Origin: Clostridiales bacterium
Lineage (GTDB): Bacteria > Bacillota > Clostridia > Tissierellales > GPF-1
Direction: 5' to 3'
DNA: 64,000 nt
Assembly (NCBI GenBank): GCA_013619125.1
Contig: JABXKS010000080.1
Coordinates: 1-64,000 of the forward strand
Program-made: the position numbers and the translations under genes
In this document: piece by piece, positions 1 to 64,000 of the stretch
Numbering within the stretch: position 1 is the stretch's first letter
How the letters are laid out: the number at the start of each line of letters is the position of its first letter
The notes under the pieces: model-generated
Database searches by the model: none
What the model was told of the DNA's origin: nothing
The model's input: only the letters and a program-made list of their open reading frames with translations

Positions 1-1194
1 CACACGCAAAAGACCAAAGTGACTGTCTGTAAATCGTGCTACCGTATGTCCAGCTCTTGTTTTTTCCTGGATCACAGGTCGCGGACCGGATTCGTTGCTA
101 CTGCTTGTACTTGAATTGTTCTCCCAGTTAATTTGAATAACTTCCAACGGACCACGCGGTCGATTATCTAAATTCATATCCTTCGGATATCTCATTTGAA
201 TGTAAATGGTGCTTCCATTCGGTCCTTCTGTTATTTTCCTTATGCATTGATTAGTTTCAACACCATCAATTCGCACCCCGTCATAGGTATATCGCTCAAT
301 ATAACCCTTGTGAAGATCCCAATCTTTATATAAAACTACGATATGCTCTTCTGTGGTATATAAATCATATGCTTCAACATTAATCGCTCCATCCGGAGGT
401 AGGACAGCGAAGCGATCAATCTCTTGCTTTGTTTCACTGTCAACTCGTACCACAACATTCATGGCTAAATCATCATCTTCATCATCTGTAGCATCGATAA
501 ATTCAGTTCCAATGAAAATGACTTCTTTGCCATCTTCAGAAAAATCGTACCCTTTAATATAATTCAACTCATTATTAATAGGATTCTTCTCATCTACTGA
601 TACAACGAGCTCTCCAGGTTCAGCAGAAGAATCTATTTCTCCCACCAAAAAGTTCTCTTCATCATCGCATCCTTTGAGAAAATAAAGCACTCGGTTTCCT
701 TGTATAGCAAATCCTTTCCCTTCTACTGAAGCTGACTCTCCTATAAGCTCAGATTCAAAATTATTCAGCAATAAATTTAGTTTCGCCTCAGGTCGCTCTA
801 CACTCCACGTTTGATCAGCTTCAAATTCAATTCCCAATCGATAATATCCTGGCAGCAGCGGAAAGTCAGGTTCTGTAACCTCCTCTTTCGTTTCCAACGA
901 ATAAACATATTGCTCTGTTTTTATAAACTCGATTTCTTCTCCGTTTTCATCTACTACTTCATCTTCATCTGAATTCGTTCTCACAATTATGTACAAATGA
1001 TCCTTGCCTCTGTCATACCCCAAATCATAAATATATCTTGGTGCCTCTATTCCAGACTCATCAAGCGTAAACAACACCTTCTGATTGGATGCGAGCGGTG
1101 TATTTTCGGATGCATAATCCGACCCCGCAAAAGCAGCGTTTCCCAGTAGCATAACTAAAATCAATAAAATAGATAAAATCGCATTTTTTTTCAT
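1..1194 (-). CDS. Secreted protein of unknown function, partial (C-terminus beyond the window)
   Basis: An open frame of 398 codons starts with ATG at 1194 and runs off the left edge without a stop. A good ribosome binding site (GGGAGG) lies eight bases upstream. The first ~22 residues are a signal peptide: MKKNAI, a hydrophobic stretch, then an A-F-A type cleavage site. The mature part is rich in Asp and Glu, including a DDEDDD run around residue 240, and has repeated short patterns such as GxDxxEDGKE that suggest a beta-propeller or other repeat fold acting outside the cell. I do not recognise the family. The downstream neighbour is outside the window. Confidence is high that it is a gene, low on function. 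Confidence 0.8.
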   Translation of the reverse strand, partial: MKKNAILSILLILVMLLGNAAFAGSDYASENTPLASNQKVLFTLDESGIEAPRYIYDLGYDRGKDHLYIIVRTNSDEDEVVDENGEEIEFIKTEQYVYSLETKEEVTEPDFPLLPGYYRLGIEFEADQTWSVERPEAKLNLLLNNFESELIGESASVEGKGFAIQGNRVLYFLKGCDDEENFLVGEIDSSAEPGELVVSVDEKNPINNELNYIKGYDFSEDGKEVIFIGTEFIDATDDEDDDLAMNVVVRVDSETKQEIDRFAVLPPDGAINVEAYDLYTTEEHIVVLYKDWDLHKGYIERYTYDGVRIDGVETNQCIRKITEGPNGSTIYIQMRYPKDMNLDNRPRGPLEVIQINWENNSSTSSSNESGPRPVIQEKTRAGHTVARFTDSHFGLLRV

Positions 1195-1577
1195 GGCAGA
1201 CCCTCCCTTATCCTTATTCTATCCGAAAAAAAGCTCATCATATCTTACAAATTATTACATAAAGTGTTTAAAATTCCATTTTTCATTTCTTGTATTTTAT
1301 TTCATCATATCGCCAATAATAAATATATGTTTTTTTCTTTCGATCAACCCCCACATCTTACTGAATTCTTTTATGAACCATCGCATACCAATCAAGGCAC
1401 CCTATGGGTCATGTATCCTGGTTTAGAATCGGTTCTATTGAACTATTTTCGATGCACACTCCTTGCCCTCGCCTTCACTTTCTCGATAATGAAAAATTGG
1501 ACTTTCCAGCGTAATATTTCTTCATAAAAAAACCGGAAGACAATTGCCTTCCGGTTCGCAGTTTCCCGTTCTAATTA
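1195..1577. other. Intergenic region, mostly featureless
   Basis: This 383-base gap separates two minus-strand genes. Apart from the terminator at 1531-1556 it is AT-rich and shows no convincing coding frame: the small plus-strand frames here lack ribosome binding sites and biased codon use. The promoter of the secreted-protein gene must lie in 1200-1330, but I cannot point to a clear -35/-10 pair. Confidence 0.5.
1525..1556 (-). terminator. Rho-independent terminator of the DUF3892-like genes
   Basis: Perfect 9-bp stem (AACCGGAAG/CTTCCGGTT, loop 8) at 1531-1556, followed on the minus strand by six T residues (1530-1525). It sits 21 bases past the stop of the 1578-1880 gene. Confidence 0.85.
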
Positions 1578-1880
1578 TTAATAAAACTTCACCTCGTTAA
1601 CTTCGTCGTGTCCGACTTTTTTGCGGTCTGTACGGATATAGTCTTCCTCTCCAATATGGATCGCATTGACACGATGACCAAGATGATCATCCGTTAAAAC
1701 TGTGTATACGTCATCTCTCATTTGGATCTCTTCTAAAATCTCAGTACGCGTATACTCTCGCACATCATCGGTTGGCTTGCAATTACGGACACCTCTGAAA
1801 TGCATTGCCTTTACGCTTTCAATATAGTCTCGAGTATTCGGGTCATGATAGTGAACTTCCTTGATCCCTAAACCTTTCAT
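1578..1880 (-). CDS. DUF3892-like protein (first of two tandem paralogues)
   Basis: A 100-residue cytoplasmic protein of unknown function. It begins MKGLGIKEVHYHDPNTRDYI and ends with an IRTD-containing segment; the shape (short, an early beta-strand with HYHDP, a late YIRTD strand) resembles DUF3892 proteins. The start is supported by AAGGGGATGA upstream. It is 93 bases downstream of a clear paralogue (1974-2276) sharing HYHDP, RDxIE, a central DV(Y/F)xxxxDDLGxxxxxxxI(H)GxxYxRTDRR pattern and the same length. The two probably share a transcript ending at the terminator just downstream. The family assignment is tentative. Confidence 0.7.
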   Translation of the reverse strand: MKGLGIKEVHYHDPNTRDYIESVKAMHFRGVRNCKPTDDVREYTRTEILEEIQMRDDVYTVLTDDHLGHRVNAIHIGEEDYIRTDRKKVGHDEVNEVKFY

Positions 1881-1973
1881 CGACTCATCCCCTTCTTCAA
1901 TCGAGAAACTGCATGTGTGAATTCCCCTCTGCTTTCAACATATACCCGGGTCATTCACCGTTCAATCCCTTGC

Positions 1974-2276
1974 CTAAAATTCGGGGAGACCTGCAACAAA
2001 ATCATGGGCATGCATTCTGCGATCCGTGCGCAAGTACCGTCTGCCCTGTACCTCAACCAGTTCCAGATGCGGTCCTAGATCATCCAGATCGAAGAGAACA
2101 AAAACATCGTGATTAAACTTCACTTCGTTGAGCAATGCATCACGGCTCCACTCCCACTCTTGTTTTAAATCCAACCGACCGTTTCGTTCTTCAAATTCAA
2201 TGATTTTCACCGTCTCGATGAAGTCCCTTTGTTGTGGATCATGGTAATGTACACGTGTTACGCCATACCCATTCAT
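1974..2276 (-). CDS. DUF3892-like protein (second tandem paralogue)
   Basis: A 100-residue protein paralogous to the next gene (1578-1880): both carry HYHDP near residue 10, a DLxD-DLG motif in the middle and a Y-L/I-RTDRR segment near the end. The frame could open at 2327, but GGGAG lies six bases before the ATG at 2276 (an ATG also sits at 2279, only three bases from it), and this start gives the same 100-residue length as the paralogue. Function unknown. It lies 84 bases downstream of addA on the same strand and might be read through from it. Confidence 0.7.
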   Translation of the reverse strand: MNGYGVTRVHYHDPQQRDFIETVKIIEFEERNGRLDLKQEWEWSRDALLNEVKFNHDVFVLFDLDDLGPHLELVEVQGRRYLRTDRRMHAHDFVAGLPEF

Positions 2277-2360
2277 CATATTCTCCCTTCCATAACAAAT
2301 TAGTCTCTCATTAAATATATCCCTCATTTAAGACTATTTATGCATGGGAATTAATGACAA

Positions 2361-5300
2361 TTATTCCGGGTCATGGGTGAAATAGATCTCCGTTTCTTTC
2401 ACACTATATCCCGTGATCTCTTCAAAAACATCACGGTACGCTTGAATTTGCGACTGATAATATGCCTCCAATTGAAGACGGTCCTTTTCCGCTTTATAGT
2501 GATCTGTCTTGTAATCGATAATCACCCATCCGTCTTCTTCTTCAAAGACCAAATCGATCACGCCTTGAAACAGGGAACCATCCGCCAAACAGGTCGTAAT
2601 CCGCATCTCTGGCATACTCGATTTTGCTGACACTATTCTCTTATACAGCTTCGATTCCATAAATTTATTCAAAACTCGTTTGCCGCGTCTTTTCATCATA
2701 GGGTCTGTCGAATCTTGTTCAATCACCATACTTGCAGCGGCTTCTCCATACCGGATCAAGCGCTCAAACGCCAAGTGAATCAAGGAACCAAAGATCGCCG
2801 ACCCGCCAAATTCTCGTTCAACCCCATCCAGAATCGAACGATCGCTGTGAAGACTTGGGGTTACCACCTTATAGGTCTCCTCCTTGGCGGTTTCCTTCCA
2901 CTCCACCCATGGTGCTGTCTCGGTACTCTGCTTATCACGCTCAAGCTTCCTGTCGACTTCCGGCACCTTCAGCTCGCTTTCTACCGCAGGCAATAATGCC
3001 TTCCATGGATTATACTTGTTGTCTCCCATGCTGACCAGAACCAAGGCGTGCTTGGCGCGTGTTGCAGCCACATACAACAGCCGCAATTCCTCGGCCTGTA
3101 AAAAACGTTGTTCCATTTCTTGCATCTCGGAAAAATGGGCTGGCATGGCAACCGGTTTAGATGAAAATCCGATGCGCTCTTCTAGGGACAAAAATCCCTG
3201 CGCGCTTTCATCGTCGCGGCGAACCACCCAGGATGGTTTCCGCTCTTTTTTTCCTTTGTTATTCATGGGTCCCACTAAAAATACGATAGGCGCTTCCAAT
3301 CCCTTTGACTTATGCACATTCATAATCCGTGTCTGATTCAAGCTCCCATCCGGATCCAGTTCCTCCTCCAATTCATGGGAGAGATAGGTCGCAATACGCT
3401 GATGAACCTCTTTCAATTGATAGATCCCCTGAGACTGAAGACCCGCAACAATTTCCATCAGATGACACAAAAGCCCATAGACCGGTTTACGGTCCATGGC
3501 ACTGGCCATAAGACCCGACTCGAAAAGCAGACCCCGAAAGAAGACTGCAGGAGACTTTCTGCTACTCTTCACTCGCCACGTCCTCAGCCATTGTTCAGCA
3601 AAAAGAAATCGCTCTTTCAACTCAGCGTCATTGATCTTTTCGATTTCCTCTTTCTGCAAAGAAACCGTCCCTGTTGTCTGTTTCAAGCAAAGAATTTCCT
3701 GCTCAGAAAAACCGAAGAAAAGTCCCCTCAGAACAATATAACAATGGATCGGACTCGGTTCCACCAGATACTGCAAGAGATAATCCAACTCCTGAATTTC
3801 GGGTTCCTCAAGGGCTTTGTTTTCCCCTGTCACTTGTACCGGTATTCCCCATTCCGTCAGAGTTTTGGCGTAGGTGCCCAATCCCTTTTTCTGACGAGAG
3901 AGCAAAAGAAAATCTTTGTAGGCAGCATTTCCAAAATCAACCGCATGGCGAATCACCTTCGCAATAGCTTCCGCCTCCGCCACAAGGGCTTCCTCTTTCT
4001 TTTTCTCCACCGGCAACTCAATGGCCAGCACACCCGCCTCAATGCTCAATTCCCGATCCATCACCTGATCTTTCACCGTATCCATGGATGCATATTCCGC
4101 TTGATAGGCGTCCTCTTCTGCCGGAAACCATCCCGAAAATATTGGTGTCAGAGCACGAGACAAGGCATTGGTCGATCGAAAGTTCGAAGTTAAATGTAAC
4201 ACCTGGCCCTCATGACCCATCTCTCGCTTCACGCGATTATAGATCTCGATATCTGCGCGGCGGAATCGATAGATCGATTGCTTGGGGTCTCCTACAACAA
4301 AGAGACTTCCCTGCCGCAACTGTCCATCTTTTCGGGTAATCGCATCCATAATCTCCGTTTGGATTGGATCCGTATCTTGAAACTCATCGATAAACAGGCA
4401 ATGAATCTCTTCCTGGTAATGCCTGGCGACTTCTGGTTTTTTCAAGACTTCTGCTGTAAGCAGTAACAGATCGTTGAAACTCACCAGATTCTGTTCTTTT
4501 TTATAGTGGTGATAATAGGTGGCAAATTCACGCAACAACAGAATAGATTCGGGGTACTGCGCCTGCATCCACTGCCGTTGCGCCGCTTCCATTTCCGCCT
4601 TAAAATCAATCAACGAAGTCGACTGAAATTCTTTGGCCCACTTCTTGTCCATCCATTTATTCTGAGTGACCTTGTTTTTCACAGAGGCTGCTTTTCGCAA
4701 TATCCACCACTGATTTTCCTTCTTTTCCAGTTTTAAGTGTGCCAGTGAGAACGCCAATTCAAAGAGGGTTTCCTGCACAGCATCATAAATAACCCCAGAT
4801 TCAGCCAAGGGGATCATGGGTTTCGCTTCATCAATCCACTCCCGAATTGCTTCTTCGATTCGATTCCATCCCGGATAAGGCACTGACTCAGCAGGCAAAT
4901 CCAGATCGGCATTATTGATAACAATCTGTGTATTTTGACGAAATAGCTCTAAAGACAAGCCCATTTCCCGCCAACGATCGGGAGCTGTTTCTTTCGGATC
5001 ATCCAAATAAGCACGCCATGCTCGATCCAGCTCCATCTGCTCATCCAAATCCGTCATCTCTGTAAAGCCCGGTAGGAGTCCGCTTTCTATCGGGTACTCT
5101 TTCAGCACACGCCCGCAAAAACTATGAATCGTGCCGATAAAGAGTTCGTCAAAGGTCTCTACCGCTCGACTAAAGCGTTCCTTCTCTTCCTCGGTTTCTG
5201 CCTTGTCAATGGCATCCAAAAGCCCTTCATAAACTCGCTCCTTAATCTCCCCTGCCGCCTTATTGGTAAAAGTAATGGCGACAATCATAGAGGGCTTTAC

Positions 5301-5453
5301 CGTATCTGTGCGAATCAATGACAGGATTCTACCCTTCAAAGAGGTTGTTTTCCCAGAGCCCGCTCCCGCTTCCACCAGAAAATTTTCCGTAAGGTTGTGA
5401 AGGATCTCCTTGCGCTGCGCTTCATCTTTGATTGGCATGGTTTGCTTACTCAT
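2361..5453 (-). CDS. addA: ATP-dependent helicase/nuclease subunit A (AddA-like)
   Basis: UvrD-type helicase fused to a RecB-family nuclease, the large subunit of the end-processing complex that prepares double-strand breaks for RecA. Walker A (AGAGSGKTT) is at ~residues 29-37, a TFTNKAA motif at ~63, Walker B DEFQDTD at ~357, and GDPKQSIYRFRRAD at ~395. The C-terminal nuclease keeps the H (FGSLIHLAFE), D (GVIDLV) and DYKTD residues, so both activities look intact. At ~1030 residues it is shorter than the ~1200 usual for AddA. GTG at 5459 is possible, but ATG 5453 is nine bases after GGAGG. It overlaps the addB stop by 8 bp (ATGAGTAA), implying coupled translation. Confidence 0.93.
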   Translation of the reverse strand: MSKQTMPIKDEAQRKEILHNLTENFLVEAGAGSGKTTSLKGRILSLIRTDTVKPSMIVAITFTNKAAGEIKERVYEGLLDAIDKAETEEEKERFSRAVETFDELFIGTIHSFCGRVLKEYPIESGLLPGFTEMTDLDEQMELDRAWRAYLDDPKETAPDRWREMGLSLELFRQNTQIVINNADLDLPAESVPYPGWNRIEEAIREWIDEAKPMIPLAESGVIYDAVQETLFELAFSLAHLKLEKKENQWWILRKAASVKNKVTQNKWMDKKWAKEFQSTSLIDFKAEMEAAQRQWMQAQYPESILLLREFATYYHHYKKEQNLVSFNDLLLLTAEVLKKPEVARHYQEEIHCLFIDEFQDTDPIQTEIMDAITRKDGQLRQGSLFVVGDPKQSIYRFRRADIEIYNRVKREMGHEGQVLHLTSNFRSTNALSRALTPIFSGWFPAEEDAYQAEYASMDTVKDQVMDRELSIEAGVLAIELPVEKKKEEALVAEAEAIAKVIRHAVDFGNAAYKDFLLLSRQKKGLGTYAKTLTEWGIPVQVTGENKALEEPEIQELDYLLQYLVEPSPIHCYIVLRGLFFGFSEQEILCLKQTTGTVSLQKEEIEKINDAELKERFLFAEQWLRTWRVKSSRKSPAVFFRGLLFESGLMASAMDRKPVYGLLCHLMEIVAGLQSQGIYQLKEVHQRIATYLSHELEEELDPDGSLNQTRIMNVHKSKGLEAPIVFLVGPMNNKGKKERKPSWVVRRDDESAQGFLSLEERIGFSSKPVAMPAHFSEMQEMEQRFLQAEELRLLYVAATRAKHALVLVSMGDNKYNPWKALLPAVESELKVPEVDRKLERDKQSTETAPWVEWKETAKEETYKVVTPSLHSDRSILDGVEREFGGSAIFGSLIHLAFERLIRYGEAAASMVIEQDSTDPMMKRRGKRVLNKFMESKLYKRIVSAKSSMPEMRITTCLADGSLFQGVIDLVFEEEDGWVIIDYKTDHYKAEKDRLQLEAYYQSQIQAYRDVFEEITGYSVKETEIYFTHDPE

Positions 5454-7926
5454 ATGCACTCACCTCCGCCATAGGGTTGATCGCTTCCACGATCTCCTTC
5501 AGTTCATTCTTCTCTGGATTTTGCTCTGCCAATTCTGGATAGACAGAGTCTTGATTGGCATAGGGCATCAATCCCGGCACAAAGAATCCCTGACAATAGA
5601 TCTCTTGCAAAAGGGATAAAATCTTGACAACCTCCTTACGATCCTCAACGCCATGTTCCGGATACGCAATTCGCTTCCCATTACCCTTTCGCGTTGGGAA
5701 CAGGTATCCCGATTGTTCTACCTGCACCCCTTGATTCTCCAGTTCATAGAGCAGAGCATAGACCGCATGCTGCAACCGTGTCCCTTGGGCAAAATACTGA
5801 TTGAGACTGTATTGTTTGCTCTTTCCTGTTTTATAATCATAAATCCGATATTGCCCCTCCGGAGTCTGATCAATCCGGTCCACCTTGCCCTGCAAGGATA
5901 CCGTATCGCCATTGATCAGTGTAATTTCCCCATGGATATTTGCTTCTTGGGCAACGGGGATATCATTCCCTAAATACAATTCCTCCATGGACAAAAAGAC
6001 GCCGCAGGTTTGTTCCACTTCCGCCTGAAAGACCTCTTGGGCCACCGCTAATCGCGGTGGCTTTTCCTTTGCCAAACGAGTAATCAACCCATCTGCATAG
6101 GCAATCAAGACTTTTTCATCTCGGCTTCTATTCGGTCTTTCCCCTTTCGGCAGGATCTTTTGATAATACGCTTGGAAGATCTCATGCAAGAGGGTTCCCT
6201 TTTCCAAGGCATTCAGCCAAACCGTCGGCTCATCCGGTTCCGGTTCCCGTCCGACTTCCAAAATATTTTCGATAAAATATAGATACGGCGAGCGTGCCAA
6301 TTTCTCAAATTTCGTCACGGAACTTGGCGCGTGGTTGTGATCAGGTTCATTTATCCATTCAATCTTCCCGTTGTACGCGTTCAAGTCCGCTGACTTTCTT
6401 ACCTCTCGCGCGGTTTTCCCCAACGCTAACGCTGGATAGCGCTCCGGCAGATTCAAAGGAAAAGAAAAACTCGCCAACTCCCATTCCCATGGATTAATCG
6501 CTTTTTCTATCGAAACCCGATATTTCGCCATCGGCGCCGCTTCACATTCTTCGGTTGTGTAATGGTTCAAAATGATCGGCGAAGGGAACTTGTCGGTAAA
6601 ATTCACAGCATCATAACAGGAGTAGGAATAGTATACAATCCCCGACAATCGAGCCAGATCTTGCTTCCGTTTCTCCGCAATCTCTCGTTTCCGCTGCTTA
6701 ACAGTTACTGCAGAAGCCGGCATTCGCTTCCGCTCTCGATCATAAAGAATCGGTCCGTCCGTTAAGCCGGTCTGTCCTTCCAAATGATCCAAGCCCAAAA
6801 CAAAGGTTGCCTTTCTCTGCAGGGTATCCGCACCGGCTAAATCAGTGACATAGACAGCACCCGGCGATCGCATTCCTCCTCGAAGGCGAATACGAATCAA
6901 GGATTGATGAAAGATCTCCCGCAGCAACCGAGAGTCGCCATATTGCGCCACATATCCTTGATAGCCATGTAAAAGGGCATCGATCCCTTCCCGCACCTCG
7001 TCCTCCAACTCAATCGTCGCAGGCATTGAGTGCCAAAAATCTGATTTCTCAATTTCATCCAGGGTAGCAAATATCCATTTCCGCGCTTCCGGCAAGGTAA
7101 AAATTGCCTCTCCCAGAGATGCAGAGTAGGGAATCCCCTCTGTTTTTGCAATCATGCCGATTCGAGTTAATTGTTCGGGTCTCGTGGCAATAATCTGTAC
7201 CTCATCAAAGGCAAAGCCCTTCTCCTTGATCTCCTCAAAGATCTGATGAACCTCGGTGCTATCGCCGTAGGCCTTCAATAATTGTGCCCTCCACTCAGCG
7301 GCAACTGCCTCTTCAACCGTCAGCACCGTCGCTTTTGCATGCATCACCCAGAAGTCTTGAAAGTCTTGCACCACCGGCATCAACTGGAATCCATCATCGA
7401 TCACAATGATCTGTGCCTCTGTTGCCCACGGTTGCGCTTCACCCTCCAATATAAGCTGATAAGAACGCGCTGCATCCCATCGGTCAGCCTTAATTAACCA
7501 CGCTTCATAAGCCGCAAGCAATCGCTTTAAATCCGATGCCTTTTGATCATTCTCAAAGGCTTCTAACGGAAATTCTTCCGCCGTAATTCCCAAAAGCCGA
7601 AGCTCATCAAAAGAAACCATCATCGCTTCAATCCAATGAAGATCCGTTCGCACCTCTCCATAGTATTGAAGTGTAGGTTTTACTTGATCAAAGATAGCGG
7701 CAATTGCCAATAATCTTTCATCCTTTTGCGCATACTGCCCCGGCAGATTTTGTCTTTGATTCCACTCTTCCGCCAACATATTGTAACTAAAAACGCGATA
7801 ATTCATCGCTGGTACGCCCTGAAGCGCCAGTTCTCGAATCCATTGATAAATCTGTCTCACATTCTGACCGACTATCCATTTTTCTTTTAAAGGCATCGAC
7901 TTAAAAACACCCTGCAATTGATTCAT
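5446..7926 (-). CDS. addB: ATP-dependent nuclease subunit B (AddB-like PD-(D/E)XK nuclease)
   Basis: Partner of AddA: an 826-residue inactivated-helicase-like protein with a C-terminal PD-(D/E)XK nuclease. Nuclease residues are visible as ALEKGTLLHEIF, LQGKVDRID and IYDYKTGKS around residues 590-700. It is well short of the ~1150 residues of Bacillus AddB. The N-terminus shows no Walker A, and the four cysteines that hold the iron-sulfur cluster of Bacillus AddB are absent: the position expected as ACP reads ARSP and no C-terminal CxxC group exists. The start at 7926 follows AAAGGAGGT by four bases; the longer GTG frame would contain the Shine-Dalgarno itself. First gene of the addBA operon. 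Confidence 0.88.
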   Translation of the reverse strand: MNQLQGVFKSMPLKEKWIVGQNVRQIYQWIRELALQGVPAMNYRVFSYNMLAEEWNQRQNLPGQYAQKDERLLAIAAIFDQVKPTLQYYGEVRTDLHWIEAMMVSFDELRLLGITAEEFPLEAFENDQKASDLKRLLAAYEAWLIKADRWDAARSYQLILEGEAQPWATEAQIIVIDDGFQLMPVVQDFQDFWVMHAKATVLTVEEAVAAEWRAQLLKAYGDSTEVHQIFEEIKEKGFAFDEVQIIATRPEQLTRIGMIAKTEGIPYSASLGEAIFTLPEARKWIFATLDEIEKSDFWHSMPATIELEDEVREGIDALLHGYQGYVAQYGDSRLLREIFHQSLIRIRLRGGMRSPGAVYVTDLAGADTLQRKATFVLGLDHLEGQTGLTDGPILYDRERKRMPASAVTVKQRKREIAEKRKQDLARLSGIVYYSYSCYDAVNFTDKFPSPIILNHYTTEECEAAPMAKYRVSIEKAINPWEWELASFSFPLNLPERYPALALGKTAREVRKSADLNAYNGKIEWINEPDHNHAPSSVTKFEKLARSPYLYFIENILEVGREPEPDEPTVWLNALEKGTLLHEIFQAYYQKILPKGERPNRSRDEKVLIAYADGLITRLAKEKPPRLAVAQEVFQAEVEQTCGVFLSMEELYLGNDIPVAQEANIHGEITLINGDTVSLQGKVDRIDQTPEGQYRIYDYKTGKSKQYSLNQYFAQGTRLQHAVYALLYELENQGVQVEQSGYLFPTRKGNGKRIAYPEHGVEDRKEVVKILSLLQEIYCQGFFVPGLMPYANQDSVYPELAEQNPEKNELKEIVEAINPMAEVSAYE

Positions 7927-7984
7927 CCGACTACCTCCTTTCTTCACTTCTTATATTTTACCATATCCAGGAATTCAAATTTCC

Positions 7985-8013
7985 ACAAAAAAAAGGGGAG
8001 CTTTCGCTCCCTA
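7985..8013 (-). terminator. Rho-independent terminator of the 8011-8766 gene
   Basis: On the minus strand AGGGAGC-GAAA-GCTCCC is followed by eight T residues. The stem overlaps the stop codon of the upstream gene and insulates addBA. Confidence 0.88.
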
Positions 8014-8766
8014 AATCGACATAGAATAGATCTTCAGTTTTCTGTTTTCAAATTGTGCGATTTCATAATAAAAAGCATCTTCTGCATATAAGGCGAGTGG
8101 ATCCATTTCAAGTCCGATCACCTCTTGGCCCAATTGATTTAATTGCAGATACAGCTCTTCTTTCTTAGTTGGCATAAAAAACTGAGGCTCGAATGTTACC
8201 TTTGCACTTTGATCATTCACGGTCAACTCACCGCCGGTGATCTGACGCAGTTCTTCAAGCAGTTGTATCACATGCTCTTGGAGTTTGGCACCATTGATTC
8301 CTTCCACGTGCAGACTATGCTTGGTCAATTGAACCGGCATTTCCTCATCGTAGGTTTCACTGAGTTTGTCGTGAATTTCAGCATCATACACGGTCAAACG
8401 GCCCTGCTCAAAATACATCAATTTAATTTTCTTGTCATCGCGATTCAAACTGGCTCGAAAAGAAATCAAGTTTTCACTCATTCGCTCTGGATTCTCAAAA
8501 TAAGCCCAGATTTTCTCTGTGTCTTCCGAGGTTACACCCTTGGCCATAAACTCCAATTCATCGGAATTCCATATCAGTTTGATTAACCCGTTCGGATCAC
8601 CCTTCATCTCTTGAATAGTTTCCGATCGAAATACCCGAAAACTTTCAAGATTTGAATCTTCAATCCAATCAATAAACATCGTTTCCAACGCAGTCCGCGC
8701 CATTAAATCTACCCGCTTCGAATCATTTTCCCTCGTCTTCATCTTAACGGTTACCACATAATTCAT
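8011..8766 (-). CDS. Conserved-looking cytoplasmic protein of unknown function
   Basis: A 251-residue acidic protein with no signal peptide, membrane segment or motif I recognise. Charged and beta-rich stretches alternate (MNYVVTVKMKTREN at the start, a FENRKLKIYSM end). The frame opens at 8832, but GAGGAGG eight bases before the ATG at 8766 makes that the start. It is followed at once by its own terminator and preceded by a 375-base gap, so it is probably monocistronic. Function unknown; confidence refers to it being a real gene. Confidence 0.75.
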   Translation of the reverse strand: MNYVVTVKMKTRENDSKRVDLMARTALETMFIDWIEDSNLESFRVFRSETIQEMKGDPNGLIKLIWNSDELEFMAKGVTSEDTEKIWAYFENPERMSENLISFRASLNRDDKKIKLMYFEQGRLTVYDAEIHDKLSETYDEEMPVQLTKHSLHVEGINGAKLQEHVIQLLEELRQITGGELTVNDQSAKVTFEPQFFMPTKKEELYLQLNQLGQEVIGLEMDPLALYAEDAFYYEIAQFENRKLKIYSMSI

Positions 8767-9141
8767 CACATGTCCTCCTCGCAAAGTACTCCTACATCTT
8801 AGTATACAATATCCTGTAATCGTTTTCATCATTTTATGGTTTTTTTATTCATTTTGGTCTTATTCTGATAATTATCCGCTTTTTTAAACACGATTCGGGG
8901 TTAATGAGCAATTTCTCATACCATTCATTGCTTTTTGCGAAGAAATCATTAGCTTTTCAACATATTTTTCAAGTTCATGTAAATGTTTAGTGATATAGTC
9001 TCCTAGAACGACAAAAAAGTCCAAGTTCTGAACTTTTTGTTCGTTCCGTTTTTAATGTTTAGACTCGCCTTTTATTCCCATTTCGATCCTATTTCCAAAT
9101 ATCTCACTCTTCATTACTTTAATACATAACGATCTTGCTAC
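8767..9141. other. Intergenic region
   Basis: A 375-base AT-rich gap between two minus-strand genes with no coding frame. It holds an inverted repeat at 9006-9045 (listed separately) and, near 8800-8810, a minus-strand TATACT that could be the -10 of the 8011-8766 gene, without a good -35. I see nothing else. Confidence 0.4.
9006..9045 (-). terminator. Imperfect long inverted repeat, probable terminator of the phosphoesterase gene
   Basis: GAACGACAAAAAAGT (9006-9020) faces ACTTTTTGTTCGTTC (9031-9045), ~13 of 15 bases pairing. On the minus strand an inner form, AAAAAGTTC-N7-GGACTTTTTT, has the A-stem-T shape of an intrinsic terminator. It lies ~100 bases past the stop at 9142. The loop also carries AGTTCTGAACT, a small palindrome, so an operator is an alternative. 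Confidence 0.45.
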
Positions 9142-9864
9142 TCACTCAAAAAATATTTTCCTCAAAAATTCTCGGTCCGGCACCTCACGTATCTCCATCT
9201 CTTGCAATACAAGAGCCAGGTCATACGATACAGATTCCCAGTGAACCGCATAGCCCGCCTTTGAAAATTGCAGAATCAAATAATGGGCAATTCCCTGTCC
9301 ACTGGTTCCGAGAGCGCCAGGATTTAAATAGCGTGTGTTGCTGCGCGTACTGTATACATCGCTTTTGCAATGGGAATGTCCATACAACACCAACTCTGCG
9401 TGCGAAACAGAAAACAAGCTATCTAGCGCTTCCGCAGTCGGATCCTTCAACGCCGAGTGAAATTTCCCCTGTGCCATATATGCGTAGTGCTGCATCCTCA
9501 CCGTTGTTTCTCCGAAACTCCGAGTTTCCTGCATATTAATATTTTTTAACTTTGCCAAATATTCCGGTTTGATCACCTGCTTCACCCAGCGATGATGATG
9601 CAATTCGCCACGAGACATGGTTCTAAGCTCCGACTGAATCCCATGAATCAATTGATGCTCGTGGTTTCCCAAGAGCAGAACAATATCCTTTCGGCTCAAA
9701 AGGCGATCCAATGTTTCATTGACATAGGGTCCGATTCCAATGCTGTCCCCTAAAACAAAAATTTCCTGGCATCGCTCCCGTTCAATCCGTTTCAAGCATG
9801 CCTCCAAGGCAGGGAAGTTTCCGTGAATATCACTGAGAATGGCTATTTTCTGTGTGGTTTCCAT
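9142..9864 (-). CDS. Metallophosphoesterase (calcineurin-like, YfcE/MJ0936 type)
   Basis: A 240-residue cytoplasmic phosphoesterase with the two-metal site spelled out: SDIHGN (~residues 13-18), GDSIGIGP (~46-53), GNHEHQ (~77-82), a late GHSH. This set is typical of small bacterial phosphodiesterases or phosphatases; the substrate cannot be told. The start at 9864 is six bases after AGGAGG, and the 16 upstream codons of the open frame contain that site. It overlaps the end of the upstream membrane-protein gene by 35 bp in another frame, suggesting one transcript. Confidence 0.85.
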   Translation of the reverse strand: METTQKIAILSDIHGNFPALEACLKRIERERCQEIFVLGDSIGIGPYVNETLDRLLSRKDIVLLLGNHEHQLIHGIQSELRTMSRGELHHHRWVKQVIKPEYLAKLKNINMQETRSFGETTVRMQHYAYMAQGKFHSALKDPTAEALDSLFSVSHAELVLYGHSHCKSDVYSTRSNTRYLNPGALGTSGQGIAHYLILQFSKAGYAVHWESVSYDLALVLQEMEIREVPDREFLRKIFFE

Positions 9865-10225
9865 TCGTACCCTCCTGGGATTTTTCCTGTTTCGATAGCC
9901 AGGAAAACCCAATCAAAGTAAGCCCCAAAACAAATTGGAGCAAAAAATCAAATTCAAATTGGGAAGATTCTTGAATCAGCGCAATTGCATTGATTCCAAA
10001 AATAGACGCAACCGCTAGAATACCTCCGATAATCGGTCGATACAGGGCAAAAAGAAACCCGATTGCCATTGTGACTCCAAGGAACAACAACAGTAATTCC
10101 ATTCCGCTGAGCGTAGAAAAAGAACCTGGGAACTCTCCCAAGATGAACGTCAACATAAGTGCGCCAAAAATAGCCCCCAATAGTTTGGAAGCAAATAAAC
10201 CGACATGACCAATGGACTGTACCAT
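9830..10225 (-). CDS. Small four-helix membrane protein of unknown function
   Basis: A 131-residue protein with four hydrophobic segments (roughly residues 10-30, 42-62, 64-84, 92-108) and a polar tail ending in ENSHSQ. No family recognised; it resembles short DUF7670-type integral membrane proteins, but this is a guess. ATG 10225 follows AAGGAGGGG; the track-extending TTG one codon earlier is unnecessary. The 3' end overlaps the start of the phosphoesterase gene by 35 bp, so the two are probably co-expressed. Confidence 0.75.
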   Translation of the reverse strand: MVQSIGHVGLFASKLLGAIFGALMLTFILGEFPGSFSTLSGMELLLLFLGVTMAIGFLFALYRPIIGGILAVASIFGINAIALIQESSQFEFDFLLQFVLGLTLIGFSWLSKQEKSQEGTNGNHTENSHSQ

Positions 10226-10361
10226 CAAACCCCTCCTTTTTTCTTATTATATCATAAGCAGTTCTTGGTTTTCCTTTCATTTTTTACAGTTATTCCCTCG
10301 ATTTTCCTCGTCTTTTGCGGGTAAAGTATGAATGACCGGAAGCTATGAAAGGAGAATAATT

Positions 10362-10766
10362 ATGCATCGCATTTCAACAATTGAAGGAATCGGCCCCACT
10401 TACCAAAGACGCTTAGACTCCGTTGGGATTCATACAACTGAAGAATTATTGACTATGTGCAAAAAACGAAGTTCACGTCACCATCTAGCAGAAGATACCG
10501 GAATTTCCGAGAAAATGATTCTCCGTTGGACCAACCATGCCGACTTGTTCCGAATCAATGGGATCGGTGAAGAATATGCTGATCTATTGGAGGCAGCAGG
10601 AGTTGATACTGTACCTGAATTGGGACGCCGCAATTCGGAACATCTTTACGAAGCCTTGCGAATCGTCAATGATGACAAGCGCTTGGTGAAAAAGATTCCA
10701 AGTGAAAATCAAATTCAGCATTGGATCCAAGAAGCGAAAACTATGCCAAGAATGATCACCTACTAA
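10362..10766 (+). CDS. Helix-hairpin-helix protein, DUF4332-like
   Basis: A 134-residue protein made of two tandem helix-hairpin-helix units: IEGIGPTYQRRLDSVGI at the start and INGIGEEYADLLEAAGV in the middle. GIG hairpins of this type bind the DNA backbone, or serve as protein modules, in DUF4332 proteins. The start at 10362 follows GAAAGGAG; ten upstream codons are excluded. It stands alone on the plus strand between two minus-strand genes and ends in a shared bidirectional terminator. Confidence 0.82.
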   Translation: MHRISTIEGIGPTYQRRLDSVGIHTTEELLTMCKKRSSRHHLAEDTGISEKMILRWTNHADLFRINGIGEEYADLLEAAGVDTVPELGRRNSEHLYEALRIVNDDKRLVKKIPSENQIQHWIQEAKTMPRMITY

Positions 10767-10770
10767 AAAG

Positions 10771-10794
10771 AAAACCTCCCAGTTGGGAGGTTTT
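10771..10794. terminator. Bidirectional terminator between the HhH gene and buk
   Basis: AAAACCTCCC-AGTT-GGGAGGTTTT, a perfect 10-bp stem with T-runs on both strands. It serves the plus-strand gene ending at 10766 and the minus-strand buk operon ending at 10797. Confidence 0.92.
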
Positions 10795-10796
10795 TC

Positions 10797-11864
10797 TTAG
10801 TTTTCCTTGTATTCTTTTGCCTCTTCACTGCCTTCCAATACCCGTAAAGCACCGAACGCCAAGCTTTCCAACTCATGCTCCCCAGGCTGCAAGTACACGG
10901 GAGCCAGAAAAGAAACCCGCTCTCGAATCCAATCTGTGATCATTTTCGAGTAGGCAATGCCTCCCGTAATGACAATTCCATCCAAATCACCTTTAAAAAC
11001 AATAGAAAGTTGCGCAATGGTTTTGGCGATTTGATACGCCATCGCTTCATAAATCAATTTTGCCTTTTCATCTCCACGCAAAATCATCTTTTCCACTTCC
11101 CGCGCGTCCAGAGTGCCTAGGTAGGCGCTGAAACCGCCTTTCCCCTGCAGTTTTTTCTTCATCGTTCGCTGATCGTATTTTCCCGAATAGCATAATTTCA
11201 TTAGGGATCGACTAGGCAAACACCCTACTCGCTCCGGTGAAAATGAGCCCTCGTCATCGGAAACCAAATCCACCATGCGACCATGCTGATGCGCGGTGAC
11301 CGAAATGCCACCACCCAAGTGCGCAACAATCAGATTTAATTCCTGATAAGGACGTCCAAGTTCTTTTGCCGTTTTCATCGCCATGGCACGTGCATTCAGC
11401 GCGTGCGCAAAGGACTGCCGCTTAATTTCCGGCATTCCAGAGATCTTGGCAATGTCTATCATCTCATCGACCGCCACAGAATCATAAATATATGCGGGAA
11501 TCTTCAAGTCAGTTGCAAAGGCAAATGCAATCAAAGCGCCTAAATTGGACGCATGCTCAACCAACGGATTGTTTTTCAAACGCTCCACCATCTGTTCGTT
11601 CACGCGATACGCGCCGGAAGAAACGGGCGGCAAGAGTCCTCCGCGCCCGACAATGGCATCCAATTCATGAAAATCCAATCCCTGCGCTTCCAAAAGAACT
11701 TCGATGGCGCTTTTGCGCATGGCAAACTGATCTTGTACATGAGAAAACTTTTCCAGTTCCTCAACGGGGTGATCAATCCCCCGAGAAAAAATCTGTTTTT
11801 GATTTTCATACCAGGCAATTTTGGTTGATGTAGAACCGGGGTTTATCGCTAATATTCGCTTCAT
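10797..11864 (-). CDS. buk: Butyrate kinase
   Basis: Acetokinase-family enzyme (355 residues, the usual length) that makes ATP from an acyl phosphate: butyryl-P + ADP to butyrate + ATP, and in related enzymes branched or aryl acyl phosphates. Motifs: INPGSTSTK near residue 7, VGRGGLLPPVSSGAY in the first third, NLIVAHLGGGISV and a late GGIAYS. The ATG follows GGGAGG. It is the last gene of the ptb-iorA-iorB-membrane protein-buk operon, nine bases after the preceding gene, so its likely job is to cash in acyl-CoA made by the Ior enzyme through Ptb. Confidence 0.95.
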   Translation of the reverse strand: MKRILAINPGSTSTKIAWYENQKQIFSRGIDHPVEELEKFSHVQDQFAMRKSAIEVLLEAQGLDFHELDAIVGRGGLLPPVSSGAYRVNEQMVERLKNNPLVEHASNLGALIAFAFATDLKIPAYIYDSVAVDEMIDIAKISGMPEIKRQSFAHALNARAMAMKTAKELGRPYQELNLIVAHLGGGISVTAHQHGRMVDLVSDDEGSFSPERVGCLPSRSLMKLCYSGKYDQRTMKKKLQGKGGFSAYLGTLDAREVEKMILRGDEKAKLIYEAMAYQIAKTIAQLSIVFKGDLDGIVITGGIAYSKMITDWIRERVSFLAPVYLQPGEHELESLAFGALRVLEGSEEAKEYKEN

Positions 11865-11873
11865 TTTTCCTCC

Positions 11874-12485
11874 CTATTTCCGTTTTGCAATCGCCAACAA
11901 TACGCCCAGTGCCATCGATAAACCTGCTGCCATGAGCAGCCGCCATACCGGGGGCAAAAGAAAAGTAATCGTATGCATGGGGATCCAAAAGAATAAATTG
12001 GTTTTTACGAGTACAAACCAGAAAAAAGCTACCCAATCATTTGCCGCAAAAATTTCTTGGCTCGTTGCTTTCTTTCCCTTCGCTCTCAACTCAATCCAGG
12101 TATCTGTGATGCGATGGGTCGTCATCAGCACCGGGCCGAAGCTCAGATTCATGGTCACTGAGGTTAGAAACGCCGTTACGAGCCGTGAGGAAATGCCGAC
12201 ACTTGCAACACCAATCGCGTAGATTGGAAACACCCACGCAATCCCCATGCCCAAAACGCCCCAAACAACCGCTTTTTTAGGCCATCCGACGACTCGTTGC
12301 CAACTCCCAGTCTTCATTCGCAGCGCCCACGCTTCTCCTAGACTGGCGAGAACACCAAACTTAATAAATGCCATACCGAAATGACTCACTTCATTCCACT
12401 TTAAATATATTTCCTGGGTTGTCGGATGCAGAAAAAAAACGACGATTCCTGCCAAAATCAGGAGAAACGATCCATCTTTTTTCAT
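11874..12485 (-). CDS. Integral membrane protein, possibly Mpv17/PMP22-like
   Basis: A 203-residue protein with about five hydrophobic segments. Its C-terminal part (NLFFWIPMHTITFLLPP then W-R-L) resembles the F(W)xP...TF..P..(Y)R signature of the Mpv17/PMP22 family, which has bacterial members of unknown function. Its ATG overlaps the iorB stop by 4 bp (ATGA) and buk follows within nine bases, so it belongs to the acyl-CoA operon. A role in moving organic acids or oxo acids across the membrane is an inference from position only. Confidence 0.72.
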   Translation of the reverse strand: MKKDGSFLLILAGIVVFFLHPTTQEIYLKWNEVSHFGMAFIKFGVLASLGEAWALRMKTGSWQRVVGWPKKAVVWGVLGMGIAWVFPIYAIGVASVGISSRLVTAFLTSVTMNLSFGPVLMTTHRITDTWIELRAKGKKATSQEIFAANDWVAFFWFVLVKTNLFFWIPMHTITFLLPPVWRLLMAAGLSMALGVLLAIAKRK

Positions 12486-13090
12486 GCAGATTCCATGTGT
12501 CCCGTTCCAGAAGTTGCGACTTGCTCCATCCCAATACGAATTGCCTGTAGATTCAATTCAACAAATTTAGGTTTGACCTGATCTTTAATCAGCTGATCCC
12601 AATCAATAGACTCAAGCCCCATAGAACGAACCAATGCGCCCAACAAAATCACATTCATGACTCGCTCATTGCCCAATTCCTTGGCCAACTCTACGGCTGG
12701 AACCACCTTTGTTTCAATTCGAGATTCCAATTCCTGAATAATTTCTTTGGAATAGATGGCTTTTCCCACCTTCATTGGCATGGATTCAATGGCTGTATCG
12801 CAAACCACAACCTTCCCTTCCGGTTTCACATGATCCAACCAACGCAAGGCTTCCATTCTTTCAAAGGCAACTAGTATATCCGCGCCGCCTTTTTCGATCA
12901 CAGGGGATTGCACATCCGTGCCATAACGCACTTGCGAAGAAACTGAACCGCCGCGTTGACTCATTCCGTGAATCTCACTCATCTTCACATCATATCCCGC
13001 TTCCAATAAGCCCAATGTCAACAACTTGCTTGCCAAAATCGTTCCCTGGCCACCAACGCCCACTAGCAAAATACTCTTCGTTTCATTCAT
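12482..13090 (-). CDS. iorB: Indolepyruvate ferredoxin oxidoreductase, beta subunit
   Basis: The 202-residue small subunit of indolepyruvate:ferredoxin oxidoreductase, which oxidises aryl 2-oxo acids (indolepyruvate, phenylpyruvate) to aryl-acetyl-CoA while reducing ferredoxin. Recognised by the N-terminal ILLVGVGGQGTILASKLL and the EIHGMSQRGGSV segment of the pyruvate:ferredoxin oxidoreductase gamma-type domain. ATG overlaps the iorA stop by 4 bp and the stop overlaps the next start by 4 bp, a tightly coupled array that would keep subunits stoichiometric. Confidence 0.95.
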   Translation of the reverse strand: MNETKSILLVGVGGQGTILASKLLTLGLLEAGYDVKMSEIHGMSQRGGSVSSQVRYGTDVQSPVIEKGGADILVAFERMEALRWLDHVKPEGKVVVCDTAIESMPMKVGKAIYSKEIIQELESRIETKVVPAVELAKELGNERVMNVILLGALVRSMGLESIDWDQLIKDQVKPKFVELNLQAIRIGMEQVATSGTGHMESA

Positions 13091-14874
13091 GATTGTACCC
13101 CCTTAATCTTGATCGCTTGTACAGGACACACTTGCATGCAGACTTCACAACCTACACATTGCATCGGATCAATATTGGATTTCTTCAAATCGCGATCGAA
13201 AGAAATCGCCGGACAACCGGTCTTTGTACATTTTTTACAACCGATACAAGTTTCCGTATCTACCTCACACGTATGCTTATAGTCGCCAAATTCTTCCACA
13301 TCTTCTTCAGACAATTTCATCAATACACAAGGCCAACGGGTGATAATAACCGAAGGTTCATCCAATTCCAACGCCCAATCCAAAGCTTCTTTCACCTCGT
13401 CAAGACGATTCGGATCAATGGTGCGGACGTGGTCAATGCCGCAAGCACGCACCAACGGCTCGATTTCCACGATCTTTGTCGGCATGCCTTGAAGGGTATG
13501 ACCCGTGCCTGGATTTTGCTGATGTCCTGTCATTCCTGTAATACGATTATCTAGAATTATGGTCACGGTATTGCTGCGGTTATAAGATACAGTCAAGAGG
13601 GAGTTGATCCCGGTATGGAAGAAGGTTGAATCCCCCAGAACAGCAACCACTCGTTTTTCCGTATCGGTGTAGCGGTTGAATACCTGCTGCGCACCGTGGC
13701 CCATGGAGACGGAAGCGCCCATGCAAATGGTTGTGTCCATTGCATTGTACGGTTGGGCGAATCCCAAAGTATAACACCCGATATCTCCCGTAATCATCAC
13801 ATTCTTTTTCTTTCCCAATTCATAGAAGAGCCCACGATGCGGACAGCCCGCACATAGGGTTGGCGGTCGAGGGACCACCTTCTCCTGATCAAATTCAACA
13901 ACTGGATTTGTCTTTCCAAAAGCGGCTTCTCGCAATCGATCGGATGTCATTTCCCCATATACAGGGAACATGTCTTTTCCAATAATTGAAATTCCTTCCG
14001 CTTGGATTGCTCTTTCCATCAGCGGATCATTCTCTTCGATCACGTATAGTGTGTCAACTTCTTCTGCAAACGCCCGAATCTTACCCATTGGCATTGGATG
14101 GGTAAATCCAAGCTTTAAGTAAGATGCCGTATCGCCATAAACCTCTTTGGCGTAATGATAGCTCATCCCTGAAACGACAATGCCTATTTTTTTATCATGC
14201 CACTCCACCTGATTCAAAGGTGTCGTTTCCGCATACTTTGCCAATTCGCCAAGTCGCTCTTCTAGTTCTACCCGCAAGACCTTGCTATGAGCGGGGACCG
14301 TAATATATTTCTTGATATTTTTCTCATATGTTCGGACGCCAACTTCCTCTCGTTCAAGCAATTCCACAACGCTCTTAGAATGGCAAACCCGGGTGGTTAT
14401 CCGAAACAAAACTGGAGTGTTGAAGGTTTCACTAATCGTAAAGGCTTCCTTAAAGAAATCCTTTGATTCCTGGCTATTGGAAGGCTCCACCAAAGGGATC
14501 TTCGCAAACCACGCATAGTTCCGATTATCTTGCTCATTTTGAGAAGAATGTTGTCCCGGCTCGTCTGCCGTAATCAGCACCATACCCCCACCAATACCTG
14601 TATAGGCAAAGGAAAACAGAGGATCGGCCGCCACATTAACGCCGACATGTTTCATAGCGGCAAAGCTGCGTGCTCCTGCAATCGAAGCGCCAATTACCGA
14701 TTCTAGCGCTACCTTCTCGTTGGGCGCCCATTCAGCCAATAGATCTTCTTTGTACAACGCTGTATTCTCAAGAATTTCAGTACTTGGTGTTCCTGGATAC
14801 GCACAAGCATAGGTTACGCCTGCTTCATAGGCACCACGTGCAATCGCTTCATTTCCCGTTAAAAGTTTCTTCAT
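13087..14874 (-). CDS. iorA: Indolepyruvate ferredoxin oxidoreductase, alpha subunit
   Basis: A 595-residue catalytic subunit. Order: N-terminal pyrimidine-binding domain (LLTGNEAIARG, AYPGTPSTEI), a central CAGCPHRG motif, thiamine-diphosphate domain (GDIGCYTLG, then GDSTFFHTG...NSLL...DN), and two C-terminal [4Fe-4S] ferredoxin motifs, the first atypical (CIGCKKCTKTGCP), the second standard (CVGCEVCMQVCP). Start at 14874 is six bases after AAGGAGG; the longer frame to 14898 would include it. ATG overlaps the ptb stop by 4 bp. Needs coenzyme A, TPP and ferredoxin in the cytoplasm. Confidence 0.96.
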   Translation of the reverse strand: MKKLLTGNEAIARGAYEAGVTYACAYPGTPSTEILENTALYKEDLLAEWAPNEKVALESVIGASIAGARSFAAMKHVGVNVAADPLFSFAYTGIGGGMVLITADEPGQHSSQNEQDNRNYAWFAKIPLVEPSNSQESKDFFKEAFTISETFNTPVLFRITTRVCHSKSVVELLEREEVGVRTYEKNIKKYITVPAHSKVLRVELEERLGELAKYAETTPLNQVEWHDKKIGIVVSGMSYHYAKEVYGDTASYLKLGFTHPMPMGKIRAFAEEVDTLYVIEENDPLMERAIQAEGISIIGKDMFPVYGEMTSDRLREAAFGKTNPVVEFDQEKVVPRPPTLCAGCPHRGLFYELGKKKNVMITGDIGCYTLGFAQPYNAMDTTICMGASVSMGHGAQQVFNRYTDTEKRVVAVLGDSTFFHTGINSLLTVSYNRSNTVTIILDNRITGMTGHQQNPGTGHTLQGMPTKIVEIEPLVRACGIDHVRTIDPNRLDEVKEALDWALELDEPSVIITRWPCVLMKLSEEDVEEFGDYKHTCEVDTETCIGCKKCTKTGCPAISFDRDLKKSNIDPMQCVGCEVCMQVCPVQAIKIKGVQS

Positions 14875-15797
14875 TTCCTGCCTCCTTCTTTGATCCATCC
14901 GGCGATTACACTCCCCAGCGCAATCGAATGGAGTTTATCCTCATGAGAATCCGCGCGAGATGTCAATACAACCGGTACGGTCGCACCCATCACAATTCCC
15001 GCCGATTGGCTCTTTGCAAAATAGGTCATGGCTTTTCCAATTCCATTCCCCATCTCAATGTTCGGTACCAAAAGAATATCTGCTTCGCCAGCCACCGGGC
15101 TCTTATATCCTTTTATTTTGGCAGCCCGTGTTGAGATAGCCAGATCCAGGGCCATCGGCCCCTCAACGGTCACATCGTCACCAAACTTACCGGCTGCACC
15201 CATCTGCTTCAAACCATCCGCATCCACTGTTGCTGGCATCTTCGGGTTCACCTTCTCCTTCGCTGCCAGACATGCAACCTTGATTTCTTCATTTCCCAAG
15301 GCGCGAGATACATCCGCACTATTTCTTAAGATCTGCCCCTTTTTCTCAAGGTCAGGATAGAGATTCATGCCACCATCGGTCAAAAGCAGTAATTTATGGT
15401 AGGTCGGCACCTCGTACACCATCACATGGCTTAAGAGTTGACCTGTTCTGAGTCCATTTTCCTTATTTAAAACCGCCTTTAAGAAAATGGAGGTATCCAC
15501 CAATCCCTTCATAATAAAATCAGCTTTCCCCTCACGCACATACTGAACCGCAAGCCGGGCGGCCTCTTCCATGGTATCTGCCTTCACTAGCTTAAAAGAG
15601 GAAAGATTAATTCCCTGCGCTTCAGCGATTTGCTTCATCGCACCAATTTCACCAAAAAGAATGGCTTCAATCAAACCCTTTTCTACCGCTTCATTCACTG
15701 CTTTCAGCACTTCCGCTTCCTCCGCGGCAACCACTGCCAATCGCATGGAATTTTGCGTCTGTGCCTGTGTAATAAGTTCGTTTACATGTTGAATCAT
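14871..15797 (-). CDS. ptb: Phosphate butyryltransferase
   Basis: A 308-residue PTA/PTB-family transferase that converts acyl-CoA + phosphate to acyl phosphate + CoA. It has the family's FIMKGLVDTS segment, a central NPKMPATVDA region and a late PNIEMGNG motif. Length fits Ptb rather than the larger Pta. First gene of the operon, directly behind a -24/-12 promoter, with buk as last gene. Such an arrangement mirrors the sigma-54-driven ptb-bcd-buk-bkd branched-chain operon of Bacillus, except that the oxo-acid oxidising enzyme here is ferredoxin-linked. Confidence 0.93.
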   Translation of the reverse strand: MIQHVNELITQAQTQNSMRLAVVAAEEAEVLKAVNEAVEKGLIEAILFGEIGAMKQIAEAQGINLSSFKLVKADTMEEAARLAVQYVREGKADFIMKGLVDTSIFLKAVLNKENGLRTGQLLSHVMVYEVPTYHKLLLLTDGGMNLYPDLEKKGQILRNSADVSRALGNEEIKVACLAAKEKVNPKMPATVDADGLKQMGAAGKFGDDVTVEGPMALDLAISTRAAKIKGYKSPVAGEADILLVPNIEMGNGIGKAMTYFAKSQSAGIVMGATVPVVLTSRADSHEDKLHSIALGSVIAGWIKEGGRK

Positions 15798-15828
15798 TCC
15801 ATCACCTCGTCCTTCTACCCAACCTTAA

Positions 15829-15844
15829 TGCAACTTTCATGCCA
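15829..15844 (-). promoter_or_regulatory. Sigma-54 (-24/-12) promoter of the ptb-ior-buk operon
   Basis: On the minus strand TGGCATGAAAGTTGCA, against the consensus TGGCAC-N5-TTGC(A/T): the GG (15843-15842) and GC (15831-15830) are the required 10 bases apart. Transcription would start near 15818, about 20 bases before the ptb ATG. The upstream neighbour encodes an AAA+ activator with GAFTGA, as such promoters need. Confidence 0.9.
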
Positions 15845-15880
15845 AATGAATTCACTCACGAACTTTGTCCGTTCCTGACC

Positions 15881-15940
15881 ATCTTCGCCTTAACCGACTC
15901 TTAGCGAATTGGGCCATTTCGCAATTCTCTGGGCGAAGAT
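15881..15940. promoter_or_regulatory. Nested inverted repeats upstream of the sigma-54 promoter
   Basis: Outer arms ATCTTCGCC (15881-15889) and GGCGAAGAT (15932-15940) are perfectly complementary. Inside them GCGAATTGGGCCATTTCGC (15904-15922) is a near-perfect 19-bp palindrome. The centre lies ~95 bases upstream of the predicted ptb transcription start, a usual place for an activator or co-regulator site. Confidence 0.6.
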
Positions 15941-15956
15941 CTATTCATCCTTGCCA

Positions 15957-15983
15957 ACAAAAAAACGGGGATTTCTCCCCGTT
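15957..15983 (-). terminator. Terminator of the sigma-54 activator gene
   Basis: Minus strand: ACGGGGA-GAAA-TCCCCGT followed by seven or more T residues. It separates the regulator transcript from the ptb operon, so the latter depends on its own promoter. Confidence 0.88.
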
Positions 15984-16005
15984 TCATTCTTCCTCTATAC
16001 AAGTC

Positions 16006-16037
16006 GTGTTAACTTTTGTTAACACCAGTTAACACTT
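16006..16037. promoter_or_regulatory. GTGTTAAC palindrome plus half-site, candidate activator-binding site
   Basis: GTGTTAAC-TTTT-GTTAACAC (16006-16025) is a perfect 8-4-8 inverted repeat; a third copy, AGTTAACACTT, follows at 16027-16037 and touches the stop codon of the regulator gene. It is ~200 bases upstream of the ptb start site, within the usual reach of sigma-54 activators, and its two-fold symmetry suits a Fis-type helix-turn-helix. Confidence 0.6.
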
Positions 16038-17889
16038 ATTCTTTCATCTTTTTCCACAGTGCTGTTCGACTGATCCCCAGAAGCTTTGCAATCTCCGTTT
16101 TATTGTGTCCGGCTTGAACCAGCATCTCGATCACTTCCGTTTCCACCCGTTGCTGAATCTCCCGAATTGAAATGACGCCCTCTTCCATGGCTTTCGCCTG
16201 CGGTCTTGTCTGATCGAGATTCAATTTTCCCAATAATGCATACCGCTGAGTTGCATTGCGCAGTTCCCGCACATTCCCCGGCCACTCATATGCCATCAAT
16301 TGCTCTTGTACATCCTCCACTCTTCGATCCGCCTTCGTCTCTTTCAAAAATCGTTCAAACATAAGAGGAATATCAGCCTTTCTATCCCGAAGGGGCGGAA
16401 TCATCAACTCCAACACATCAAGACGATAAAACAGGTCCGCACGAAATTCTCCCGCTGCCACACTGCGTTTCAGAGAAACATCGGAGGCGGCAATAATCCG
16501 TACATCCAGAGGAATAACATAATCCGACCCAATCCGCATCACCTCTCGCTCTTCGAGTACGCGCAAGAGTTTCACCTGCAAGGAAGGAGTAATGCTGTTG
16601 ATTTCATCCAGAAAAATCGTTCCCCCATGCGCCAATTCAAAAAGCCCGGGTTTTCCACCCTTTCTCGCTCCTGTAAAGGCACCCTCTTCATATCCAAATA
16701 GCTCGCTTTCCAATAGGGTCTCTGTTAATGCCGCGCAATTCACCGCAACAAAGGGCGCATGATCGCGCGAACTATCATTGTGAATGCTTTGGGCATAGAC
16801 CTCTTTCCCCACTCCACTTTCCCCGTAGATCAAAATGGTGCCCTCGGTTTTCGCCATGGCCCTAGCCGCTTCGCGGCAAGAAATGCTGAGGGGATCTACC
16901 GCAATCATATCCTGAAATCGCAACTTCGCAATCAAGCCACGCTTATTCAACTGATATCGAATTTTCTTTTCAAGCATTTGCAAATGTGTAATATCTTGAA
17001 AGGTACACAGTACGCCTTTGATCTGGTCGTCGACATAAATCAAGGTTGCATTGACACTAACAATCAGATCAGAATGCAGCACACGAATGGATTCTGTAAT
17101 GGATTGCCCAGTTGTTAGGGCATCGTGTAAAAAGGAGAGCTCCGGAAGTACCTCCAAAAGCGGCCGATTGACTACATCCAGCATTTCTTTTTTCAACAAC
17201 AGCCGAGCTCGTTCATTAAAAATAGATACTACGCCAGACTCATCCACAGCGACCACCGCGTCATGGACCTTTTCCAACATGTTTTCCACAAGCTCCGACC
17301 GTACCATCTCCCGTTCCAATTTTTCGATCAATTGCTCCGCTGAGCTAACCGTTTCCCGGATCGACTCCTCGGATGCATTTAAAAAAACCGAGTCAAAGCC
17401 AAACGCAGGCGCCAAAGAATGACTTAATCCACCGCCGAGAAATGTCACCGCCTCTTCTCGATTGGCATAGCTGTGGATAATCGGTTCCACCTCTTCCGGG
17501 TTATGATAATACTCCACCTGAACCGGTACCGTCAAATCCAATACCTCTTTCCATTCCTCGTAAGAAAACGCGATATGATCGCGCTGAATAAACACAATCT
17601 TCCGCCCAAACCGTTCCGCTTCTTTCAAAGAAAAGATAATGTCCGTCGCCGTAATTTTCAATCGAATCACCGGAACCGATACGCTTTTGCACACCCATTC
17701 ATAGGCACCCGAACGAGCGATCAATACCCGCGCACCTTGATTGACAAGGGCTTTGGACTGCCTCTCTAATTGCCCCTCTTCATAGACTTCAATTTTCATT
17801 TCGCCCCGAGCAATCTTTCCTGGATAACATTTCGTTATTCTCAGCTTCAAGGCTTCACTATTGGCGATAACACCAAGTCGTCCCCTCAT
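16036..17889 (-). CDS. Sigma-54-dependent transcriptional activator (PrpR-N/PAS/AAA+/Fis HTH)
   Basis: A 617-residue enhancer-binding protein. Residues ~20-185 resemble the PrpR N-terminal sensor domain; ~205-305 a PAS domain (HDAVVAVDESGVVSIFNERA); ~325-560 the AAA+ domain with Walker A GESGVGKE at 356-363 and the sigma-54-contacting GAFTGA at 403-408; a C-terminal Fis-type HTH (NKTEIAKLLGISRTALWKK). It probably drives the adjacent ptb-iorAB-buk operon in response to an oxo acid or acyl-CoA intermediate (inference). Its ATG overlaps the stop of the phosphatase gene (TAATG) with GGGAGG upstream. Confidence 0.94.
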   Translation of the reverse strand: MRGRLGVIANSEALKLRITKCYPGKIARGEMKIEVYEEGQLERQSKALVNQGARVLIARSGAYEWVCKSVSVPVIRLKITATDIIFSLKEAERFGRKIVFIQRDHIAFSYEEWKEVLDLTVPVQVEYYHNPEEVEPIIHSYANREEAVTFLGGGLSHSLAPAFGFDSVFLNASEESIRETVSSAEQLIEKLEREMVRSELVENMLEKVHDAVVAVDESGVVSIFNERARLLLKKEMLDVVNRPLLEVLPELSFLHDALTTGQSITESIRVLHSDLIVSVNATLIYVDDQIKGVLCTFQDITHLQMLEKKIRYQLNKRGLIAKLRFQDMIAVDPLSISCREAARAMAKTEGTILIYGESGVGKEVYAQSIHNDSSRDHAPFVAVNCAALTETLLESELFGYEEGAFTGARKGGKPGLFELAHGGTIFLDEINSITPSLQVKLLRVLEEREVMRIGSDYVIPLDVRIIAASDVSLKRSVAAGEFRADLFYRLDVLELMIPPLRDRKADIPLMFERFLKETKADRRVEDVQEQLMAYEWPGNVRELRNATQRYALLGKLNLDQTRPQAKAMEEGVISIREIQQRVETEVIEMLVQAGHNKTEIAKLLGISRTALWKKMKE

Positions 17890-18704
17890 TATATCCTCCC
17901 GAACACCCGATCCAGCGCTTCCTTCACGCCATCGGATTCATGATCTATCGTCAGCCAATCCGCCGCTTCCTTTGCCGCCTCTGTTGCATTACCCATGGCA
18001 ATTCCAATTCCGGCTTCCTTCAAGGCTTGAATATCGTTGTTGTGGTCACCCATAAAGACGATCTCCTCCATGGTGATTCCGTAGTACTTTGCAATGACTT
18101 TCAATCCGTCTGCCTTGGTCACTCCTTGGCGCATCACATCAATAGCGCCCGGCATGGAATCAATAACCTCCAAACCCGTCAATTGGCGAAGTTTTTCAAA
18201 CCGTCTTTTTTTCTCCCCTTCATCCGCGCAAAAAATCAGCAATTTATAGATCATTTCTTCCTCGAACAGGGTTTCAAAGTTCGGTCGAATTTGGATATTC
18301 ACCCGGTCCTCCGGCGCCAATTTTCGATTCCGCGCAATCCATTTGCTCATGGTAAACTTCACCGAGGGCAACCACATAGTTAAATCCGTATAGGCCAAGT
18401 AATATGCCTTCTCTTCCTTTAATACAGCTGCGGCTAGGTCCAGGTCCGCTTTCTCGATTGCATTGGAAGCAATCACTTTCTCCGTTTTGGGTTCCATTAC
18501 CAATCCGCCATTACAGCAGATAATGGGTTCATCCAAACCCAATTGGTTATAGTAAAGACGCATCCCCGATGCGGATCGCCCTGAAGCCAAAACAACTTTC
18601 ACACCCTGCTCACGCAATTCCTGCAGTCGTTTCTGATTTCCGGCTGAGATTTGTTTCTTTTTATCCAATAAAGTCCCGTCCAAATCCAATGCGATTACCT
18701 TCAT
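17889..18704 (-). CDS. Cof-type HAD phosphatase
   Basis: A 271-residue cytoplasmic HAD hydrolase of the Cof/YwpJ type. Motif I is ALDLDGTLLD (nucleophile Asp ~8), motif II ASGRS (~40), the CNGG turn (~64), motif III Lys in TKADGLKVI, and motif IV FMGDHNNDIQAL. Members dephosphorylate sugar phosphates, nucleotides or flavin precursors; the substrate cannot be read from sequence. Paralogous to the gene at 19758-20585. Its stop overlaps the start of the sigma-54 activator, so the pair form a two-gene operon, though a functional link is not obvious. Confidence 0.9.
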   Translation of the reverse strand: MKVIALDLDGTLLDKKKQISAGNQKRLQELREQGVKVVLASGRSASGMRLYYNQLGLDEPIICCNGGLVMEPKTEKVIASNAIEKADLDLAAAVLKEEKAYYLAYTDLTMWLPSVKFTMSKWIARNRKLAPEDRVNIQIRPNFETLFEEEMIYKLLIFCADEGEKKRRFEKLRQLTGLEVIDSMPGAIDVMRQGVTKADGLKVIAKYYGITMEEIVFMGDHNNDIQALKEAGIGIAMGNATEAAKEAADWLTIDHESDGVKEALDRVFGRI

Positions 18705-18769
18705 CCGCCAATCTCCCCTCTTCTGTTGTACTCAGTGTACCATAGAAATTTCTGAATCGTAACTTTTCA

Positions 18770-18798
18770 TTGACAAGCAACTCGATTATAATTATGAT
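18770..18798 (+). promoter_or_regulatory. Sigma-70-type promoter of upp
   Basis: TTGACA at 18770-18775, 17-base spacer, TATGAT at 18793-18798. A start site near 18805 leaves a short leader with GAAGGAGG before the upp ATG. Confidence 0.85.
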
Positions 18799-18830
18799 AG
18801 TAAGGATGAAAATTTGAAGGAGGCCGAATC

Positions 18831-19460
18831 ATGAAAAACGTAAAATTATTGGATCACCCGCTTCTGCAACATAAATTAACACACTTGCGGATGAAGGAAA
18901 CCGGCTCTAAAGAATTCCGCGAACTTGTGCGTGAAGTAGCGATGTTGATGGCCTACGAAGTAACACGTGATTTACCGTTGGAAGATATTGAAATCGAAAC
19001 ACCTGTTTCAAAAACGACTTCCAAAGTTGTGAGCGGCAAAAAATTAGCGATCGTTCCCATCCTGCGTGCAGGACTAGGAATGGTTGACGGAGTATTGGAA
19101 TTGATCCCGGTTGCAAAGGTTGGACATATCGGTCTATACCGAGATGAAGAGACTTTGCAACCCGTAGAATACTACTGCAAATTACCACAAGATATCACCA
19201 AGCGTACGGTGATTATTACCGAACCAATGCTTGCTACTGGCGGCTCGGTTGTAGCAGCTGTCGATCTATTGAAAAAACGCGGCATTACCGATATTAAGAT
19301 TATGTGCTTGGTTTGCTCGCGACAAGGTCTTGAAGTTGTTATCAAACATCATCCAGATATCGAAATCTTTACGACTGCAATTGATGAACATTTAAATGAA
19401 GTCGGATATATCACGCCTGGTCTCGGCGATGCAGGAGACCGAATTTTCGGCACTAAATAA
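18831..19460 (+). CDS. upp: Uracil phosphoribosyltransferase
   Basis: Salvage enzyme making UMP from uracil and PRPP. All 209 residues fit the family: [15 protein letters not shown] at the start, [14 protein letters not shown]-like segment ([11 protein letters not shown]), the PRPP loop EPMLATGGS at ~130, and the C-terminal [13 protein letters not shown]. It has its own promoter and a strong terminator and so appears monocistronic. The ATG follows GAAGGAGG by seven bases. Confidence 0.98.
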
Positions 19461-19466
19461 AAAACG

Positions 19467-19503
19467 AGATCTCCGCAAGTTTAATCTTGCGGAGATCTTT
19501 TTT
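19467..19503 (+). terminator. Terminator of upp
   Basis: 13-bp perfect stem AGATCTCCGCAAG/CTTGCGGAGATCT with a six-base loop, then TTTTTTT. Confidence 0.93.
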
Positions 19504-19537
19504 ATTGCATCAAATAACACAACCGCTTCCTATCGAA

Positions 19538-19744
19538 CTATCCGATCCACCCCAAACCCATCAGCAACCCGAAAATAATAATTAATCCACCCGCCACTTG
19601 ATGAAACCGATACACCTTTTCGCCCCAAAGAATCTTTGACCGCGCCACCAAAAACCGATAGATGACAAAATCACTTTTTATAGTCCCGCAGATTAGTAAG
19701 AACAAACCCGCCACAATCATCAATCCACTCCACAAAATACTCAT
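19538..19744 (-). CDS. Small two-helix membrane protein of unknown function
   Basis: A 68-residue protein with two hydrophobic segments (residues ~5-25 and ~48-66) joined by a basic loop containing RFLVARSKILWGEKVYRFH. The ATG follows GAAAGGAG. It starts 13 bases after the stop of the Cof-type phosphatase gene, so the two are probably co-transcribed. No family recognised. Confidence 0.65.
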   Translation of the reverse strand: MSILWSGLMIVAGLFLLICGTIKSDFVIYRFLVARSKILWGEKVYRFHQVAGGLIIIFGLLMGLGWIG

Positions 19745-19757
19745 TCCTTTTCTCCTT

Positions 19758-20585
19758 TCAACGGCTTATTTGAAAAAAACGATCCAACGCCTGCAACACA
19801 CCCGGGCCATCACTCAAATCCATGCAATAATCCGCTGCCGCCTTGGCAGCTTCCGTAGCATCACTCATGGCGACCCCAATCCCCGCATAGCGAATCATTT
19901 CCTGATCGTTGTCGTTATCTCCCATTGCCATCATTTCTTCTCGCTGTATGCCCAGCACCTTACCTACCGCTTCTAACGCTTTCCCCTTGTCGCAATCGGC
20001 AGGACCAATATCCAATCCCAATGTAAAAGAAGAGACCGTATCAATTCCCTCCATCTGTTCGATCACACGCGCCACTTCATCCAACTTTTCTTGGCTACTC
20101 GATCGCGCCAAGATCTTGTAAATCGGATGATATTCTTCCCTCGTCCACAAAAGCGGATCCTCAACGACCCGAATCTGCATTTGCCACTTTTCCGGCAAAT
20201 CCGTATTTTCACACTTCCAGCGTTTGATCCCAAAATCCAATCGCTTCGTATAGATGCAATGAAGTCCATAGTATTGATAGAAAACCCCAAGTTCTGTCAA
20301 TGCAGCAGCGACTCGATAAAAATCTTCCTTCGTAAACGCAGCTCCCTCGATAAGTTCATCACGATTCGGCTGATAAATCACCCCGCCATTACATCCAATT
20401 AGGGGTGTATCCAATCCCAATTCATAATAATATCGCTTCGCAGACTCAAAGGTTCGACCCGTCGCCAATACAATTTGTATCCCTTGATTTCTCAATTCGA
20501 TCAACCGCGCCTTTGTCTCTTTTGGAATCTCTCGATTCTGATTTAAAAGCGTTCCATCCAAATCCAACGCCACCAATTTAATCAT
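19758..20585 (-). CDS. Cof-type HAD phosphatase (paralogue)
   Basis: A 275-residue HAD phosphatase with LVALDLDGTLLNQ (motif I), LATGRT (motif II), GCNGG, a motif III Lys in CDKGKALEAV and MAMGDNDNDQEMI (motif IV). It is clearly paralogous to the gene at 17889-18704 on the other side of upp. Start at 20585 follows AAGGAGGGG; the open frame to 20633 would place that site inside the coding region. Substrate unknown. Confidence 0.9.
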   Translation of the reverse strand: MIKLVALDLDGTLLNQNREIPKETKARLIELRNQGIQIVLATGRTFESAKRYYYELGLDTPLIGCNGGVIYQPNRDELIEGAAFTKEDFYRVAAALTELGVFYQYYGLHCIYTKRLDFGIKRWKCENTDLPEKWQMQIRVVEDPLLWTREEYHPIYKILARSSSQEKLDEVARVIEQMEGIDTVSSFTLGLDIGPADCDKGKALEAVGKVLGIQREEMMAMGDNDNDQEMIRYAGIGVAMSDATEAAKAAADYCMDLSDGPGVLQALDRFFQISR

Positions 20586-20764
20586 CCAATCCCCTCCTTC
20601 ATTTATCATAACGGTGTGAATTTTTAAATGCAAATCATAACAAATTAATCTGGAATTTATAACAGAATTTTCACAATAATCAAATATGTGGATCGAAAAA
20701 TCCTTTTCCTGTCACACATCTGTCATATAAGCTTTTTTATCATCTGCTTGTAATATTCCCTTTC

Positions 20765-20793
20765 TTGACTTTTGGGTAGGAGTCTCATAGTAT
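20765..20793 (+). promoter_or_regulatory. Promoter of the secreted transglycosylase gene
   Basis: TTGACT (20765-20770), 17 bases, TAGTAT (20788-20793), about 35 bases before the ATG; AGAGGGGG serves as ribosome binding site. Confidence 0.6.
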
Positions 20794-20828
20794 GTGCAAG
20801 TACGAAAATTTGAGAGGGGGAACAAGAG

Positions 20829-22169
20829 ATGAGAAAAAGAATAATCTCCATCTTCATTGTTACCATCTTGATCACTGCTATCTTCTCCCCGGGATTTGCT
20901 GCAACCCATACAAACCCGGATCGAGAAACCATTGAACAAAAAATTGAAGAAGTTGCATTGCGACGAGGAATTCCAAGCATCATTATGAAATCCATCGCTC
21001 GTGTCGAATCCAGCTTTACACAATTCACATCAAAAGGAACACCCTTTATATCATCAACCAATGATATCGGGGTTATGCAGATCAACGATCGATCCAATTT
21101 TGATCGTGATATGCTGAAATATGACATTGATTACAACATCGAAGTTGGAGCCAATATCCTATTGTACAAATGGGATTATGTGAAAAACACACTTCCATCA
21201 ATTGGCGACATGGATCCAAATGTATTAGAGAATTGGTATTTTGTCCTTTGGGCTTATAATGGTTGGTCAAAGGTCAACAACCCCAACGCGGGGTACAAAA
21301 ATTTAGCATATCAGGAACAGGTATTTTTAATGGCGGACCGCGAGTACAATCAACCCGTAACCGTTATCGATCGAGGAGAACTGCCATCCTCTGGACTTCC
21401 GTCCAAAAACGGTCAGTACGAAACACCGTCACCTAGTCATGCCGGCGATATTCTTTTATATGAGTATGGCGATCGTTTGGCCTCTTATTCGTGGACTAAG
21501 ATCGATCTGTACGACGATCCAAACGGAAAGAAAATCGCAAAGCTTTCGCCCAGCACAGAAATGGTCGTCATCGGCGCGCCAGTTCTAATGAATGGCTACT
21601 ATTGGGAACCCGTACGCGGACTTAATGATCCTTTCGAGGGATGGGTGCTTAGAAACTGGGTTGAAAAAGTTGGGGATTACCAAATGGGCGTCTATTCCGA
21701 TGTGAATGATCCCGTTTTGCAAAACCAATTGCGTGTCTTGGGAACCGAGGGGATTATGCAAGGCTATGCCGATCTCTTTGAACCCCTTGAATTCTTACAC
21801 CAAGAAGAACTTGCCGTGATCCTGACTCGCGCATTTGCCATCGAGACAGAGACATCACAAGAAATCACCATGGTCGATGTATCCGACTGGGCAGAAGATG
21901 CCGTAACTCTAGTTGTCGATGCTGGATTGATGCAGCTTGAGCAAGGCACTTTTAATGGCGAAAAGCTGGTTACCCAAGAAGAATTTTTAGGAACAATCAT
22001 CAAATTAACGGAGAGCGGTGCAGCCTTCCGAGGTCTTGATGAAACGCGTGTTGATCCATCAACCTTGCCGGTCAATCTGCCAGTCGATCTCTTCGCCTAT
22101 ATGACAAGAGAAGACACCGCACGCTTGATCTACAACTTGTTTACAGATAATCAGACTCTTTATTCATAA
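20829..22169 (+). CDS. Secreted lytic transglycosylase-like protein with SH3-like and SLH-like domains
   Basis: A 446-residue exported wall protein. Signal peptide ~1-24 (cleavage after GFA). Residues ~35-180 are an SLT goose-lysozyme-like domain: catalytic Glu ~60 in SIARVESSF, GVMQIN at ~80, AYNGW at ~147. Residues ~215-285 look like a bacterial SH3 domain (IDLYDDPNGKKIAKL, YYWEPVRG). The C-terminal ~290-440 has two SLH-like repeats (LRVLGTEGIMQGY, LVVDAGLMQL) for anchoring to pyruvylated wall polymer. It probably cuts peptidoglycan locally. Monocistronic with its own promoter. Confidence 0.85.
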   Translation: MRKRIISIFIVTILITAIFSPGFAATHTNPDRETIEQKIEEVALRRGIPSIIMKSIARVESSFTQFTSKGTPFISSTNDIGVMQINDRSNFDRDMLKYDIDYNIEVGANILLYKWDYVKNTLPSIGDMDPNVLENWYFVLWAYNGWSKVNNPNAGYKNLAYQEQVFLMADREYNQPVTVIDRGELPSSGLPSKNGQYETPSPSHAGDILLYEYGDRLASYSWTKIDLYDDPNGKKIAKLSPSTEMVVIGAPVLMNGYYWEPVRGLNDPFEGWVLRNWVEKVGDYQMGVYSDVNDPVLQNQLRVLGTEGIMQGYADLFEPLEFLHQEELAVILTRAFAIETETSQEITMVDVSDWAEDAVTLVVDAGLMQLEQGTFNGEKLVTQEEFLGTIIKLTESGAAFRGLDETRVDPSTLPVNLPVDLFAYMTREDTARLIYNLFTDNQTLYS

Positions 22170-22172
22170 GTC

Positions 22173-22202
22173 TTGACAAGGGGTTTCTCCTCATGTTAAA
22201 CT
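22173..22202 (+). promoter_or_regulatory. Promoter driving the fluoride riboswitch and antiporter
   Basis: TTGACA at 22173-22178; about 17 bases later TTAAAC/TAAACT (22196-22202), preceded by TG. The RNA would begin near 22208, just ahead of the aptamer. Confidence 0.65.
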
Positions 22203-22217
22203 ACTGAACAATGACAA

Positions 22218-22302
22218 CAATAGGAGATGAAGCTCTCCTGAGTTTTACTCAAACCGCGACAACGCTAATGGCTTCTGCAGAAATTCTGCAGAAGTCTTTT
22301 TT
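22218..22302 (+). promoter_or_regulatory. Fluoride riboswitch (crcB motif) with overlapping terminator
   Basis: The aptamer fits the crcB consensus: AGGAGATGAAGCTCTCCT (P2 arms AGGAG/CTCCT around GATG), then AAACCGC, a short GCG-ACAA-CGC hairpin and CTAATGGCTTC, whose GCTTC pairs with the earlier GAAGC. An extra GAG-TTTTA-CTC hairpin sits between halves. The 3' arm overlaps a terminator, CTTCTGCAG-AAATT-CTGCAGAAG (22272-22294) plus TCTTTTTT. Fluoride binding would stabilise the aptamer, block the terminator and turn on the downstream antiporter. Confidence 0.92.
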
Positions 22303-22325
22303 ATATCAACGAATAATCTTCTCTC

Positions 22326-22361
22326 CACATTTAGCGGAGTGAACCAATCCGCTAATATGTG
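22326..22361 (+). repeat. Leader hairpin between the riboswitch and the antiporter gene
   Basis: CACATTTAGCGGA pairs with TCCGCTAATATGTG across a nine-base loop, with one bulged base. It has no T-run, so it is not a terminator. It ends ~50 bases before the ribosome binding site. Function unknown; mRNA stability or translation control are possible. Confidence 0.6.
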
Positions 22362-22429
22362 ATGACGTGAAGATGTTCAGGCGCAAACAAGGTTTGAGAC
22401 TGAATTCGTTTGTAGGAGGAATACAACTT

Positions 22430-23605
22430 ATGGCAATCTCTTTAGCACTTATCATCACACTTGGCATGATCGCAAATTACCTTTTCGAAAAAATCAAGCT
22501 ACCGGGACTCTTAGGTATGTTGCTCTTAGGAATAGCCATCGGCCCCTATGGTTTTAACTTGATGCAATCTGAAATTATGGCGGTTTCTGCCGACTTGCGA
22601 AAGATTGCTTTAATCGTCATCTTACTCAGGGCCGGACTTGGTCTGAAAAAAGAAACCCTGCAAAAGGTCGGAAAGAATGCCATTCGCATGAGCTTTATCC
22701 CTTGTTTATTGGAAGGCTTCACAGTCATGTTCTTCGCTCATCTTTTATTCGGCATCTCTTTCGCCGAAGCAGGCATCTTGGGATTTATGCTGGCAGCCGT
22801 CTCTCCAGCCGTGATCGTCCCCTCTATGCTGACGCTAATCGAAAGCGGAAAGGGTTCCGAAAAAGGTATCCCTACCATGATTTTAGCCGGCGCATCTGTG
22901 GATGACGTCTTTGCCATCACCTTGTTTTCATCTATGATCTCCATGTATTTCAGTCAAACCGTCTCCATTGGAAATCAGTTGCTCCAGATCCCGATATCCA
23001 TCGCGCTGGGAATTCTTTTAGGCATAGTAGTCGGCTTATTCTTTGTTCAACTTTTTAAACACATGCGCATCCGCGATACTAAGAAAGCCTTATTACTCTT
23101 AGGGGCTGCAATCTTTATGACCGGTTTAGAAGACGCGCTTTCCAATACCATTGAAATCGCCAGCCTTCTCGGTGTCATGACCCTCGGGTTTATCCTCTTG
23201 GAAAAGTATCCAAAGGTTTCAAAACGACTCTCTGTGAAATTAAATAAGATCTGGGTCTTCGCCGAAATCATCCTTTTTGTGCTCGTTGGCGCGCAGGTCA
23301 ATATCGCCGTTGCCAGCCAATCTCTTGGCCTTGGCATTCTACTAATCGTCTTAGGTCTGATCGCAAGAAGTATCGGCGTCTTAATTTCGATCTCTGGATC
23401 CGGTTACACCTTTGGCGAGAAGCTTTTTTCAGTTGTTGCTTATTGGCCAAAAGCAACGGTGCAGGCCGCCATCGGCTCTGTTCCCTTAGCCATGGGTGTC
23501 GCTCATGGCGAGGTGTTTTTGGCCATTGCCGTCTTGTCCATCATCATGACCGCGCCCCTTGGGGCCATCGGCATTCGCATTATTGGCGAAAAAGTATTAC
23601 AATAA
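22430..23605 (+). CDS. Cation:proton antiporter (CPA family), fluoride-riboswitch controlled
   Basis: A 391-residue integral membrane protein with about 11-13 helices of the Na+/H+ exchanger fold: KLPGLLGMLLLGIAIGPYG early, a broken-helix AGASVDDVFAI in the middle (the DD pair is the usual ion/proton site), and VGAQVN late. Regulation by a fluoride riboswitch suggests it relieves fluoride or HF-linked acid stress, as antiporters are one known class under this switch. ATG 22430 is ten bases after AGGAGG; a GTG frame to 22367 would start at the edge of the leader hairpin and has no binding site. Confidence 0.9.
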   Translation: MAISLALIITLGMIANYLFEKIKLPGLLGMLLLGIAIGPYGFNLMQSEIMAVSADLRKIALIVILLRAGLGLKKETLQKVGKNAIRMSFIPCLLEGFTVMFFAHLLFGISFAEAGILGFMLAAVSPAVIVPSMLTLIESGKGSEKGIPTMILAGASVDDVFAITLFSSMISMYFSQTVSIGNQLLQIPISIALGILLGIVVGLFFVQLFKHMRIRDTKKALLLLGAAIFMTGLEDALSNTIEIASLLGVMTLGFILLEKYPKVSKRLSVKLNKIWVFAEIILFVLVGAQVNIAVASQSLGLGILLIVLGLIARSIGVLISISGSGYTFGEKLFSVVAYWPKATVQAAIGSVPLAMGVAHGEVFLAIAVLSIIMTAPLGAIGIRIIGEKVLQ

Positions 23606-23629
23606 AAAAGAATCCAAAATTTGGATTCC
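23604..23629 (-). terminator. Terminator of the dhaKLM operon (minus strand)
   Basis: GAATCCAAA-A-TTTGGATTC (23610-23628); on the minus strand it is followed by TTTTTTATT. It lies ~120 bases beyond the dhaM stop and abuts the antiporter stop. Confidence 0.7.
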
Positions 23630-23690
23630 CTCTTATTATGCCTGGATGGTGGTTGGATTGCCCTCCGACCGCCTTTCCATATTATTCCCA

Positions 23691-23712
23691 CACAGTGCTT
23701 GCCCGCACTGTG
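23691..23712. repeat. Inverted repeat in the shared 3' region
   Basis: CACAGTGC-TTGCCC-GCACTGTG, a perfect 8-bp stem with no T-run on either side. It would fold in both the antiporter and the dha transcripts. Confidence 0.6.
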
Positions 23713-23714
23713 CT

Positions 23715-23750
23715 GCTCCCTTCTACCCGAAGGGAGCTTTTCCTTTTTTT
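23715..23750 (+). terminator. Terminator of the antiporter transcript (plus strand)
   Basis: GCTCCCTTC-TACCC-GAAGGGAGC followed by TTTTCCTTTTTTT. It lies 110 bases past the antiporter stop and touches the dhaM stop, so convergent transcripts overlap. Confidence 0.8.
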
Positions 23751-24138
23751 AGTCTCTTACTTTTACCATTTGGCTCGCCTCTTCAACAGCTCCCAATACC
23801 TTGTCAAAGCTTCCGCCAATTTCTGCTTCAACACCGCCAACAACAGCTCCCTCTACGAGGGGACCATTAGCAATTGCAACAGGTTGAATGTCAGGAAGCA
23901 TTTCCATGGCCAATTGCGCGCTCATTACTGCGCTCCCAAGATCAACCAGCAGAACAACACCGTCACCTTGGTCAGCTTGTTCCATGGCGCCCATAATTAA
24001 ATCCATTTCCGTTCCAATTCGACCATCAGAGGTACCTCCCGCTGGAAAAATCGGGATGTTCGGTGCCATTTGTTTCACTAGGTCAATGACCCCCGAAGCA
24101 ATTTTTGCACTATGGGAAATTACGACCATTCCTACCAT
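23749..24138 (-). CDS. dhaM: PTS-dependent dihydroxyacetone kinase, phosphotransferase subunit DhaM
   Basis: A 129-residue EIIA-mannose-type protein that carries phosphate from HPr to DhaL. The phosphorylated His is in VVISHSAKIA (~residue 9), followed by VLLVDLGSAVMSAQ and NGPLVEGAVVGG. Only the EIIA domain is present; there is no HPr or EI-like extension as in some proteobacterial DhaM. It begins ten bases after dhaL and is the last gene of dhaKLM. Confidence 0.95.
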   Translation of the reverse strand: MVGMVVISHSAKIASGVIDLVKQMAPNIPIFPAGGTSDGRIGTEMDLIMGAMEQADQGDGVVLLVDLGSAVMSAQLAMEMLPDIQPVAIANGPLVEGAVVGGVEAEIGGSFDKVLGAVEEASQMVKVRD

Positions 24139-24148
24139 ACTAACTCCT

Positions 24149-24769
24149 TTACGCGAGAAAATCGCGAATAACCGTCAAGATCACCAAGCTGGAGGTTGCA
24201 CCCGGATCTTGATGACCGATGCTTCGCTCGCCCAAGTAACTCGCTCGACCTTTGGTTGCGATAATGGTTTTGGTGTACTCCACTCCCGCTTCCGCCGCCT
24301 CGACCGCTTCTACAAAACAAACCTTGGCTTCTTTTCCTGCCTCCAAGCATTCTTTCAATGCCTCATAGGCTGGAACCAAAGAATCCAACATGGTCTTTTC
24401 ACCCGTTGTGGCTTTTCCAAGTTTCATCACGCCTTGAATCGCGGCGTCCATCATCAGAATCGCCTCTCCAACGCCAACCTCTTCCTTGCCCTTAATGGCG
24501 TCTCCCGCTTTCATAAAGGCTGTGCCATATAACGGCCCTGCCGCCCCCCCCACGGTCGATACCAAGGTCATACCAGTCTGTTTCATACACATTGACACAT
24601 CATCTGGCATGGACGGTATCTTCTCCAATACCTTCGAGAACCCACGGTCCATGTTAATCCCATGATCGCCGTCGCCAATGACTTGATCCAGATCTGTCAA
24701 AAATTGACGATTCTCTTTGATCTTCTCTGCAATTTCCTCTAATAGTTTTTTGAATACTTGACCGTCCAT
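24149..24769 (-). CDS. dhaL: Dihydroxyacetone kinase ADP-binding subunit DhaL
   Basis: A 206-residue all-helical subunit holding a permanently bound ADP that is rephosphorylated by DhaM and passes phosphate to dihydroxyacetone on DhaK. The metal and nucleotide motif is LDQVIGDGDHGINMDRG (~residues 27-43), with GGAAGPLYG and GRASYLGERSIGHQDPG later. ATG follows GGAGGG. It sits 20 bases after dhaK and ten before dhaM. Confidence 0.95.
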   Translation of the reverse strand: MDGQVFKKLLEEIAEKIKENRQFLTDLDQVIGDGDHGINMDRGFSKVLEKIPSMPDDVSMCMKQTGMTLVSTVGGAAGPLYGTAFMKAGDAIKGKEEVGVGEAILMMDAAIQGVMKLGKATTGEKTMLDSLVPAYEALKECLEAGKEAKVCFVEAVEAAEAGVEYTKTIIATKGRASYLGERSIGHQDPGATSSLVILTVIRDFLA

Positions 24770-24789
24770 AACGCCCTCCGTTCTTCTGT

Positions 24790-25782
24790 CTAAATTTTCA
24801 AACCAACTGTATCTGCCGGTTCATTCAGCAATCCTTCTAATTCATCATCAAGTTTCAAAACACTGACTGCCCCACCTTGCATTTCAAGGGAAGTCATATA
24901 ATCGCCAACCAAAGTTTTCTTCACTTCAATGCCTTTTTCCGCCATCACTTGCGCGACGCGACGATTCAATATATAAAGTTCGCTAACCGGAGTTCCACCA
25001 CAGCCATTGACCATAACTGCAACCTTGTCACCATTTCCCATTGGCATATCTTCGAAAATTTTGCCTAATAGTAAGTCGACAATTTCATCTGCTGGCAACA
25101 TTTTTGATTTATGGGTTCCCGGCTCGCCATGAATCCCCAAGCCAACTTCCATCTCATCTTCTTCCAATGCGAACCCTGGCTTCCCGGCCGCAGGCACTGT
25201 ACATGCCGATAGAGCAACACCCATGGTACGAACATTCGCAATCGCCTTTTCAGCGACTCGCTTTACTTCATCCAATTCAGCACCGCGCTCTGCCATGGCA
25301 CCCGCAACCTTATGTACAAATACTGTTCCCGCAACACCGCGACGGCCTGTGGTATACAAACTATTCATAACGGCTACATCATCATTGACAATAACCTTAT
25401 CAACCTTGATACCTTCCATTTCCGCCATGTCTGCTGCCATTTCGAAGTTCAATACGTCACCCGTGTAATTTTTGATGACCAATAGAACGCCCTTGCCCGC
25501 ATCCACTGCCTTCACCGCTTCAAAAACTTGATCTGGTGTAGGTGATGTAAACATCGCACCCGCTACTGCACCATCCAACATACCGGTGCCAACATATCCC
25601 CCATGAGCAGGCTCATGGCCGCTACCGCCACCAGAAACCAAAGCTACCTTGCCTTGCTTCTTGTTCGCTCGAACCAATACATTGAAGCCTTCTAGCTTCC
25701 GAAGTAGATCCCCATGGGCCATTTCCATGCCTTCCAGCATTTCCACTTCCACATTTTCCGGTTTGTTAATTAACTTTTTCAC
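24790..25782 (-). CDS. dhaK: Dihydroxyacetone kinase substrate-binding subunit DhaK
   Basis: A 330-residue subunit that binds dihydroxyacetone covalently through a His (the GIHGEPG motif, ~residue 218). Other landmarks: VSGGGSGHEPAHGGYVG (~50-66), TGDVLNFEMA and NGCGGTP. The start codon is GTG (25782), supported by AAAGGAGGG eight bases upstream; no in-frame ATG is better placed. First gene of dhaKLM, which would use PEP via the PTS to make dihydroxyacetone phosphate from glycerol-derived dihydroxyacetone. Confidence 0.96.
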   Translation of the reverse strand: MKKLINKPENVEVEMLEGMEMAHGDLLRKLEGFNVLVRANKKQGKVALVSGGGSGHEPAHGGYVGTGMLDGAVAGAMFTSPTPDQVFEAVKAVDAGKGVLLVIKNYTGDVLNFEMAADMAEMEGIKVDKVIVNDDVAVMNSLYTTGRRGVAGTVFVHKVAGAMAERGAELDEVKRVAEKAIANVRTMGVALSACTVPAAGKPGFALEEDEMEVGLGIHGEPGTHKSKMLPADEIVDLLLGKIFEDMPMGNGDKVAVMVNGCGGTPVSELYILNRRVAQVMAEKGIEVKKTLVGDYMTSLEMQGGAVSVLKLDDELEGLLNEPADTVGLKI

Positions 25783-25872
25783 GTATTTCCCTCCTTTTAT
25801 TTATATATCCTTACAAAAAAGGACATAATTCGAACCCAACCTCGCGTTCTCCTCATCCCCTTCGCTACTCTT

Positions 25873-25901
25873 AATTTATCAAATATTCAGAAAACTTTCA
25901 A
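25873..25901 (-). promoter_or_regulatory. Promoter of dhaKLM
   Basis: Minus strand TTGAAA (25901-25896), 17 bases, TAAATT (25878-25873), ~90 bases ahead of the dhaK GTG. Confidence 0.55.
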
Positions 25902-25908
25902 CTTTTTC

Positions 25909-25922
25909 TGTAAACGTTTCCA
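25909..25922. promoter_or_regulatory. CcpA-type cre site between dhaK and glnS
   Basis: TGTAAACGTTTCCA matches the catabolite-responsive element consensus TGWAANCGNTNWCA at all fixed positions but one. It sits eight bases upstream of the dhaK -35 and five bases upstream of the glnS -35. Confidence 0.7.
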
Positions 25923-25926
25923 TTCA

Positions 25927-25955
25927 TTGAGGTGGAGAACCCTTTGTGATACAAT
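25927..25955 (+). promoter_or_regulatory. Promoter of glnS
   Basis: TTGAGG, 17 bases, TACAAT (25950-25955). The start site would be ~25962, leaving a leader of under 30 bases, too short for a T-box. Confidence 0.7.
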
Positions 25956-25988
25956 ATACCCATTCATTACGAGAACTTGGAGGGTACT

Positions 25989-27662
25989 ATGGAGAATTCT
26001 GAAAAAAAATCTACTAATTTTATACACGAGATCATTGAAAAGGATCTCGCCGCTGGAAAATATCAAAAACGCGTGCACACGCGCTTCCCGCCGGAACCAA
26101 ACGGCTACCTGCATATCGGTCACGCAAAGGCGATCACCATTGATTTTGCCACGGCGGAAAAGTATCAGGGACTCTACAATTTACGTTTCGACGATACAAA
26201 CCCCGTTAAAGAAGACACCGAATATGTCGACTCCATTATGGAAGACATCAAATGGCTAGGCTTCGACTGGAAAGAACGATTGTTTTACGCATCAGACTAC
26301 TTTGAAAAAATGTACAATTATGCCGTTGAACTAATCGAAAAGGGATTGGCTTATGTCGATGACCTGACAGCCGAGGAAATGCGAGAATATCGCGGCACGC
26401 TAACAGAGCCTGGAAAAAACTCCCCCTATCGTGATCGCAGCGTCGAAGAAAACAAAAAGCTCTTTGCAGAAATGAGAGAGGGAAAATACGAGGACGGATC
26501 CAAAATCGTACGTGCCAAGATCGACATGGCATCACCAAATCTGACGATGCGCGATCCTGCGCTTTACCGCATCGCTCATTTCAACCACCACAGAACCGGC
26601 GATTCATGGTGCATCTATCCAATGTATGATTTTGCTCACCCATTGGAAGATGCAATTGAAGGAATCACACATTCCCTATGCACCTTGGAATTTGAATCAC
26701 ACCGTCCCCTTTACAATTGGGTTCTTGCGAACCTAAATGATTTCCAAGTGGACGCGCCAAAACAAATCGAATTTGCCCGCTTGGAGATTACTCGAACCGT
26801 GATGAGCAAGCGCAAGCTGAAACTCTTGGTTGACGAGGGCATCGTATCTGGATGGGATGATCCGCGCATGCCAACATTATCCGGCATGAGAAGAAGAGGA
26901 TTCACACCGGAATCTATCAAAAACTTCTGCGAAATGGTAGGCGTTGCAAAATCAAACAGCATGGTTGATTCCGCAATGTTGGAACATGCAATCCGTGATG
27001 ATTTGAAATTAAAAGCACCACGATTAATGGCTGTCTTAAACCCATTAAAGGTTGTAGTCACAAACTGGCCAAAAGGCGAAGTGGAAATGCTGGATGTGCC
27101 ATTGAATCAAGAAGTGCCGGAAATGGGCAGTCGCCAAATCCCTTTCAACGGAGAAGTCTATGTAGAGCGGGATGACTTTATGGAAGAACCCGTTAAAAAA
27201 TTCTATCGACTCTTCCCAGGCAACGAAGTCCGCTTGCGCGGTGCTTACTTTGTCAAATGCAATGAAATCATTAAAGATGAGGCTGGCGAAGTGATTGAAC
27301 TTCGTTGCACCTATGATCCTGAGACCAAATCCGGAAGCGGCTTTACAGGACGCAAGGTGCGCGGCACCCTGCATTGGGTTCCTGCCAATCACTCTGTGAA
27401 AACTCAGGTTCGCCTTTACGACTATTTACTGCTTGATGAAGAAGAACAAACCAGTAAAGACTTCTTGGAAAATATCAATCCAAACTCCATAGAAACCATT
27501 GATGCATGGGTTGAGCCTGAATTGGCAAAAGCGAAATCTCTTGAAAAATTCCAATTCATCCGTCATGGGTACTTCTCCGTGGACCCCAAGGATTCAACCG
27601 ATGAAGCCCCAGTTTTCAACCGCGTGGTATCTTTAAAAAGTTCTTGGAAAAAGAAAAAGTAA
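25989..27662 (+). CDS. glnS: Glutaminyl-tRNA synthetase
   Basis: Class I synthetase charging tRNA-Gln, 557 residues. Landmarks: [15 protein letters not shown] (HIGH motif, ~38-52), the RFDDTNP segment, and VMSKRKL (KMSKS equivalent, ~270). The C-terminal anticodon-binding barrels are complete. GlnS is patchy in Firmicutes, most of which make Gln-tRNA by the GatCAB route, so its presence is a useful lineage marker. ATG 25989 is seven bases after GGAGGG; the open frame begins at a TTG that overlaps the ribosome binding site. Confidence 0.97.
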
Positions 27663-27667
27663 TTATC

Positions 27668-27699
27668 GGACTGCAGACTAGGACTGCAGTCCTTTTTTT
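27668..27699 (+). terminator. Terminator of glnS
   Basis: GGACTGCAG-N7-CTGCAGTCC then seven T residues. Confidence 0.92.
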
Positions 27700-27742
27700 G
27701 TCCCCTTCGACTTTTCTATAATAAAAGAAAAAGGAGTTTATT

Positions 27743-28675
27743 ATGAGAAGATTTGTTATTGATACAGATACGGGTTCTGACGATGCCGTCGCCCTGCTGA
27801 TGGCTCTTCGCGAACCCTCCATTAAAGTAGAAGCCATTACTACCGTTGCCGGAAATTGTCGTCTCCATTACGCCACTGCCAATGCCTTGGCAAGCATCGA
27901 CATTGCCAGCACCTATCGTCCCAAGCTCTACGAAGGCATGGATCGCCCCTTGCTTCGAGAAGCAACCCGCGCTGAGTTCGTTCACGGCGTCAATGGCATG
28001 AGCGATATGGAACTGCCTCACGTCGCTCAAGCCAAAGAAGAGATGCATGCTATCGATGCACTCATCGAATACGCCAAAGCTTCAGATGGCGATCTGGAAC
28101 TGATCAGCTTGGGTCCCGCTACGAACCTGGCCATGGCTATTCGAAAAGATCCAATAGCTATGCAGCGTTATCAGCATCTGTATATGATGATGGGCACCGG
28201 AAACGGCCCGGGAAACGTCACTCCGACCGCCGAATTCAACGCCTTTGCGGATCCGGAAGCCCTGAAAATCGTGTTGGAATCATCCATCCCCGTCACCCTA
28301 ATCGGTTGGGACGCGTCAGTAAACGGCTGCTTCCTTGAACACGACTATCTTCTCGAGTTGAAAAAACTCAATAATCCGATCAGTCAATTTGCATTGAATT
28401 GTAACGAAGCTCTGATTCAGTTCAACCGCGACCGCTTCAAACTAGAAGGATTGGACCTGCCCGATCCCGTTGCCATGGCAGCTGTTCTGTATCCGGAGAT
28501 GATCACTGAATCCGGCAACTATTATGCCGAGGTTGAAGTCAACTCTCCTCTCACCTACGGAACCATCGCAACAGACTTTATGAATACTCTGGAAAAAGAA
28601 CCCAATGTGAAGATCGTCTTCCGAATCAATGGCGACGCCTTTCGAAACAAGCTGAAAGCATTATTGACAATTTAA
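27743..28675 (+). CDS. Nucleoside hydrolase (IunH/URH family)
   Basis: A 310-residue enzyme that hydrolyses ribonucleosides to base plus ribose. The calcium-binding motif is intact: FVIDTDTGSDDAVAL at the N-terminus, plus TVAGNC, SLGPATNLA and the EFNAFADPEA segment. The His that usually precedes DP in the late HDPxA motif is not there: the sequence reads LPDPVAMA, so leaving-group protonation may rely on another residue as in some non-inosine-preferring members. The ATG follows AAAAAGGAG. Monocistronic, with a terminator behind it. Confidence 0.9.
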   Translation: MRRFVIDTDTGSDDAVALLMALREPSIKVEAITTVAGNCRLHYATANALASIDIASTYRPKLYEGMDRPLLREATRAEFVHGVNGMSDMELPHVAQAKEEMHAIDALIEYAKASDGDLELISLGPATNLAMAIRKDPIAMQRYQHLYMMMGTGNGPGNVTPTAEFNAFADPEALKIVLESSIPVTLIGWDASVNGCFLEHDYLLELKKLNNPISQFALNCNEALIQFNRDRFKLEGLDLPDPVAMAAVLYPEMITESGNYYAEVEVNSPLTYGTIATDFMNTLEKEPNVKIVFRINGDAFRNKLKALLTI

Positions 28676-28688
28676 TCGCATCACCCAT

Positions 28689-28721
28689 CGCCAGAGACAA
28701 ATTTGTCTCCGGCGTTTTTTT
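28689..28721 (+). terminator. Terminator of the nucleoside hydrolase gene
   Basis: CGCC-A-GAGACAAA / TTTGTCTC-C-GGCG with a long T-run (28715-28721). Confidence 0.92.
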
Positions 28722-28764
28722 CTTGAGGCAAATTTGATAAAATAAAGAAAAAAGGAGACGATCG

Positions 28765-29391
28765 ATGGATTTTCTTGATTATTGTCCCGAGTCGATTCGG
28801 AGTTTTGTTCAAGTTCTTGAATACGAACCCGATGAACATCTAATGCGCCAGGGAGACCCGGCAGACTATATTTATCATCTGATTAATGGCGAACTCCAAT
28901 GCTTCGCCATTACAGAAAAAGGGTTGCGCCATATCGTCTATGTCTACCAACCCGGTGAAATTGTAGGTGAAATCGAAGCCTTTACGAACGATCTCATTTT
29001 AACTGGTGTGGTTGCAACAAAACCGAGTCGGGTTCACAGGATTGACCGCGCACACTTTTTAAAATGGTTTGACGAATCACCAGAATTTGCCCGCTACATC
29101 ACCGCACAATTGGGCTCAAAACTGTCAAACACCTTCTCCATCACCTCCATGAACCTGCAATACTCGATCAAGAAACAATTTATGCAGCATCTTTATCACG
29201 CCCAACGAAAAAATCTCGGCGCCTTCTATGTCGATAAAAAGGAAATCTCCGCCGTTTTGGGCTGCCATTATCGAAGTATCAATCGAATCGTACAGGATTT
29301 GACAGAAGAGGGTTTGATCCAATATCATAAAGGCACATTTCAAATACCGGACTTGGCGTCTTTTCAAGAAGCCTTACGCAAACAAGACTGA
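28765..29391 (+). CDS. Crp/Fnr-family transcriptional regulator (first of a tandem pair)
   Basis: A 208-residue regulator: a cyclic-nucleotide-binding-type beta-barrel (~residues 15-120, with GELQCFAI and PGEIVGEIEAF), a dimerisation helix, and a winged HTH (VDKKEISAVLGCHYRSINRIVQDL, ~150-185). There is no FNR cysteine cluster and the cyclic-nucleotide Arg is not evident, so the ligand is open. It is paralogous to the gene 12 bases downstream; they share IYHL-(I)-GE, GEIVGEIEA and the MN(L/M)QYS(I/L)K segment. AAAAAAGGAG precedes the ATG. Confidence 0.88.
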   Translation: MDFLDYCPESIRSFVQVLEYEPDEHLMRQGDPADYIYHLINGELQCFAITEKGLRHIVYVYQPGEIVGEIEAFTNDLILTGVVATKPSRVHRIDRAHFLKWFDESPEFARYITAQLGSKLSNTFSITSMNLQYSIKKQFMQHLYHAQRKNLGAFYVDKKEISAVLGCHYRSINRIVQDLTEEGLIQYHKGTFQIPDLASFQEALRKQD

Positions 29392-29403
29392 AAGGAATCT
29401 TTT

Positions 29404-30069
29404 ATGGATATGCAACGAGAAGGCAGAATGCTTTTAAGCTATAAAGAGCTTCTTGCAATTTGTCCGCCCCATCTAAAGGAAAATCTTACTGTCATCTCTT
29501 TTTCCACTGATGACTTTTTCATGGAACAAAACGATGAAAATCCTGGGGTGTTCATTCTCCTTAGCGGAGAAGCCCAGGCCTTTTCCACAACCCCCACAGG
29601 CATTCGGCATGTACGATATATTCATCATGCCGGAGAAGTAATCGGAGAGATCGAAGCCATCACCAACGGCCCTATTATCTGCTCTGTTGTGGCAACCTCC
29701 TCGGGAGAAGCGATCAAACTAACCGAGGAAACGTATTTAGAACTCATTCGAAGTTCCCCCGATTTTGCCATGTTCGTTGTCAGCCAATTGGCAGGGAGCC
29801 TCGCCATTATGTCGACCTATACCTCTATGAACATGCAGTACTCCCTGAAACAAAGATTGATGCAATTCTTTTTGCAAAAGCATCAGCAATTTGGAAATCC
29901 CTTCTACGTCGACAAAAAACTAACGGCAGACCTTTTCGGTTGTCACTTACGCAGCGTCAATCGGGTGGTCAAGGAACTGGAAGCAAAAGAACTCTTGGAT
30001 TATGAAAAAGGGAAATTCCGAATTCTCAATGTGGATAAATTTAAAGACGCCTTGGATCACCAGGATTAA
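29404..30069 (+). CDS. Crp/Fnr-family transcriptional regulator (second of a tandem pair)
   Basis: A 221-residue paralogue of the preceding regulator with the same layout: sensor barrel (GVFILLSGEAQAFS, AGEVIGEIEAI), long dimer helix (MNMQYSLKQRLMQFF) and winged HTH (VDKKLTADLFGCHLRSVNRVVKEL). No FNR-type cysteines. It starts 12 bases after the first gene with AAAGGAAT as binding site. Heterodimers or sequential duplication are possible. The gene converges on a membrane polyferredoxin operon that might be a target (inference from position). Confidence 0.87.
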   Translation: MDMQREGRMLLSYKELLAICPPHLKENLTVISFSTDDFFMEQNDENPGVFILLSGEAQAFSTTPTGIRHVRYIHHAGEVIGEIEAITNGPIICSVVATSSGEAIKLTEETYLELIRSSPDFAMFVVSQLAGSLAIMSTYTSMNMQYSLKQRLMQFFLQKHQQFGNPFYVDKKLTADLFGCHLRSVNRVVKELEAKELLDYEKGKFRILNVDKFKDALDHQD

Positions 30070-30088
30070 TGGTGAACAAGGCGTCTTT
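30043..30088. terminator. Long hairpin across the end of the second Crp gene, probable shared terminator
   Basis: AAAGACGCCTTG (30043-30054) pairs perfectly with CAAGGCGTCTTT (30077-30088); an inner TCACC/GGTGA extends it. It includes the stop codon of the plus-strand gene. T-runs are short on both strands, so efficiency is uncertain. Confidence 0.6.
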
Positions 30089-30101
30089 GATTCTGTAACA
30101 A

Positions 30102-30812
30102 TTACTTTTCTGCCAACTCTTGTAGCGTTAATTTTGCCGCTGAAAACGCAACTTCATTTCCGTTGCAGACATCCCGCACCAATTCCCCCTTGGATTCAAA
30201 TTCACCGATCACCGAAATGATCTCTTCTTCCGATAGACCAAGAGCAAAGAGATCTGCCACGGTCGTGTTTCCCTTCACCAAAGGCTCGACATGCTCTTCA
30301 ACAACCGTTTCTTCTGGAGCATCTTCATATTGCAATATGATTTCCGGATTCATCACAGGAATAGTTTGCGCCTCTTCTTCTGAGATTTTTCCTTCCCGTT
30401 TCAAAAATTCAATCGCGACTGGAAACAACCCTTCCTCTCCGGTTTGTTCATAAGGCAATCCCGTATAGCGGGCGACAAAATATCGCACCGATGACGTTCC
30501 CATCTCAAATTCACCCTCGGAAGGATACATCTCCTCAAGCCGTTTCAACTGAAAACTCTCAGGATTCTCCGTGACCCAAAAAACCTCGCCCAACGTTTCC
30601 GCCGTGATCGGAAACACTTTCTCGATATCCCCAAAGGTATAAGATCCGCGAATATCCGCTGGGTCTGCTTCCCCAGCAAACTCCCCACTCTGAATCTTTA
30701 CAGGAACCTTGGACGACTCCGTTTTCCATAGCCCCAAAGCGTCGCTGACAAAGACGCCCCCGAATAAAATGACAACAACAAGAATTGCTATGCTTTTCTG
30801 ATTAAGCTTCAT
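30102..30812 (-). CDS. Membrane-anchored exported protein next to a polyferredoxin
   Basis: A 236-residue protein with an N-terminal signal anchor (hydrophobic residues ~8-27) and an acidic extracytoplasmic part. DIRGSYTFGDIEKVFPI (~55-71) and the late NTTVADLFALGLSEEEI (~185-201) look like repeats of one short helical module seen in proteins beside NapH/NosR-type ferredoxins; I know no named function. It overlaps the end of the polyferredoxin gene by 11 bp, so both are one operon and probably one complex at the outer face of the membrane. Confidence 0.7.
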   Translation of the reverse strand: MKLNQKSIAILVVVILFGGVFVSDALGLWKTESSKVPVKIQSGEFAGEADPADIRGSYTFGDIEKVFPITAETLGEVFWVTENPESFQLKRLEEMYPSEGEFEMGTSSVRYFVARYTGLPYEQTGEEGLFPVAIEFLKREGKISEEEAQTIPVMNPEIILQYEDAPEETVVEEHVEPLVKGNTTVADLFALGLSEEEIISVIGEFESKGELVRDVCNGNEVAFSAAKLTLQELAEK

Positions 30813-31614
30813 CCTTGATCCCTCCCAACAATTGAACAGTTTCTGGAATGGGACAGGCTGCTTCCGATGTGCATTCCATGCAGCTGATGCATCTTAAATC
30901 GCGAACCTTTCCCGAAGTCGATACTTCAATTCCCATGGGGCAAACCGAATCGCATTGTTTGCAATCGACACAGGTTTTGGCATTTCTTCGAATCGTAAAG
31001 ATTCGGAATTTATTCGTAATCCCCAAAAAAGCACCATATGGGCATGCGTATCGACACCATGGCCGCTCAACAATCAACGACAGTCCAAGAACCGCTAATA
31101 AAATAATGATTGCCGAGATCGCAACCTCTCCCGTCCAAAATTGGAATAAGGCATAGTATGGATCAACTGTAGAGAATACCAAATCAAACGACAAAGCCGT
31201 CACAATAAGAACCCAAGCCAAAACACCATACCGAAGCAATCCCAAAAGGCGATCTGCCTTCTTGGGAATTAGACGATTGTATCTCTTTCCAAAAATCTTC
31301 CGTCCAATTTTTCCAACCCATTCTTGAATTGATCCCAACGGACAGACCCAGCCGCAAAATGCCGGTCCCACCAACACACTAAGGAATAGAACCAACCCCA
31401 TCAGAACCAAGGATGATTCATGGATCTTTTTAATCATAGCCCCATCTGTTATATATGTATACAAGGTGACAACGCCACCAAATGGACAGATCGCATGGAG
31501 CGATGCATTTGACAACCAGGCAATGCCGCCCCCAGCTTCAGTCAACCCATGATTCACAGCAATTGCCGCAATAAAAAGAAAAAAACCAATTTGTATCCAC
31601 CGTCTATTCTTCAT
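30802..31614 (-). CDS. Membrane polyferredoxin (NapH/NosR-like 4Fe-4S protein)
   Basis: A 270-residue integral membrane protein with about five helices and four Cys motifs. Two short ones, CGWVCPLG (~87-94) and CRYACPYG (~190-197), flank membrane segments as in NapH and NosR. Two ferredoxin motifs near the C-terminus, CVDCKQCDSVCP and CISCMECTSEAACP, would hold [4Fe-4S] clusters. Such proteins pass electrons between the membrane pool or ferredoxin and an outside reductase; no partner reductase is encoded nearby. ATG after AAGGAGG. First gene of a pair with the exported protein. Confidence 0.88.
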   Translation of the reverse strand: MKNRRWIQIGFFLFIAAIAVNHGLTEAGGGIAWLSNASLHAICPFGGVVTLYTYITDGAMIKKIHESSLVLMGLVLFLSVLVGPAFCGWVCPLGSIQEWVGKIGRKIFGKRYNRLIPKKADRLLGLLRYGVLAWVLIVTALSFDLVFSTVDPYYALFQFWTGEVAISAIIILLAVLGLSLIVERPWCRYACPYGAFLGITNKFRIFTIRRNAKTCVDCKQCDSVCPMGIEVSTSGKVRDLRCISCMECTSEAACPIPETVQLLGGIKDEA

Positions 31615-31664
31615 AAAAACCTCCTTATTCTACCAATATACTCGAAGTATGTGGCAGTTCTGTG

Positions 31665-31715
31665 ACAAAAAATAAGTGCAGGGCGAATATCTATTATTGA
31701 TATTCACCCTGCACT
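31665..31715 (-). terminator. Terminator of the MalT-like regulator gene
   Basis: Minus strand: a 17-bp stem with one mismatch (AGTGCAGGGTGAATATC against GATATTCGCCCTGCACT, loop AATAATA), then TATTTTTT. Located ~65 bases past the stop at 31782. Confidence 0.85.
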
Positions 31716-31781
31716 TTGCACAGCAACCCACTCTATCAATTGCAGAGCGGTCGATTCTCATGACTCACAGCTACATTTCGG

Positions 31782-34256
31782 TTATAGAATATTCAATACC
31801 AAACACTTCTTAACCGCCAACGTCCTCCCCTTAACACCCAGTTTCTTGTAAATTGCAGATACATGCTTTTTAATCGTGATCTCTGCCAGATACAATTCAG
31901 TCGCAATCTCTCGATTGCTCTTCCCTTCGAGTATTAATTTCATAATCTCTTTTTCTTTGGGTGTCAGGACAATTGCTTTCCCGAACATTGTACTTGCCTT
32001 CTTCAGATTATCATAATATTGGTTCATCGCCTTCATCACTTTTCTCACATACAAATCTGTTTGATTTCGATTTTGATATTGCTCCATCAGCTCATAAAGA
32101 TCCCTCGTATATTCACAGAACGGTAAAACTACACTGTCCTCTTTTGCATAATTCAGAGCAGATTCAAGAGAACCAACCGCCGCATCATAGCCATACAAAT
32201 GGAACTTAGCAATCGCATCAAGTATAAAACCATGAATATACCCAAAAATATGATTGAATTTACGAAATACAGGGCTCATTTCCTCAACCAGCATTTCCAG
32301 CTTGACATATTCTTCATGCAAAAGAAGTGATTGGCCCGCAACAATATAATCAAACCCCCTTCCCCCGTACAAACCTTCACGATCGCCGATCTCATTATTT
32401 TTCAGCCATCCGACAATCCCACGTTCATCCTCAAGAAGATAATCGACATACCCCATTGCAAGATCAAACGAACATGTAAGAACAGATCGAGAGCTTTGGT
32501 CTCGCTCTACTTTCATTTCGACAATGGATTCCATCGCCAACTCTGGGTTGCCACTGGCAATATAGCTTCGGATCAATGCAAATCGGGCACATAGCAGAAA
32601 ATCCGTCCGCCCGCTCTTTAGGGCTTTGCAGATCGCCTTTTCTACTTGGACAATGGCTTGCTTAAAATCACAGGTTTCCAAATAAAATTCCGTCATAACC
32701 TGATCGGCAAGCCCTGCGCCACCCTCCCCGACAACAGACTCATCTGCACCATAGCTACGGTTGATATAGTTTGCAGTCTCTTGCAATCCTCCCGACGTTT
32801 TATGGTACATATACAAAAGATGAATTGAACCATAGAAAGCATTCCACTCCATACTGGAAAGAACCGATATTCCCTGCAGCCAGTTGAATGCTTTTTTATG
32901 ATGATCATGCATTTTATAGATATTATTAAATTCAAGATCACTCTTTGCCATTTCAATTTCACCATGAATCCAGTTCCACATATCGGGTGATAAATCCTGC
33001 CGACCATTGATAGAGGACTCTATTCCCTTCACCATCTGTTTTCCATCATCGCGATTAATATGCGTTAAATAATATCTAATATACTTGATATAGGCAATGG
33101 GGAACTGCAACTTGAGTTCCTCTGAGATCTCAGAAAATATTGCAGCTACCATCTTTGGATTGTTCTCCATCAACTCCATGCTTTTCGGTTTTTCTAACAC
33201 ACCCAATATTTGTTCATACGCCCCTGCCATCAACAGTTGCTTTAAGCCGTTGATCGGTTCACCTCGCCGCATGAGGCATTCTCCGGCTCGTTGATGTACC
33301 CTACACTTTTCAGCTTGATCAAAGGTCGTTTCAAATCGTCGATTCAGAACCACACGAAACATCTTTTGAAATTTATAACCATTCGCATCATGCTTGTACA
33401 TGACCAATCCGCAATCTTCGCAAACAGAACGAATCGCGTTCCGGTCTGGTCCGTCGACAACATGCACCGCTTGCTCCAAGGTAAATCCGCCAAGCACCGA
33501 CAATTTCATCAGCATGCACAGACCGTCATCCGATAAACCTTCGGCGATTGCATTTTCGATTAACCGTTCCAAACTGGAACCGAATTCAAACTTCCCATAT
33601 TGTATGTAATGATGCATCAGCAAATGTACCGCAGTGATCCACCCTTCCGATCTCTCGTATATTTGATCAATCATCGACTTGCTTGGAAACACCTGATTAA
33701 TCGAGAGAAGCGCTTTAATCTCTTCTTTTGTCATTAGCCAGACATCCGAATCAATGATTTTGCAAAACCCTTTCAGTTCAAGATCATCCACCTGCAGATT
33801 CAAGGAACTTCTCGACACAACAATAAGCGAGACATTCGCGATTCGATGCCGAATCAACATCTCGATAAATTGATCGAAGGCTTCACTTTTCACATGATGA
33901 TAATCATCGATAACAATGATGATCCTCTCGTTCGCTGAATACTTTTCAATGAGTCGGAATACCTTGTTCTGCTGCAATTGATTCAAAGGAAATCCCATTT
34001 GATGCAATTGCTCACCAAATTTAGGATCGCCTCTTGCGATCTGGTCTACCACCAAATTCCATAACAATTGTGGAGACTCTTCATCTTGGTGGATCGTAAG
34101 CCAGATGTGTTTCCCTCGAACATTTTCAAGAAACGCCTTAACTGCTGTGGTTTTTCCGAATCCCATCGGCGCAACAATCATGGTTAGCGGATATTCCAGC
34201 GCATCCTCTAACTGCTTGTTTCCACGGTTGCGTTGAAGGATAGCTCTTTTTTTCAT
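31782..34256 (-). CDS. MalT-type ATP-dependent LuxR-family regulator (STAND)
   Basis: An 824-residue signal-transduction ATPase. Walker A IVAPMGFGKTT is at ~residues 27-37 and Walker B IIVIDDYHH at ~110; a long helical, TPR-like middle (~300-740) is the likely ligand or partner sensor; the LuxR HTH (LTPKEKEIMKLILEGKSNRE then IATELYLAEITIKKH) is at ~755-815. MalT-like proteins activate transcription when inducer and ATP are bound. ATG 34256 is in a weak context (GGGGAT nine bases upstream); the longer frame to 34340 has no binding site. The neighbouring secreted-protein gene is a possible target. Confidence 0.88.
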   Translation of the reverse strand: MKKRAILQRNRGNKQLEDALEYPLTMIVAPMGFGKTTAVKAFLENVRGKHIWLTIHQDEESPQLLWNLVVDQIARGDPKFGEQLHQMGFPLNQLQQNKVFRLIEKYSANERIIIVIDDYHHVKSEAFDQFIEMLIRHRIANVSLIVVSRSSLNLQVDDLELKGFCKIIDSDVWLMTKEEIKALLSINQVFPSKSMIDQIYERSEGWITAVHLLMHHYIQYGKFEFGSSLERLIENAIAEGLSDDGLCMLMKLSVLGGFTLEQAVHVVDGPDRNAIRSVCEDCGLVMYKHDANGYKFQKMFRVVLNRRFETTFDQAEKCRVHQRAGECLMRRGEPINGLKQLLMAGAYEQILGVLEKPKSMELMENNPKMVAAIFSEISEELKLQFPIAYIKYIRYYLTHINRDDGKQMVKGIESSINGRQDLSPDMWNWIHGEIEMAKSDLEFNNIYKMHDHHKKAFNWLQGISVLSSMEWNAFYGSIHLLYMYHKTSGGLQETANYINRSYGADESVVGEGGAGLADQVMTEFYLETCDFKQAIVQVEKAICKALKSGRTDFLLCARFALIRSYIASGNPELAMESIVEMKVERDQSSRSVLTCSFDLAMGYVDYLLEDERGIVGWLKNNEIGDREGLYGGRGFDYIVAGQSLLLHEEYVKLEMLVEEMSPVFRKFNHIFGYIHGFILDAIAKFHLYGYDAAVGSLESALNYAKEDSVVLPFCEYTRDLYELMEQYQNRNQTDLYVRKVMKAMNQYYDNLKKASTMFGKAIVLTPKEKEIMKLILEGKSNREIATELYLAEITIKKHVSAIYKKLGVKGRTLAVKKCLVLNIL

Positions 34257-34618
34257 TACACTCAATCCCCAAATGATTACTCTATATTCACAATATCTTC
34301 TTCGTTTTGTCAGATCCGTGATATGACTATTCGCTGTCAAACTTTAAAAATGATAATCCCACAAAGTATCATACCCGTCCAGATAGCTCAACATAGTGTA
34401 AAAATAAAATACATTTTTTGTATTTTAACAACTATATCATTATATTTTAAACATATCACCGAGTAACCTTTCGATTAATCTAAACAAAAAAACGTCAACA
34501 AATGTCAACGTTTTTCTGTTTGGATGTAAAATAGACACTATTCAAATCTCATCAATTGTAACAAATCTGATTTCTAAATCAATATTCACCTTCTCCTTTT
34601 TTAACCAATCTCAATGGC
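34257..34618. other. Intergenic region upstream of the MalT-like gene
   Basis: A 362-base AT-rich gap between two minus-strand genes. It contains the terminator-like inverted repeat at 34486-34515. On the minus strand CTGACA and a weak -10 near 34280-34310 could be the regulator's promoter. No coding frame is convincing. Confidence 0.4.
34486..34515. terminator. A/T-flanked hairpin, probable terminator of the secreted-protein gene
   Basis: AAAAAACGT (34486-34494) pairs with ACGTTTTT (34508-34515); the loop holds a GTCAAC direct repeat. Both strands have T-runs. It lies ~100 bases past the stop at 34619. Confidence 0.55.
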
Positions 34619-35218
34619 CTAATCACAGATGATGATTCTGCGCCATCGAAAGTGACCGCATTGACAAATAACTTCGAGCTCGCTTGCACCGACTTCGACA
34701 CACCACTCTTGATACCCCGAATCATTACTTGAATCAATATCTAGCCAAACATCAAGCAACCCGTCATTGGCAATGAGTTCAACTGGAACATCAAATTCCG
34801 TGGTGCTCCACTCGCTACCTTTTCCCTCAAGATAACCCAAGGAAACACCGTCTGCAAATACTTCATCCATTTCAGGATCTGACAGATAATCAGCGTCAAC
34901 ATCAAACGCCTTAATTCTTAGTTTCGCCGATACAATGTGCAGCATAGGCAGATAATAGAATGGAACATTATGCTGCCAGCCAAAATCTTGATTGAACCAT
35001 CTACACTCACCAAATTCCTCTACGTCGTCCAAATCTTGGAAATACACGCAGTAAGGGCGATCTGGCATGCAGTGCCTAAACTTCGGCGGTTCCGGTCGTG
35101 GCATACATTCCATTTCCGGAGTGTCAAATGCAAACGCACTCGTTGATAATGCAAACAACATAGTTAAACACAAAGCAATTAATAGTGTTGTCTTTTTCTT
35201 TGATTTCAAAATCTTCAT
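34619..35218 (-). CDS. Cysteine-rich secreted protein of unknown function
   Basis: A 199-residue exported protein with a clear signal peptide (cleavage after STSAFA, ~residue 30). The mature part has eight cysteines, including pairs near both ends (CMPRPEPPKFRHC; CQCGHF), suggesting disulfides. The middle (AKLRIKAFDVDADYLSDPEM, then FADGVSLGYLEG and a WCVEVG strand) has the look of a beta-sandwich with Asp-rich, possibly calcium-binding turns. No family recognised. ATG follows ATGAGGAGG. Its leader carries two inverted repeats, so it is likely regulated, perhaps by the MalT-like protein next door. Confidence 0.78.
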   Translation of the reverse strand: MKILKSKKKTTLLIALCLTMLFALSTSAFAFDTPEMECMPRPEPPKFRHCMPDRPYCVYFQDLDDVEEFGECRWFNQDFGWQHNVPFYYLPMLHIVSAKLRIKAFDVDADYLSDPEMDEVFADGVSLGYLEGKGSEWSTTEFDVPVELIANDGLLDVWLDIDSSNDSGYQEWCVEVGASELEVICQCGHFRWRRIIICD

Positions 35219-35234
35219 CTTTACCTCCTCATTT

Positions 35235-35248
35235 ATTCATTAATGAAT
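35235..35248. repeat. ATTCATTAATGAAT palindrome in the secreted-protein leader
   Basis: A perfect 14-bp palindrome eight bases upstream of the GGAGG of the gene at 34619-35218. As RNA it could form a hairpin next to the ribosome binding site; as DNA it could be an operator. Confidence 0.5.
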
Positions 35249-35288
35249 CGATTCACCATTATTGTAGTTTGTTTTTGCAGACAAGTCT

Positions 35289-35306
35289 ATTATACAACCG
35301 TATAAT
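35289..35306. promoter_or_regulatory. ATTATAC-N4-GTATAAT inverted repeat over a candidate -10
   Basis: Perfect 7-4-7 inverted repeat. On the minus strand its proximal arm reads GTATAAT and contains a TATAAT hexamer, so a protein bound here would cover the promoter. Confidence 0.45.
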
Positions 35307-35443
35307 TCGTATTATGTAAACACATCTTTAAATTTTCTCTATCTATATAAACCTGTGAATTTTATCCTTTCTCTGCTCTGCAAATCTATATTGAAATTCC
35401 TCTCCTTTCAATCCCAATTTGCATAATGGCTGCCGCTCTGCAT

Positions 35444-35474
35444 AAAAAAGCCACTTCATCACTGAAGTGGCTTT
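35444..35474 (-). terminator. Terminator of the esterase-patatin operon
   Basis: AAAGCCACTTCA-TCAC-TGAAGTGGCTTT with a minus-strand T-run, ~50 bases past the patatin stop. Confidence 0.9.
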
Positions 35475-35522
35475 CGAATACTGAATTCTTTCTAAATTGA
35501 AGATCCTTTTCATACTATACGC

Positions 35523-36725
35523 TTAACAAAAGACATGTTTCATAATCTGATAGAACAGTTCTTCCCTCACCTGCTTGCTGACAATGCCCCCGTATGGAAT
35601 CTTGCGGACAAAGCTAGAAACGTCGGATGTTTCTTTCGTCTCGTAACGATCACAGACCAAGCGATAAAAATCGCTAAATTCATAGATTTCAAACCGCGGA
35701 ATCTCAAGTTGCGCGGCAACGTGATCCAAAAGGCGAATTGCAATTTCATCGTAATCGTCCTTTGCATCCACCTCCAAATACCGAGCAACCATGGGAATCA
35801 CCTTCTCCAAAAGAAGACGCTTTGCCGGCATATCCTCGTCAAGCCCCATCTCTTCTGCGATATTTTGAATGACCTCATCTTCAAGAGCAAACAAGTAATT
35901 TAAGATATCACCGGCCGTTCGATCCATTCGCAAATAGTAGCGATCTCCCCGCAATTTTTGAAAATGACGATAGACATCATAATACCCCAACTGAAGGTTG
36001 TGGTGCGTTTTTTCCTGAGTGAAATCAAAAGTCCCTCCCAGATTTTCTCTTGGCGCGATTTCAATCATGTTGACGCGGCCTGTATCATATCGCTGCTTCA
36101 TGCCCATTCCAAAGATTCGAATCGCAATGATGTTCACATATCCCCGGCGCATCAACAAATTAATCGGTAGATTGTCGTACATCCCGCCATCCGTGAATTT
36201 TTTTCCGAGCAAGGGTTCATTTTTAAAAGCAGGGTGATTGGCGCTCGCCAATACATACTCCGAAATTTCTCCAGGTGGGATTTCATTTTTATACAATTCC
36301 AGCGCCTTGAAATCCGTCAAGGAAATAGTCACCAAGCCAAAATCCACAGGGGAACGCCGTAACTTTTCTTCATCGAGATATTCCATAACCAAGGCTTTTA
36401 ATGGTGCCGTTTCAATTCCGCCGTCCTTAACAATCCTCGTAATCCTCGTTCGTATGGTTTTCCAATCTTCCCTCTCTAATTGCAGATTCACCAATTTCTC
36501 ATACTCGGAATCCGTCATGTCCACAACCAGCGATGGTTTCATGTTTTCCCATAATTCATAGGCTCGTTTAAAATCACCTTGGGCGATCATCGCTCCATTC
36601 AAAGCGCCAACCGAGGTTCCCGCAACCGCTTCAAATTCAAATCCCAATTCATAAAGCGCCTTCACCGCACCAATTTGATACGCTCCTTTTGCGCCGCCAC
36701 CTTCTAATGCCAATGCATATCGCAT
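35523..36725 (-). CDS. Patatin-like phospholipase
   Basis: A 400-residue cytoplasmic lipid acyl hydrolase. The oxyanion-hole motif is GGGAKGAYQIG (~9-19), the nucleophile Ser38 lies in AGTSVGALNG, and the dyad Asp in TDGGMYDNLPI (~175). The C-terminal third, rich in charged residues, is outside the core domain. It begins two bases after the esterase stop, with ACAGGAGG upstream, so two lipid or ester hydrolases are made together. Confidence 0.92.
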   Translation of the reverse strand: MRYALALEGGGAKGAYQIGAVKALYELGFEFEAVAGTSVGALNGAMIAQGDFKRAYELWENMKPSLVVDMTDSEYEKLVNLQLEREDWKTIRTRITRIVKDGGIETAPLKALVMEYLDEEKLRRSPVDFGLVTISLTDFKALELYKNEIPPGEISEYVLASANHPAFKNEPLLGKKFTDGGMYDNLPINLLMRRGYVNIIAIRIFGMGMKQRYDTGRVNMIEIAPRENLGGTFDFTQEKTHHNLQLGYYDVYRHFQKLRGDRYYLRMDRTAGDILNYLFALEDEVIQNIAEEMGLDEDMPAKRLLLEKVIPMVARYLEVDAKDDYDEIAIRLLDHVAAQLEIPRFEIYEFSDFYRLVCDRYETKETSDVSSFVRKIPYGGIVSKQVREELFYQIMKHVFC

Positions 36726-36727
36726 GC

Positions 36728-37507
36728 CTAGCCCTCCTGTTTCTCAATTGGTAGCCACGCCAACACCCGTTGAATATTCCGATCCCAAAAATCCCACTTG
36801 TGCATGCCCGGCTCTTCAAATACCTTCACCTGAATATCCTGAGACTGTAACCCTTCCAAAAAATGCAGATGGCTGGGATACAAAAAATCTTCCGTGCCGC
36901 ATAATACGAAAAGTTCTGGCAAGTCACCTCGTGTTTTTGCTTGCTTCATCAGGGTAAATAAATCATTGGGACTTCCTTCGAATCGATCTAAATCTCCAAA
37001 GATATTTTCCATCTCCGGACGAATTGCATCCATTTCCGGTGCTCCCTGTGAAATCTGATATTGATAAAAAAGATCCACCGCGCCAGAAAGGCTGGCAGCA
37101 TAACTAAATCGATCCGGACAGCCCAATGCCCATTTCATGGCGCCATAGCCACCCATGGACAAACCGGCGACGAATCGATCTTCTCTTCTTTTTGACAATG
37201 GAAAATAATACTCCATCATCGTGGGCAATTCCTCTGAAAGAAAGGTCCAATAGGGATAGCCAACCGCCATATCCGTATAAAAGCTTCGATGCACCTCCGG
37301 CATAACAATCGCAATCTTATACTCCGATGCATAACGCTCAATTGCTGTTTTTCTAGACCAAGAACTATAATTCCCCGAGAGCCCGTGCAATAGATACAAG
37401 GTGGGTAATTCTGACGGCAGGGTTTCAACCTGATCCGGAAGAATCACATTGACGGACATCTCGAGATCCAATATTTTTGAATCAATTTGGCAATGAAGTA
37501 AGGCCAT
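36728..37507 (-). CDS. Alpha/beta-hydrolase esterase (esterase D / tributyrin esterase type)
   Basis: A 259-residue cytoplasmic esterase of the putative-esterase (PF00756) group. Oxyanion loop LLHGLSGNYSSW (~39-50), nucleophile Ser117 in AGLSMGGYGAMKWAL, acid Asp in LCGTEDFLY and His in MHKWDFW near residue 240. Members act on short acyl esters, S-formylglutathione or, in wall-linked cases, acetylated sugars. First gene of the esterase-patatin operon; GAGGAGGAAG precedes the ATG. Confidence 0.9.
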   Translation of the reverse strand: MALLHCQIDSKILDLEMSVNVILPDQVETLPSELPTLYLLHGLSGNYSSWSRKTAIERYASEYKIAIVMPEVHRSFYTDMAVGYPYWTFLSEELPTMMEYYFPLSKRREDRFVAGLSMGGYGAMKWALGCPDRFSYAASLSGAVDLFYQYQISQGAPEMDAIRPEMENIFGDLDRFEGSPNDLFTLMKQAKTRGDLPELFVLCGTEDFLYPSHLHFLEGLQSQDIQVKVFEEPGMHKWDFWDRNIQRVLAWLPIEKQEG

Positions 37508-37542
37508 TTCTCTTCCTCCTCGTAGTTTTTCTGCTTTTTTTC

Positions 37543-37571
37543 AGTATAGCAGATTCCTGAATTTGAACCAA
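37543..37571 (-). promoter_or_regulatory. Promoter of the esterase-patatin operon
   Basis: Minus strand TTGGTT (37571-37566), 17 bases, TATACT (37548-37543). Confidence 0.65.
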
Positions 37572-37573
37572 AA

Positions 37574-37606
37574 TGCACGAAAACTTGCACAAAACATCAA
37601 AATGCA
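37574..37606. promoter_or_regulatory. ATGCA-N8-TGCA site next to the esterase promoter
   Basis: TGCACGAAAACTTGCA (37574-37589), preceded by A, adjoins the esterase -35; a half-site ATGCAAG follows at 37602-37608. The same spacing recurs at 37711-37726 beside the acn promoter. Confidence 0.55.
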
Positions 37607-37631
37607 AGTATCCTTTGTCAACCATTCATTA

Positions 37632-37645
37632 TGAAAACATTTTCA
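37632..37645. promoter_or_regulatory. cre-like site upstream of acn
   Basis: TGAAAACATTTTCA fits TGWAANCGNTNWCA except A for the central G. It lies ~90 bases upstream of the acn -35. Carbon-catabolite control of citrate-branch genes by CcpA is known in Firmicutes. Confidence 0.5.
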
Positions 37646-37690
37646 CAATGCGTTTTTTAACCACTTTACCAAAATAAAGCAGTCTCAACA

Positions 37691-37704
37691 CCTTGAATTC
37701 AAGG
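37691..37704. repeat. CCTTGAATTCAAGG palindrome
   Basis: A perfect 14-bp palindrome ~35 bases upstream of the acn -35, next to the ATGCA-N8-TGCA site. Possible operator; no regulator assigned. Confidence 0.5.
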
Positions 37705-37710
37705 GATTTA

Positions 37711-37726
37711 TGCATGTTTTCTTGCA
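37711..37726. promoter_or_regulatory. ATGCA-N8-TGCAT site next to the acn promoter
   Basis: TGCATGTTTTCTTGCA flanked by A and T, i.e. ATGCA-N8-TGCAT, ten bases upstream of the acn -35. A wider-spaced pair (ATGCAA at 37767-37772, TTGCAT at 37788-37793) brackets the start site and reaches the ribosome binding site. Confidence 0.55.
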
Positions 37727-37736
37727 TTATTCCCCT

Positions 37737-37765
37737 TTGACTAATCATTCTGAAAGCTTTATAAT
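37737..37765 (+). promoter_or_regulatory. Promoter of the acn-icd-citrate synthase operon
   Basis: TTGACT (37737-37742), 17 bases, TATAAT (37760-37765), an almost perfect vegetative promoter. Confidence 0.88.
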
Positions 37766-37803
37766 AATGCAATAAGAATAAAATTTCTTGCATGGAGGAT
37801 ACA

Positions 37804-39738
37804 ATGGGAAAAACATTAGCGTACAAAATTCTGGAAAAAAATTTACAAGTTGGCACATTGACACAAGGAGAAGAACTCTCCATCCGCGTCAACCAAACTT
37901 TGACTCAAGATTCAACGGGCACCATGGTTTATTTACAATTGGAAGCAATGGGCATTGATTCCATCAAAACCGATCGATCCGTTGCCTATATCGATCACAA
38001 TACCTTGCAAGCCGGTTTTGAAAACGCAGACGATCATCTCTTTATTCAAACTGCGGCTGCCAAGTACGGCATCGTCTTCTCAAAACCCGGAAACGGGATC
38101 TGTCACCAATTGCATCTGGAACGTTTCGGCAAGCCTGGCGAAGTATTAATCGGCTCCGACAGCCATACCCCAACAGGCGGTGGAATCGGCATGATTGCCA
38201 TCGGTTCCGGTGGATTGGATGTTGCCGTCGCTATGGCGAAGGGCAGCTATCCTATGAAAGCACCAAAGGTATACGAAATCCATTTAATCGGCAGCTTACC
38301 GCCATGGTCTTCTGCAAAAGACGTGATTTTAGAAGTCCTTAGAAACCTCAGTGTAAAAGGCGGCGTCGGTTATATTATCGAATACACCGGCGAAGGTGTA
38401 AAATCCCTGTCCGTAACGGACCGGGCCACCATCACCAATATGGGCGCCGAACTGGGCGCAACGACATCAATCTTCCCTTCAGATGAACAAACGCTAGATT
38501 TTCTAACTCGCCAAGGACGCGCGGGAGACTATCAACCCCTGGCAGCCGATGAGGATGCCGTTTATGACGCACGCTTGGAAATCGACCTGTCCACCCTGGT
38601 GCCTATGGTTGCAAAACCCCATAGCCCGGATGCAGTTGCAACACTTTCAGAAATTGCTGGCATGAAGGTGGATCAAGTGGCCATTGGAAGCTGTACAAAC
38701 TCTTCCTATACCGACCTGATGAAGGTAGCTACCATTTTAAAAGGCAAGAGCGTTCATCCGAATGTCAGTCTGGTTATTTCTCCAGGATCTAGCAATATCC
38801 TGAAAATGATGAGCGATAACGGAGCCCTCGGTGATTTGATCGCCGCCGGCGCGCGAATCTTAGAAGCGGCTTGTGGACCATGTATTGGCATGGGACAAGC
38901 GCCGAAGAGCGGAGCCATCTCCCTTCGTACCTTCAATCGAAACTTCCAGGGCCGATGTGGCACCATGGATGCAGACGTCTATCTGGTCAGTCCCGAAATG
39001 GCGGCAATCGCAGCCATCACAGGTGAAGTTACCCTGCCCGCAGAATATGGCATGGAAGCACCGGCCATCGTCCTACCAGAAACCTTTGCGAATTTTGAAA
39101 ACTACTTGATCTATCCTCCAGAAGATCGAAGCGGATTGTCCGTTGTGATGGGACCGAACATCAAACCTTTCCCACTCAGCGGCGATCTACCTGAAAGTCT
39201 ATCGGGTTCGTTATTATTAAAAACAGGAGACAATATCACCACGGATGACATTATGCCATCCAACGCCAAGCTATTGCCGTTCCGATCGAATATTCCGGAA
39301 TTATCGAAGTATTGCTTCGGCACCATCATTCCAGATTTCAAAATGCGAGCGGAAGCTGCAGGCGGAGGATTCGTTATCGGCGGTGACAATTATGGACAGG
39401 GCTCCTCGCGTGAGCATGCCGCCCTTGTACCGCTTTATCTGGGTGTGAAGGCTGTCATTGTCAAATCATTTGCAAGGATCCATAAAAAAAACCTGATCAA
39501 CTCAGGAATTCTTCCTTTGGTCTTCGTTAATCCTGCAGATTACGATCGATTCAATGAGACCGATGAATTAAAATTCAATGCGGTTCATGATGCATTGGAT
39601 GGAAAAGCGTCCTTTGACTTGGTCAATGAAACCCAAGGCTTCGTTTGCAAAGTTGCCTTTGAAGGTTCCACTCGGGATGTTGAAGTCCTTAAAATTGGCG
39701 GTACCTTGAATTTCACAAAAAAGGAGATCCTATCATGA
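37804..39738 (+). CDS. acnA: Aconitate hydratase
   Basis: Converts citrate to isocitrate. At 644 residues it is the shorter monomeric form found in clostridia. Cluster ligands are in GSCTNSSYTD (~residue 298) and ACGPCIGMG (~360); active-site segments TQDSTGTMV, SDSHTPTGGGIGMIAIG and YGQGSSREHAAL are all present. ATG 37804 follows GGAGG by seven bases (four upstream codons excluded). First gene of a three-gene operon with icd, which it overlaps by 4 bp. The gene symbol follows common usage and could equally be given as acn. Confidence 0.95.
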   Translation: MGKTLAYKILEKNLQVGTLTQGEELSIRVNQTLTQDSTGTMVYLQLEAMGIDSIKTDRSVAYIDHNTLQAGFENADDHLFIQTAAAKYGIVFSKPGNGICHQLHLERFGKPGEVLIGSDSHTPTGGGIGMIAIGSGGLDVAVAMAKGSYPMKAPKVYEIHLIGSLPPWSSAKDVILEVLRNLSVKGGVGYIIEYTGEGVKSLSVTDRATITNMGAELGATTSIFPSDEQTLDFLTRQGRAGDYQPLAADEDAVYDARLEIDLSTLVPMVAKPHSPDAVATLSEIAGMKVDQVAIGSCTNSSYTDLMKVATILKGKSVHPNVSLVISPGSSNILKMMSDNGALGDLIAAGARILEAACGPCIGMGQAPKSGAISLRTFNRNFQGRCGTMDADVYLVSPEMAAIAAITGEVTLPAEYGMEAPAIVLPETFANFENYLIYPPEDRSGLSVVMGPNIKPFPLSGDLPESLSGSLLLKTGDNITTDDIMPSNAKLLPFRSNIPELSKYCFGTIIPDFKMRAEAAGGGFVIGGDNYGQGSSREHAALVPLYLGVKAVIVKSFARIHKKNLINSGILPLVFVNPADYDRFNETDELKFNAVHDALDGKASFDLVNETQGFVCKVAFEGSTRDVEVLKIGGTLNFTKKEILS

Positions 39739-40739
39739 ATCGAGTAACTTTTATTCCAGGCGACGGAATTGGACCCGAAGTCGCCAATGCGGCAAAAGAA
39801 ATCATCGACGCAACCGGTGTTGCCATTGAATGGGAAACCGTGAATGCGGGAGAAGCCGTTTTTTTAGAAAAAGGTGTTCTTGTTCCCGATGAAGTCTATG
39901 AAAGCATCGAAAAAAATCGCATCGCCTTAAAGGGACCCATCACAACCCCTGTCGGTAGCGGATTCCGAAGCATCAATGTTCATTTGCGGAAACGATATGA
40001 TCTTTACGCCAATATTCGTCCGATTCTCAGCTTACAGGGAGAACGATCACGCTATCCAAATCTTGATCTCGTGATTTTCCGCGAAAATACGGAGGGTCTT
40101 TATATCGGCGACGAGGAATTTTTGGATGAAGATACGGTCATCGCCAGAAAAAGAATTACCCGAAAAGGTTCCACTCGAATCATGGAGAGTGCCTTCGCCT
40201 ATGCAAAGTCAAATGGACGAAAAAAAGTCACCGTTGCTCATAAGGCAAATATCCTAAAAGACACCGACGGATTGTTTTTGACTTGCGCCCGCGCAGTCGC
40301 CGAAAAATATCCCGAAATTGAATATGAAGAAGTCATCATCGACAATATGTGCATGCAATTGGTCATCAATCCTTATCAATTCGATGTGATCGCCACCATG
40401 AATCTCTATGGTGATATCCTTTCCGATCTTTGCGCAGGTTTGGTCGGCGGATTGGGCTTGGTTCCAGGTGCCAATATTGGAGAAGACATTGCCATCTTTG
40501 AAGCCGTTCACGGCAGCGCGCCGAAAATGGCTGGCAAAAACAGTGCCGATCCAGTCGCCTTGATTCTTTCAGGCGCGAGTCTTTTGGATTACTTGGGAGA
40601 AACGGAAGCAGCAGAGAAAGTAAGAAATGCCGTTTCCTCCATTGTCAAAGAAGGCATCCATGTTACCAAAGACTTGGGCGGAACTGCGTCAACAACAGAA
40701 ATGACCGCCGCAATCATCAATAGAATGCAAGGGAAGTGA
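39735..40739 (+). CDS. icd: Isocitrate dehydrogenase (isocitrate/isopropylmalate dehydrogenase family)
   Basis: Oxidises isocitrate to 2-oxoglutarate. The 334-residue length and FIPGDGIGPEV start fit the short, NAD-type class; RENTEGLYIG, the KANILKDTDGLF segment and IATMNLYGDILSD supply substrate and metal residues. The cofactor loop reads HGSAPKMAGKNSADP: NADP enzymes have K-Y and NAD enzymes D-I at the K-M pair, so coenzyme choice is uncertain. Position between aconitase and citrate synthase argues for isocitrate rather than isopropylmalate. ATGA overlap with acn, four-base gap to the next gene. Confidence 0.92.
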   Translation: MNRVTFIPGDGIGPEVANAAKEIIDATGVAIEWETVNAGEAVFLEKGVLVPDEVYESIEKNRIALKGPITTPVGSGFRSINVHLRKRYDLYANIRPILSLQGERSRYPNLDLVIFRENTEGLYIGDEEFLDEDTVIARKRITRKGSTRIMESAFAYAKSNGRKKVTVAHKANILKDTDGLFLTCARAVAEKYPEIEYEEVIIDNMCMQLVINPYQFDVIATMNLYGDILSDLCAGLVGGLGLVPGANIGEDIAIFEAVHGSAPKMAGKNSADPVALILSGASLLDYLGETEAAEKVRNAVSSIVKEGIHVTKDLGGTASTTEMTAAIINRMQGK

Positions 40740-40743
40740 GAGA

Positions 40744-42090
40744 ATGAAGAAGGATTTCTTCGAATATCTAACAGATTTAGCCACAAAAAACAATCATATA
40801 CCCGCCATTGATTTTGATCGGTACAATATCAAGCGAGGACTTCGAAACGCCAATGGCACGGGCGTCTTAGTCGGTCTGACAGAGATCGGCAACGTCGACG
40901 GCTATGATATCGTTGAGAAAACCAAGATCGCCAAGGAAGGCCGCCTGTTCTATCGCGGAATCGACATTTTCGACCTAGTCGACGGATTTCAAACCGAACA
41001 CCGTCGTGGTTTTGAAGAGACTTCTTTCCTTCTGCTTTTCGGCAAATTACCAACCACGGAAGAACTGGCAGCCTTCAACACCCTATTGGATGAAAGGCGA
41101 AACCTGCCGGAGGGATTTACGGATTCCATGATTTTGGGCATCCCATCCCGCAACGTGATGAATAAATTGCAACGAAGCACCTTGGTTCTATACTCTTACG
41201 ATGATAATCCAGATGATTTAAGCATGCGCAACCTGATGGAGCAAAGCATCAATCTAATTGCCAAGTTCCCAACCATCATCGCCTACGGCTATCAAGCAAA
41301 AGCCCGCGCGTTTGATGGGAAGAGTCTTTACATCCACTTGCCAAAACCAAATGTGGGCACCGCGGAGAATATTCTTCATATGAGCCGCCCAGACAATCAA
41401 TACACCGTTTTGGAAGCGGAAACTTTGGATCTCCTCTTGGTAATCATGGCAGAGCACGGAGGTGGAAATAACTCTACCTTTGCCACCCACGTGGTCGCCT
41501 CCACAGGCACTGATACCTATTCAGCCGTTGCCACAGCCGTCGGTTCCCTAAAGGGACCCAAGCATGGCGGTGCAAATCTTAAGGTCTGTCAAATGATGCA
41601 GACCATCAAGGACGAGGTTGATGATTGGCATGACGCCGCTCAATTGCGCCTTTATCTGGAACGACTTTTAAACAAAGACGCCTTTGATAAAAAAGGGTTG
41701 ATCTATGGAATGGGACATGCCGTTTACACCAAATCAGATCCCCGTTCCGTTCTCCTTCAAAGAAAGGCAAGAGAACTTGCCCTCGAAAAGAATAGAATGA
41801 AAGAATTTGAACTTTACGCCAATATTGAGTCCATCACTCGCGCCCTCTTTTACGAACGCAAGGGACCTCATGCCCATATCGCATCCAATGTCGATTTGTA
41901 TTCTGGATTTGTTCTGGAAATGCTGGACATTCCAGAAGATCTTTACACACCAATCTTTGCCACAAGCCGAATCTCTGGCTGGTGTGCGCATCGAATGGAA
42001 CAATTGGTGAGCGATGACAAAATCATCCGCCCAGCCTATAAAACTGTCAACGAACTGCATCACTATCATCCTTTAAAAGAACGAAAATAA
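40744..42090 (+). CDS. gltA: Citrate synthase
   Basis: Condenses oxaloacetate with acetyl-CoA. A 448-residue enzyme with the catalytic triad in recognisable contexts: AEHGGGNNSTFATHVV (first His), GMGHAVYTKSDPR (second His) and NVDLYSG (Asp), plus GPKHGGANLKV. Last gene of acn-icd-gltA; the three together make 2-oxoglutarate from oxaloacetate and acetyl-CoA, in an anaerobe most probably for glutamate synthesis. No other citrate-cycle genes are present. The ATG follows GGGAAGTGAGAG. Confidence 0.95.
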   Translation: MKKDFFEYLTDLATKNNHIPAIDFDRYNIKRGLRNANGTGVLVGLTEIGNVDGYDIVEKTKIAKEGRLFYRGIDIFDLVDGFQTEHRRGFEETSFLLLFGKLPTTEELAAFNTLLDERRNLPEGFTDSMILGIPSRNVMNKLQRSTLVLYSYDDNPDDLSMRNLMEQSINLIAKFPTIIAYGYQAKARAFDGKSLYIHLPKPNVGTAENILHMSRPDNQYTVLEAETLDLLLVIMAEHGGGNNSTFATHVVASTGTDTYSAVATAVGSLKGPKHGGANLKVCQMMQTIKDEVDDWHDAAQLRLYLERLLNKDAFDKKGLIYGMGHAVYTKSDPRSVLLQRKARELALEKNRMKEFELYANIESITRALFYERKGPHAHIASNVDLYSGFVLEMLDIPEDLYTPIFATSRISGWCAHRMEQLVSDDKIIRPAYKTVNELHHYHPLKERK

Positions 42091-42118
42091 AAAAAGACAT
42101 CCTTGGATGTCTTTTTTG
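42091..42118. terminator. Bidirectional terminator after citrate synthase
   Basis: AAAAAGACATCC-TT-GGATGTCTTTTT, 12-bp stem, T-runs on both strands; also serves the convergent MFS gene. Confidence 0.9.
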
Positions 42119-42131
42119 GTTTCTATGATTT

Positions 42132-43310
42132 TCATTCATCAGCCCTGCTTTCTTTCATGCGCACCCAAACAAATCCATGGAACCCCAATGAAACCACAAG
42201 CATCACAGGAATCAAAAAGAAGGTGCGGTAGGCTGTAATTTGATCATTGAGCACCCCGACAACCACTCCGGTAAACATATTGATAAAGGAGATGCTGGTC
42301 AATACAAGACTTGTCGCTCGCACCGATTGCGAAGGAAATAAAGATTGCGCTAAGAGCAAGCTGGTCGGATAATTGATCGACATAAAGAGCCCCGCTCCCG
42401 CAATTAAGAACAGCCCTTGCTCCTTGAGTATGATTCCAGTCAAGGTAAGCAAGCACGCAGCCGACAAAGCGCTCACAAGGGTTTTCTGCGTCCCAAACCG
42501 TCCCGCAACAAATCCACCGATCAAACGACCGATCGTATGCAAGGCCAGATAGTAAAACAAAATATTTGCCGCCTGGTTCAATTCAAGAGAAAAGCTCTCC
42601 ACCATATAATTGCTAAACCATTGTCCAATGGCCGTCTCCGCGACAATGGAGGCAGAGAATGCGCCAATCATGCCAAACAACAAGGGATTTTTTATTGTTA
42701 AGGGCCCTTCTGCTTTTCCATGGGGCTGCACCTGATTTTGCCCCGATGGATAGGTTACGAAGAGATTGAATACAACGATCGAGATCAATCCAATCGAGGT
42801 GAACAAATAGATCCTGGACCAAGCAAATCCCGCCCCAAGCAATTGCCCGATGGATTTCGACATAGTCATGGCACCCAAGCTATAACAAAAATGCAAGAGA
42901 TTCATAAGCAAGGCTGAATTGCGGACCGGAATTAAAGGCACCATGGTGTTTAGCCCAAAAACTAGAGGAGCGATAAAAATTGACTGCCCCACATATAAAA
43001 TCGCAAAGGCAAGGGACGATTCAACCCGCCAAAACCCAAGTGCAACAAATGCAAGTCCAATCAAGCCCACGACAATGGTCTTTTGATGCCCCCATTTTAC
43101 GCAAATTTTCCCCGAAAAATAGGTCATAATTGTAAATGAAATACTCGATGCGAATACAAGACTGCCCATCATCGTGTTTCCGATATCAAAGGACTGCTTA
43201 AAAGCGGGAATCAAGATATTTTTCGGACTGTCGAACAATGCGAAAAACACCATCGTTCCCAATAAAAGCAAGGCCCATTTTCTTGGATTTTGGTTCTGTC
43301 TCTGCTGCAT
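42132..43310 (-). CDS. MFS transporter
   Basis: A 392-residue 12-helix major facilitator protein. The loop 2-3 motif is degenerate (GKICVKWGHQK) and the second-half copy reads GRFGTQK. The nearest broad type is the sugar- or drug-transporting FucP/AraJ-like group, but no substrate can be inferred. The ATG at 43310 follows GGGGGC. Convergent with citrate synthase, apparently monocistronic. Confidence 0.85.
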   Translation of the reverse strand: MQQRQNQNPRKWALLLLGTMVFFALFDSPKNILIPAFKQSFDIGNTMMGSLVFASSISFTIMTYFSGKICVKWGHQKTIVVGLIGLAFVALGFWRVESSLAFAILYVGQSIFIAPLVFGLNTMVPLIPVRNSALLMNLLHFCYSLGAMTMSKSIGQLLGAGFAWSRIYLFTSIGLISIVVFNLFVTYPSGQNQVQPHGKAEGPLTIKNPLLFGMIGAFSASIVAETAIGQWFSNYMVESFSLELNQAANILFYYLALHTIGRLIGGFVAGRFGTQKTLVSALSAACLLTLTGIILKEQGLFLIAGAGLFMSINYPTSLLLAQSLFPSQSVRATSLVLTSISFINMFTGVVVGVLNDQITAYRTFFLIPVMLVVSLGFHGFVWVRMKESRADE

Positions 43311-43378
43311 AATGCCCCCTAAATAATATCAACTAGTAGCAGTATAGCAGAATGATTTTAATTTGCAATCTCCTTATA

Positions 43379-43430
43379 TAAAAATATAGGTGCAAGCAAC
43401 AACCAGTAAGTTGAATGCTTGCACCTATAT
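43379..43430 (-). terminator. Terminator of the lipoprotein-HAD operon
   Basis: ATATAGGTGCAAGCA and TGCTTGCACCTATAT form a perfect 15-bp stem with a 17-base loop; minus-strand T-run follows (ATATTTTTATA). Confidence 0.8.
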
Positions 43431-43458
43431 CATACAAAAAAAGCGGAACATCATCCGC

Positions 43459-44109
43459 CTATTTTGTACCATCTAAAATTTCCAATATTTCTCTTGAATC
43501 CTCCAACAACCAATCCGGCTGTTCCGCCTCAAGAAATTGTCTGTCGTTATACCCCCACACTACGGAAGCAATATGCACACCCGATGCTCGGGCAGAATGA
43601 ATATCACGCACCTCGTCTCCCACATAGAGAATTTCTTCAGGAGCCAAGCTGTATTTTTTCATAATATGTTGAACCTTCGATTGCTTGTTAAACAAAGATG
43701 CTGCCAAAACGAATTTAAAAATTTCGATGTTTTTATCTGCTAAAAATCGCAAAACATTCTTTTTTGTGTTGGAGGTAATAATCCCCAAAATCAACTCTCG
43801 TTTTCGCAACTCATCCAAAAACTCTGGAAAATGTTCTTCACAAAACTGAACCTCATGCATATTGTGACGAAGCAATTTTTGACCTCGCCGTAAAATAAAC
43901 GGAAGCTGACGCGCCGACACCTCAATGTATTCCAACAATTCCTTGAAATGCATCTTCTTCATATCGCTCAATTCTTCCCGGGTGATCTTTTTAAAGTTAT
44001 ATCGTTCCGCCAATTCATTGGAGATGTGAAACGCAAAATGCTCCGTATCCGCAATTGTACCGTCAAAATCGAAAATGATGCATCGAATCACTGAACTTTT
44101 TCTTTTCAT
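43459..44109 (-). CDS. HAD hydrolase, phosphoglycolate-phosphatase-like
   Basis: A 216-residue HAD phosphatase with IIFDFDGTIADTE (nucleophile Asp ~14), GIITSNTKKNV (motif II), a motif III Lys in FNKQSKVQHIM and LYVGDEVRDIHSA (motif IV). The helical cap (~20-85) is of the C1, Gph/PpaX type. Start at 44109 follows AAGGAGGAG; the longer frame would contain it. It lies 72 bases downstream of the lipoprotein gene. Confidence 0.88.
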   Translation of the reverse strand: MKRKSSVIRCIIFDFDGTIADTEHFAFHISNELAERYNFKKITREELSDMKKMHFKELLEYIEVSARQLPFILRRGQKLLRHNMHEVQFCEEHFPEFLDELRKRELILGIITSNTKKNVLRFLADKNIEIFKFVLAASLFNKQSKVQHIMKKYSLAPEEILYVGDEVRDIHSARASGVHIASVVWGYNDRQFLEAEQPDWLLEDSREILEILDGTK

Positions 44110-44181
44110 CGCCACTCCTCCTTCAGCCGTGCCTTTTATTATACCATTTTTCACGGCCTTCCGTCAGCTTCTCCATCAAAT

Positions 44182-44631
44182 TTACTTTCCGTTAATCAGA
44201 AGAAGATAATTGGCTTGTGCCTCTTTTGCGGCAGATGTCCATAAGGATTCAAGATCCGATTCCCCAATAGCGGGCACCGTTTCGGAAAGAGCCAGCCCAA
44301 TCAACCCCTGCTGCCAGTTTTGAATGGTTTCTCCGTCCGTGCCTGTTACGTTTTCGAACCCAAAAAAGGATTCCGCAATCGGATCCACCTCAATTAATAC
44401 CTGATACGGCTCGCTGTCATATGCAAATTCAAAGATCTGAACAACTTTCGCCGCCACGCCATCTTCACTTACCATATAGGCACGCACCAAATGATCAGAT
44501 TCCAAAGAAATCCGCGAAAACTCTTGCCCTTCTTCCACTCGATCTTGCATCATGGTTGCATATTCATCCGAACAACCCGTCATCAGCAAACCAAAGAACA
44601 AAACAGCCAATACGCCTATCCATTTTTTCAT
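44182..44631 (-). CDS. Predicted lipoprotein of unknown function
   Basis: A 149-residue protein with a type II signal peptide: MKKWIGVLAVLFFG followed by the lipobox LMTGC, so Cys20 would carry the lipid. The mature protein is small, acidic and has no known motif; TDGETIQNWQQGLIGLALSE suggests a helical part. ATG 44631 lies five bases after GGAGG. Confidence 0.78.
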   Translation of the reverse strand: MKKWIGVLAVLFFGLLMTGCSDEYATMMQDRVEEGQEFSRISLESDHLVRAYMVSEDGVAAKVVQIFEFAYDSEPYQVLIEVDPIAESFFGFENVTGTDGETIQNWQQGLIGLALSETVPAIGESDLESLWTSAAKEAQANYLLLINGK

Positions 44632-44661
44632 AAGAACCTCCACTTTTTCTATACCCGCAAA

Positions 44662-44693
44662 GAAAAAAATTAAGTACCTTTCGGCACTTAATT
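44662..44693 (-). terminator. Terminator of the kinase-like gene
   Basis: AATTAAGTACC-TTTC-GGCACTTAATT (one A/C mismatch) with a minus-strand run of seven T; it overlaps the stop codon region. Confidence 0.75.
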
Positions 44694-45350
44694 AAAAATC
44701 AATTCTATTGATTTCCATTCTTCCTTCTTACTCATATCTTCCATCGCTTGACGCGCCAATTCCAAATTGTATCGGAATTCCCCTTCCATGCTTTTCATCA
44801 TTTGCTTCACAAATGCGAGTCGCCACTCAAACAAGCCATCCCGCATCAAAAAGATCATAAATCGGCCGAAATCCGTCTCGACAACACCGGGCCGACAATC
44901 CTCAAAATCCAATCCATAGATCTGTCCACGCCTTAATACAAAATTGCTTGGGTGAACATCATACATGACCAAATTTTGATGTTCCATGCATGAGGCAATG
45001 GTGTGAAAATCATAAAACCAATTGATCAATCGATAAATCAAAGACTCATTAGCAGATGCATCATATTGACCCGCTTGCGCCTCTTCCATTTCAATAAGAA
45101 TTTCCTCTATCGTAAGCCCTTCAATCCATTCTCGCAGAATTCCCTTGTCATCGACTTCCAATACCTGCGGAACACGCAGCGCATGTCGCCTGAGGGTTTT
45201 TAATAACATGGCTTCTCGATCTTTTGCTTCCTGCGAAGAAAACATCTTATAGGCGCATGGTGTTTTTTCATCATTTTCAATTTCTGCATAAAACACACGA
45301 TTTTGTTGATTGCCTTCGCGCGTAATTTCCTTTTTTTGTATCCACTTCAT
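44688..45350 (-). CDS. Kinase-fold protein (Bud32/APH-like)
   Basis: A 220-residue protein resembling small aminoglycoside-phosphotransferase or Bud32-like kinases. The catalytic loop is YDVHPSNFVL (~residue 136) and the metal-binding motif GLDFEDC (~153); a possible VAIK-like Lys sits in CAYKMF (~35), but the glycine-rich loop is not obvious. It may phosphorylate a small molecule or lipid-linked sugar. ATG 45350 is chosen because the open frame's TTG at 45380 lies upstream of the predicted transcription start. Confidence 0.78.
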   Translation of the reverse strand: MKWIQKKEITREGNQQNRVFYAEIENDEKTPCAYKMFSSQEAKDREAMLLKTLRRHALRVPQVLEVDDKGILREWIEGLTIEEILIEMEEAQAGQYDASANESLIYRLINWFYDFHTIASCMEHQNLVMYDVHPSNFVLRRGQIYGLDFEDCRPGVVETDFGRFMIFLMRDGLFEWRLAFVKQMMKSMEGEFRYNLELARQAMEDMSKKEEWKSIELIFN

Positions 45351-45381
45351 GTCATCACCCAACTTTTCTTTAATAGACAAG

Positions 45382-45410
45382 ATTATAACAGATTTTTCAT
45401 CATTTGTGAA
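45382..45410 (-). promoter_or_regulatory. Promoter of the kinase-like gene
   Basis: Minus strand TTCACA (45410-45405), 17 bases, TATAAT (45387-45382). The start site near 45375 leaves a ~25-base leader containing GGGTGAT. Confidence 0.75.
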
Positions 45411-45430
45411 TACGATTTCCTCTTTGTTGT

Positions 45431-46096
45431 CTATAATTTGTCAATCCAAGCCTGAATTGCCAACAAAATCGTGATATGAGCCGGATAAAAAGCATATCCT
45501 GTCCATTTCGGTAATTCAATTTGCCACCGAAACTCATGCCAAATTACAGGCAATGCCATGACACAAGCCAATTGAATCAGAACCACCCACTCGAAATGCC
45601 CCAATGACAAAACGCTCAAGGTGCCATATAACGCGGTCAAACCAAACAAATAGAGAAACGTTTTTTGCTTGTTTTCTCCAAACTTGTAAAAAATAAAAAT
45701 AATCAATAGTCCATATCCTGCATAATCCGTTCGCAAAAATTCAGCCATCAAAATTGCGGCAACCATGCCCAACATTTCCTGCTTTTCATAAGACGATAAA
45801 AAGAAAATCCCCAGCAAGAAGGTAAATAAAACATTTAAATGTCCCGCAAAAAGTTGAAAGGGAATCTGCGTAATCAATGCAAAAGCACCCAATCGAAGGG
45901 CGTATTTTTTTCGATCCCGGGTTCGCTGAAATCCAGTCGCCAAGAGATAGGCAAAGATTGGAAATGCCAATCGCCCGAATATACGCATGGCATAATAGAG
46001 AAATGTAGGATCCTCAGAAAAAAATTGAACGCCCACATGATCCACCACCATACTGATCATTCCAATGACTTTTAAAATATCATTCCGCTTCTTCAT
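45431..46096 (-). CDS. TraX-family membrane protein
   Basis: A 221-residue protein with about seven hydrophobic segments. The start KRNDILKVIGMISMVVDHVG and the LFGRLAFPIFAYLLATGF-like segment (IFGRLAFPIFAYLL) are typical of the TraX group, named after the F-pilin N-acetylase and widespread in Firmicutes with unknown chromosomal role, perhaps acyl transfer. ATG 46096 overlaps the end of the upstream gene by 17 bp and follows GGAGGG; 43 upstream codons are excluded. Last gene of a five-gene operon. Confidence 0.83.
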   Translation of the reverse strand: MKKRNDILKVIGMISMVVDHVGVQFFSEDPTFLYYAMRIFGRLAFPIFAYLLATGFQRTRDRKKYALRLGAFALITQIPFQLFAGHLNVLFTFLLGIFFLSSYEKQEMLGMVAAILMAEFLRTDYAGYGLLIIFIFYKFGENKQKTFLYLFGLTALYGTLSVLSLGHFEWVVLIQLACVMALPVIWHEFRWQIELPKWTGYAFYPAHITILLAIQAWIDKL

Positions 46097-47078
46097 TCTT
46101 TGGCGACCCTCCATTGCTCTTTCGATTTTCAAAAATACCGGACTGCTCGAACGCAGCAGGATCTCCCGTACAAGACAGGATTCGCTCTCCATTTTTCCTC
46201 TCCAGCCAAATATCCACTTTGCCATCGATCGTCTCTTTCAACTTTCGATTCATGGACCCGTTTTGCGGCGCACGCAATTCGCCCCCGCCAGATCGCAAGA
46301 TCCGAATCGACAAACGATATTTGCGATCCTCCAGCGTCAGATGAATCGCCTTGCCATCCTCTTCCCAATGTACAATTTTAGCACCGGTATAGGTTGAAAA
46401 TCGATACAATTGCTCTGGTGTCTGCAAGTAAGCGAGAAATCCCTCAAAGGAGGATCCCCCCCATGGAATATCGGCAACCGATAGCATAAAACTGGTTCCC
46501 GTCTGTTTAAATTGATTGGACTGAACCCAAATCCATGCGGAGGGAAAACTCGAGCCCCAATCCTTTTCAACATAGACCCGGCCACCCGTAAAATCAATGA
46601 CATGTTCCTGAATTTGAATCTCACCTGTCAGCTCGGCATCCATCATCACAACGGCATGATAACACTCCATCTTCGGCACATAACGGTACCACCCCATAAT
46701 TCCTGGTGCCGCCAACGTTACCGGATAGGATGTCGCGTCCTTGATTTGCAGGTCGCCCCGTATCCGTTTGGGCGAATCAATGCTGAGATGAATCCGATCC
46801 AGAGAAAAAACATTCTCACCGGCACGAACCTCGAATGGACGATCCTTCGTCACAATTTCCTCAATGGGATAGGAAATCCACATGCCTGTCTCCCAGCCTT
46901 GCACCAGAACTTGAAGGAAACCTTCCTCTTTTTCACCCCGTTGAAACCCTGGAATCAAAGCAATGGAATGGTGATGATCCGCACTGACCAATCGGTAATA
47001 CCAGCCTTCGAATCCCACTTGATGAGTTGCCTGTTGCCTCCAGGCAGGATGAAAAATCTTTTCAATTGATCGAATCAT
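46080..47078 (-). CDS. Tocopherol-cyclase-like protein
   Basis: A 332-residue protein with the features of the tocopherol cyclase family: FEGWYYRLVS near the start, GWYRYVPKMEC in the middle and the VYVEKDWGSSFPSAWIWVQS signature at ~170-190. In plants and cyanobacteria the family closes the chromanol ring; bacterial homologues in anaerobes have no known substrate and are unlikely to make tocopherol. It is the fourth gene of the dehydrogenase-TauE-dipeptidase-cyclase-TraX operon. ATG 47078 follows AAGGTGAT. Confidence 0.85.
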   Translation of the reverse strand: MIRSIEKIFHPAWRQQATHQVGFEGWYYRLVSADHHHSIALIPGFQRGEKEEGFLQVLVQGWETGMWISYPIEEIVTKDRPFEVRAGENVFSLDRIHLSIDSPKRIRGDLQIKDATSYPVTLAAPGIMGWYRYVPKMECYHAVVMMDAELTGEIQIQEHVIDFTGGRVYVEKDWGSSFPSAWIWVQSNQFKQTGTSFMLSVADIPWGGSSFEGFLAYLQTPEQLYRFSTYTGAKIVHWEEDGKAIHLTLEDRKYRLSIRILRSGGGELRAPQNGSMNRKLKETIDGKVDIWLERKNGERILSCTGDPAAFEQSGIFENRKSNGGSPKNEEAE

Positions 47079-47095
47079 CACAATCACCTTCTTTC

Positions 47096-48049
47096 TTATC
47101 GCATGGTATCTCGTATCACCCGCAGCCCATTTTCACAGAAAATTTTATCGATACTCGACGAGGATACCCCAGCTTTTCTCAACCCGTGCACCAATCGTTC
47201 CATTTCACCAACATGAGCCAGATCCATCTTTCCGCCAATCCCATCAAAATCGGTTCCGATGGCGGCAACTTCAACCCCGCCTTGATCGATCATATGAATC
47301 AGGTGCTGCACCAAAGAGTCAACGGTTTCATGATTCTCTTCATTTAAGAAAAACGGACAGAAATTCAATCCAATCACACCGCCCTGATCCGCAATCGCTC
47401 GAATCATCGGATCTGCGAGATTTCTAGTCACATCTTTGATTGCGCGGGCATTGGAATGTGAAGCAATAAAGGGCTTCTTGGAAATCTCGACGACATCCCA
47501 AAAACCGGCGTCGGAAAGATGAGACACATCCACAATCATGCCCAGCTCATTCATTCGTTCCACGACCTTTTTACCAAAGGGTTTCAATCCTTTTCCCATC
47601 AAAATTGGATCCTTAGCATTAGGATACCCCAAAGAGTTTTCGTAATTCCAGGTCAAGGTAATCAATCGAATTCCTTCTTGATGCAACCTCTCAAGGCGTT
47701 CCATCTTTCCTTCTAAAATCGCACCTTCTTCAATGGTTAAAATCCCAGCAATCCGATTTTCCTTCTCCAATTGAAGAATTTCTTCCACGTTATGCGCGAT
47801 TCCAATTTGATCCTGATAGGTTTCAACCTGACCCTTGAAATATGAAATCGCATTGATGGCATAACCAAAAGGATCCGGTTTTACCGTTTCATCTTCCCAG
47901 TCAATAAAAACCGCAAAGAACTGAGCCAAGGCACCAATTTGTTTCAATCTCTCCAAATCCAGATGACCGTCATTCTTCATCAAGTCCCCGGTTGCCGAAC
48001 CATTTACTAACCGTAAAATCGTATCGCAATGAAAATCTACCAATCGCAT
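47096..48049 (-). CDS. Membrane dipeptidase (renal dipeptidase family, M19)
   Basis: A 317-residue zinc dipeptidase. The first metal ligands are in VDFHCDT (~4-10), the bridging Glu in LTIEEGAI (~112), and the His residues in VDVSHLSD and ASHSNAR; IGTDFDGIGG near the end closes the site. Bacterial members hydrolyse dipeptides, including those with a D-residue. No signal peptide, so it is cytoplasmic. It starts 13 bases after the TauE gene and ends 17 bases before the cyclase-like gene. AAAGGAGG precedes the ATG. Confidence 0.93.
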   Translation of the reverse strand: MRLVDFHCDTILRLVNGSATGDLMKNDGHLDLERLKQIGALAQFFAVFIDWEDETVKPDPFGYAINAISYFKGQVETYQDQIGIAHNVEEILQLEKENRIAGILTIEEGAILEGKMERLERLHQEGIRLITLTWNYENSLGYPNAKDPILMGKGLKPFGKKVVERMNELGMIVDVSHLSDAGFWDVVEISKKPFIASHSNARAIKDVTRNLADPMIRAIADQGGVIGLNFCPFFLNEENHETVDSLVQHLIHMIDQGGVEVAAIGTDFDGIGGKMDLAHVGEMERLVHGLRKAGVSSSSIDKIFCENGLRVIRDTMR

Positions 48050-48062
48050 GCACTTTCCTCCT

Positions 48063-48773
48063 TTAGTTCCATACCGATAAGATCGTCATCACGCCGGACA
48101 CCATGACGATGCCATAGGTCATTCGCTTGAATTTCATCTCATCGATTCGTTTAAAAATCAAGTTTCCTACCACCAATCCCGCGGCTGCCGCTCCAAATCC
48201 TCGAATGGATTGAAAAAACATGGCCTGGCTGAACAGCCCTGCCTGCACATAATTCGGGATCGCAAAAACGCCAATCAAGAAAAAATAAGTCACGATATTG
48301 GCGCGATAGGTTTGCTTGTCCATATCATAATTGCTAAGAAGGATGACAATGGGTGGTCCTCCAATAGCAGCCGCACCCTTTAATAGCCCGCTTAAGAAGC
48401 CTCCAGTTACCATATGAAGCATCTTCCCGCCGCGGCGAACCCGATACCCCTTCGCCAACAAAACTGCCGCAGCAACCAATACGAGCCCAACAATGCCTTT
48501 CAGCACTGCATCATCAAAGGCAACCAAAATCCAGGTGCCTAAAGGGACCCCAACCATGCCAGAAATCAGCAAAAGACTCACCATCTTCACATCCGGTTTT
48601 TTTCGGATCTGGAACAATTGCGCCGTACCCAAAAATAATCCCACAAGAGTTAAAAGGGGCACTGCAACTTTCAAGGGCATAAACAAGCCCAACAAGGGAA
48701 GAGCAATCAGAACAAAGCCAAAATTAGCAGCCCCCTGAACGGCACCCGCTATAAACAAAAACAAGTACACCAT
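48063..48773 (-). CDS. TauE/SafE-family permease
   Basis: A 236-residue membrane protein with about eight helices. The two half-repeats of the family are visible: GAVQGAANFGFVLIALPLL at the start and GGFLSGLLKGAAAIGGPPIV after the middle. Family members export sulfite, sulfoacetate or other small organic anions. Its ATG is two bases after the dehydrogenase stop, with AAGGAGT inside the end of that gene. A small-acid substrate tied to the adjacent hydroxyacid dehydrogenase is plausible but unproven. Confidence 0.9.
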   Translation of the reverse strand: MVYLFLFIAGAVQGAANFGFVLIALPLLGLFMPLKVAVPLLTLVGLFLGTAQLFQIRKKPDVKMVSLLLISGMVGVPLGTWILVAFDDAVLKGIVGLVLVAAAVLLAKGYRVRRGGKMLHMVTGGFLSGLLKGAAAIGGPPIVILLSNYDMDKQTYRANIVTYFFLIGVFAIPNYVQAGLFSQAMFFQSIRGFGAAAAGLVVGNLIFKRIDEMKFKRMTYGIVMVSGVMTILSVWN

Positions 48774-48775
48774 TT

Positions 48776-49729
48776 TTACTCCTTCACATTCTGTGGCGTT
48801 CCATCCATCCAAGCCGTTACATTGTCAAAGGTAATTTGTGCCCGGCGCTCGATGGACTCCTTTGTCGCAAAAGCCACATGAGGTGCCAACCATATATTCT
48901 TCGCTTGATGCAAGGGTTCCTCTGCTGGTAGCGGCGGTTCCATATCAAAGACATCAATTCCCGCTCCACGGATCAGTCCCGCATTTAAGGCATCCGCCAA
49001 GGCTTGATTATCCACAATCGGGCCTCGCGCCACATTAATAAATAATGCATCCGGCTTCATTTTCGCAATCAAATCGCGATTTATCATTCCCTTCGTCGCC
49101 CCCGTGAGAGGCGTATGAACCGAAATAATATCACTCTCTTCCATTACCTCGATCAAACTCTTATAGGTAAGTCCCAATGTTTTCGCTTCTTTTCGCTCGC
49201 TGCGCGAGTAGCCGATCAAGTTACACCGAAAAGCCTTAAACAGCTCTGCCGTTCGAAGCCCAATAGCACCCGTGCCAATAATGCCGACTGTTTTCCCAGC
49301 CAGCTCATTGCCAACCAATCCAACCCGTGTTTTCCCTTCCCGGGTTACAAGATCACATTCGCGTCCGTTACGAAGAAGAGTCAGACTCATGCCCAGCGCC
49401 AGTTCCGCCACAGCATCATCGCAATACCCTGCTGCATTGCTGATAACAATTCCCCGTTCCTTGCAGGAATCCAAGGCAATATGATCCACACCCACAAAGG
49501 CAACCGAAATCATCTTAAGATTTGCTGCCGCGTCAATCACCGCGGCTGGTAAAGGATGGTTGGCAATCATCAAGCCATCTGCCTCTTTGGCACGAGCAAT
49601 CATTTCCTCTTCATCCACCGCAATCGAATCATACGCAACAAATTCATGGCCTTGACTGTTAAACACCTCCGCCATTTCACTCACTTTTTCCGCTGCCACA
49701 CCCAGCGGCTCCATTAAAACAATTTTCAT
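48776..49729 (-). CDS. D-2-hydroxyacid dehydrogenase
   Basis: A 317-residue NAD-dependent enzyme interconverting a 2-oxo acid and its D-hydroxy acid (glyoxylate/hydroxypyruvate, phosphoglycerate and lactate dehydrogenase group). The Rossmann motif GIIGTGAIG is at ~residue 148; the catalytic Arg is in NVARGPIVD, Glu in DVFDMEPPLP and His in APHVAFAT. ATG 49729 follows GGGAGGAG by six bases; the frame to 49825 crosses the previous gene's terminator. First gene of the five-gene operon. Confidence 0.93.
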   Translation of the reverse strand: MKIVLMEPLGVAAEKVSEMAEVFNSQGHEFVAYDSIAVDEEEMIARAKEADGLMIANHPLPAAVIDAAANLKMISVAFVGVDHIALDSCKERGIVISNAAGYCDDAVAELALGMSLTLLRNGRECDLVTREGKTRVGLVGNELAGKTVGIIGTGAIGLRTAELFKAFRCNLIGYSRSERKEAKTLGLTYKSLIEVMEESDIISVHTPLTGATKGMINRDLIAKMKPDALFINVARGPIVDNQALADALNAGLIRGAGIDVFDMEPPLPAEEPLHQAKNIWLAPHVAFATKESIERRAQITFDNVTAWMDGTPQNVKE

Positions 49730-49766
49730 CCTGTCACTCCTCCCTTTTACATATAGCCTTATTTTA

Positions 49767-49798
49767 TCATAAAAAGAAAGACCGACTCTCGTCGATCT
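49767..49798 (-). terminator. Terminator of the MFS gene at 49797-50939
   Basis: Minus strand AGATCGAC-GAGA-GTCGGTCT then TTCTTTTT. It overlaps the stop codon, and implies that the dehydrogenase operon has its own promoter in the 70-base gap. Confidence 0.8.
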
Positions 49799-50939
49799 AG
49801 AATTTTTGTGCATATTTTCTTTCAATCACAAACAACAAGCCAACACAGACCAAAGCCGAGATACTGGCGATCCAGCTGATCCCCGCAAAGCCAATGGTTT
49901 CATATACCCAGGGTGCGATGAGATACATCAACACATTCGATATTGACACCGTCAAATAGATCATGGTCATAAAGGTTGCTCGACGTTCTGCCATCACTTC
50001 CGATGCCAATGCCTGGAAAGCCGGCCATCCCCCATCATAGCCGAAGGCAAAGAAAAAGAGGAGAATTGCAATCAGCGCAATCGGTGCTCGCGTTACGAAA
50101 AAAATCGAGACTGCCATAATGGTAAAACTAATTTGCCCAAACCGTGCTTTTCCCCACCGATCAGACCGCCACATGGCCAATAACACACCGCCCGCTGTTC
50201 CGAGTCCCGCAATCAAATAAATCCAACCAATGGTATTTTGAGGAATCGCCAGTTCATGCAAGTAAATGCTCAAATATCCATAGACAAAAACCGCTGGAAT
50301 CGCCAAAACAAATTGGGTCAGCATAAAAATCTTTGCTCCAGGCACCCGCGGCAACGCCTTGATCTCTTTCCAATTAAGGACACTTGCCGTTGCTTGGTGC
50401 TCCGGCTTCGGCAATCGCAGCGATAAAACCAAAGCGACAAGAATGCCAACCATATATTGCAGATACAGACCCTTAATGCCAATTCGCATCACCATGTATG
50501 ATGCATACACCGGTGCCAAAAGGATTCCAATGGCAAAGGCAAACCGGACAAATCCCAAAGCACGACCCCGCGATTCGTATGGCACCAAGTCGCCCATATA
50601 ACCGATCAGCAAGCCCGACAAACTAAAAAATCCGGCGCCAATCACGGCACGCCCCAAAAGAAAATGAAGAGCCGATTGAGAAAAGGCAGTCACGCCCATG
50701 CCTACAGCCAAGACCCCCAGACTGCTCGTAATCGTCTTTCGTGTTCCGATTCGATCCGCCAAAATTCCAAACAACGGTGCTACCAAACCAAAACCAGCAA
50801 ACCCAATGTTAATTAAGATAATCTTAGATGTGTCAATCCCGAAGAGTTCTGCCAAATATGGGGCAATGGGGTACACGCTCCCCAGTTCCATCGTCATCAT
50901 AAATTGAATAAAAAATACCGTCATATATGCTACTCTCAT
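49797..50939 (-). CDS. MFS transporter
   Basis: A 380-residue 12-helix major facilitator with the canonical loop motif GILADRIGTRK (~58-68) and its second-half echo WRSDRWGKARFG. The first half also has the RXXXGXGXXF-type helix 4 (GRAVIGAGFFSLSG). Such proteins export drugs or small metabolites; the substrate is unknown. ATG after TAGGAGG. It has its own promoter and terminator and so is monocistronic. Confidence 0.87.
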   Translation of the reverse strand: MRVAYMTVFFIQFMMTMELGSVYPIAPYLAELFGIDTSKIILINIGFAGFGLVAPLFGILADRIGTRKTITSSLGVLAVGMGVTAFSQSALHFLLGRAVIGAGFFSLSGLLIGYMGDLVPYESRGRALGFVRFAFAIGILLAPVYASYMVMRIGIKGLYLQYMVGILVALVLSLRLPKPEHQATASVLNWKEIKALPRVPGAKIFMLTQFVLAIPAVFVYGYLSIYLHELAIPQNTIGWIYLIAGLGTAGGVLLAMWRSDRWGKARFGQISFTIMAVSIFFVTRAPIALIAILLFFFAFGYDGGWPAFQALASEVMAERRATFMTMIYLTVSISNVLMYLIAPWVYETIGFAGISWIASISALVCVGLLFVIERKYAQKF

Positions 50940-50964
50940 GAATATCCTCCTAAACAGCTTTTTC

Positions 50965-50993
50965 AGTATATCGGAAGGCGTTTTGACTGTCTA
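50965..50993 (-). promoter_or_regulatory. Promoter of the MFS gene at 49797-50939
   Basis: Minus strand TAGACA (50993-50988), 17 bases, TATACT (50970-50965). Confidence 0.75.
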
Positions 50994-51006
50994 GGACATA
51001 TGACCC

Positions 51007-51034
51007 TAAAAGAAACGGCCCAAGGCCGTTTCTT
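51007..51034 (-). terminator. Terminator of the acetyltransferase gene
   Basis: AAGAAACGGCC-CAA-GGCCGTTTCTT, 11-bp stem; the minus strand continues TTTCTTTTAGGG. Confidence 0.7.
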
Positions 51035-51812
51035 ATCGTTGAATCATGATGTACTTTCCAATTTCATGGAATCCGATGCGATTGTAAATCCTTCCCGCAT
51101 TTGGATTGTCATAAAACAAGTAAAGTCGCTTGCCTATCTCACTGTATTCCTTCACCAACTTGGTCACACAGGCAGAGGCATAGCCATGCTGTCGATGCGC
51201 CGGATCCGTGCAGACCGCCACTACCATGGCGGATTGCGAATTCTCCGCCGTCGTCGCGGCTCCCGCAACCACACGCCCGTCAATCTTGCAGATCACATCA
51301 CGTCCCGATTTCGTTTCCATCTTTTGGCGCTGGATTTTGACGCCATCCTTTGGCCGACTGAATTCATCGATCGTAAGCCGCAAGGAGAGAATCCCTTCGA
51401 TATCTTCAAAGTCCGCCTCTACAACCGAATCCGGAATCGGATACTCCGTTTCCAATTTCTTGCATTCCGCAAAATACATCTCTTTGCTGTTCCCCTCTTT
51501 GACATAGGGAATCACCTGTCGAAGAGCTTCTGCCCAGCCATTGATATTGCTCCACTCCGAATTCTCCTGAATCTTTGCAGCCACCCCCGCCGCGTTAAAA
51601 GCACCTGGCGCATAGATGACGTAGTTGGTATAATACCGCAAAAGGATTGCCCGGAGAGTGCCATGATCGTCGCGGTCACCCCAAATCGTTTGAAATGATG
51701 AGTCGTAACCAAAGTTTTCAATGTCTCCAATGATAAATAAGGCGAATCCCGGCGCTTGTGCCAAAAAAACATCGACCTCATTTGCATGCTTTTGATTCAA
51801 TTGCTCCAACAT
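51033..51812 (-). CDS. GNAT-family N-acetyltransferase
   Basis: A 259-residue protein whose C-terminal ~130 residues form a GNAT domain: AGAATTAENSQSAMVVAVCT beta strands followed by the acetyl-CoA motif DPAHRQHGYASACV (the R/Q-x-x-G-x-A/G pyrophosphate loop), and YDNPNAGRIYNRIGF near the end. The N-terminal half is a variant of the same fold that often reads the substrate. Substrate unknown. Start at 51812 follows GAAAGGAGG; six upstream codons excluded. Confidence 0.88.
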   Translation of the reverse strand: MLEQLNQKHANEVDVFLAQAPGFALFIIGDIENFGYDSSFQTIWGDRDDHGTLRAILLRYYTNYVIYAPGAFNAAGVAAKIQENSEWSNINGWAEALRQVIPYVKEGNSKEMYFAECKKLETEYPIPDSVVEADFEDIEGILSLRLTIDEFSRPKDGVKIQRQKMETKSGRDVICKIDGRVVAGAATTAENSQSAMVVAVCTDPAHRQHGYASACVTKLVKEYSEIGKRLYLFYDNPNAGRIYNRIGFHEIGKYIMIQR

Positions 51813-51845
51813 GTTATCTCCTCCTTTCAATTTCCGTTATCTTAC

Positions 51846-51877
51846 AAAAAAAAGCTCGAAAAATCAAGCTTTTTTTA
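51846..51877. terminator. A/T-flanked hairpin after ridA
   Basis: AAAAAAAAGCT and AGCTTTTTTT pair across ~10 bases; T-runs on both strands. It lies 30 bases past the ridA stop. Confidence 0.7.
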
Positions 51878-51907
51878 AATATTTCTTTATTCGGTTGTAC
51901 CAGGTAC

Positions 51908-52282
51908 TTATACTTCTGCGATTACTTCAATCTCTACTAATCCGTCTTTTGGCAAACGTGCCACTTCCACACAGCTTCTTGCAGGAAAATTTTCAGTGAA
52001 GTATTGTTGATATACCCCGTTCATCGCGCCAAAGTCGTTCATATCTTTGATAAAAACCAAAGTCTTGATGATTTTTGACATATCCGTTCCGGCTTCTGTA
52101 AGGATCGCCTTCACATTATCCAAAGACAGTTTTGTTTGTTCCTCAATGGTTGCTGGCATCTCTGCGGCAGTCGTCATTCCCAATTGTCCTGATGTATACA
52201 CCAAGTTCCCAATCTGTACTGCCTGTGAGTAAGGACCTAGCGCCCCTGGTGCATTGGTTGTTGCAATAATTTTCTTTGCCAT
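51908..52282 (-). CDS. ridA: RidA-family reactive enamine/imine deaminase
   Basis: A 124-residue trimer-forming enzyme that hydrolyses 2-aminoacrylate-type enamines/imines released by PLP enzymes. The substrate-binding Arg is in PARSCVEVARLP (~102), the Glu in VEIEVIA at the end, and LGPYSQAV and YTSGQLG near the start are typical. Full family length. It begins two bases after a YheO-type regulator, so the two form an operon; regulator plus RidA pairs often go with amino-acid catabolism. Confidence 0.95.
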   Translation of the reverse strand: MAKKIIATTNAPGALGPYSQAVQIGNLVYTSGQLGMTTAAEMPATIEEQTKLSLDNVKAILTEAGTDMSKIIKTLVFIKDMNDFGAMNGVYQQYFTENFPARSCVEVARLPKDGLVEIEVIAEV

Positions 52283-52284
52283 GA

Positions 52285-52932
52285 TTACTCCTCCTTATTT
52301 GTTCGAACTTCTTCTATATAGTTGTAAATTGAAAACTTAGATACTTTGATCCTGGCTGCCAATACACTTACAGCACCGCGAATCGAAAACACATTGCGCT
52401 TCTCCAACTCAGCCACCACCCGCAAACGATCTTCCTTTTCCCAATATGGCAAGGGCTTTTCGCTTTTGGCAATCGCTCGGTCGATCATGCTCTCCATAAA
52501 AGACTCCGCGTCAGACAGATGGGTTTCTTTTTTCTTCTCTTCGGTAACTGTCAACGCTGTCAGCTTTGCCAGATAGGCTAAATCATCAGTAATGTCTTGA
52601 TTGATGCAAAGGGCGCCTACGACCTGGTCTCCATCTCGAATCAATACTGTTGAGGATTTTAAGATTCGTCCTTCGGGAGTTTCGCTTCGATAATTCAACA
52701 TCATCTCGTCTCCCAATTCACCGGATTCCAAGGTCTCTGCAATTTCGACCAATAAATCCGTTGCTGGTGATCCAACTTTCCGACCGGTTACTTCGCCATT
52801 GGCAATAGCAATTACTGTTGAAATTTCTCTTGTCAATTGATGTAAGACAATTTCGCATTGCCTTCCCAGAGCTGCACCCATAGCTTCTACCACAGGCAAA
52901 TAACTTTGTAAAATTGGATGAATCGATTCCAT
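52285..52932 (-). CDS. YheO-type PAS/HTH transcriptional regulator
   Basis: A 215-residue regulator: an N-terminal YheO-like PAS domain (~5-120; LHQLTREISTVIAIANGEVT, GALCINQDIT) and a C-terminal HTH of the family that follows it (~165-210; FSIRGAVSVLAARIKVSKFS then IYNYIEE). The ligand is unknown; relatives control D-amino-acid or cysteine catabolism genes. Co-transcribed with ridA two bases downstream. AAGGAGTGA precedes the ATG. Confidence 0.88.
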   Translation of the reverse strand: MESIHPILQSYLPVVEAMGAALGRQCEIVLHQLTREISTVIAIANGEVTGRKVGSPATDLLVEIAETLESGELGDEMMLNYRSETPEGRILKSSTVLIRDGDQVVGALCINQDITDDLAYLAKLTALTVTEEKKKETHLSDAESFMESMIDRAIAKSEKPLPYWEKEDRLRVVAELEKRNVFSIRGAVSVLAARIKVSKFSIYNYIEEVRTNKEE

Positions 52933-53006
52933 AAAATCACTCCTTCCTCTCTATTTGTATCACAGTACTTAAAAAAAATCAATAACTCTTAAAATCTTTT
53001 AGTAAG

Positions 53007-53035
53007 TTGCTTCCAAGCTTTTGTACCGATATAAT
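53007..53035 (+). promoter_or_regulatory. Promoter of tag
   Basis: TTGCTT, 17 bases, TATAAT (53030-53035), ending 21 bases before the ATG. Confidence 0.7.
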
Positions 53036-53056
53036 AAAAGGAAAAAGGAGACCACC

Positions 53057-53629
53057 ATGAATCGATGCGACTGGTGTGGCACGGATCCGCTTTACGTCCA
53101 ATACCACGATGAAGAATGGGGCGTTCCCGTTCATGATGATCAGATTCATTTTGAATTTCTCATCTTAGAATCCGCGCAAGCAGGTTTGAGCTGGATCACC
53201 ATATTAAAAAAGAGAGAAAACTACCGAATCGCGTACAAAAATTTCGATGCCGAGGCTGTTGCCACCTTTACGGAAGAGGATGAAGCGGTGCTTCTACAAA
53301 ATGCCGGCATCATTCGAAACAAGTTGAAGATCAAAGCATCCATCAACAACGCCAAACTCTTTCTTCAAATCCAAGAGGAGTTCGGCTCTTTCGATACCTA
53401 TCTCTGGGGATTTGTTGATGGAAAACCCGTTATCAATGTCTTTGACACCGTCGATGAGCTTCCGGCCAAAACCCCGCTCTCTGAAGCCGTTAGCAAAGAC
53501 TTGAAAAAGAGGGGCTTTAAATTCCTGGGTCCTACCATCATGTATGCTCATCTGCAAGCAGTCGGCGTGGTCAACGATCATCTGCTTTCTTGCTTTCGCC
53601 GACAAGAGATTCTGGATCAACACGCATAG
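53057..53629 (+). CDS. tag: DNA-3-methyladenine glycosylase I
   Basis: Base-excision repair enzyme removing 3-methyladenine. A 190-residue protein with the Tag zinc ligands: Cys in MNRCDWC (residue 4), His in YHDEEWG (~17), and the late His/Cys in NDHLLSCFR. HFEFLILESAQAGLSW and the GFKFLGPTIMYAHLQA segments complete the signature. ATG 53057 is five bases after AAGGAGACC; the frame to 53021 starts upstream of the likely transcription start. Monocistronic. Confidence 0.96.
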   Translation: MNRCDWCGTDPLYVQYHDEEWGVPVHDDQIHFEFLILESAQAGLSWITILKKRENYRIAYKNFDAEAVATFTEEDEAVLLQNAGIIRNKLKIKASINNAKLFLQIQEEFGSFDTYLWGFVDGKPVINVFDTVDELPAKTPLSEAVSKDLKKRGFKFLGPTIMYAHLQAVGVVNDHLLSCFRRQEILDQHA

Positions 53630-53648
53630 ATCAAACTGGTTTCATGTC

Positions 53649-53677
53649 TTGCATTTTTATCCAAAAAACTCTATACT
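53649..53677 (+). promoter_or_regulatory. Promoter of the threonine aldolase gene
   Basis: TTGCAT, 17 bases, TATACT (53672-53677). Confidence 0.65.
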
Positions 53678-53709
53678 CATAAATAATTAAAGATACGAGG
53701 AGGATTTCG

Positions 53710-54723
53710 ATGTATTATTTTACCAACGATTATAGCGAAGGCGCCCACGAAAGCATTCTTCAGGCGTTGATCCAATCCAACCTGGAACAAGAACCCGGTT
53801 ATGGACTGGATTCGCATACCGCAAACGCCGTCCAAAAAGTTCGAGATGCCGTTGAAAATCAAGACGTTGATGTCCATCTGGTACCAGGAGGCACCCAAGC
53901 CAATCTGACCGCACTCGGCGCCTTTATGCGCCCTCACGAGGCTTGTATTGCCCTCGACTCCGGCCATATTGCAACCCACGAGACCGGTGCCATTGAAGCG
54001 ACTGGACATAAAGTCATTACAGTACCTTCTGGCGACGGAAAGATTCGACCGGCACAAATCCAAGAAGTCGTAGACTGGCACAAGGATGAACATTCCGTCA
54101 AACCGCGGCTCGTCTATATTTCCAATTCCACAGAAGTAGGCACCATTTACACCCGAAATGAATTGTTGGATATTCGCCAAACCTGTGACCGTAATAATCT
54201 CCTTTTGTACATCGACGGTGCCCGCATCGGAGCAGCCATCGTTGTCAAAGAAGCAGAATTAACCCTTGCGCTTCACTGCGAAGTGGCAGACGCCTTTACC
54301 ATCGGAGCTACCAAAAACGGCGCCCTTTTGGGAGAAGCAATCATTATTCGCAATGAATCCCTGAAGGAAGACTTCCGCTATCTGATCAAACAGCGCGGCG
54401 CACTGATGGCGAAGGGCCGGATTTTGGGTATTCAATTCGAGGTACTCTTTACGGATGATCTGTATTTCGATTTGGCACGTCACGCGAAAAAAATGGCCGA
54501 CCGCCTCACCGACGGCTTGCGAAGCAAGGGGCTAACCTTCTTTGTTGATTCTCCGACCAATCAAGTTTTCCCAATTTTAACAAAGGAACAAATTCAAATT
54601 CTTGAAAAGGACTTCGCCTTCTACGAGTGGGAACCCGTCGGCGATCAAGTCGCCATTCGCCTTGTCACCTCTTGGGCAACCCCGCAAGAATCGATCGATG
54701 CCTTCCTTGCTTCCATCGACTAA
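53710..54723 (+). CDS. ltaE: Low-specificity L-threonine aldolase (beta-eliminating lyase fold)
   Basis: A 337-residue PLP enzyme cleaving threonine or allo-threonine to glycine and acetaldehyde. The PLP Lys202 is in IGATKNGALLGEA; the PLP-ring Asp in LYIDGARIG (~169); phosphate-binding VPGGTQANLTAL (~58-69) and DSGHIATHETGA (~83-94) are typical. Related enzymes act on other beta-hydroxy amino acids, so the exact substrate is open. ACGAGGAGG precedes the ATG. Monocistronic with a strong terminator. Confidence 0.9.
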   Translation: MYYFTNDYSEGAHESILQALIQSNLEQEPGYGLDSHTANAVQKVRDAVENQDVDVHLVPGGTQANLTALGAFMRPHEACIALDSGHIATHETGAIEATGHKVITVPSGDGKIRPAQIQEVVDWHKDEHSVKPRLVYISNSTEVGTIYTRNELLDIRQTCDRNNLLLYIDGARIGAAIVVKEAELTLALHCEVADAFTIGATKNGALLGEAIIIRNESLKEDFRYLIKQRGALMAKGRILGIQFEVLFTDDLYFDLARHAKKMADRLTDGLRSKGLTFFVDSPTNQVFPILTKEQIQILEKDFAFYEWEPVGDQVAIRLVTSWATPQESIDAFLASID

Positions 54724-54730
54724 AAATAAC

Positions 54731-54779
54731 AAAAAACCACTTGTTCCGCGGAAATTTTCCGAGGAACAAGTGGTTTTTT
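54731..54779. terminator. Bidirectional terminator between the aldolase and MFS genes
   Basis: A 17-bp perfect stem, AAAAAACCACTTGTTCC against GGAACAAGTGGTTTTTT, with a small inner hairpin; T-runs on both strands. Confidence 0.92.
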
Positions 54780-56002
54780 TATTGTCTCGTCACTCTTCTC
54801 TCCCAAAGGAACAGTCCCAACACAGCAAGGGTTGCCCCAACGGTTAAAAGCTGAATCCACGGCCAAATTTCCCAGGTGGTATGGGTTTCCAAATATTCAC
54901 CCATAATCAGCGGTCCCACACCATAACCCGTGCCTTGAATGATGTTGATAATGGAATTAAACCGCCCTCGATAATTCTCGGGAGTATGGTTAGCCAAATA
55001 CACACTGTAGTTCGTCACTTGCAAGACTTCCCCTGCCGTCCAAACTAGCATCATCAAAAAATACCAGGGCAAAGGTCCGCGGATGCCCAACATAAATACC
55101 GCAACTAAATAAAACAAATTCGATAACGCCACATTGAAAATCGAAGAATTCTTCTTTGTCCAATGAACCAAAAATGGTGTGAAAGTAATCACAGCCAATC
55201 CATTGACCGACATCAGCATGCCAAAATACGCCTTCCCACGCTCTGGTCCAAACCAATCATTCACTTGCAGTGGAACGGTGAAGTGCATCTGCACCACCAC
55301 AAAAGAAATAACCGTCAGAATCAAGGAAAATACCAAAAGAGTCGGCCGCCGAAAAAGCACCTGCAATAAAGAGCCTTCTTCCCGTTGCTCCTCCGTTCGC
55401 TCTGCACCCATTTCTATAACACTTGCCACGGGCATGGTCTCTGGCACACCCTTGGCAATAAAAACCAGGGCGATCAGGGTTGTCGCCGCATCTCCAATAA
55501 AGATCCACATCAAAAATCGATTAAATAAAAATCCCGCAATCAAAGGTCCCACTGCAAAACCAATATTCATGCCCAAATAGAGAAACGAAAAGGCCTGTTG
55601 TCGATTTTCCGGTGTCGTCAAGTCTGCCGTAATCGCCCCATGAGCGGGTTGCGCCACGCTATTGAAAAAACCGGATGCAATCAGAAACCAGGGAATCCAA
55701 TTCGGGTTCGGGAAAATCACCACCGCCAAATAACAAAAAGCAGCCAGGGCTTGAAAAATTAGCAAAACCCGTTTCCTGCCCAATTGATCAACGAGCCTTC
55801 CGCCAATCATAGAACCTGGTACATAGGCCGCTACAGAATAGGTGACATAAAGCCCTGCTTGCGCTGTTGAATACCCCAAGGTTTCCGTCAGATAAATTGC
55901 CAAAAAAGGGTGCACAAAGGCACCCATAGCACTGACCAAACGAGCAAGAAAAATCCAATAGATTGGTTTCGGCAACCCCTTGTATTGTTTCAACGCATTC
56001 AT
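54779..56002 (-). CDS. MFS transporter (third gene of an MFS-ArsR-MFS operon)
   Basis: A 407-residue 12-helix transporter with GGRLVDQLGRKR after helix 2 and a helix-5 region (NIGFAVGPLIAGFLF) like the drug/proton antiporter group. It resembles MdtH/YttB-type multidrug exporters. It begins three bases after the stop of the ArsR-type regulator, and its stop lies at the terminator shared with the aldolase gene. Co-regulated with the other transporter of the operon (57024-58310), so a shared or complementary substrate is likely. Confidence 0.87.
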   Translation of the reverse strand: MNALKQYKGLPKPIYWIFLARLVSAMGAFVHPFLAIYLTETLGYSTAQAGLYVTYSVAAYVPGSMIGGRLVDQLGRKRVLLIFQALAAFCYLAVVIFPNPNWIPWFLIASGFFNSVAQPAHGAITADLTTPENRQQAFSFLYLGMNIGFAVGPLIAGFLFNRFLMWIFIGDAATTLIALVFIAKGVPETMPVASVIEMGAERTEEQREEGSLLQVLFRRPTLLVFSLILTVISFVVVQMHFTVPLQVNDWFGPERGKAYFGMLMSVNGLAVITFTPFLVHWTKKNSSIFNVALSNLFYLVAVFMLGIRGPLPWYFLMMLVWTAGEVLQVTNYSVYLANHTPENYRGRFNSIINIIQGTGYGVGPLIMGEYLETHTTWEIWPWIQLLTVGATLAVLGLFLWERRVTRQ

Positions 56003-56005
56003 CTG

Positions 56006-57052
56006 TTATTCCTCTCCCGCCAAATCCTTAATGACATCCAATAACTGCTTGTTCAATCTTTCGGTATTTAAATCATAATATACCCGCTTCTGCTCGATGC
56101 GAATTGTCACCAATCCCTGCTCAATAATCAAATTCATATGGTAACTAACCGTCGCCTTGGTCAACCCCAATTCTTTCGCCAATTCCGTGGCATAGCGCGG
56201 TTTTTTGCCTACCATGCGCAAAATTTCCAACCGGCGTTCATCGGATAGCACTTTAAACAACTTCATTGTCTGCATCTTTATAAACGCTTTATCGAACCGC
56301 TGCAGATATCCAAAGCCATAGATCCCCATAATCTTGTTCTCATCAATACTGACACTATGAGAGAGTTCTCCAATCCACGTCACGGTGAATTCAATATCCT
56401 CACTTTGATCATAGTACTCTTCCTTCATCCAAAGAATCTCTTCCATAAATTCCTTCGGATGTTCCTCGAGTACCGTTTGATGCTGCTCGATGATCCCCTT
56501 AAGCTTTTCAATCAACATCGGTTCCAATTGTCGAAAATGCTGTTCATAGAAGCGCCGATACATCTGTACGATTTGTTCCTTTGATTCTTTGACGTATTTT
56601 CGAAACTCCAAAACAATTTCATGATCCCGATTCGGCAGATCCCACTTCGGTTGAATTTGCTCTTCAATAATTTTTCTCAAATCTTCATCGCTATATTCAA
56701 AAATGTTCTCTTCTCGATCATTCAAGGTGAAATAGTATTGCAACCATTCCTCTGGATCCATCGCCTCGATCGCATCAATCATTTCTAACGGATGTAGATA
56801 CCCTTTTTCCAAAGTCAAAACCATGGGGATCGTCATCGCTCCCGTGAAATTCCGAATAAAATATTCAAGATCTTTTTTTAATAAAGGACTGATGGATGCG
56901 CGCGTTTCATCAACGACCTTTCTCACATCTGGATCTTGCCGATAATGTTGAATCACCGGATGGTTTTTAAAAATCTCTTCGTTGCAAATCCGAGTAAGCA
57001 AATAACAATATTCAACAACTAAATTATGCTTCAGTTTTAATTTCTGCTTCAT
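56006..57052 (-). CDS. ArsR-type winged-helix regulator with a large N-terminal domain
   Basis: A 348-residue regulator. The last ~95 residues are an ArsR/SmtB-like winged helix: KVLSDERRLEILRMVGKKPR, YATELAKELGLTKATVSYHM, then a wing with IRIEQKRVYYDL. The ~250-residue helical, strongly charged N-terminal part is not a metal site I recognise and may sense a drug-like ligand. Ordinary ArsR proteins are ~100 residues, so this is the long class with an extra domain. It overlaps the upstream MFS gene by 29 bp and probably represses its own operon through the palindromes at 58334-58432. Confidence 0.87.
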   Translation of the reverse strand: MKQKLKLKHNLVVEYCYLLTRICNEEIFKNHPVIQHYRQDPDVRKVVDETRASISPLLKKDLEYFIRNFTGAMTIPMVLTLEKGYLHPLEMIDAIEAMDPEEWLQYYFTLNDREENIFEYSDEDLRKIIEEQIQPKWDLPNRDHEIVLEFRKYVKESKEQIVQMYRRFYEQHFRQLEPMLIEKLKGIIEQHQTVLEEHPKEFMEEILWMKEEYYDQSEDIEFTVTWIGELSHSVSIDENKIMGIYGFGYLQRFDKAFIKMQTMKLFKVLSDERRLEILRMVGKKPRYATELAKELGLTKATVSYHMNLIIEQGLVTIRIEQKRVYYDLNTERLNKQLLDVIKDLAGEE

Positions 57053-58310
57053 AAGTCACCGTTCTCCTTTCAAGTCGTATACCGGATCGATACAGATCGC
57101 CCACCAAGATGAGGGTCGCAACACCTGCATATACCAATAGTATATAGCTTGGAAGCACATCCGACAAATATCCGTGAAGCAAATAACCCAATGGAGAAAT
57201 CAACATGGCAATCATATTTAAGAATCCCATGACACGACCGCGGTTTTCATCTTCGGTATTTTTCTGGATATACACCATCATCGGAATATTGACTGCCATG
57301 AGACAAGCCCCCATAGAGAAGGCAAGAATTCCATAATAGACAACCGGAGGAATCGCATTTAGAATTTCAATGCCCGGAATCACAGCAAATCCCATAGCCA
57401 GTGTCAAAAGCGGCAGCCAAATCATCTTTTTCGAATACCCAATCAGAGTCATATCCGCATCCGCTTGCTGGCTCATTTTGATCGACCAAATTAGAGCGCC
57501 AATAGAGAACAGCGCTTCTGTAATGCCAAATTGTTGACTCGAAAGCTGCAAGTCTCGTACCAAAACCACCGGAATCATAATCCCGATCACCGTGAAGAAA
57601 AAATTAATTCCAATGATATTTCGAATCATCACCCGCATCATCGGGTTATTCGCCATATATCCATAGCCTTCTTTAATGGAAGCAAAATATCCATGGTTCT
57701 CCTCTTCCATTGGTTCGGCCGGGGCAACACGCCAGTAAAAATCAATAAACATTTCCGATATTCCCGAACAAACAAACGAGATTCCATTGGCCAGCAAGAA
57801 TAACTGCGGAGAAATAATCGCATATAAAACCGCACCAAAAATCGGTCCTAAAATGCTGGTTCCCTGCGTCGCCGCTTGAGAAAGCGATTGAATCTGACCG
57901 ATTTTTTCCTCTCGAACTAAATTGGGCATTGCCGCATCAAAGGTAACATTGAAAAAAACACTAACACTGCGCAAAAGGAAAGTAGAAAGATAAACCAGGC
58001 TCACTTTTAATCCCACATTCATAGTGACCGCAAAGACGATCAACATAATCACACCGCTTAGAAGATCGGTGCCAACCACAATTTTCTTTCGATTTTTCCG
58101 ATCAGCAAGCGATCCTGCAAGAGGAGAAAAGATGATCGCTGGAATCGTAGAAAGCAGGATATTAATTGCAAAACTCATCCCGGATCCTGTTAACTGTAAT
58201 ATGTAAAGCCCCATTGCAAATCCATACATCTGTGATCCCAAAAGGGAAACGAATTTGCCTGATAAGAATAAACCCACATTTCTTCTTTCCATTCTTTGAT
58301 CTTGGTTCAT
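57024..58310 (-). CDS. MFS transporter (EntS-like group), first gene of the operon
   Basis: A 428-residue 12-helix transporter of the MFS_3, EntS-like type: NVGLFLSGKFVSLLGSQMYG start, SPLAGSLADRKNRKK loop, then FFNVTFDAAMPNLV in helix 4-5. It is clearly paralogous to the gene at 58452-59744 (same start, same ADRxxRKxIV loop, same GRVMGF late motif). The next genes are the ArsR-type regulator (29-bp overlap) and a second MFS gene. Its promoter bears two inverted repeats. Confidence 0.88.
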   Translation of the reverse strand: MNQDQRMERRNVGLFLSGKFVSLLGSQMYGFAMGLYILQLTGSGMSFAINILLSTIPAIIFSPLAGSLADRKNRKKIVVGTDLLSGVIMLIVFAVTMNVGLKVSLVYLSTFLLRSVSVFFNVTFDAAMPNLVREEKIGQIQSLSQAATQGTSILGPIFGAVLYAIISPQLFLLANGISFVCSGISEMFIDFYWRVAPAEPMEEENHGYFASIKEGYGYMANNPMMRVMIRNIIGINFFFTVIGIMIPVVLVRDLQLSSQQFGITEALFSIGALIWSIKMSQQADADMTLIGYSKKMIWLPLLTLAMGFAVIPGIEILNAIPPVVYYGILAFSMGACLMAVNIPMMVYIQKNTEDENRGRVMGFLNMIAMLISPLGYLLHGYLSDVLPSYILLVYAGVATLILVGDLYRSGIRLERRTVTYEAEIKTEA

Positions 58311-58333
58311 GTTTTTCTCCCATCTAACTTTTT

Positions 58334-58359
58334 ATTTGTTAGAAATTCATCTAACAAAT
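58334..58359. promoter_or_regulatory. Operator 1: ATTTGTTAGA-N6-TCTAACAAAT
   Basis: A perfect 10-6-10 inverted repeat at the predicted start site of the MFS-ArsR-MFS operon (core GTTAGA-N6-TCTAAC). A further half-site TCTAAC lies at 58323-58328. Confidence 0.85.
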
Positions 58360-58361
58360 TC

Positions 58362-58389
58362 AGTATATCATTGTTCTTAACCATGTCAA
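58362..58389 (-). promoter_or_regulatory. Promoter of the MFS-ArsR-MFS operon
   Basis: Minus strand TTGACA (58389-58384), 16 bases, TATACT (58367-58362), framed by the two operators. Confidence 0.82.
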
Positions 58390-58408
58390 GTCAATTTCAA
58401 AATAAATT

Positions 58409-58432
58409 TAAGTTAGATGAGTTTCTAACTTA
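58409..58432. promoter_or_regulatory. Operator 2: TAAGTTAGA-N6-TCTAACTTA
   Basis: A perfect 9-6-9 inverted repeat with the same core GTTAGA-N6-TCTAAC, ~20 bases upstream of the -35. Two identical cores spaced ~74 bases apart would allow co-operative or looped binding. Confidence 0.85.
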
Positions 58433-58436
58433 GTGT

Positions 58437-58464
58437 ACAAAAAAAGACCTCCTAAGAGGTCTTT
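58437..58464 (-). terminator. Terminator of the MFS gene at 58452-59744
   Basis: AAAGACCTC-CTAA-GAGGTCTTT, followed on the minus strand by TTTTTTT; it overlaps the stop codon. Confidence 0.85.
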
Positions 58465-59744
58465 GCTTCTTTCGTTTCGGGTATTGGCTGATAGTACTCT
58501 TGCTTGACCGAATCTCGATAAAACAGAATTGCGACAATGAACATCGCCACCCCGCCATAAATCATTAGGATATAAGAGGGTAGTCGATCTGACAGAATTC
58601 CATGAATCAAAAGCCCCAATGGGCTGATTACCCTTGAAATCGTTGCGCAAAATCCCATAACACGTCCCCGATAGCGATCCTCGGTGCCCATTTGAATCAT
58701 GACCATCATTGGAATATTGATCATCATCAGTGCACCGCCAACTACAAATCCCAAGACAATGTAGATCGGCACAACTTGATCGACAAAAAATGGCAACCGA
58801 TGCGGTAGCACAGGCAACGCATACAATAAAATCATGCTAGCAATCAAGATCATCTGGCCGGTAAATCGACGAATCTGAAAGGCGCCCATCTTTTTCGCAC
58901 CAATCAAACTGAAAATCAAAGCTCCTGCAAAGAAACTCCCCTGCACCATTCCATAAGAATGATCAGATACCCGCAAAGTTGCCACCAGAATCAGCGGCAT
59001 CAATACATCCCATACCGTAAAGAAGAAATTATAGATCATCACATGCTTATACAAGCTCAAGATTTCTTTTTTCTCAGAGAAGTACTCATATCCCTCTTTT
59101 AGGTCATTAAAAACGGATGATACACTTAATGGCATTCGATTCTCGTTACCAGTCTCATCCCGATTGAATTCAAAAGAGATAAAGGTTTCTGTGGCTGCAG
59201 ATAACAAAAATGTAATCCCGTTAATCAGCATAAAGCTCTTTGGGTCTATCCACGAATATACAACACCGCCTAAAACCGGTCCCAAGATATCCGTCAAGTT
59301 ACGAATAGAATGACTGTATGATTGCATCGATCCGAGATGCTTTCGTTCTACCAAGTTCGGCAATGAAGCCTCAAAAGTAATATCAAAGAAAATATTCAAT
59401 GCATTCAATAAGACAATAGCCATGTAAATAAGAAAAACACTCAATCCTTGCGTATTTGCAAACCAAAGTGCGGCCAACATCGTAACGCCACTCAAGGCAT
59501 CCATCCAAATCACGATTCTCTTCCGATCAAATCGATCGGCAAAAGAACCGGCAATCGGTCCAAAAATCAGACTCGGTACCATGCTTAAAAGTAAGGAAAA
59601 AGCAAAGCTCATCCCGGAACCCGTAATGCGCAAAATATATAAACCCATTGCGAAGCTGAACATTTTTGTCCCCAACAGAGAAACAAGTTTCCCTGACAGA
59701 TAGAAAAACATGTTCCTTCTTTCCACTCTTCTCAACAGCATCAT
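58452..59744 (-). CDS. MFS transporter (EntS-like group), paralogue
   Basis: A 430-residue transporter paralogous to the one at 57024-58310: NMFFYLSGKLVSLLGTKMFS start, GPIAGSFADRFDRKRIVI loop, FFDITFEASLPNLV and a late GRVMGF. The pair arose by duplication, but this copy has its own promoter and terminator and lacks the GTTAGA operators, so the two are regulated separately. ATGATG start after CGGAG; either ATG is possible. Confidence 0.87.
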   Translation of the reverse strand: MMLLRRVERRNMFFYLSGKLVSLLGTKMFSFAMGLYILRITGSGMSFAFSLLLSMVPSLIFGPIAGSFADRFDRKRIVIWMDALSGVTMLAALWFANTQGLSVFLIYMAIVLLNALNIFFDITFEASLPNLVERKHLGSMQSYSHSIRNLTDILGPVLGGVVYSWIDPKSFMLINGITFLLSAATETFISFEFNRDETGNENRMPLSVSSVFNDLKEGYEYFSEKKEILSLYKHVMIYNFFFTVWDVLMPLILVATLRVSDHSYGMVQGSFFAGALIFSLIGAKKMGAFQIRRFTGQMILIASMILLYALPVLPHRLPFFVDQVVPIYIVLGFVVGGALMMINIPMMVMIQMGTEDRYRGRVMGFCATISRVISPLGLLIHGILSDRLPSYILMIYGGVAMFIVAILFYRDSVKQEYYQPIPETKEAKTS

Positions 59745-59830
59745 CTCCGATTCATAATATGTTTAAAAAACAACCTAATATCATAGAAACCAAAATTATT
59801 TTACCCCTATTTTTAAACGGTAACAGTAAA

Positions 59831-59859
59831 ATTATAATAGATTTGTTACTGAATTGCAA
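59831..59859 (-). promoter_or_regulatory. Promoter of the MFS gene at 58452-59744
   Basis: Minus strand TTGCAA (59859-59854), 17 bases, TATAAT (59836-59831), giving a ~80-base leader. Confidence 0.7.
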
Positions 59860-59913
59860 TAGATTTCACCATTTTGACATGAGTTCATCTCTTTCCCGAC
59901 ACAACTTTGTCAT

Positions 59914-59942
59914 AAAAAAAGAGCAATGCTTATTGCCCTTTT
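59914..59942 (-). terminator. Terminator of the two-component system operon
   Basis: Minus strand AAAAGGGCAAT-AAGC-ATTGCTCTTTT with one wobble pair and a T-run; it spans the response-regulator stop. Confidence 0.8.
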
Positions 59943-60670
59943 CCCCGCTTTGTTTTTCTATATGTCTGAGGCGTTTCTCCGCGTTGTTTTCGAAATACTC
60001 GGCTAAAATAATGCTGACTGCCATATCCGCAATTTTCGGCAATCTCATACATCTTTTGCTCCGTATTTGCCAAAAGGCAACTAGCTTTTTCTATCCGAAG
60101 CGCCGTAAGGTATTCCCCAAAACTCATGCCCAACTCTTTCTGCATGCTTCGCGTCAAAGACGAAGCGCTCATGTGTAAACAGGCTGCAACTTGATTGAGG
60201 CTCGTCTCTGGATCCGTAAAACTCGCCTCTAGCAACACCCGCGCTTGTTGCGCAAGACTCAACTCATCTGCTAGTTCCTCTATCCGTTCAACACTCTGTT
60301 TCGCGACTCTTTCCTCCGCTTCCCGCAAGACCATAAATAGTTGCTCGCGATCAACCGGTTTCAGCAAATAATCCAATATACCCAAACGAATCCCCTGCTG
60401 GGCATAGGCGAATTGATCATAGCCCGATAGAATCACAACCAAGGTATTCGGCAGAATCGAACGAAGTTTTTCAATCATTTCCAACCCATTCATCTCCGGC
60501 ATATTAATATCAACCAATGCAATCTGCGGCTTTTCTTGGGTGGCAATTCGTAAGGCTTGCTTTCCATTTTCCGCGAGTCCTGCAATCTCCCAGCTCGGAA
60601 ACCAGTTTCGAATCAATCCGGCCAATCCATTTCGAATCGTTCGCTCGTCATCCGCAATTAGTATTTTCAT
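59930..60670 (-). CDS. Response regulator with AraC-type DNA-binding domain (YesN-like)
   Basis: A 246-residue response regulator. Receiver domain 1-120: acidic pair DD at 7-8, phospho-acceptor Asp54 in LVDINMPEMNG, Lys104 in LLKPVD. The C-terminal ~100 residues are an AraC HTH pair (SLNQVAACLHMSASSLTRSM, then IAENCGYGSQHYFSRVFRK and the closing GETPQTYR). The linker is short compared with classic YesN proteins. Its ATG overlaps the sensor-kinase stop by 4 bp. Targets are unknown; the flavoprotein gene upstream is a candidate. Confidence 0.93.
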   Translation of the reverse strand: MKILIADDERTIRNGLAGLIRNWFPSWEIAGLAENGKQALRIATQEKPQIALVDINMPEMNGLEMIEKLRSILPNTLVVILSGYDQFAYAQQGIRLGILDYLLKPVDREQLFMVLREAEERVAKQSVERIEELADELSLAQQARVLLEASFTDPETSLNQVAACLHMSASSLTRSMQKELGMSFGEYLTALRIEKASCLLANTEQKMYEIAENCGYGSQHYFSRVFRKQRGETPQTYRKTKRGKGQ

Positions 60671-62358
60671 CCTAGTCCTCCTCGTTTCGGAATCCGAAGT
60701 TCAATCCGTGTCCCTCCACTTCCCGAAAGAATCCGTGTAATGCCATAATCCTTTCCGTAAACCAATTGCAACCTCCGTTGCACATTCTTCATACCAACAC
60801 CCAACGAGTCCCCATCCCCCTCTACACTCTCCCTCAATTTCCGAAGTGCCGTCGGATCCATGCCAATCCCCGTGTCGCAAATCGCAATCTCCAGCCGCAT
60901 CGCTTCCTCATGAATCTCGATTCGAATCGAACCGCCATTCGATTTTGGCTTGATACCATGATAAATCGCATTTTCCACCAGGGGCTGCAAAATCAATTTC
61001 GGAATCTCCCACTGCGTATTAGCACGGCAATCAATCTCAAACTGCAACCGCTCCTCATAGCGAATCTTTTGGATGAATAAATAATTTCGTATTTGTTGAA
61101 CTTCATTTTCAAGACTTGTCCATTCTTTCCCTTGATTCAAAGAATAACGGAAGAATTTCGATAAAGCCTGAATCATATCGGCCGCCTCATCGGCACCGTA
61201 CTCCAATGCCTTCCACTGAATCGTATCCAAAGTGTTATACAGAAAATGGGGGTGAATCTGCGCTTGCAGCGCTGTCATTTCAGCCCGTTGTTTTTCCTTT
61301 TCCTTCTCTTTCACCTGTAATACCAGACTTTGAATTTGCTCCAACAGCCAATTGAACCGCATTCCTAGCTGACCGATTTCATCTTTCCGTTTCTCTTCAA
61401 AACGAACAAAAAGATCGCCGGCGCCAGCTTGTTCCATCAATATCATCAATCGATTCATGGGCCGAAAAATCCCGCTAATTATGACTCCGACCAAAAAAAC
61501 TGCAACCAATAAAATCCCGCCACCAAGACCCATTAAGGATGTAATCAGTTTTTGAGTTGGCGCAGCCATGGCTTCCTCCGAAATCACAATGCCCATCTGC
61601 CAGCCCGGCACGCCCGTGAGCGGAGCCAAAAACAAACGCCCCTCCTGACCATCCTGTCCTTCGACTCGATACCCCTGTTGATTTTTACCCGTGGCGGCAC
61701 CTAAAGTTTGAAAGGCTTCCAATTCCGTCACCTCATAACCCGCTTGGGTCGGAGTGAAAATATGATCGCTGCCATCCACTAGCCAGCCTTGCCCATCCTC
61801 CACAGTCACCTCGCTAGCCAATTCCGAAAGTTTTGACAAACGGATTGCCGCATTTACATGCCCCAAAGTTTCTCCACTTTCACCAAATATGCGATGGTGA
61901 ATGATGACAATCGGTTCTTCATTGGATTTTGAAATAATCGGATCACTGATCACAAAGTCAGCCCCGGTTTCTTGAATGCGTTGAAAATATTCCCGATCAC
62001 GAATATCGATCACCGTATCATCGGAGATCCACATCATGCCCTCTTCATCACAAATGCCAAAGGATTCAAATGAATCGTCATGCTGCGCATCAAAAGCACG
62101 CATATAAGGCTTGATTCTACGCATATCCATGGAACGAAGCAATTCACTCTCCGTCAGTACCTGAACCTCCGCAATTCGCTGCTCCATCCATCCGCTGATC
62201 TGCGCAGATTTTGCTTCAATAATTTGTTCCGTCAAATTTCTTGTCATTTCCATATTCTGTTGATTGACTTCCTGCCGCGTCACAGCGAGAAAGCTTGTCA
62301 ATGTGACGCTCAAAGCAATCACCACAATCCATACAATTCGATTTCGAAAAGAGCCCAT
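60667..62358 (-). CDS. Sensor histidine kinase (YesM-like, dCache/HAMP)
   Basis: A 563-residue membrane kinase. TM1 ~5-27, an extracellular dCache-like ligand domain ~28-270 (DREYFQRI, FVISDPIISKS, IVIIHHRI), TM2 ~272-298, HAMP ~299-350, then a coiled-coil and a YesM-type kinase domain with the phospho-His ~369 in QAQIHPHFLYNTLD; N-box VENAIYHG and G-box GVGMKNVQRRL follow. DREYF and FVISDP segments are typical of Cache domains binding small acids or amino acids. Start at 62358 follows AGGAGG by six bases; 22 upstream codons excluded. Confidence 0.93.
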   Translation of the reverse strand: MGSFRNRIVWIVVIALSVTLTSFLAVTRQEVNQQNMEMTRNLTEQIIEAKSAQISGWMEQRIAEVQVLTESELLRSMDMRRIKPYMRAFDAQHDDSFESFGICDEEGMMWISDDTVIDIRDREYFQRIQETGADFVISDPIISKSNEEPIVIIHHRIFGESGETLGHVNAAIRLSKLSELASEVTVEDGQGWLVDGSDHIFTPTQAGYEVTELEAFQTLGAATGKNQQGYRVEGQDGQEGRLFLAPLTGVPGWQMGIVISEEAMAAPTQKLITSLMGLGGGILLVAVFLVGVIISGIFRPMNRLMILMEQAGAGDLFVRFEEKRKDEIGQLGMRFNWLLEQIQSLVLQVKEKEKEKQRAEMTALQAQIHPHFLYNTLDTIQWKALEYGADEAADMIQALSKFFRYSLNQGKEWTSLENEVQQIRNYLFIQKIRYEERLQFEIDCRANTQWEIPKLILQPLVENAIYHGIKPKSNGGSIRIEIHEEAMRLEIAICDTGIGMDPTALRKLRESVEGDGDSLGVGMKNVQRRLQLVYGKDYGITRILSGSGGTRIELRIPKRGGLG

Positions 62359-62404
62359 GTCCGCCTCCTGTTTTTCTTCCTCTGCCATTATACAGGATTT
62401 TCGC

Positions 62405-62435
62405 AAAAAAAAAAGGCTGCGCAACGCGCAACCTT
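62405..62435 (-). terminator. Terminator of the flavoprotein gene
   Basis: Minus strand AAGGTTGCGC-GTT-GCGCAGCCTT (one G-T wobble) followed by ten T residues; it separates the flavoprotein from the kinase operon. Confidence 0.88.
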
Positions 62436-62442
62436 TGACTCC

Positions 62443-64000
62443 CTATTTTGCCACCTCTTCGCCGGCGATTCGACCAAATACCGTCAGGTCTGTAATGGCA
62501 TTTCCACCCAATCGGTTCTTGCCATGAATGCCGCCTGTCACTTCTCCAGCCGCATACAAGCCTTCAATGGCTTGTCCTTCTGCTGTCAGGACCTGGGCTT
62601 GCGTATTAATCACAATTCCACCCATGGTATGATGAACAGAAGGCGCTACTTTTTGAATGTAGAATGGCGCTTCTTCAATCGCAAATTTCAAACCGCGGCG
62701 ATTCCAAACAGAATCTTCTCCCGTTGTTTTCATGTCTTCGTTGTATTGATCCAGCACCGTTTGCATGACTGCAAAGTTCAGACCAAAATGAGCAGCCAAT
62801 TCTTTTACGCTGTCCGCCTTGAACAATTCGCCATTTTTCACCAGCTCATCATATTCCTTTTGGAAGTTTTCCATATGGCTGGCTTCTGTCACTTGATTGT
62901 CCCACACCAGATAGCCAATGCTGTCTGTTTGTGCCAAAATCCCTTTTGAAATCACATCGCGACGATCCAACTCGCCGACAAAACGCTCCCCTTCTTTGTT
63001 AAACAGCAACGCGCCGTCAAAACGCGTATCCGCTACGTAAGAAAGGATTCCTGTCGTTGGACTGCAAGCTGGGTAGGTTTGGATAAATTCCATATCCACC
63101 AAATCAGCGCCAACGGCTTCCGCCATCACAATGCCGTCTCCCGTTGTTCCTTCTTGATCCGTTGTATTATAACGCTCATCATATTCCGAATTATACTTCA
63201 CACGCATTTCTGCATTGGATCCGAATCCGCCGGTTGCCAACACGACACCATTCTCAGCAAAGAAAGTCAGGGTTTGATCGCCCTTTGTCGCTTCCACACC
63301 AATCACTCGACCGTTTTCATCCGTCAAAAGCGTTGTCGCTCGCGTATTCATATGAAAAGGAATTTCCATTCCATCCGCCTTCGCTTTCAGCTTGCTGATC
63401 ATTTCATATCCCGATCCGCCTTCCGGGAAGATCGCGCGCGGTACAGAATGACCGCCAAACTGCATCAAATAATCCGGCTGATAGTTTACCTTGATTTCAT
63501 CGCGCAACCACTCGGCACCCGCCAAAGCATTTTCCGCCAAGACCGCAACCAATTCTGGGTTCGCTTGGTTGTCTCCACCCTTTAACGTATCGGCAGTATA
63601 CTGCTCAATCGAATCCTCAACGCCTTTGTTTTCCTGAACCCAGCTGCCCGGTACATTCAATTCTCCGCCCGACACCAAGGTGTTTCCGCCTACAAAGCTC
63701 ATCTTTTCCAAGACTGCAACATCCGCTCCAGCCTCCTTTGCCGTAATCGCCGCCGTCATACCGGCACCGCCAGCACCCACAACAATCACATCAACGCGAT
63801 ACTCCAAAGGAGTTTGATCGCCTTCGGCTGACGCAACTGCAACCAAATCCGTTACCGCTACGCCCGCTGCGCCCAAAGCGCTCTCAATCGCTTCCAACAA
63901 ACCGTTTGTTGAATACGAAGCGCCGCTGACTTCATCGATACTTAGGCTATTCTTCGCCAAGACTTGATCGATGACTTCTTGCATCGGAGCCTCAGAAAGT
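62443..64000 (-). CDS. FMN/FAD-containing fumarate-reductase-like flavoprotein, partial (N-terminus beyond the window)
   Basis: A flavoprotein running off the right edge; the frame stays open through 64000, so the ATG at 63984 is internal. The first visible residues are the end of an FMN-binding domain with the covalent-FMN type motif SGASYS (flavin on Ser/Thr). Then a fumarate reductase/succinate dehydrogenase-type FAD domain: VIVVGAGGAGMTAA, SFVGGNTLVSGG, active-site candidates in GELDRRDV (Arg), VHHTMGGI (His) and GKNRLGGN (Arg). No haem motif is seen. It may reduce fumarate, urocanate or another enoate. Substrate undetermined. Confidence 0.9.
   Translation of the reverse strand, partial: LSEAPMQEVIDQVLAKNSLSIDEVSGASYSTNGLLEAIESALGAAGVAVTDLVAVASAEGDQTPLEYRVDVIVVGAGGAGMTAAITAKEAGADVAVLEKMSFVGGNTLVSGGELNVPGSWVQENKGVEDSIEQYTADTLKGGDNQANPELVAVLAENALAGAEWLRDEIKVNYQPDYLMQFGGHSVPRAIFPEGGSGYEMISKLKAKADGMEIPFHMNTRATTLLTDENGRVIGVEATKGDQTLTFFAENGVVLATGGFGSNAEMRVKYNSEYDERYNTTDQEGTTGDGIVMAEAVGADLVDMEFIQTYPACSPTTGILSYVADTRFDGALLFNKEGERFVGELDRRDVISKGILAQTDSIGYLVWDNQVTEASHMENFQKEYDELVKNGELFKADSVKELAAHFGLNFAVMQTVLDQYNEDMKTTGEDSVWNRRGLKFAIEEAPFYIQKVAPSVHHTMGGIVINTQAQVLTAEGQAIEGLYAAGEVTGGIHGKNRLGGNAITDLTVFGRIAGEEVAK

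Follow-up and report, generated by a model that had tools for sequence, protein, structure and literature searches.

A fluoride riboswitch ahead of an NHA-type antiporter gene in a clostridial genome without a Fluc or CLC match: a candidate stand-in for the usual fluoride exporter

The 64,000-nucleotide stretch of Clostridiales DNA analysed here, hereafter the window, carries on its forward strand a predicted fluoride-responsive leader followed by a single gene for a cation/proton antiporter. Transcription would start from a sigma-70-type promoter-like site at positions 22173-22202, recognised by consensus match only (10 of 12 positions), in which TTGACA and TAAACT are separated by 18 nt and a TG precedes the second hexamer (extended TG). 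Downstream lies a fluoride riboswitch aptamer of Rfam family RF01734 (22214-22284), whose hairpin (22223-22238) is formed, according to the leader alignment, by pairing of GGAG at 22223-22226 with CTCC at 22235-22238, and whose loop supplies the strand (22229-22234) of a six-pair pseudoknot with 22270-22275. An intrinsic terminator hairpin of 12 pairs followed by TTTTTT occupies 22270-22296, its 5' arm starting with the pseudoknot 3' strand, and an additional portion of leader that can form a strong hairpin (22303-22413) then leads to an AGGAGG ribosome-binding site read from the sequence at 22414-22419. The ATG at 22430, 10 nt behind this site, is preferred as the start codon over the GTG at 22367 where the mechanically called open reading frame begins. 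The gene (22430-23605) encodes an NHA-type antiporter of 391 residues, assigned from its Pfam match, alignments and a structure model, and in the sequence it is followed by a stem-loop at 23610-23628 that may mark the transcript end. Its 5' neighbour, a lytic-transglycosylase/SLH protein gene, ends at 22169, and its 3' neighbours are dihydroxyacetone-kinase-type genes (Dha-type, EIIA-man/DAK2/DAK1); because these run on the opposite strand, the antiporter gene looks monocistronic. The interval given in the initial annotation, 22173 to 23605, extends from the first base of the promoter-like site to the last base of the stop codon.

The leader is well supported as having the layout of a transcriptional on-switch, with a predicted response to fluoride. 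The aptamer matches RF01734 over its full length (model positions 1-64) at 45.8 bits against a gathering cut-off of 34 (E 1.7e-9); it is the sole over-gathering match in the whole window when all of Rfam is scanned with cmscan, and the only RF01734 match in the 3.4-Mb genome. Folding of the leader gives a z-score of -6.15 against shuffled sequences. An alignment of 19 related leaders shows pairing in 97.4% of the cells of both aptamer helices and in 99.1% of those of the pseudoknot; the helices carry 24 two-sided changes, and their covariation score was matched by none of 500 shuffles and by no slid version of the alignment. The initial annotation had proposed a crcB-motif aptamer with an on-switch terminator and had named an Infernal search with RF01734 as one check; the search, the covarying helices and the hairpin with its long-range pseudoknot bear out the first part, and a terminator that begins inside the aptamer 3' strand, thus overlapping the pseudoknot, bears out the second. 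In the absence of fluoride, the nascent leader would fold the terminator; when Mg-fluoride is bound, the pseudoknot would hold the terminator 5' arm and allow transcription to reach the antiporter gene.

Sequence, hairpin, pseudoknot and a terminator sharing the aptamer 3' strand are thus common to the window leader and the crcB motif, but the window aptamer measures 71 nt against 64 model positions, the leader has 111 additional nucleotides, and the antiporter gene alone is controlled. The additional stretch (TTAGCGGA...TCCGCTAA) separates the terminator from the ribosome-binding site, occurs once in the window and is missing in both same-genus relatives, which have about 10 nt or fewer in its place; it is possibly a small inserted element.

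The encoded protein belongs to the Na_H_Exchanger family PF00999 (150.3 bits against a cut-off of 26.2, residues 9-385), the only Pfam family that it matches, and scores below the cut-offs of NCBIfam models TIGR00932 for CPA2 (45.1 vs 238.3) and NF003716 for K+/H+ antiporters (56.9 vs 355). Its closest solved relative by sequence is mammalian NHA2 (SLC9B2; PDB 7p1i, 7b4l; E 8.8e-51), ahead of archaeal NhaP. An AlphaFold2 model (mean pLDDT 88.1) likewise finds NHA2 as its best Foldseek match, with a TM-score of 0.85 over the query, and VIA-align places MjNhaP1 (Z 46.1, rmsd 2.4 over 381 residues) somewhat above NHA2 (Z 43.5). The fold is shared with MjNhaP1, PaNhaP and NapA, but identity to these proteins is about 20%. 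NHA2 itself differs from the bacterial window protein in that the two share about 34% identity when aligned by structure and that the latter aligns only from NHA2 residue 113 on, and so lacks the additional N-terminal helix of NHA2.

Residues of the ion site place the protein more closely. In the alignment to bison NHA2, D158 and D159 correspond to D277 and D278, E95 to E214, R313 to R431 and K341 to K459; D158, R313 and K341 are invariant in all 113 family members aligned, D159 is an aspartate in 110 of the 113, and E95 is conserved in all 112 that have a residue at that position. At position 313, where the family has arginine, the six further CPA antiporters aligned from the order all have lysine. 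With NHA2 as closest solved relative, the DD motif and the NHA-type E/R/K set, the protein falls into the NHA clade (SLC9B-like, CPA2), and the description as a CPA-type antiporter that is neither fluC nor CLC-F thus stands. Across the 113 aligned members, no ion-site residue separates riboswitch-linked from unlinked proteins. NHA2 is presented in PMC8850199 as a Na+(Li+)/H+ exchanger, electroneutral in the bison protein, with E214 said to occur in NHA2 members alone and R431 linked to electroneutral exchange. The NHA2-like make-up of the ion site therefore favours cation/proton exchange, and electroneutral exchange of Na+ or Li+ for protons is the most likely activity predicted from the protein sequence.

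Na+/H+ antiporters under fluoride control have been described before. PMC11139923, citing Baker 2012, ranks these antiporters as the next most common partners of fluoride riboswitches after exporters; it recognises two families of fluoride exporters in bacteria, Fluc and CLC-F, and gives antiporters a supporting part in pH homeostasis. A CLC protein and a NhaP antiporter form the Clostridioides difficile operon CD0656-7 under a fluoride riboswitch, as described in PMC11477304. What the window shares with it is riboswitch control of an antiporter; the C. difficile operon includes a CLC protein, whereas the window antiporter stands alone in a genome without a CLC or Fluc match. In the open-access literature searched, we found no paper testing such an antiporter for fluoride tolerance.

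We surveyed the pairing in 41 genomes of the order and 371 genomes of the class, seven of which are common to both samples. Riboswitches occur in 19 of the 41 order genomes, and all 19 lie just upstream of an antiporter orthologue (at least 45% identity), a gene present in 20 of these genomes. The single orthologue with no detectable aptamer (G017) retains the terminator with an aptamer-like ATGACTTCTAC and has lost the 5' half of the aptamer. The class sample contains 64 antiporter genes in 60 genomes, all scoring at least 241 bits and clearly set off from the next match at 72.5. Counting as linked any riboswitch at most 400 nt upstream on the same strand, 48 of the 64 genes are linked, one of them (L209 in genome G052) to a riboswitch that is below the cut-off at 33.4 bits; among the 16 with no linked riboswitch detected, four are fragments, and an Rfam search of unlinked-member leaders at relaxed threshold returned only L209, already counted, and a weak match in L156 (19.9 bits). 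The 83 over-cut-off riboswitches of the class precede this antiporter family in 47 cases, Fluc genes in 13 (one at a distance of 425 nt), CLC-F genes in 6 and other genes in 17, the last three counts having been read by eye from coordinates. The antiporter family is thereby the commonest fluoride riboswitch target in the class sample, and the statement in the initial annotation that it is a rarer riboswitch partner does not hold, the more so as antiporters come directly after exporters in the published ranking cited above.

The pairing also extends well beyond the class. Among 79 named relatives, which are best matches and hence not a random sample, a riboswitch lies upstream at 52 loci and within 400 nt at 50, and the linked loci belong to Bacillota, Fusobacteriota, Nitrospirota, Thermodesulfobacteriota/Myxococcota, Mycoplasmatota and Elusimicrobiota. 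On the family tree the riboswitch label is clustered (20 changes vs 33 in shuffles) and is found in several phyla on both sides of the deepest split; branches without it include a Bacteroidota branch and family f57.

The recognised exporters show a complementary distribution. The window genome (G000), which is 98.4% complete with 3.5% contamination, yielded no match to PF02537 (Fluc/CrcB) or to PF00654 (CLC), so that the suggestion to look for fluC elsewhere in the genome led to a negative answer, and the antiporter is the sole riboswitch-controlled gene found there. The window protein is unrelated to Fluc/CrcB and CLC-F exporters, but the regulatory signal is the same and the occurrence of the antiporter complements that of Fluc. 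Fluc is found in six of the 41 order genomes, all of them without the antiporter and without a riboswitch. In the class sample, Fluc is present in 72 of 371 genomes (71 over the cut-off), namely in none of the 60 antiporter genomes, where about 11.6 would be expected, as against 72 of the 311 others (Fisher p 1.1e-6). Within families, 6.0 overlaps were expected and none was seen, at a P of 2e-4 that is optimistic, since the size of eight of the nine families was counted among the genomes listed; enlarging the families by roughly half gives a P of 2.6e-3. We therefore rule out the notion that the exclusion merely mirrors taxonomy, because it persists within families at either value. The two genes even alternate within single genera, with the antiporter in G368 and Fluc in G241 (genus g166), the antiporter in G363 and Fluc in G193 and G275 (g88), the antiporter in G289 and Fluc in G141 and G186 (g120), and the antiporter in G269 and Fluc in G374 (g42).

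The exclusion of Fluc is near-complete and not absolute, given that 3 of the 50 named riboswitch-antiporter genomes possess Fluc (two Anaerosolibacter and Geosporobacter ferrireducens) and 47 do not; among the other named genomes, 2 of 29 possess it. The absence of Fluc alone proves little, because Fluc is also missing from roughly three in four (239 of 311) of the class genomes that do not have the antiporter. The near-exclusion nonetheless favours a role equivalent to that of an exporter and points to a lowering of cytoplasmic fluoride, through the pH gradient or by direct export. Neither this near-exclusion nor a proposal that the antiporter replaces Fluc was found in the open-access literature searched.

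CLC-F genes were sought as PF00654 proteins with GNNLI/GMGLI, GREGT/V and GEVTP. The window genome has no PF00654 match and no match to CLC-F profile A3, and in the order sample all 11 CLC matches were read and none carries the signature. CLC-F profile matches occur in 148 of the 371 class genomes; 9 of 45 proteins read display the signature (GNNLI/GNNII/GMxLI with GREGT/V and GEVTP), one of them in an antiporter genome (G334), where the CLC-F gene adjoins the antiporter. That genome is one of the 60, and for antiporter genomes the reading covers the best match in all 18 with one above 150 bits. A borderline CLC in G382 has GMALL/GREGV/GEVVP, and a CLC subgroup in five antiporter genomes (L160-L164) has GNDLI or GNDLV, GREGA and GEVIP, near the published CLC-F signature and not counted as such. 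In the 50 named riboswitch-antiporter genomes, with 35 profile matches, none of the 20 proteins read bears the signature, a few motif placements being doubtful. We consequently reject an overlooked CLC-F gene as the explanation, with no signature in the order sample and, among the proteins read in the class sample, a single antiporter genome with one (G334).

Recurrence of the pairing across phyla, together with the lack of a recognisable exporter in the window genome, suggests that the antiporter stands in for the usual fluoride exporter. Entry of HF acidifies the cell and brings in fluoride, and as with weak-acid accumulation generally this fluoride load scales with the pH gradient and retention falls when the gradient does; there is reportedly also a result on intracellular acidification in yeast. 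The scheme that we infer for the fluoride response, the transported ions, their direction and the physiological benefit has a bacterial NHA-clade (SLC9B-like, CPA2) antiporter as the product of the single controlled gene, acting upon HF entry on cytoplasmic pH and the pH gradient, with exchange that would be driven by the pH and Na+ gradients. Where an exporter is absent, uptake of protons with cations moving out would lower the pH gradient, and fluoride would leave as HF; extrusion of protons would relieve the acid load at the price of keeping fluoride inside. The reading that we rank first predicts that a probably electroneutral cation/proton exchanger serves as the dedicated response to fluoride in cells that for the most part have neither Fluc nor CLC-F, and we judge it about evenly balanced between right and wrong. 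The near-exclusion of Fluc counts against it, as a general pH-homeostasis antiporter has no obvious reason to exclude Fluc and such exclusion would be expected of an exporter.

That consideration lends some weight to the reading ranked second, rather doubtful in our estimate, according to which the antiporter clade itself exports fluoride, coupled to protons (F-/H+) or to a cation, as a third bacterial exporter family replacing Fluc and CLC-F. Direct export would fit the contrast between 0 of 60 and 72 of 311 class genomes, the swaps within g166, g88, g120 and g42, the position of the antiporter as the only riboswitch-controlled gene found in the window genome, and the 47 of 50 named genomes without Fluc, with no CLC-F signature among the loci read; in PMC9174904, citing Chintapalli 2015, moreover, one insect NHA is reported as an H+-Cl- cotransporter. 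The ion site argues the other way, since its residues are those of NHA2 and are alike in linked and unlinked members, leaving no substitution that would point to a fluoride site, and the same review describes human NHA1 as having no residue change that would favour anion binding. The third-ranked reading, which we regard as unlikely, is a plain correction of the acid load, in which the exchanger extrudes HF-borne protons and an unrecognised exporter elsewhere handles fluoride. It has the pH-homeostasis explanation of riboswitch-linked Na+/H+ antiporters (PMC11139923) on its side, as well as the G334 antiporter beside a CLC-F gene and the CLC and NhaP-type operon of C. difficile under one fluoride riboswitch (PMC11477304); a mere helper, however, should co-occur with Fluc, and the antiporter stands without it in 47 of 50 named and all 60 class genomes. 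A riboswitch that has decayed to a relic, or a merely chance association with the antiporter, seems highly improbable, for although the truncated leader of G017 attests that decay does occur and the window score of 45.8 bits is moderate, the core is conserved, the pseudoknot covaries and the pairing recurs over several phyla.

Returning to the exchanger as a dedicated fluoride response, a family that is the commonest riboswitch target of the class sample, is present where Fluc is absent and swaps with it inside one genus narrows the question of what deals with fluoride in cells that have neither Fluc nor CLC-F to one about a single gene. More tentatively, and as a proposal that we would sooner expect to fail than to hold, riboswitch-linked NHA-type antiporters might represent a third kind of bacterial fluoride-resistance transporter, acting either by moving fluoride directly or by collapsing the pH gradient such that fluoride leaves as HF. 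If true, this would explain the survival of many anaerobes that have a fluoride riboswitch and no known exporter.

Several other loci encountered in the survey deserve mention in their own right. In family f57, four riboswitch-less antiporters (L158, L159, L199 and L200) immediately follow an acetate-kinase-like gene, confirmed by Pfam PF00871 for L158 and identified by likeness for the other three, an arrangement that hints at a wider weak-acid role of the antiporter family. One antiporter locus of a Nitrospirae genome has two equal-scoring fluoride riboswitches 1.6 kb apart (L091, 2223-2290 and 3851-3918), and one of a delta-proteobacterium has a divergent pair (L093, 3454-3524 on the minus and 3715-3786 on the plus strand). 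Genes for dynamin-family GTPases (PF00350) lie directly behind fluoride riboswitches at L085 (2093-3940), L094 (3301-3975) and L146 (557-2425), followed by the antiporter in two delta-proteobacterial lineages and by an enolase gene in G121; a membrane-remodelling GTPase in the fluoride response would be unusual. Other genes found behind fluoride riboswitches of the class encode a NifU-like protein scoring below its cut-off (L147, 246-668), a DUF1614 membrane protein (L149, 1672-2385), an opine-dehydrogenase-like protein (L150, 153-1427) and a MutS-like protein (L151, 874-2445).

Follow-up and report, generated by a model that had tools for sequence, protein, structure and literature searches.

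The closest described relatives of the proteins encoded at this locus belong to five families, all of them well known. By sequence, the nearest solved structures to its dehydrogenase are 1wwk (named phosphoglycerate dehydrogenase) and 3ba1 (hydroxyphenylpyruvate reductase), and the nearest solved M19 renal-type dipeptidases are 3neh and Lmo2462 (3lu2). A DxxK variant of the first-helix motif has been described for TraX (PMC12423673), and the AttH/CrtC-type fold has been interpreted in the literature as serving lipid metabolism (PMC2954199). A literature search found no paper combining operon, TauE, dipeptidase and 2-hydroxyacid dehydrogenase; the host genus is under-sampled.

In the window (the whole stretch of DNA analysed, 64,000 nucleotides from a Clostridiales bacterium) these genes form a five-gene run on the minus strand spanning 45431-49729, with gene ends read from the sequence. 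The intergenic distances of 2, 13 and 17 bases and the single 17-base overlap agree exactly with the figures in the initial annotation. The unit and its borders, in order of transcription, are:

49779..49798, minus strand: terminator-like hairpin with a T-run, separating the unit from the MFS gene upstream and kept in three genomes
48776..49729, minus strand: D-2-hydroxyacid dehydrogenase, 317 aa, PF00389/PF02826; the unit's first gene
48063..48773, minus strand: TauE/SafE-type anion permease, 236 aa, PF01925; gap of 2 after the dehydrogenase gene
47096..48049, minus strand: M19 (renal-type) dipeptidase, 317 aa, PF01244; gap of 13 after the TauE gene
46080..47078, minus strand: PF14249 'tocopherol cyclase' family protein, 332 aa; gap of 17 after the M19 gene
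45431..46096, minus strand: TraX-family membrane protein, 221 aa, PF05857; 17-base overlap with the PF14249 gene
45382..45410, minus strand: promoter-like site belonging to the APH-type kinase gene downstream (TTCACA-17-TATAAT with TG), where the unit ends

Each of the five genes is preceded by a purine-rich ribosome-binding stretch, and comparison with two congeners gives dN/dS values of 0.05-0.11 for all five, which reflects purifying selection and shows that all are real, constrained genes. The Pfam assignments of all five proteins exceed the curated cut-offs, so that the earlier labels of dehydrogenase, TauE permease, dipeptidase and TraX-like protein are borne out. None of the five reaches an NCBIfam equivalog cut-off, and no substrate is therefore assigned. 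PADLOC returned no match for any of them and a marginal one only for the downstream kinase, and a reading of the unit as a defence system was rejected on the lack of matches for the five.

Family assignments of the five proteins

The dehydrogenase (2-Hacid_dh_C, 5.9e-56) matches the solved D-isomer-specific 2-hydroxyacid dehydrogenases over nearly its full length and has the Arg-Glu-His triad in common with them; R235, E264 and H284, together with the Rossmann loop G152-x-G154-x-I-G157, are invariant among its aligned relatives, which places it among the D-2-hydroxyacid dehydrogenases. Unlike the named members, it lies under all of the NCBIfam equivalog cut-offs, scoring 219.6 bits against the phosphoglycerate dehydrogenase equivalog (cut-off 454) and falling below the cut-off of every other named 2-hydroxyacid dehydrogenase. 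Arg176, following the second Rossmann strand, suggests NADP(H) as the cofactor, and the enzyme, probably using NADPH, would reduce a 2-oxo acid to the corresponding D-2-hydroxy acid. The permease matches PF01925 (1.5e-27, 97.3 bits vs a cut-off of 32.6) over profile positions 3-235 of 237, a full-length match that identifies it as a TauE/SafE permease; its best relatives elsewhere in the order are 37% identical, and it would pass a small organic or sulfur-oxy anion.

The dipeptidase (Peptidase_M19, 2.7e-90) matches its solved relatives over its full length and keeps their pattern of metal ligands (HxD, Glu, His, His) and active-site Asp, with H7, D9, E107, H177, H198 and D267 invariant in the alignment, and is a member of Peptidase family M19. 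It differs from the solved enzymes in having no NCBIfam match. No signal peptide is apparent; the protein is probably cytoplasmic, because it begins directly at the metal-binding HxD motif, and would hydrolyse dipeptides.

The TraX-family protein, scored on the longer open reading frame 45431-46225, matches PF05857 with 126.3 bits (2.2e-36; cut-off 25). It keeps D6-x-x-K9 and H20, with D6 and K9 invariant in the alignment, and thus has both the PF05857 match and the first-helix DxxR/K motif (here DxxK) in common with the TraX family/TmAT superfamily, of which it is a borderline member; it would accordingly be a candidate transmembrane acyltransferase. Unlike the TraX pilin acetylase of F-type systems it scores far below the TIGR02755 cut-off (36.3 vs 149.35 bits), and no pilin or conjugation genes are seen alongside it.

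The fourth gene of the unit encodes a protein that matches Tocopherol_cycl (PF14249; 4.5e-24, 85.6 bits vs a cut-off of 26.6), with the match covering only profile positions 143-334 of 335 (the C-terminal 57%). A search of PDB sequences with this protein found no relative, and a literature search on the name of its family found no paper. An AlphaFold2 model built from four sequences (the window's and those of three loci) is of medium confidence (pLDDT 68.6, pTM 0.69), and its structural matches include the fungal pericyclases CghA (6kaw; Z 19.1), Phm7 and Fsa2 (Z 18-19), AttH NE1406 (2ich; Z 17.5), kievitone hydratase (7a0t; 17.2) and 25-phosphosteroid lyase (9g2i; Z 16.2), all well above the next rows at Z of about 8. 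The protein is thus predicted to adopt the AttH/CrtC-type double-lipocalin fold, with two packed lipocalin-like barrels and Z scores of 15-19 across 247-278 residues, an assignment of fold only: sequence identity is just 8-13%, and no substrate or catalytic residue is transferred. The label 'tocopherol-cyclase-like' stands as the name of a Pfam family and fails as a statement of chemistry, since the predicted fold is the broad AttH/CrtC type; the fold by itself shows no function, and the family label gives neither substrate nor reaction.

As no signal peptide is evident, the PF14249 protein is probably cytoplasmic, and it would bind, and perhaps isomerise, hydrate or cyclise, a hydrophobic metabolite. 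One can picture it as a true catalyst of the CrtC/CghA kind (isomerase, hydratase or cyclase) that acts on a hydrophobic metabolite and hands its product to the co-transcribed TraX protein for acylation, so that a membrane lipid or amphiphile would be modified in two steps specific to this genus; we regard this as very unlikely.

In other lineages, namely two genera of family f14 and also Jeotgalibaca and Monoglobus, PF14249 genes directly abut a gene for a DAO+Rieske FAD oxidoreductase, and the ends of the two often overlap (L048:7162-9653, L061:5889-8151, L062:7432-9763, L063:6009-8340, L006:165-2651 and L035:4692-6780; the L062 copy of the oxidoreductase was assigned by BLAST clustering only). 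No match to this oxidoreductase was found in the window's genus.

Transcription and conservation within the genus

The hairpin and T-run at 49798-49779, directly 3' of the MFS gene, hardly vary among three genomes, and the sequence from the hairpin to the start of the dehydrogenase gene is almost unchanged across them. At the other end, the promoter-like site at 45410-45382, 5' of the kinase gene, matches the consensus at 11 of 12 positions with a TG ahead of the second hexamer, and both hexamers are invariant in the same three genomes. The consensus promoter scan was overall no richer than for shuffled sequence, so the border calls rest on conservation and not on the scan. With a terminator-like hairpin before the unit and a conserved promoter belonging to the next gene, a single transcript of the five genes is likely; its start would probably lie in the ~70 bases that separate the dehydrogenase gene from the MFS hairpin, and its end before or around the kinase promoter.

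The family of the window's genome is represented in the collection by three genomes, all of one genus, and in each of them the five genes are closely spaced and in the same order. Compared with 91-100 kb of two congeners, the window keeps 44 of 58 and 45 of 58 adjacent open reading frame pairs in one collinear run, the synteny background being judged from ~62 kb around the unit. Because this whole region is collinear, conservation inside the genus is uninformative about these five genes, and it was rejected as support for a pathway, the regional background being equal.

Other gene groups stand out in the same stretch. A gene for a YheO-like (PAS_6/HTH_22) regulator is followed two bases later by a RidA gene (window 51908-52932), an arrangement kept in the genus. 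At 37792-42090 there are three plus-strand genes whose translations, read by eye, resemble aconitase, isocitrate dehydrogenase and citrate synthase; these overlap at their ends or lie 4 bases apart and appear to form an operon for the first half of the TCA cycle.

Gene neighbourhoods outside the genus

Each of the five proteins was searched against 249 genomes of the order, and TauE also against 391 genomes of the class. Within the order, PF14249 proteins occur in 32 genomes, TauE in 20 and close relatives of the dehydrogenase in 88, with M19 in at least 117 and TraX in at least 167. BLAST and profile HMMs of the five families were run on every open reading frame of 71 stretches, a few of them overlapping, that surround the best matches; outside the genus, gene-by-gene reading covered 25 of 29 genomes with PF14249 and 10 of 17 with TauE. 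Every adjacent pair in the unit includes either PF14249 or TauE, for both of which the lists of matches are complete. None of the four adjacent pairs recurs outside the genus in the 249-genome searches and 71 stretches, and the neighbours of these families otherwise vary from lineage to lineage. Scattering of the genes in relatives, which the initial annotation had taken as a sign that no functional link exists, is thus what is seen outside the genus, with no adjacent pair in the other genomes of the order.

This bears on the suggestion made in the initial annotation that the five proteins form an undescribed pathway, read here as one in which a single conjugate is cleaved, reduced, cyclised and acylated. 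Likely co-transcription and the retention of the five genes in three species of the genus speak for such a pathway, but outside the genus none of the adjacent pairs was found linked, and inside it the five genes are conserved to the same degree as the regional background, the flanks being equally kept. The suggestion is left unsupported, and we consider it very unlikely. On phylogeny alone a pathway specific to the genus or family could still exist, because only one genus of the family is in the collection.

Three arrangements came nearest to recurrence, and each was rejected. In genus g15 TauE and M19 lie near each other on the same strand with three genes between them, and an operon link was dismissed because these are ApbE (on the opposite strand), MscS and signal peptidase genes. 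A PF14249-M19 link in genus g89 was set aside with six to seven genes intervening. In five genomes of family f6 (L114:3765-5909, L115-L118) TraX divergently adjoins a dehydrogenase-fold gene in a constant arrangement; the latter encodes a 388-aa protein of the phosphoglycerate dehydrogenase type with 28-30% identity to the window dehydrogenase, and the pair is not a recurrence of the unit, since this gene is a divergently transcribed paralogue and not an orthologue.

A narrower proposal treats the first three genes as a module for peptide catabolism. The M19 enzyme would free amino acids from dipeptides (possibly L,D-), transaminases would convert these to 2-oxo acids, the dehydrogenase would dispose of electrons by reducing the 2-oxo acids to D-2-hydroxy acids, and export of the acid anion would fall to TauE, with the PF14249 and TraX genes as passengers. 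Every step suits its enzyme family, the RidA and YheO-like regulator genes are the third and fourth genes upstream of the dehydrogenase gene (past the MFS and GNAT genes), and TauE is near M19 on the same strand in one other genus. However, unrelated genes interrupt that proximity, the unit lacks a transaminase or oxidase, 14 stretches from other families show no constant partner for the dehydrogenase orthologues, and six TauE stretches from the wider class contain neither M19 nor the dehydrogenase. We think a module of this kind unlikely.

A probable genus-limited convenience operon

Taken together, the unit is very probably a convenience operon limited to the genus, an ordinary polycistronic unit that combines five unrelated genes, some metabolic and some for membrane proteins, and not a dedicated pathway, and the five proteins would most likely act separately. 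The initial annotation had named a convenience operon as its second option, and this is supported by the lack of any adjacent pair in the genomes of the order searched outside the genus and by collinearity that is region-wide within it. Besides the representation of the family by a single genus, two observations count against it: the genes are tightly spaced, with one pair of ends overlapping, as can be the case where functions are linked, and the position of TraX next to a dehydrogenase-fold gene in f6, although that gene is a divergent paralogue of 28-30% identity.

The locus is mainly a caution: tight spacing and conservation among close relatives mimicked a pathway, but the flanks are no less conserved, and outside the genus the genes are scattered. 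A useful by-product is the fold assignment, at the level of prediction, for bacterial "tocopherol cyclase family" proteins, and the recurrent pairing of PF14249 with the FAD-Rieske oxidoreductase in other lineages offers a better handle on the function of PF14249 than does the five-gene operon.
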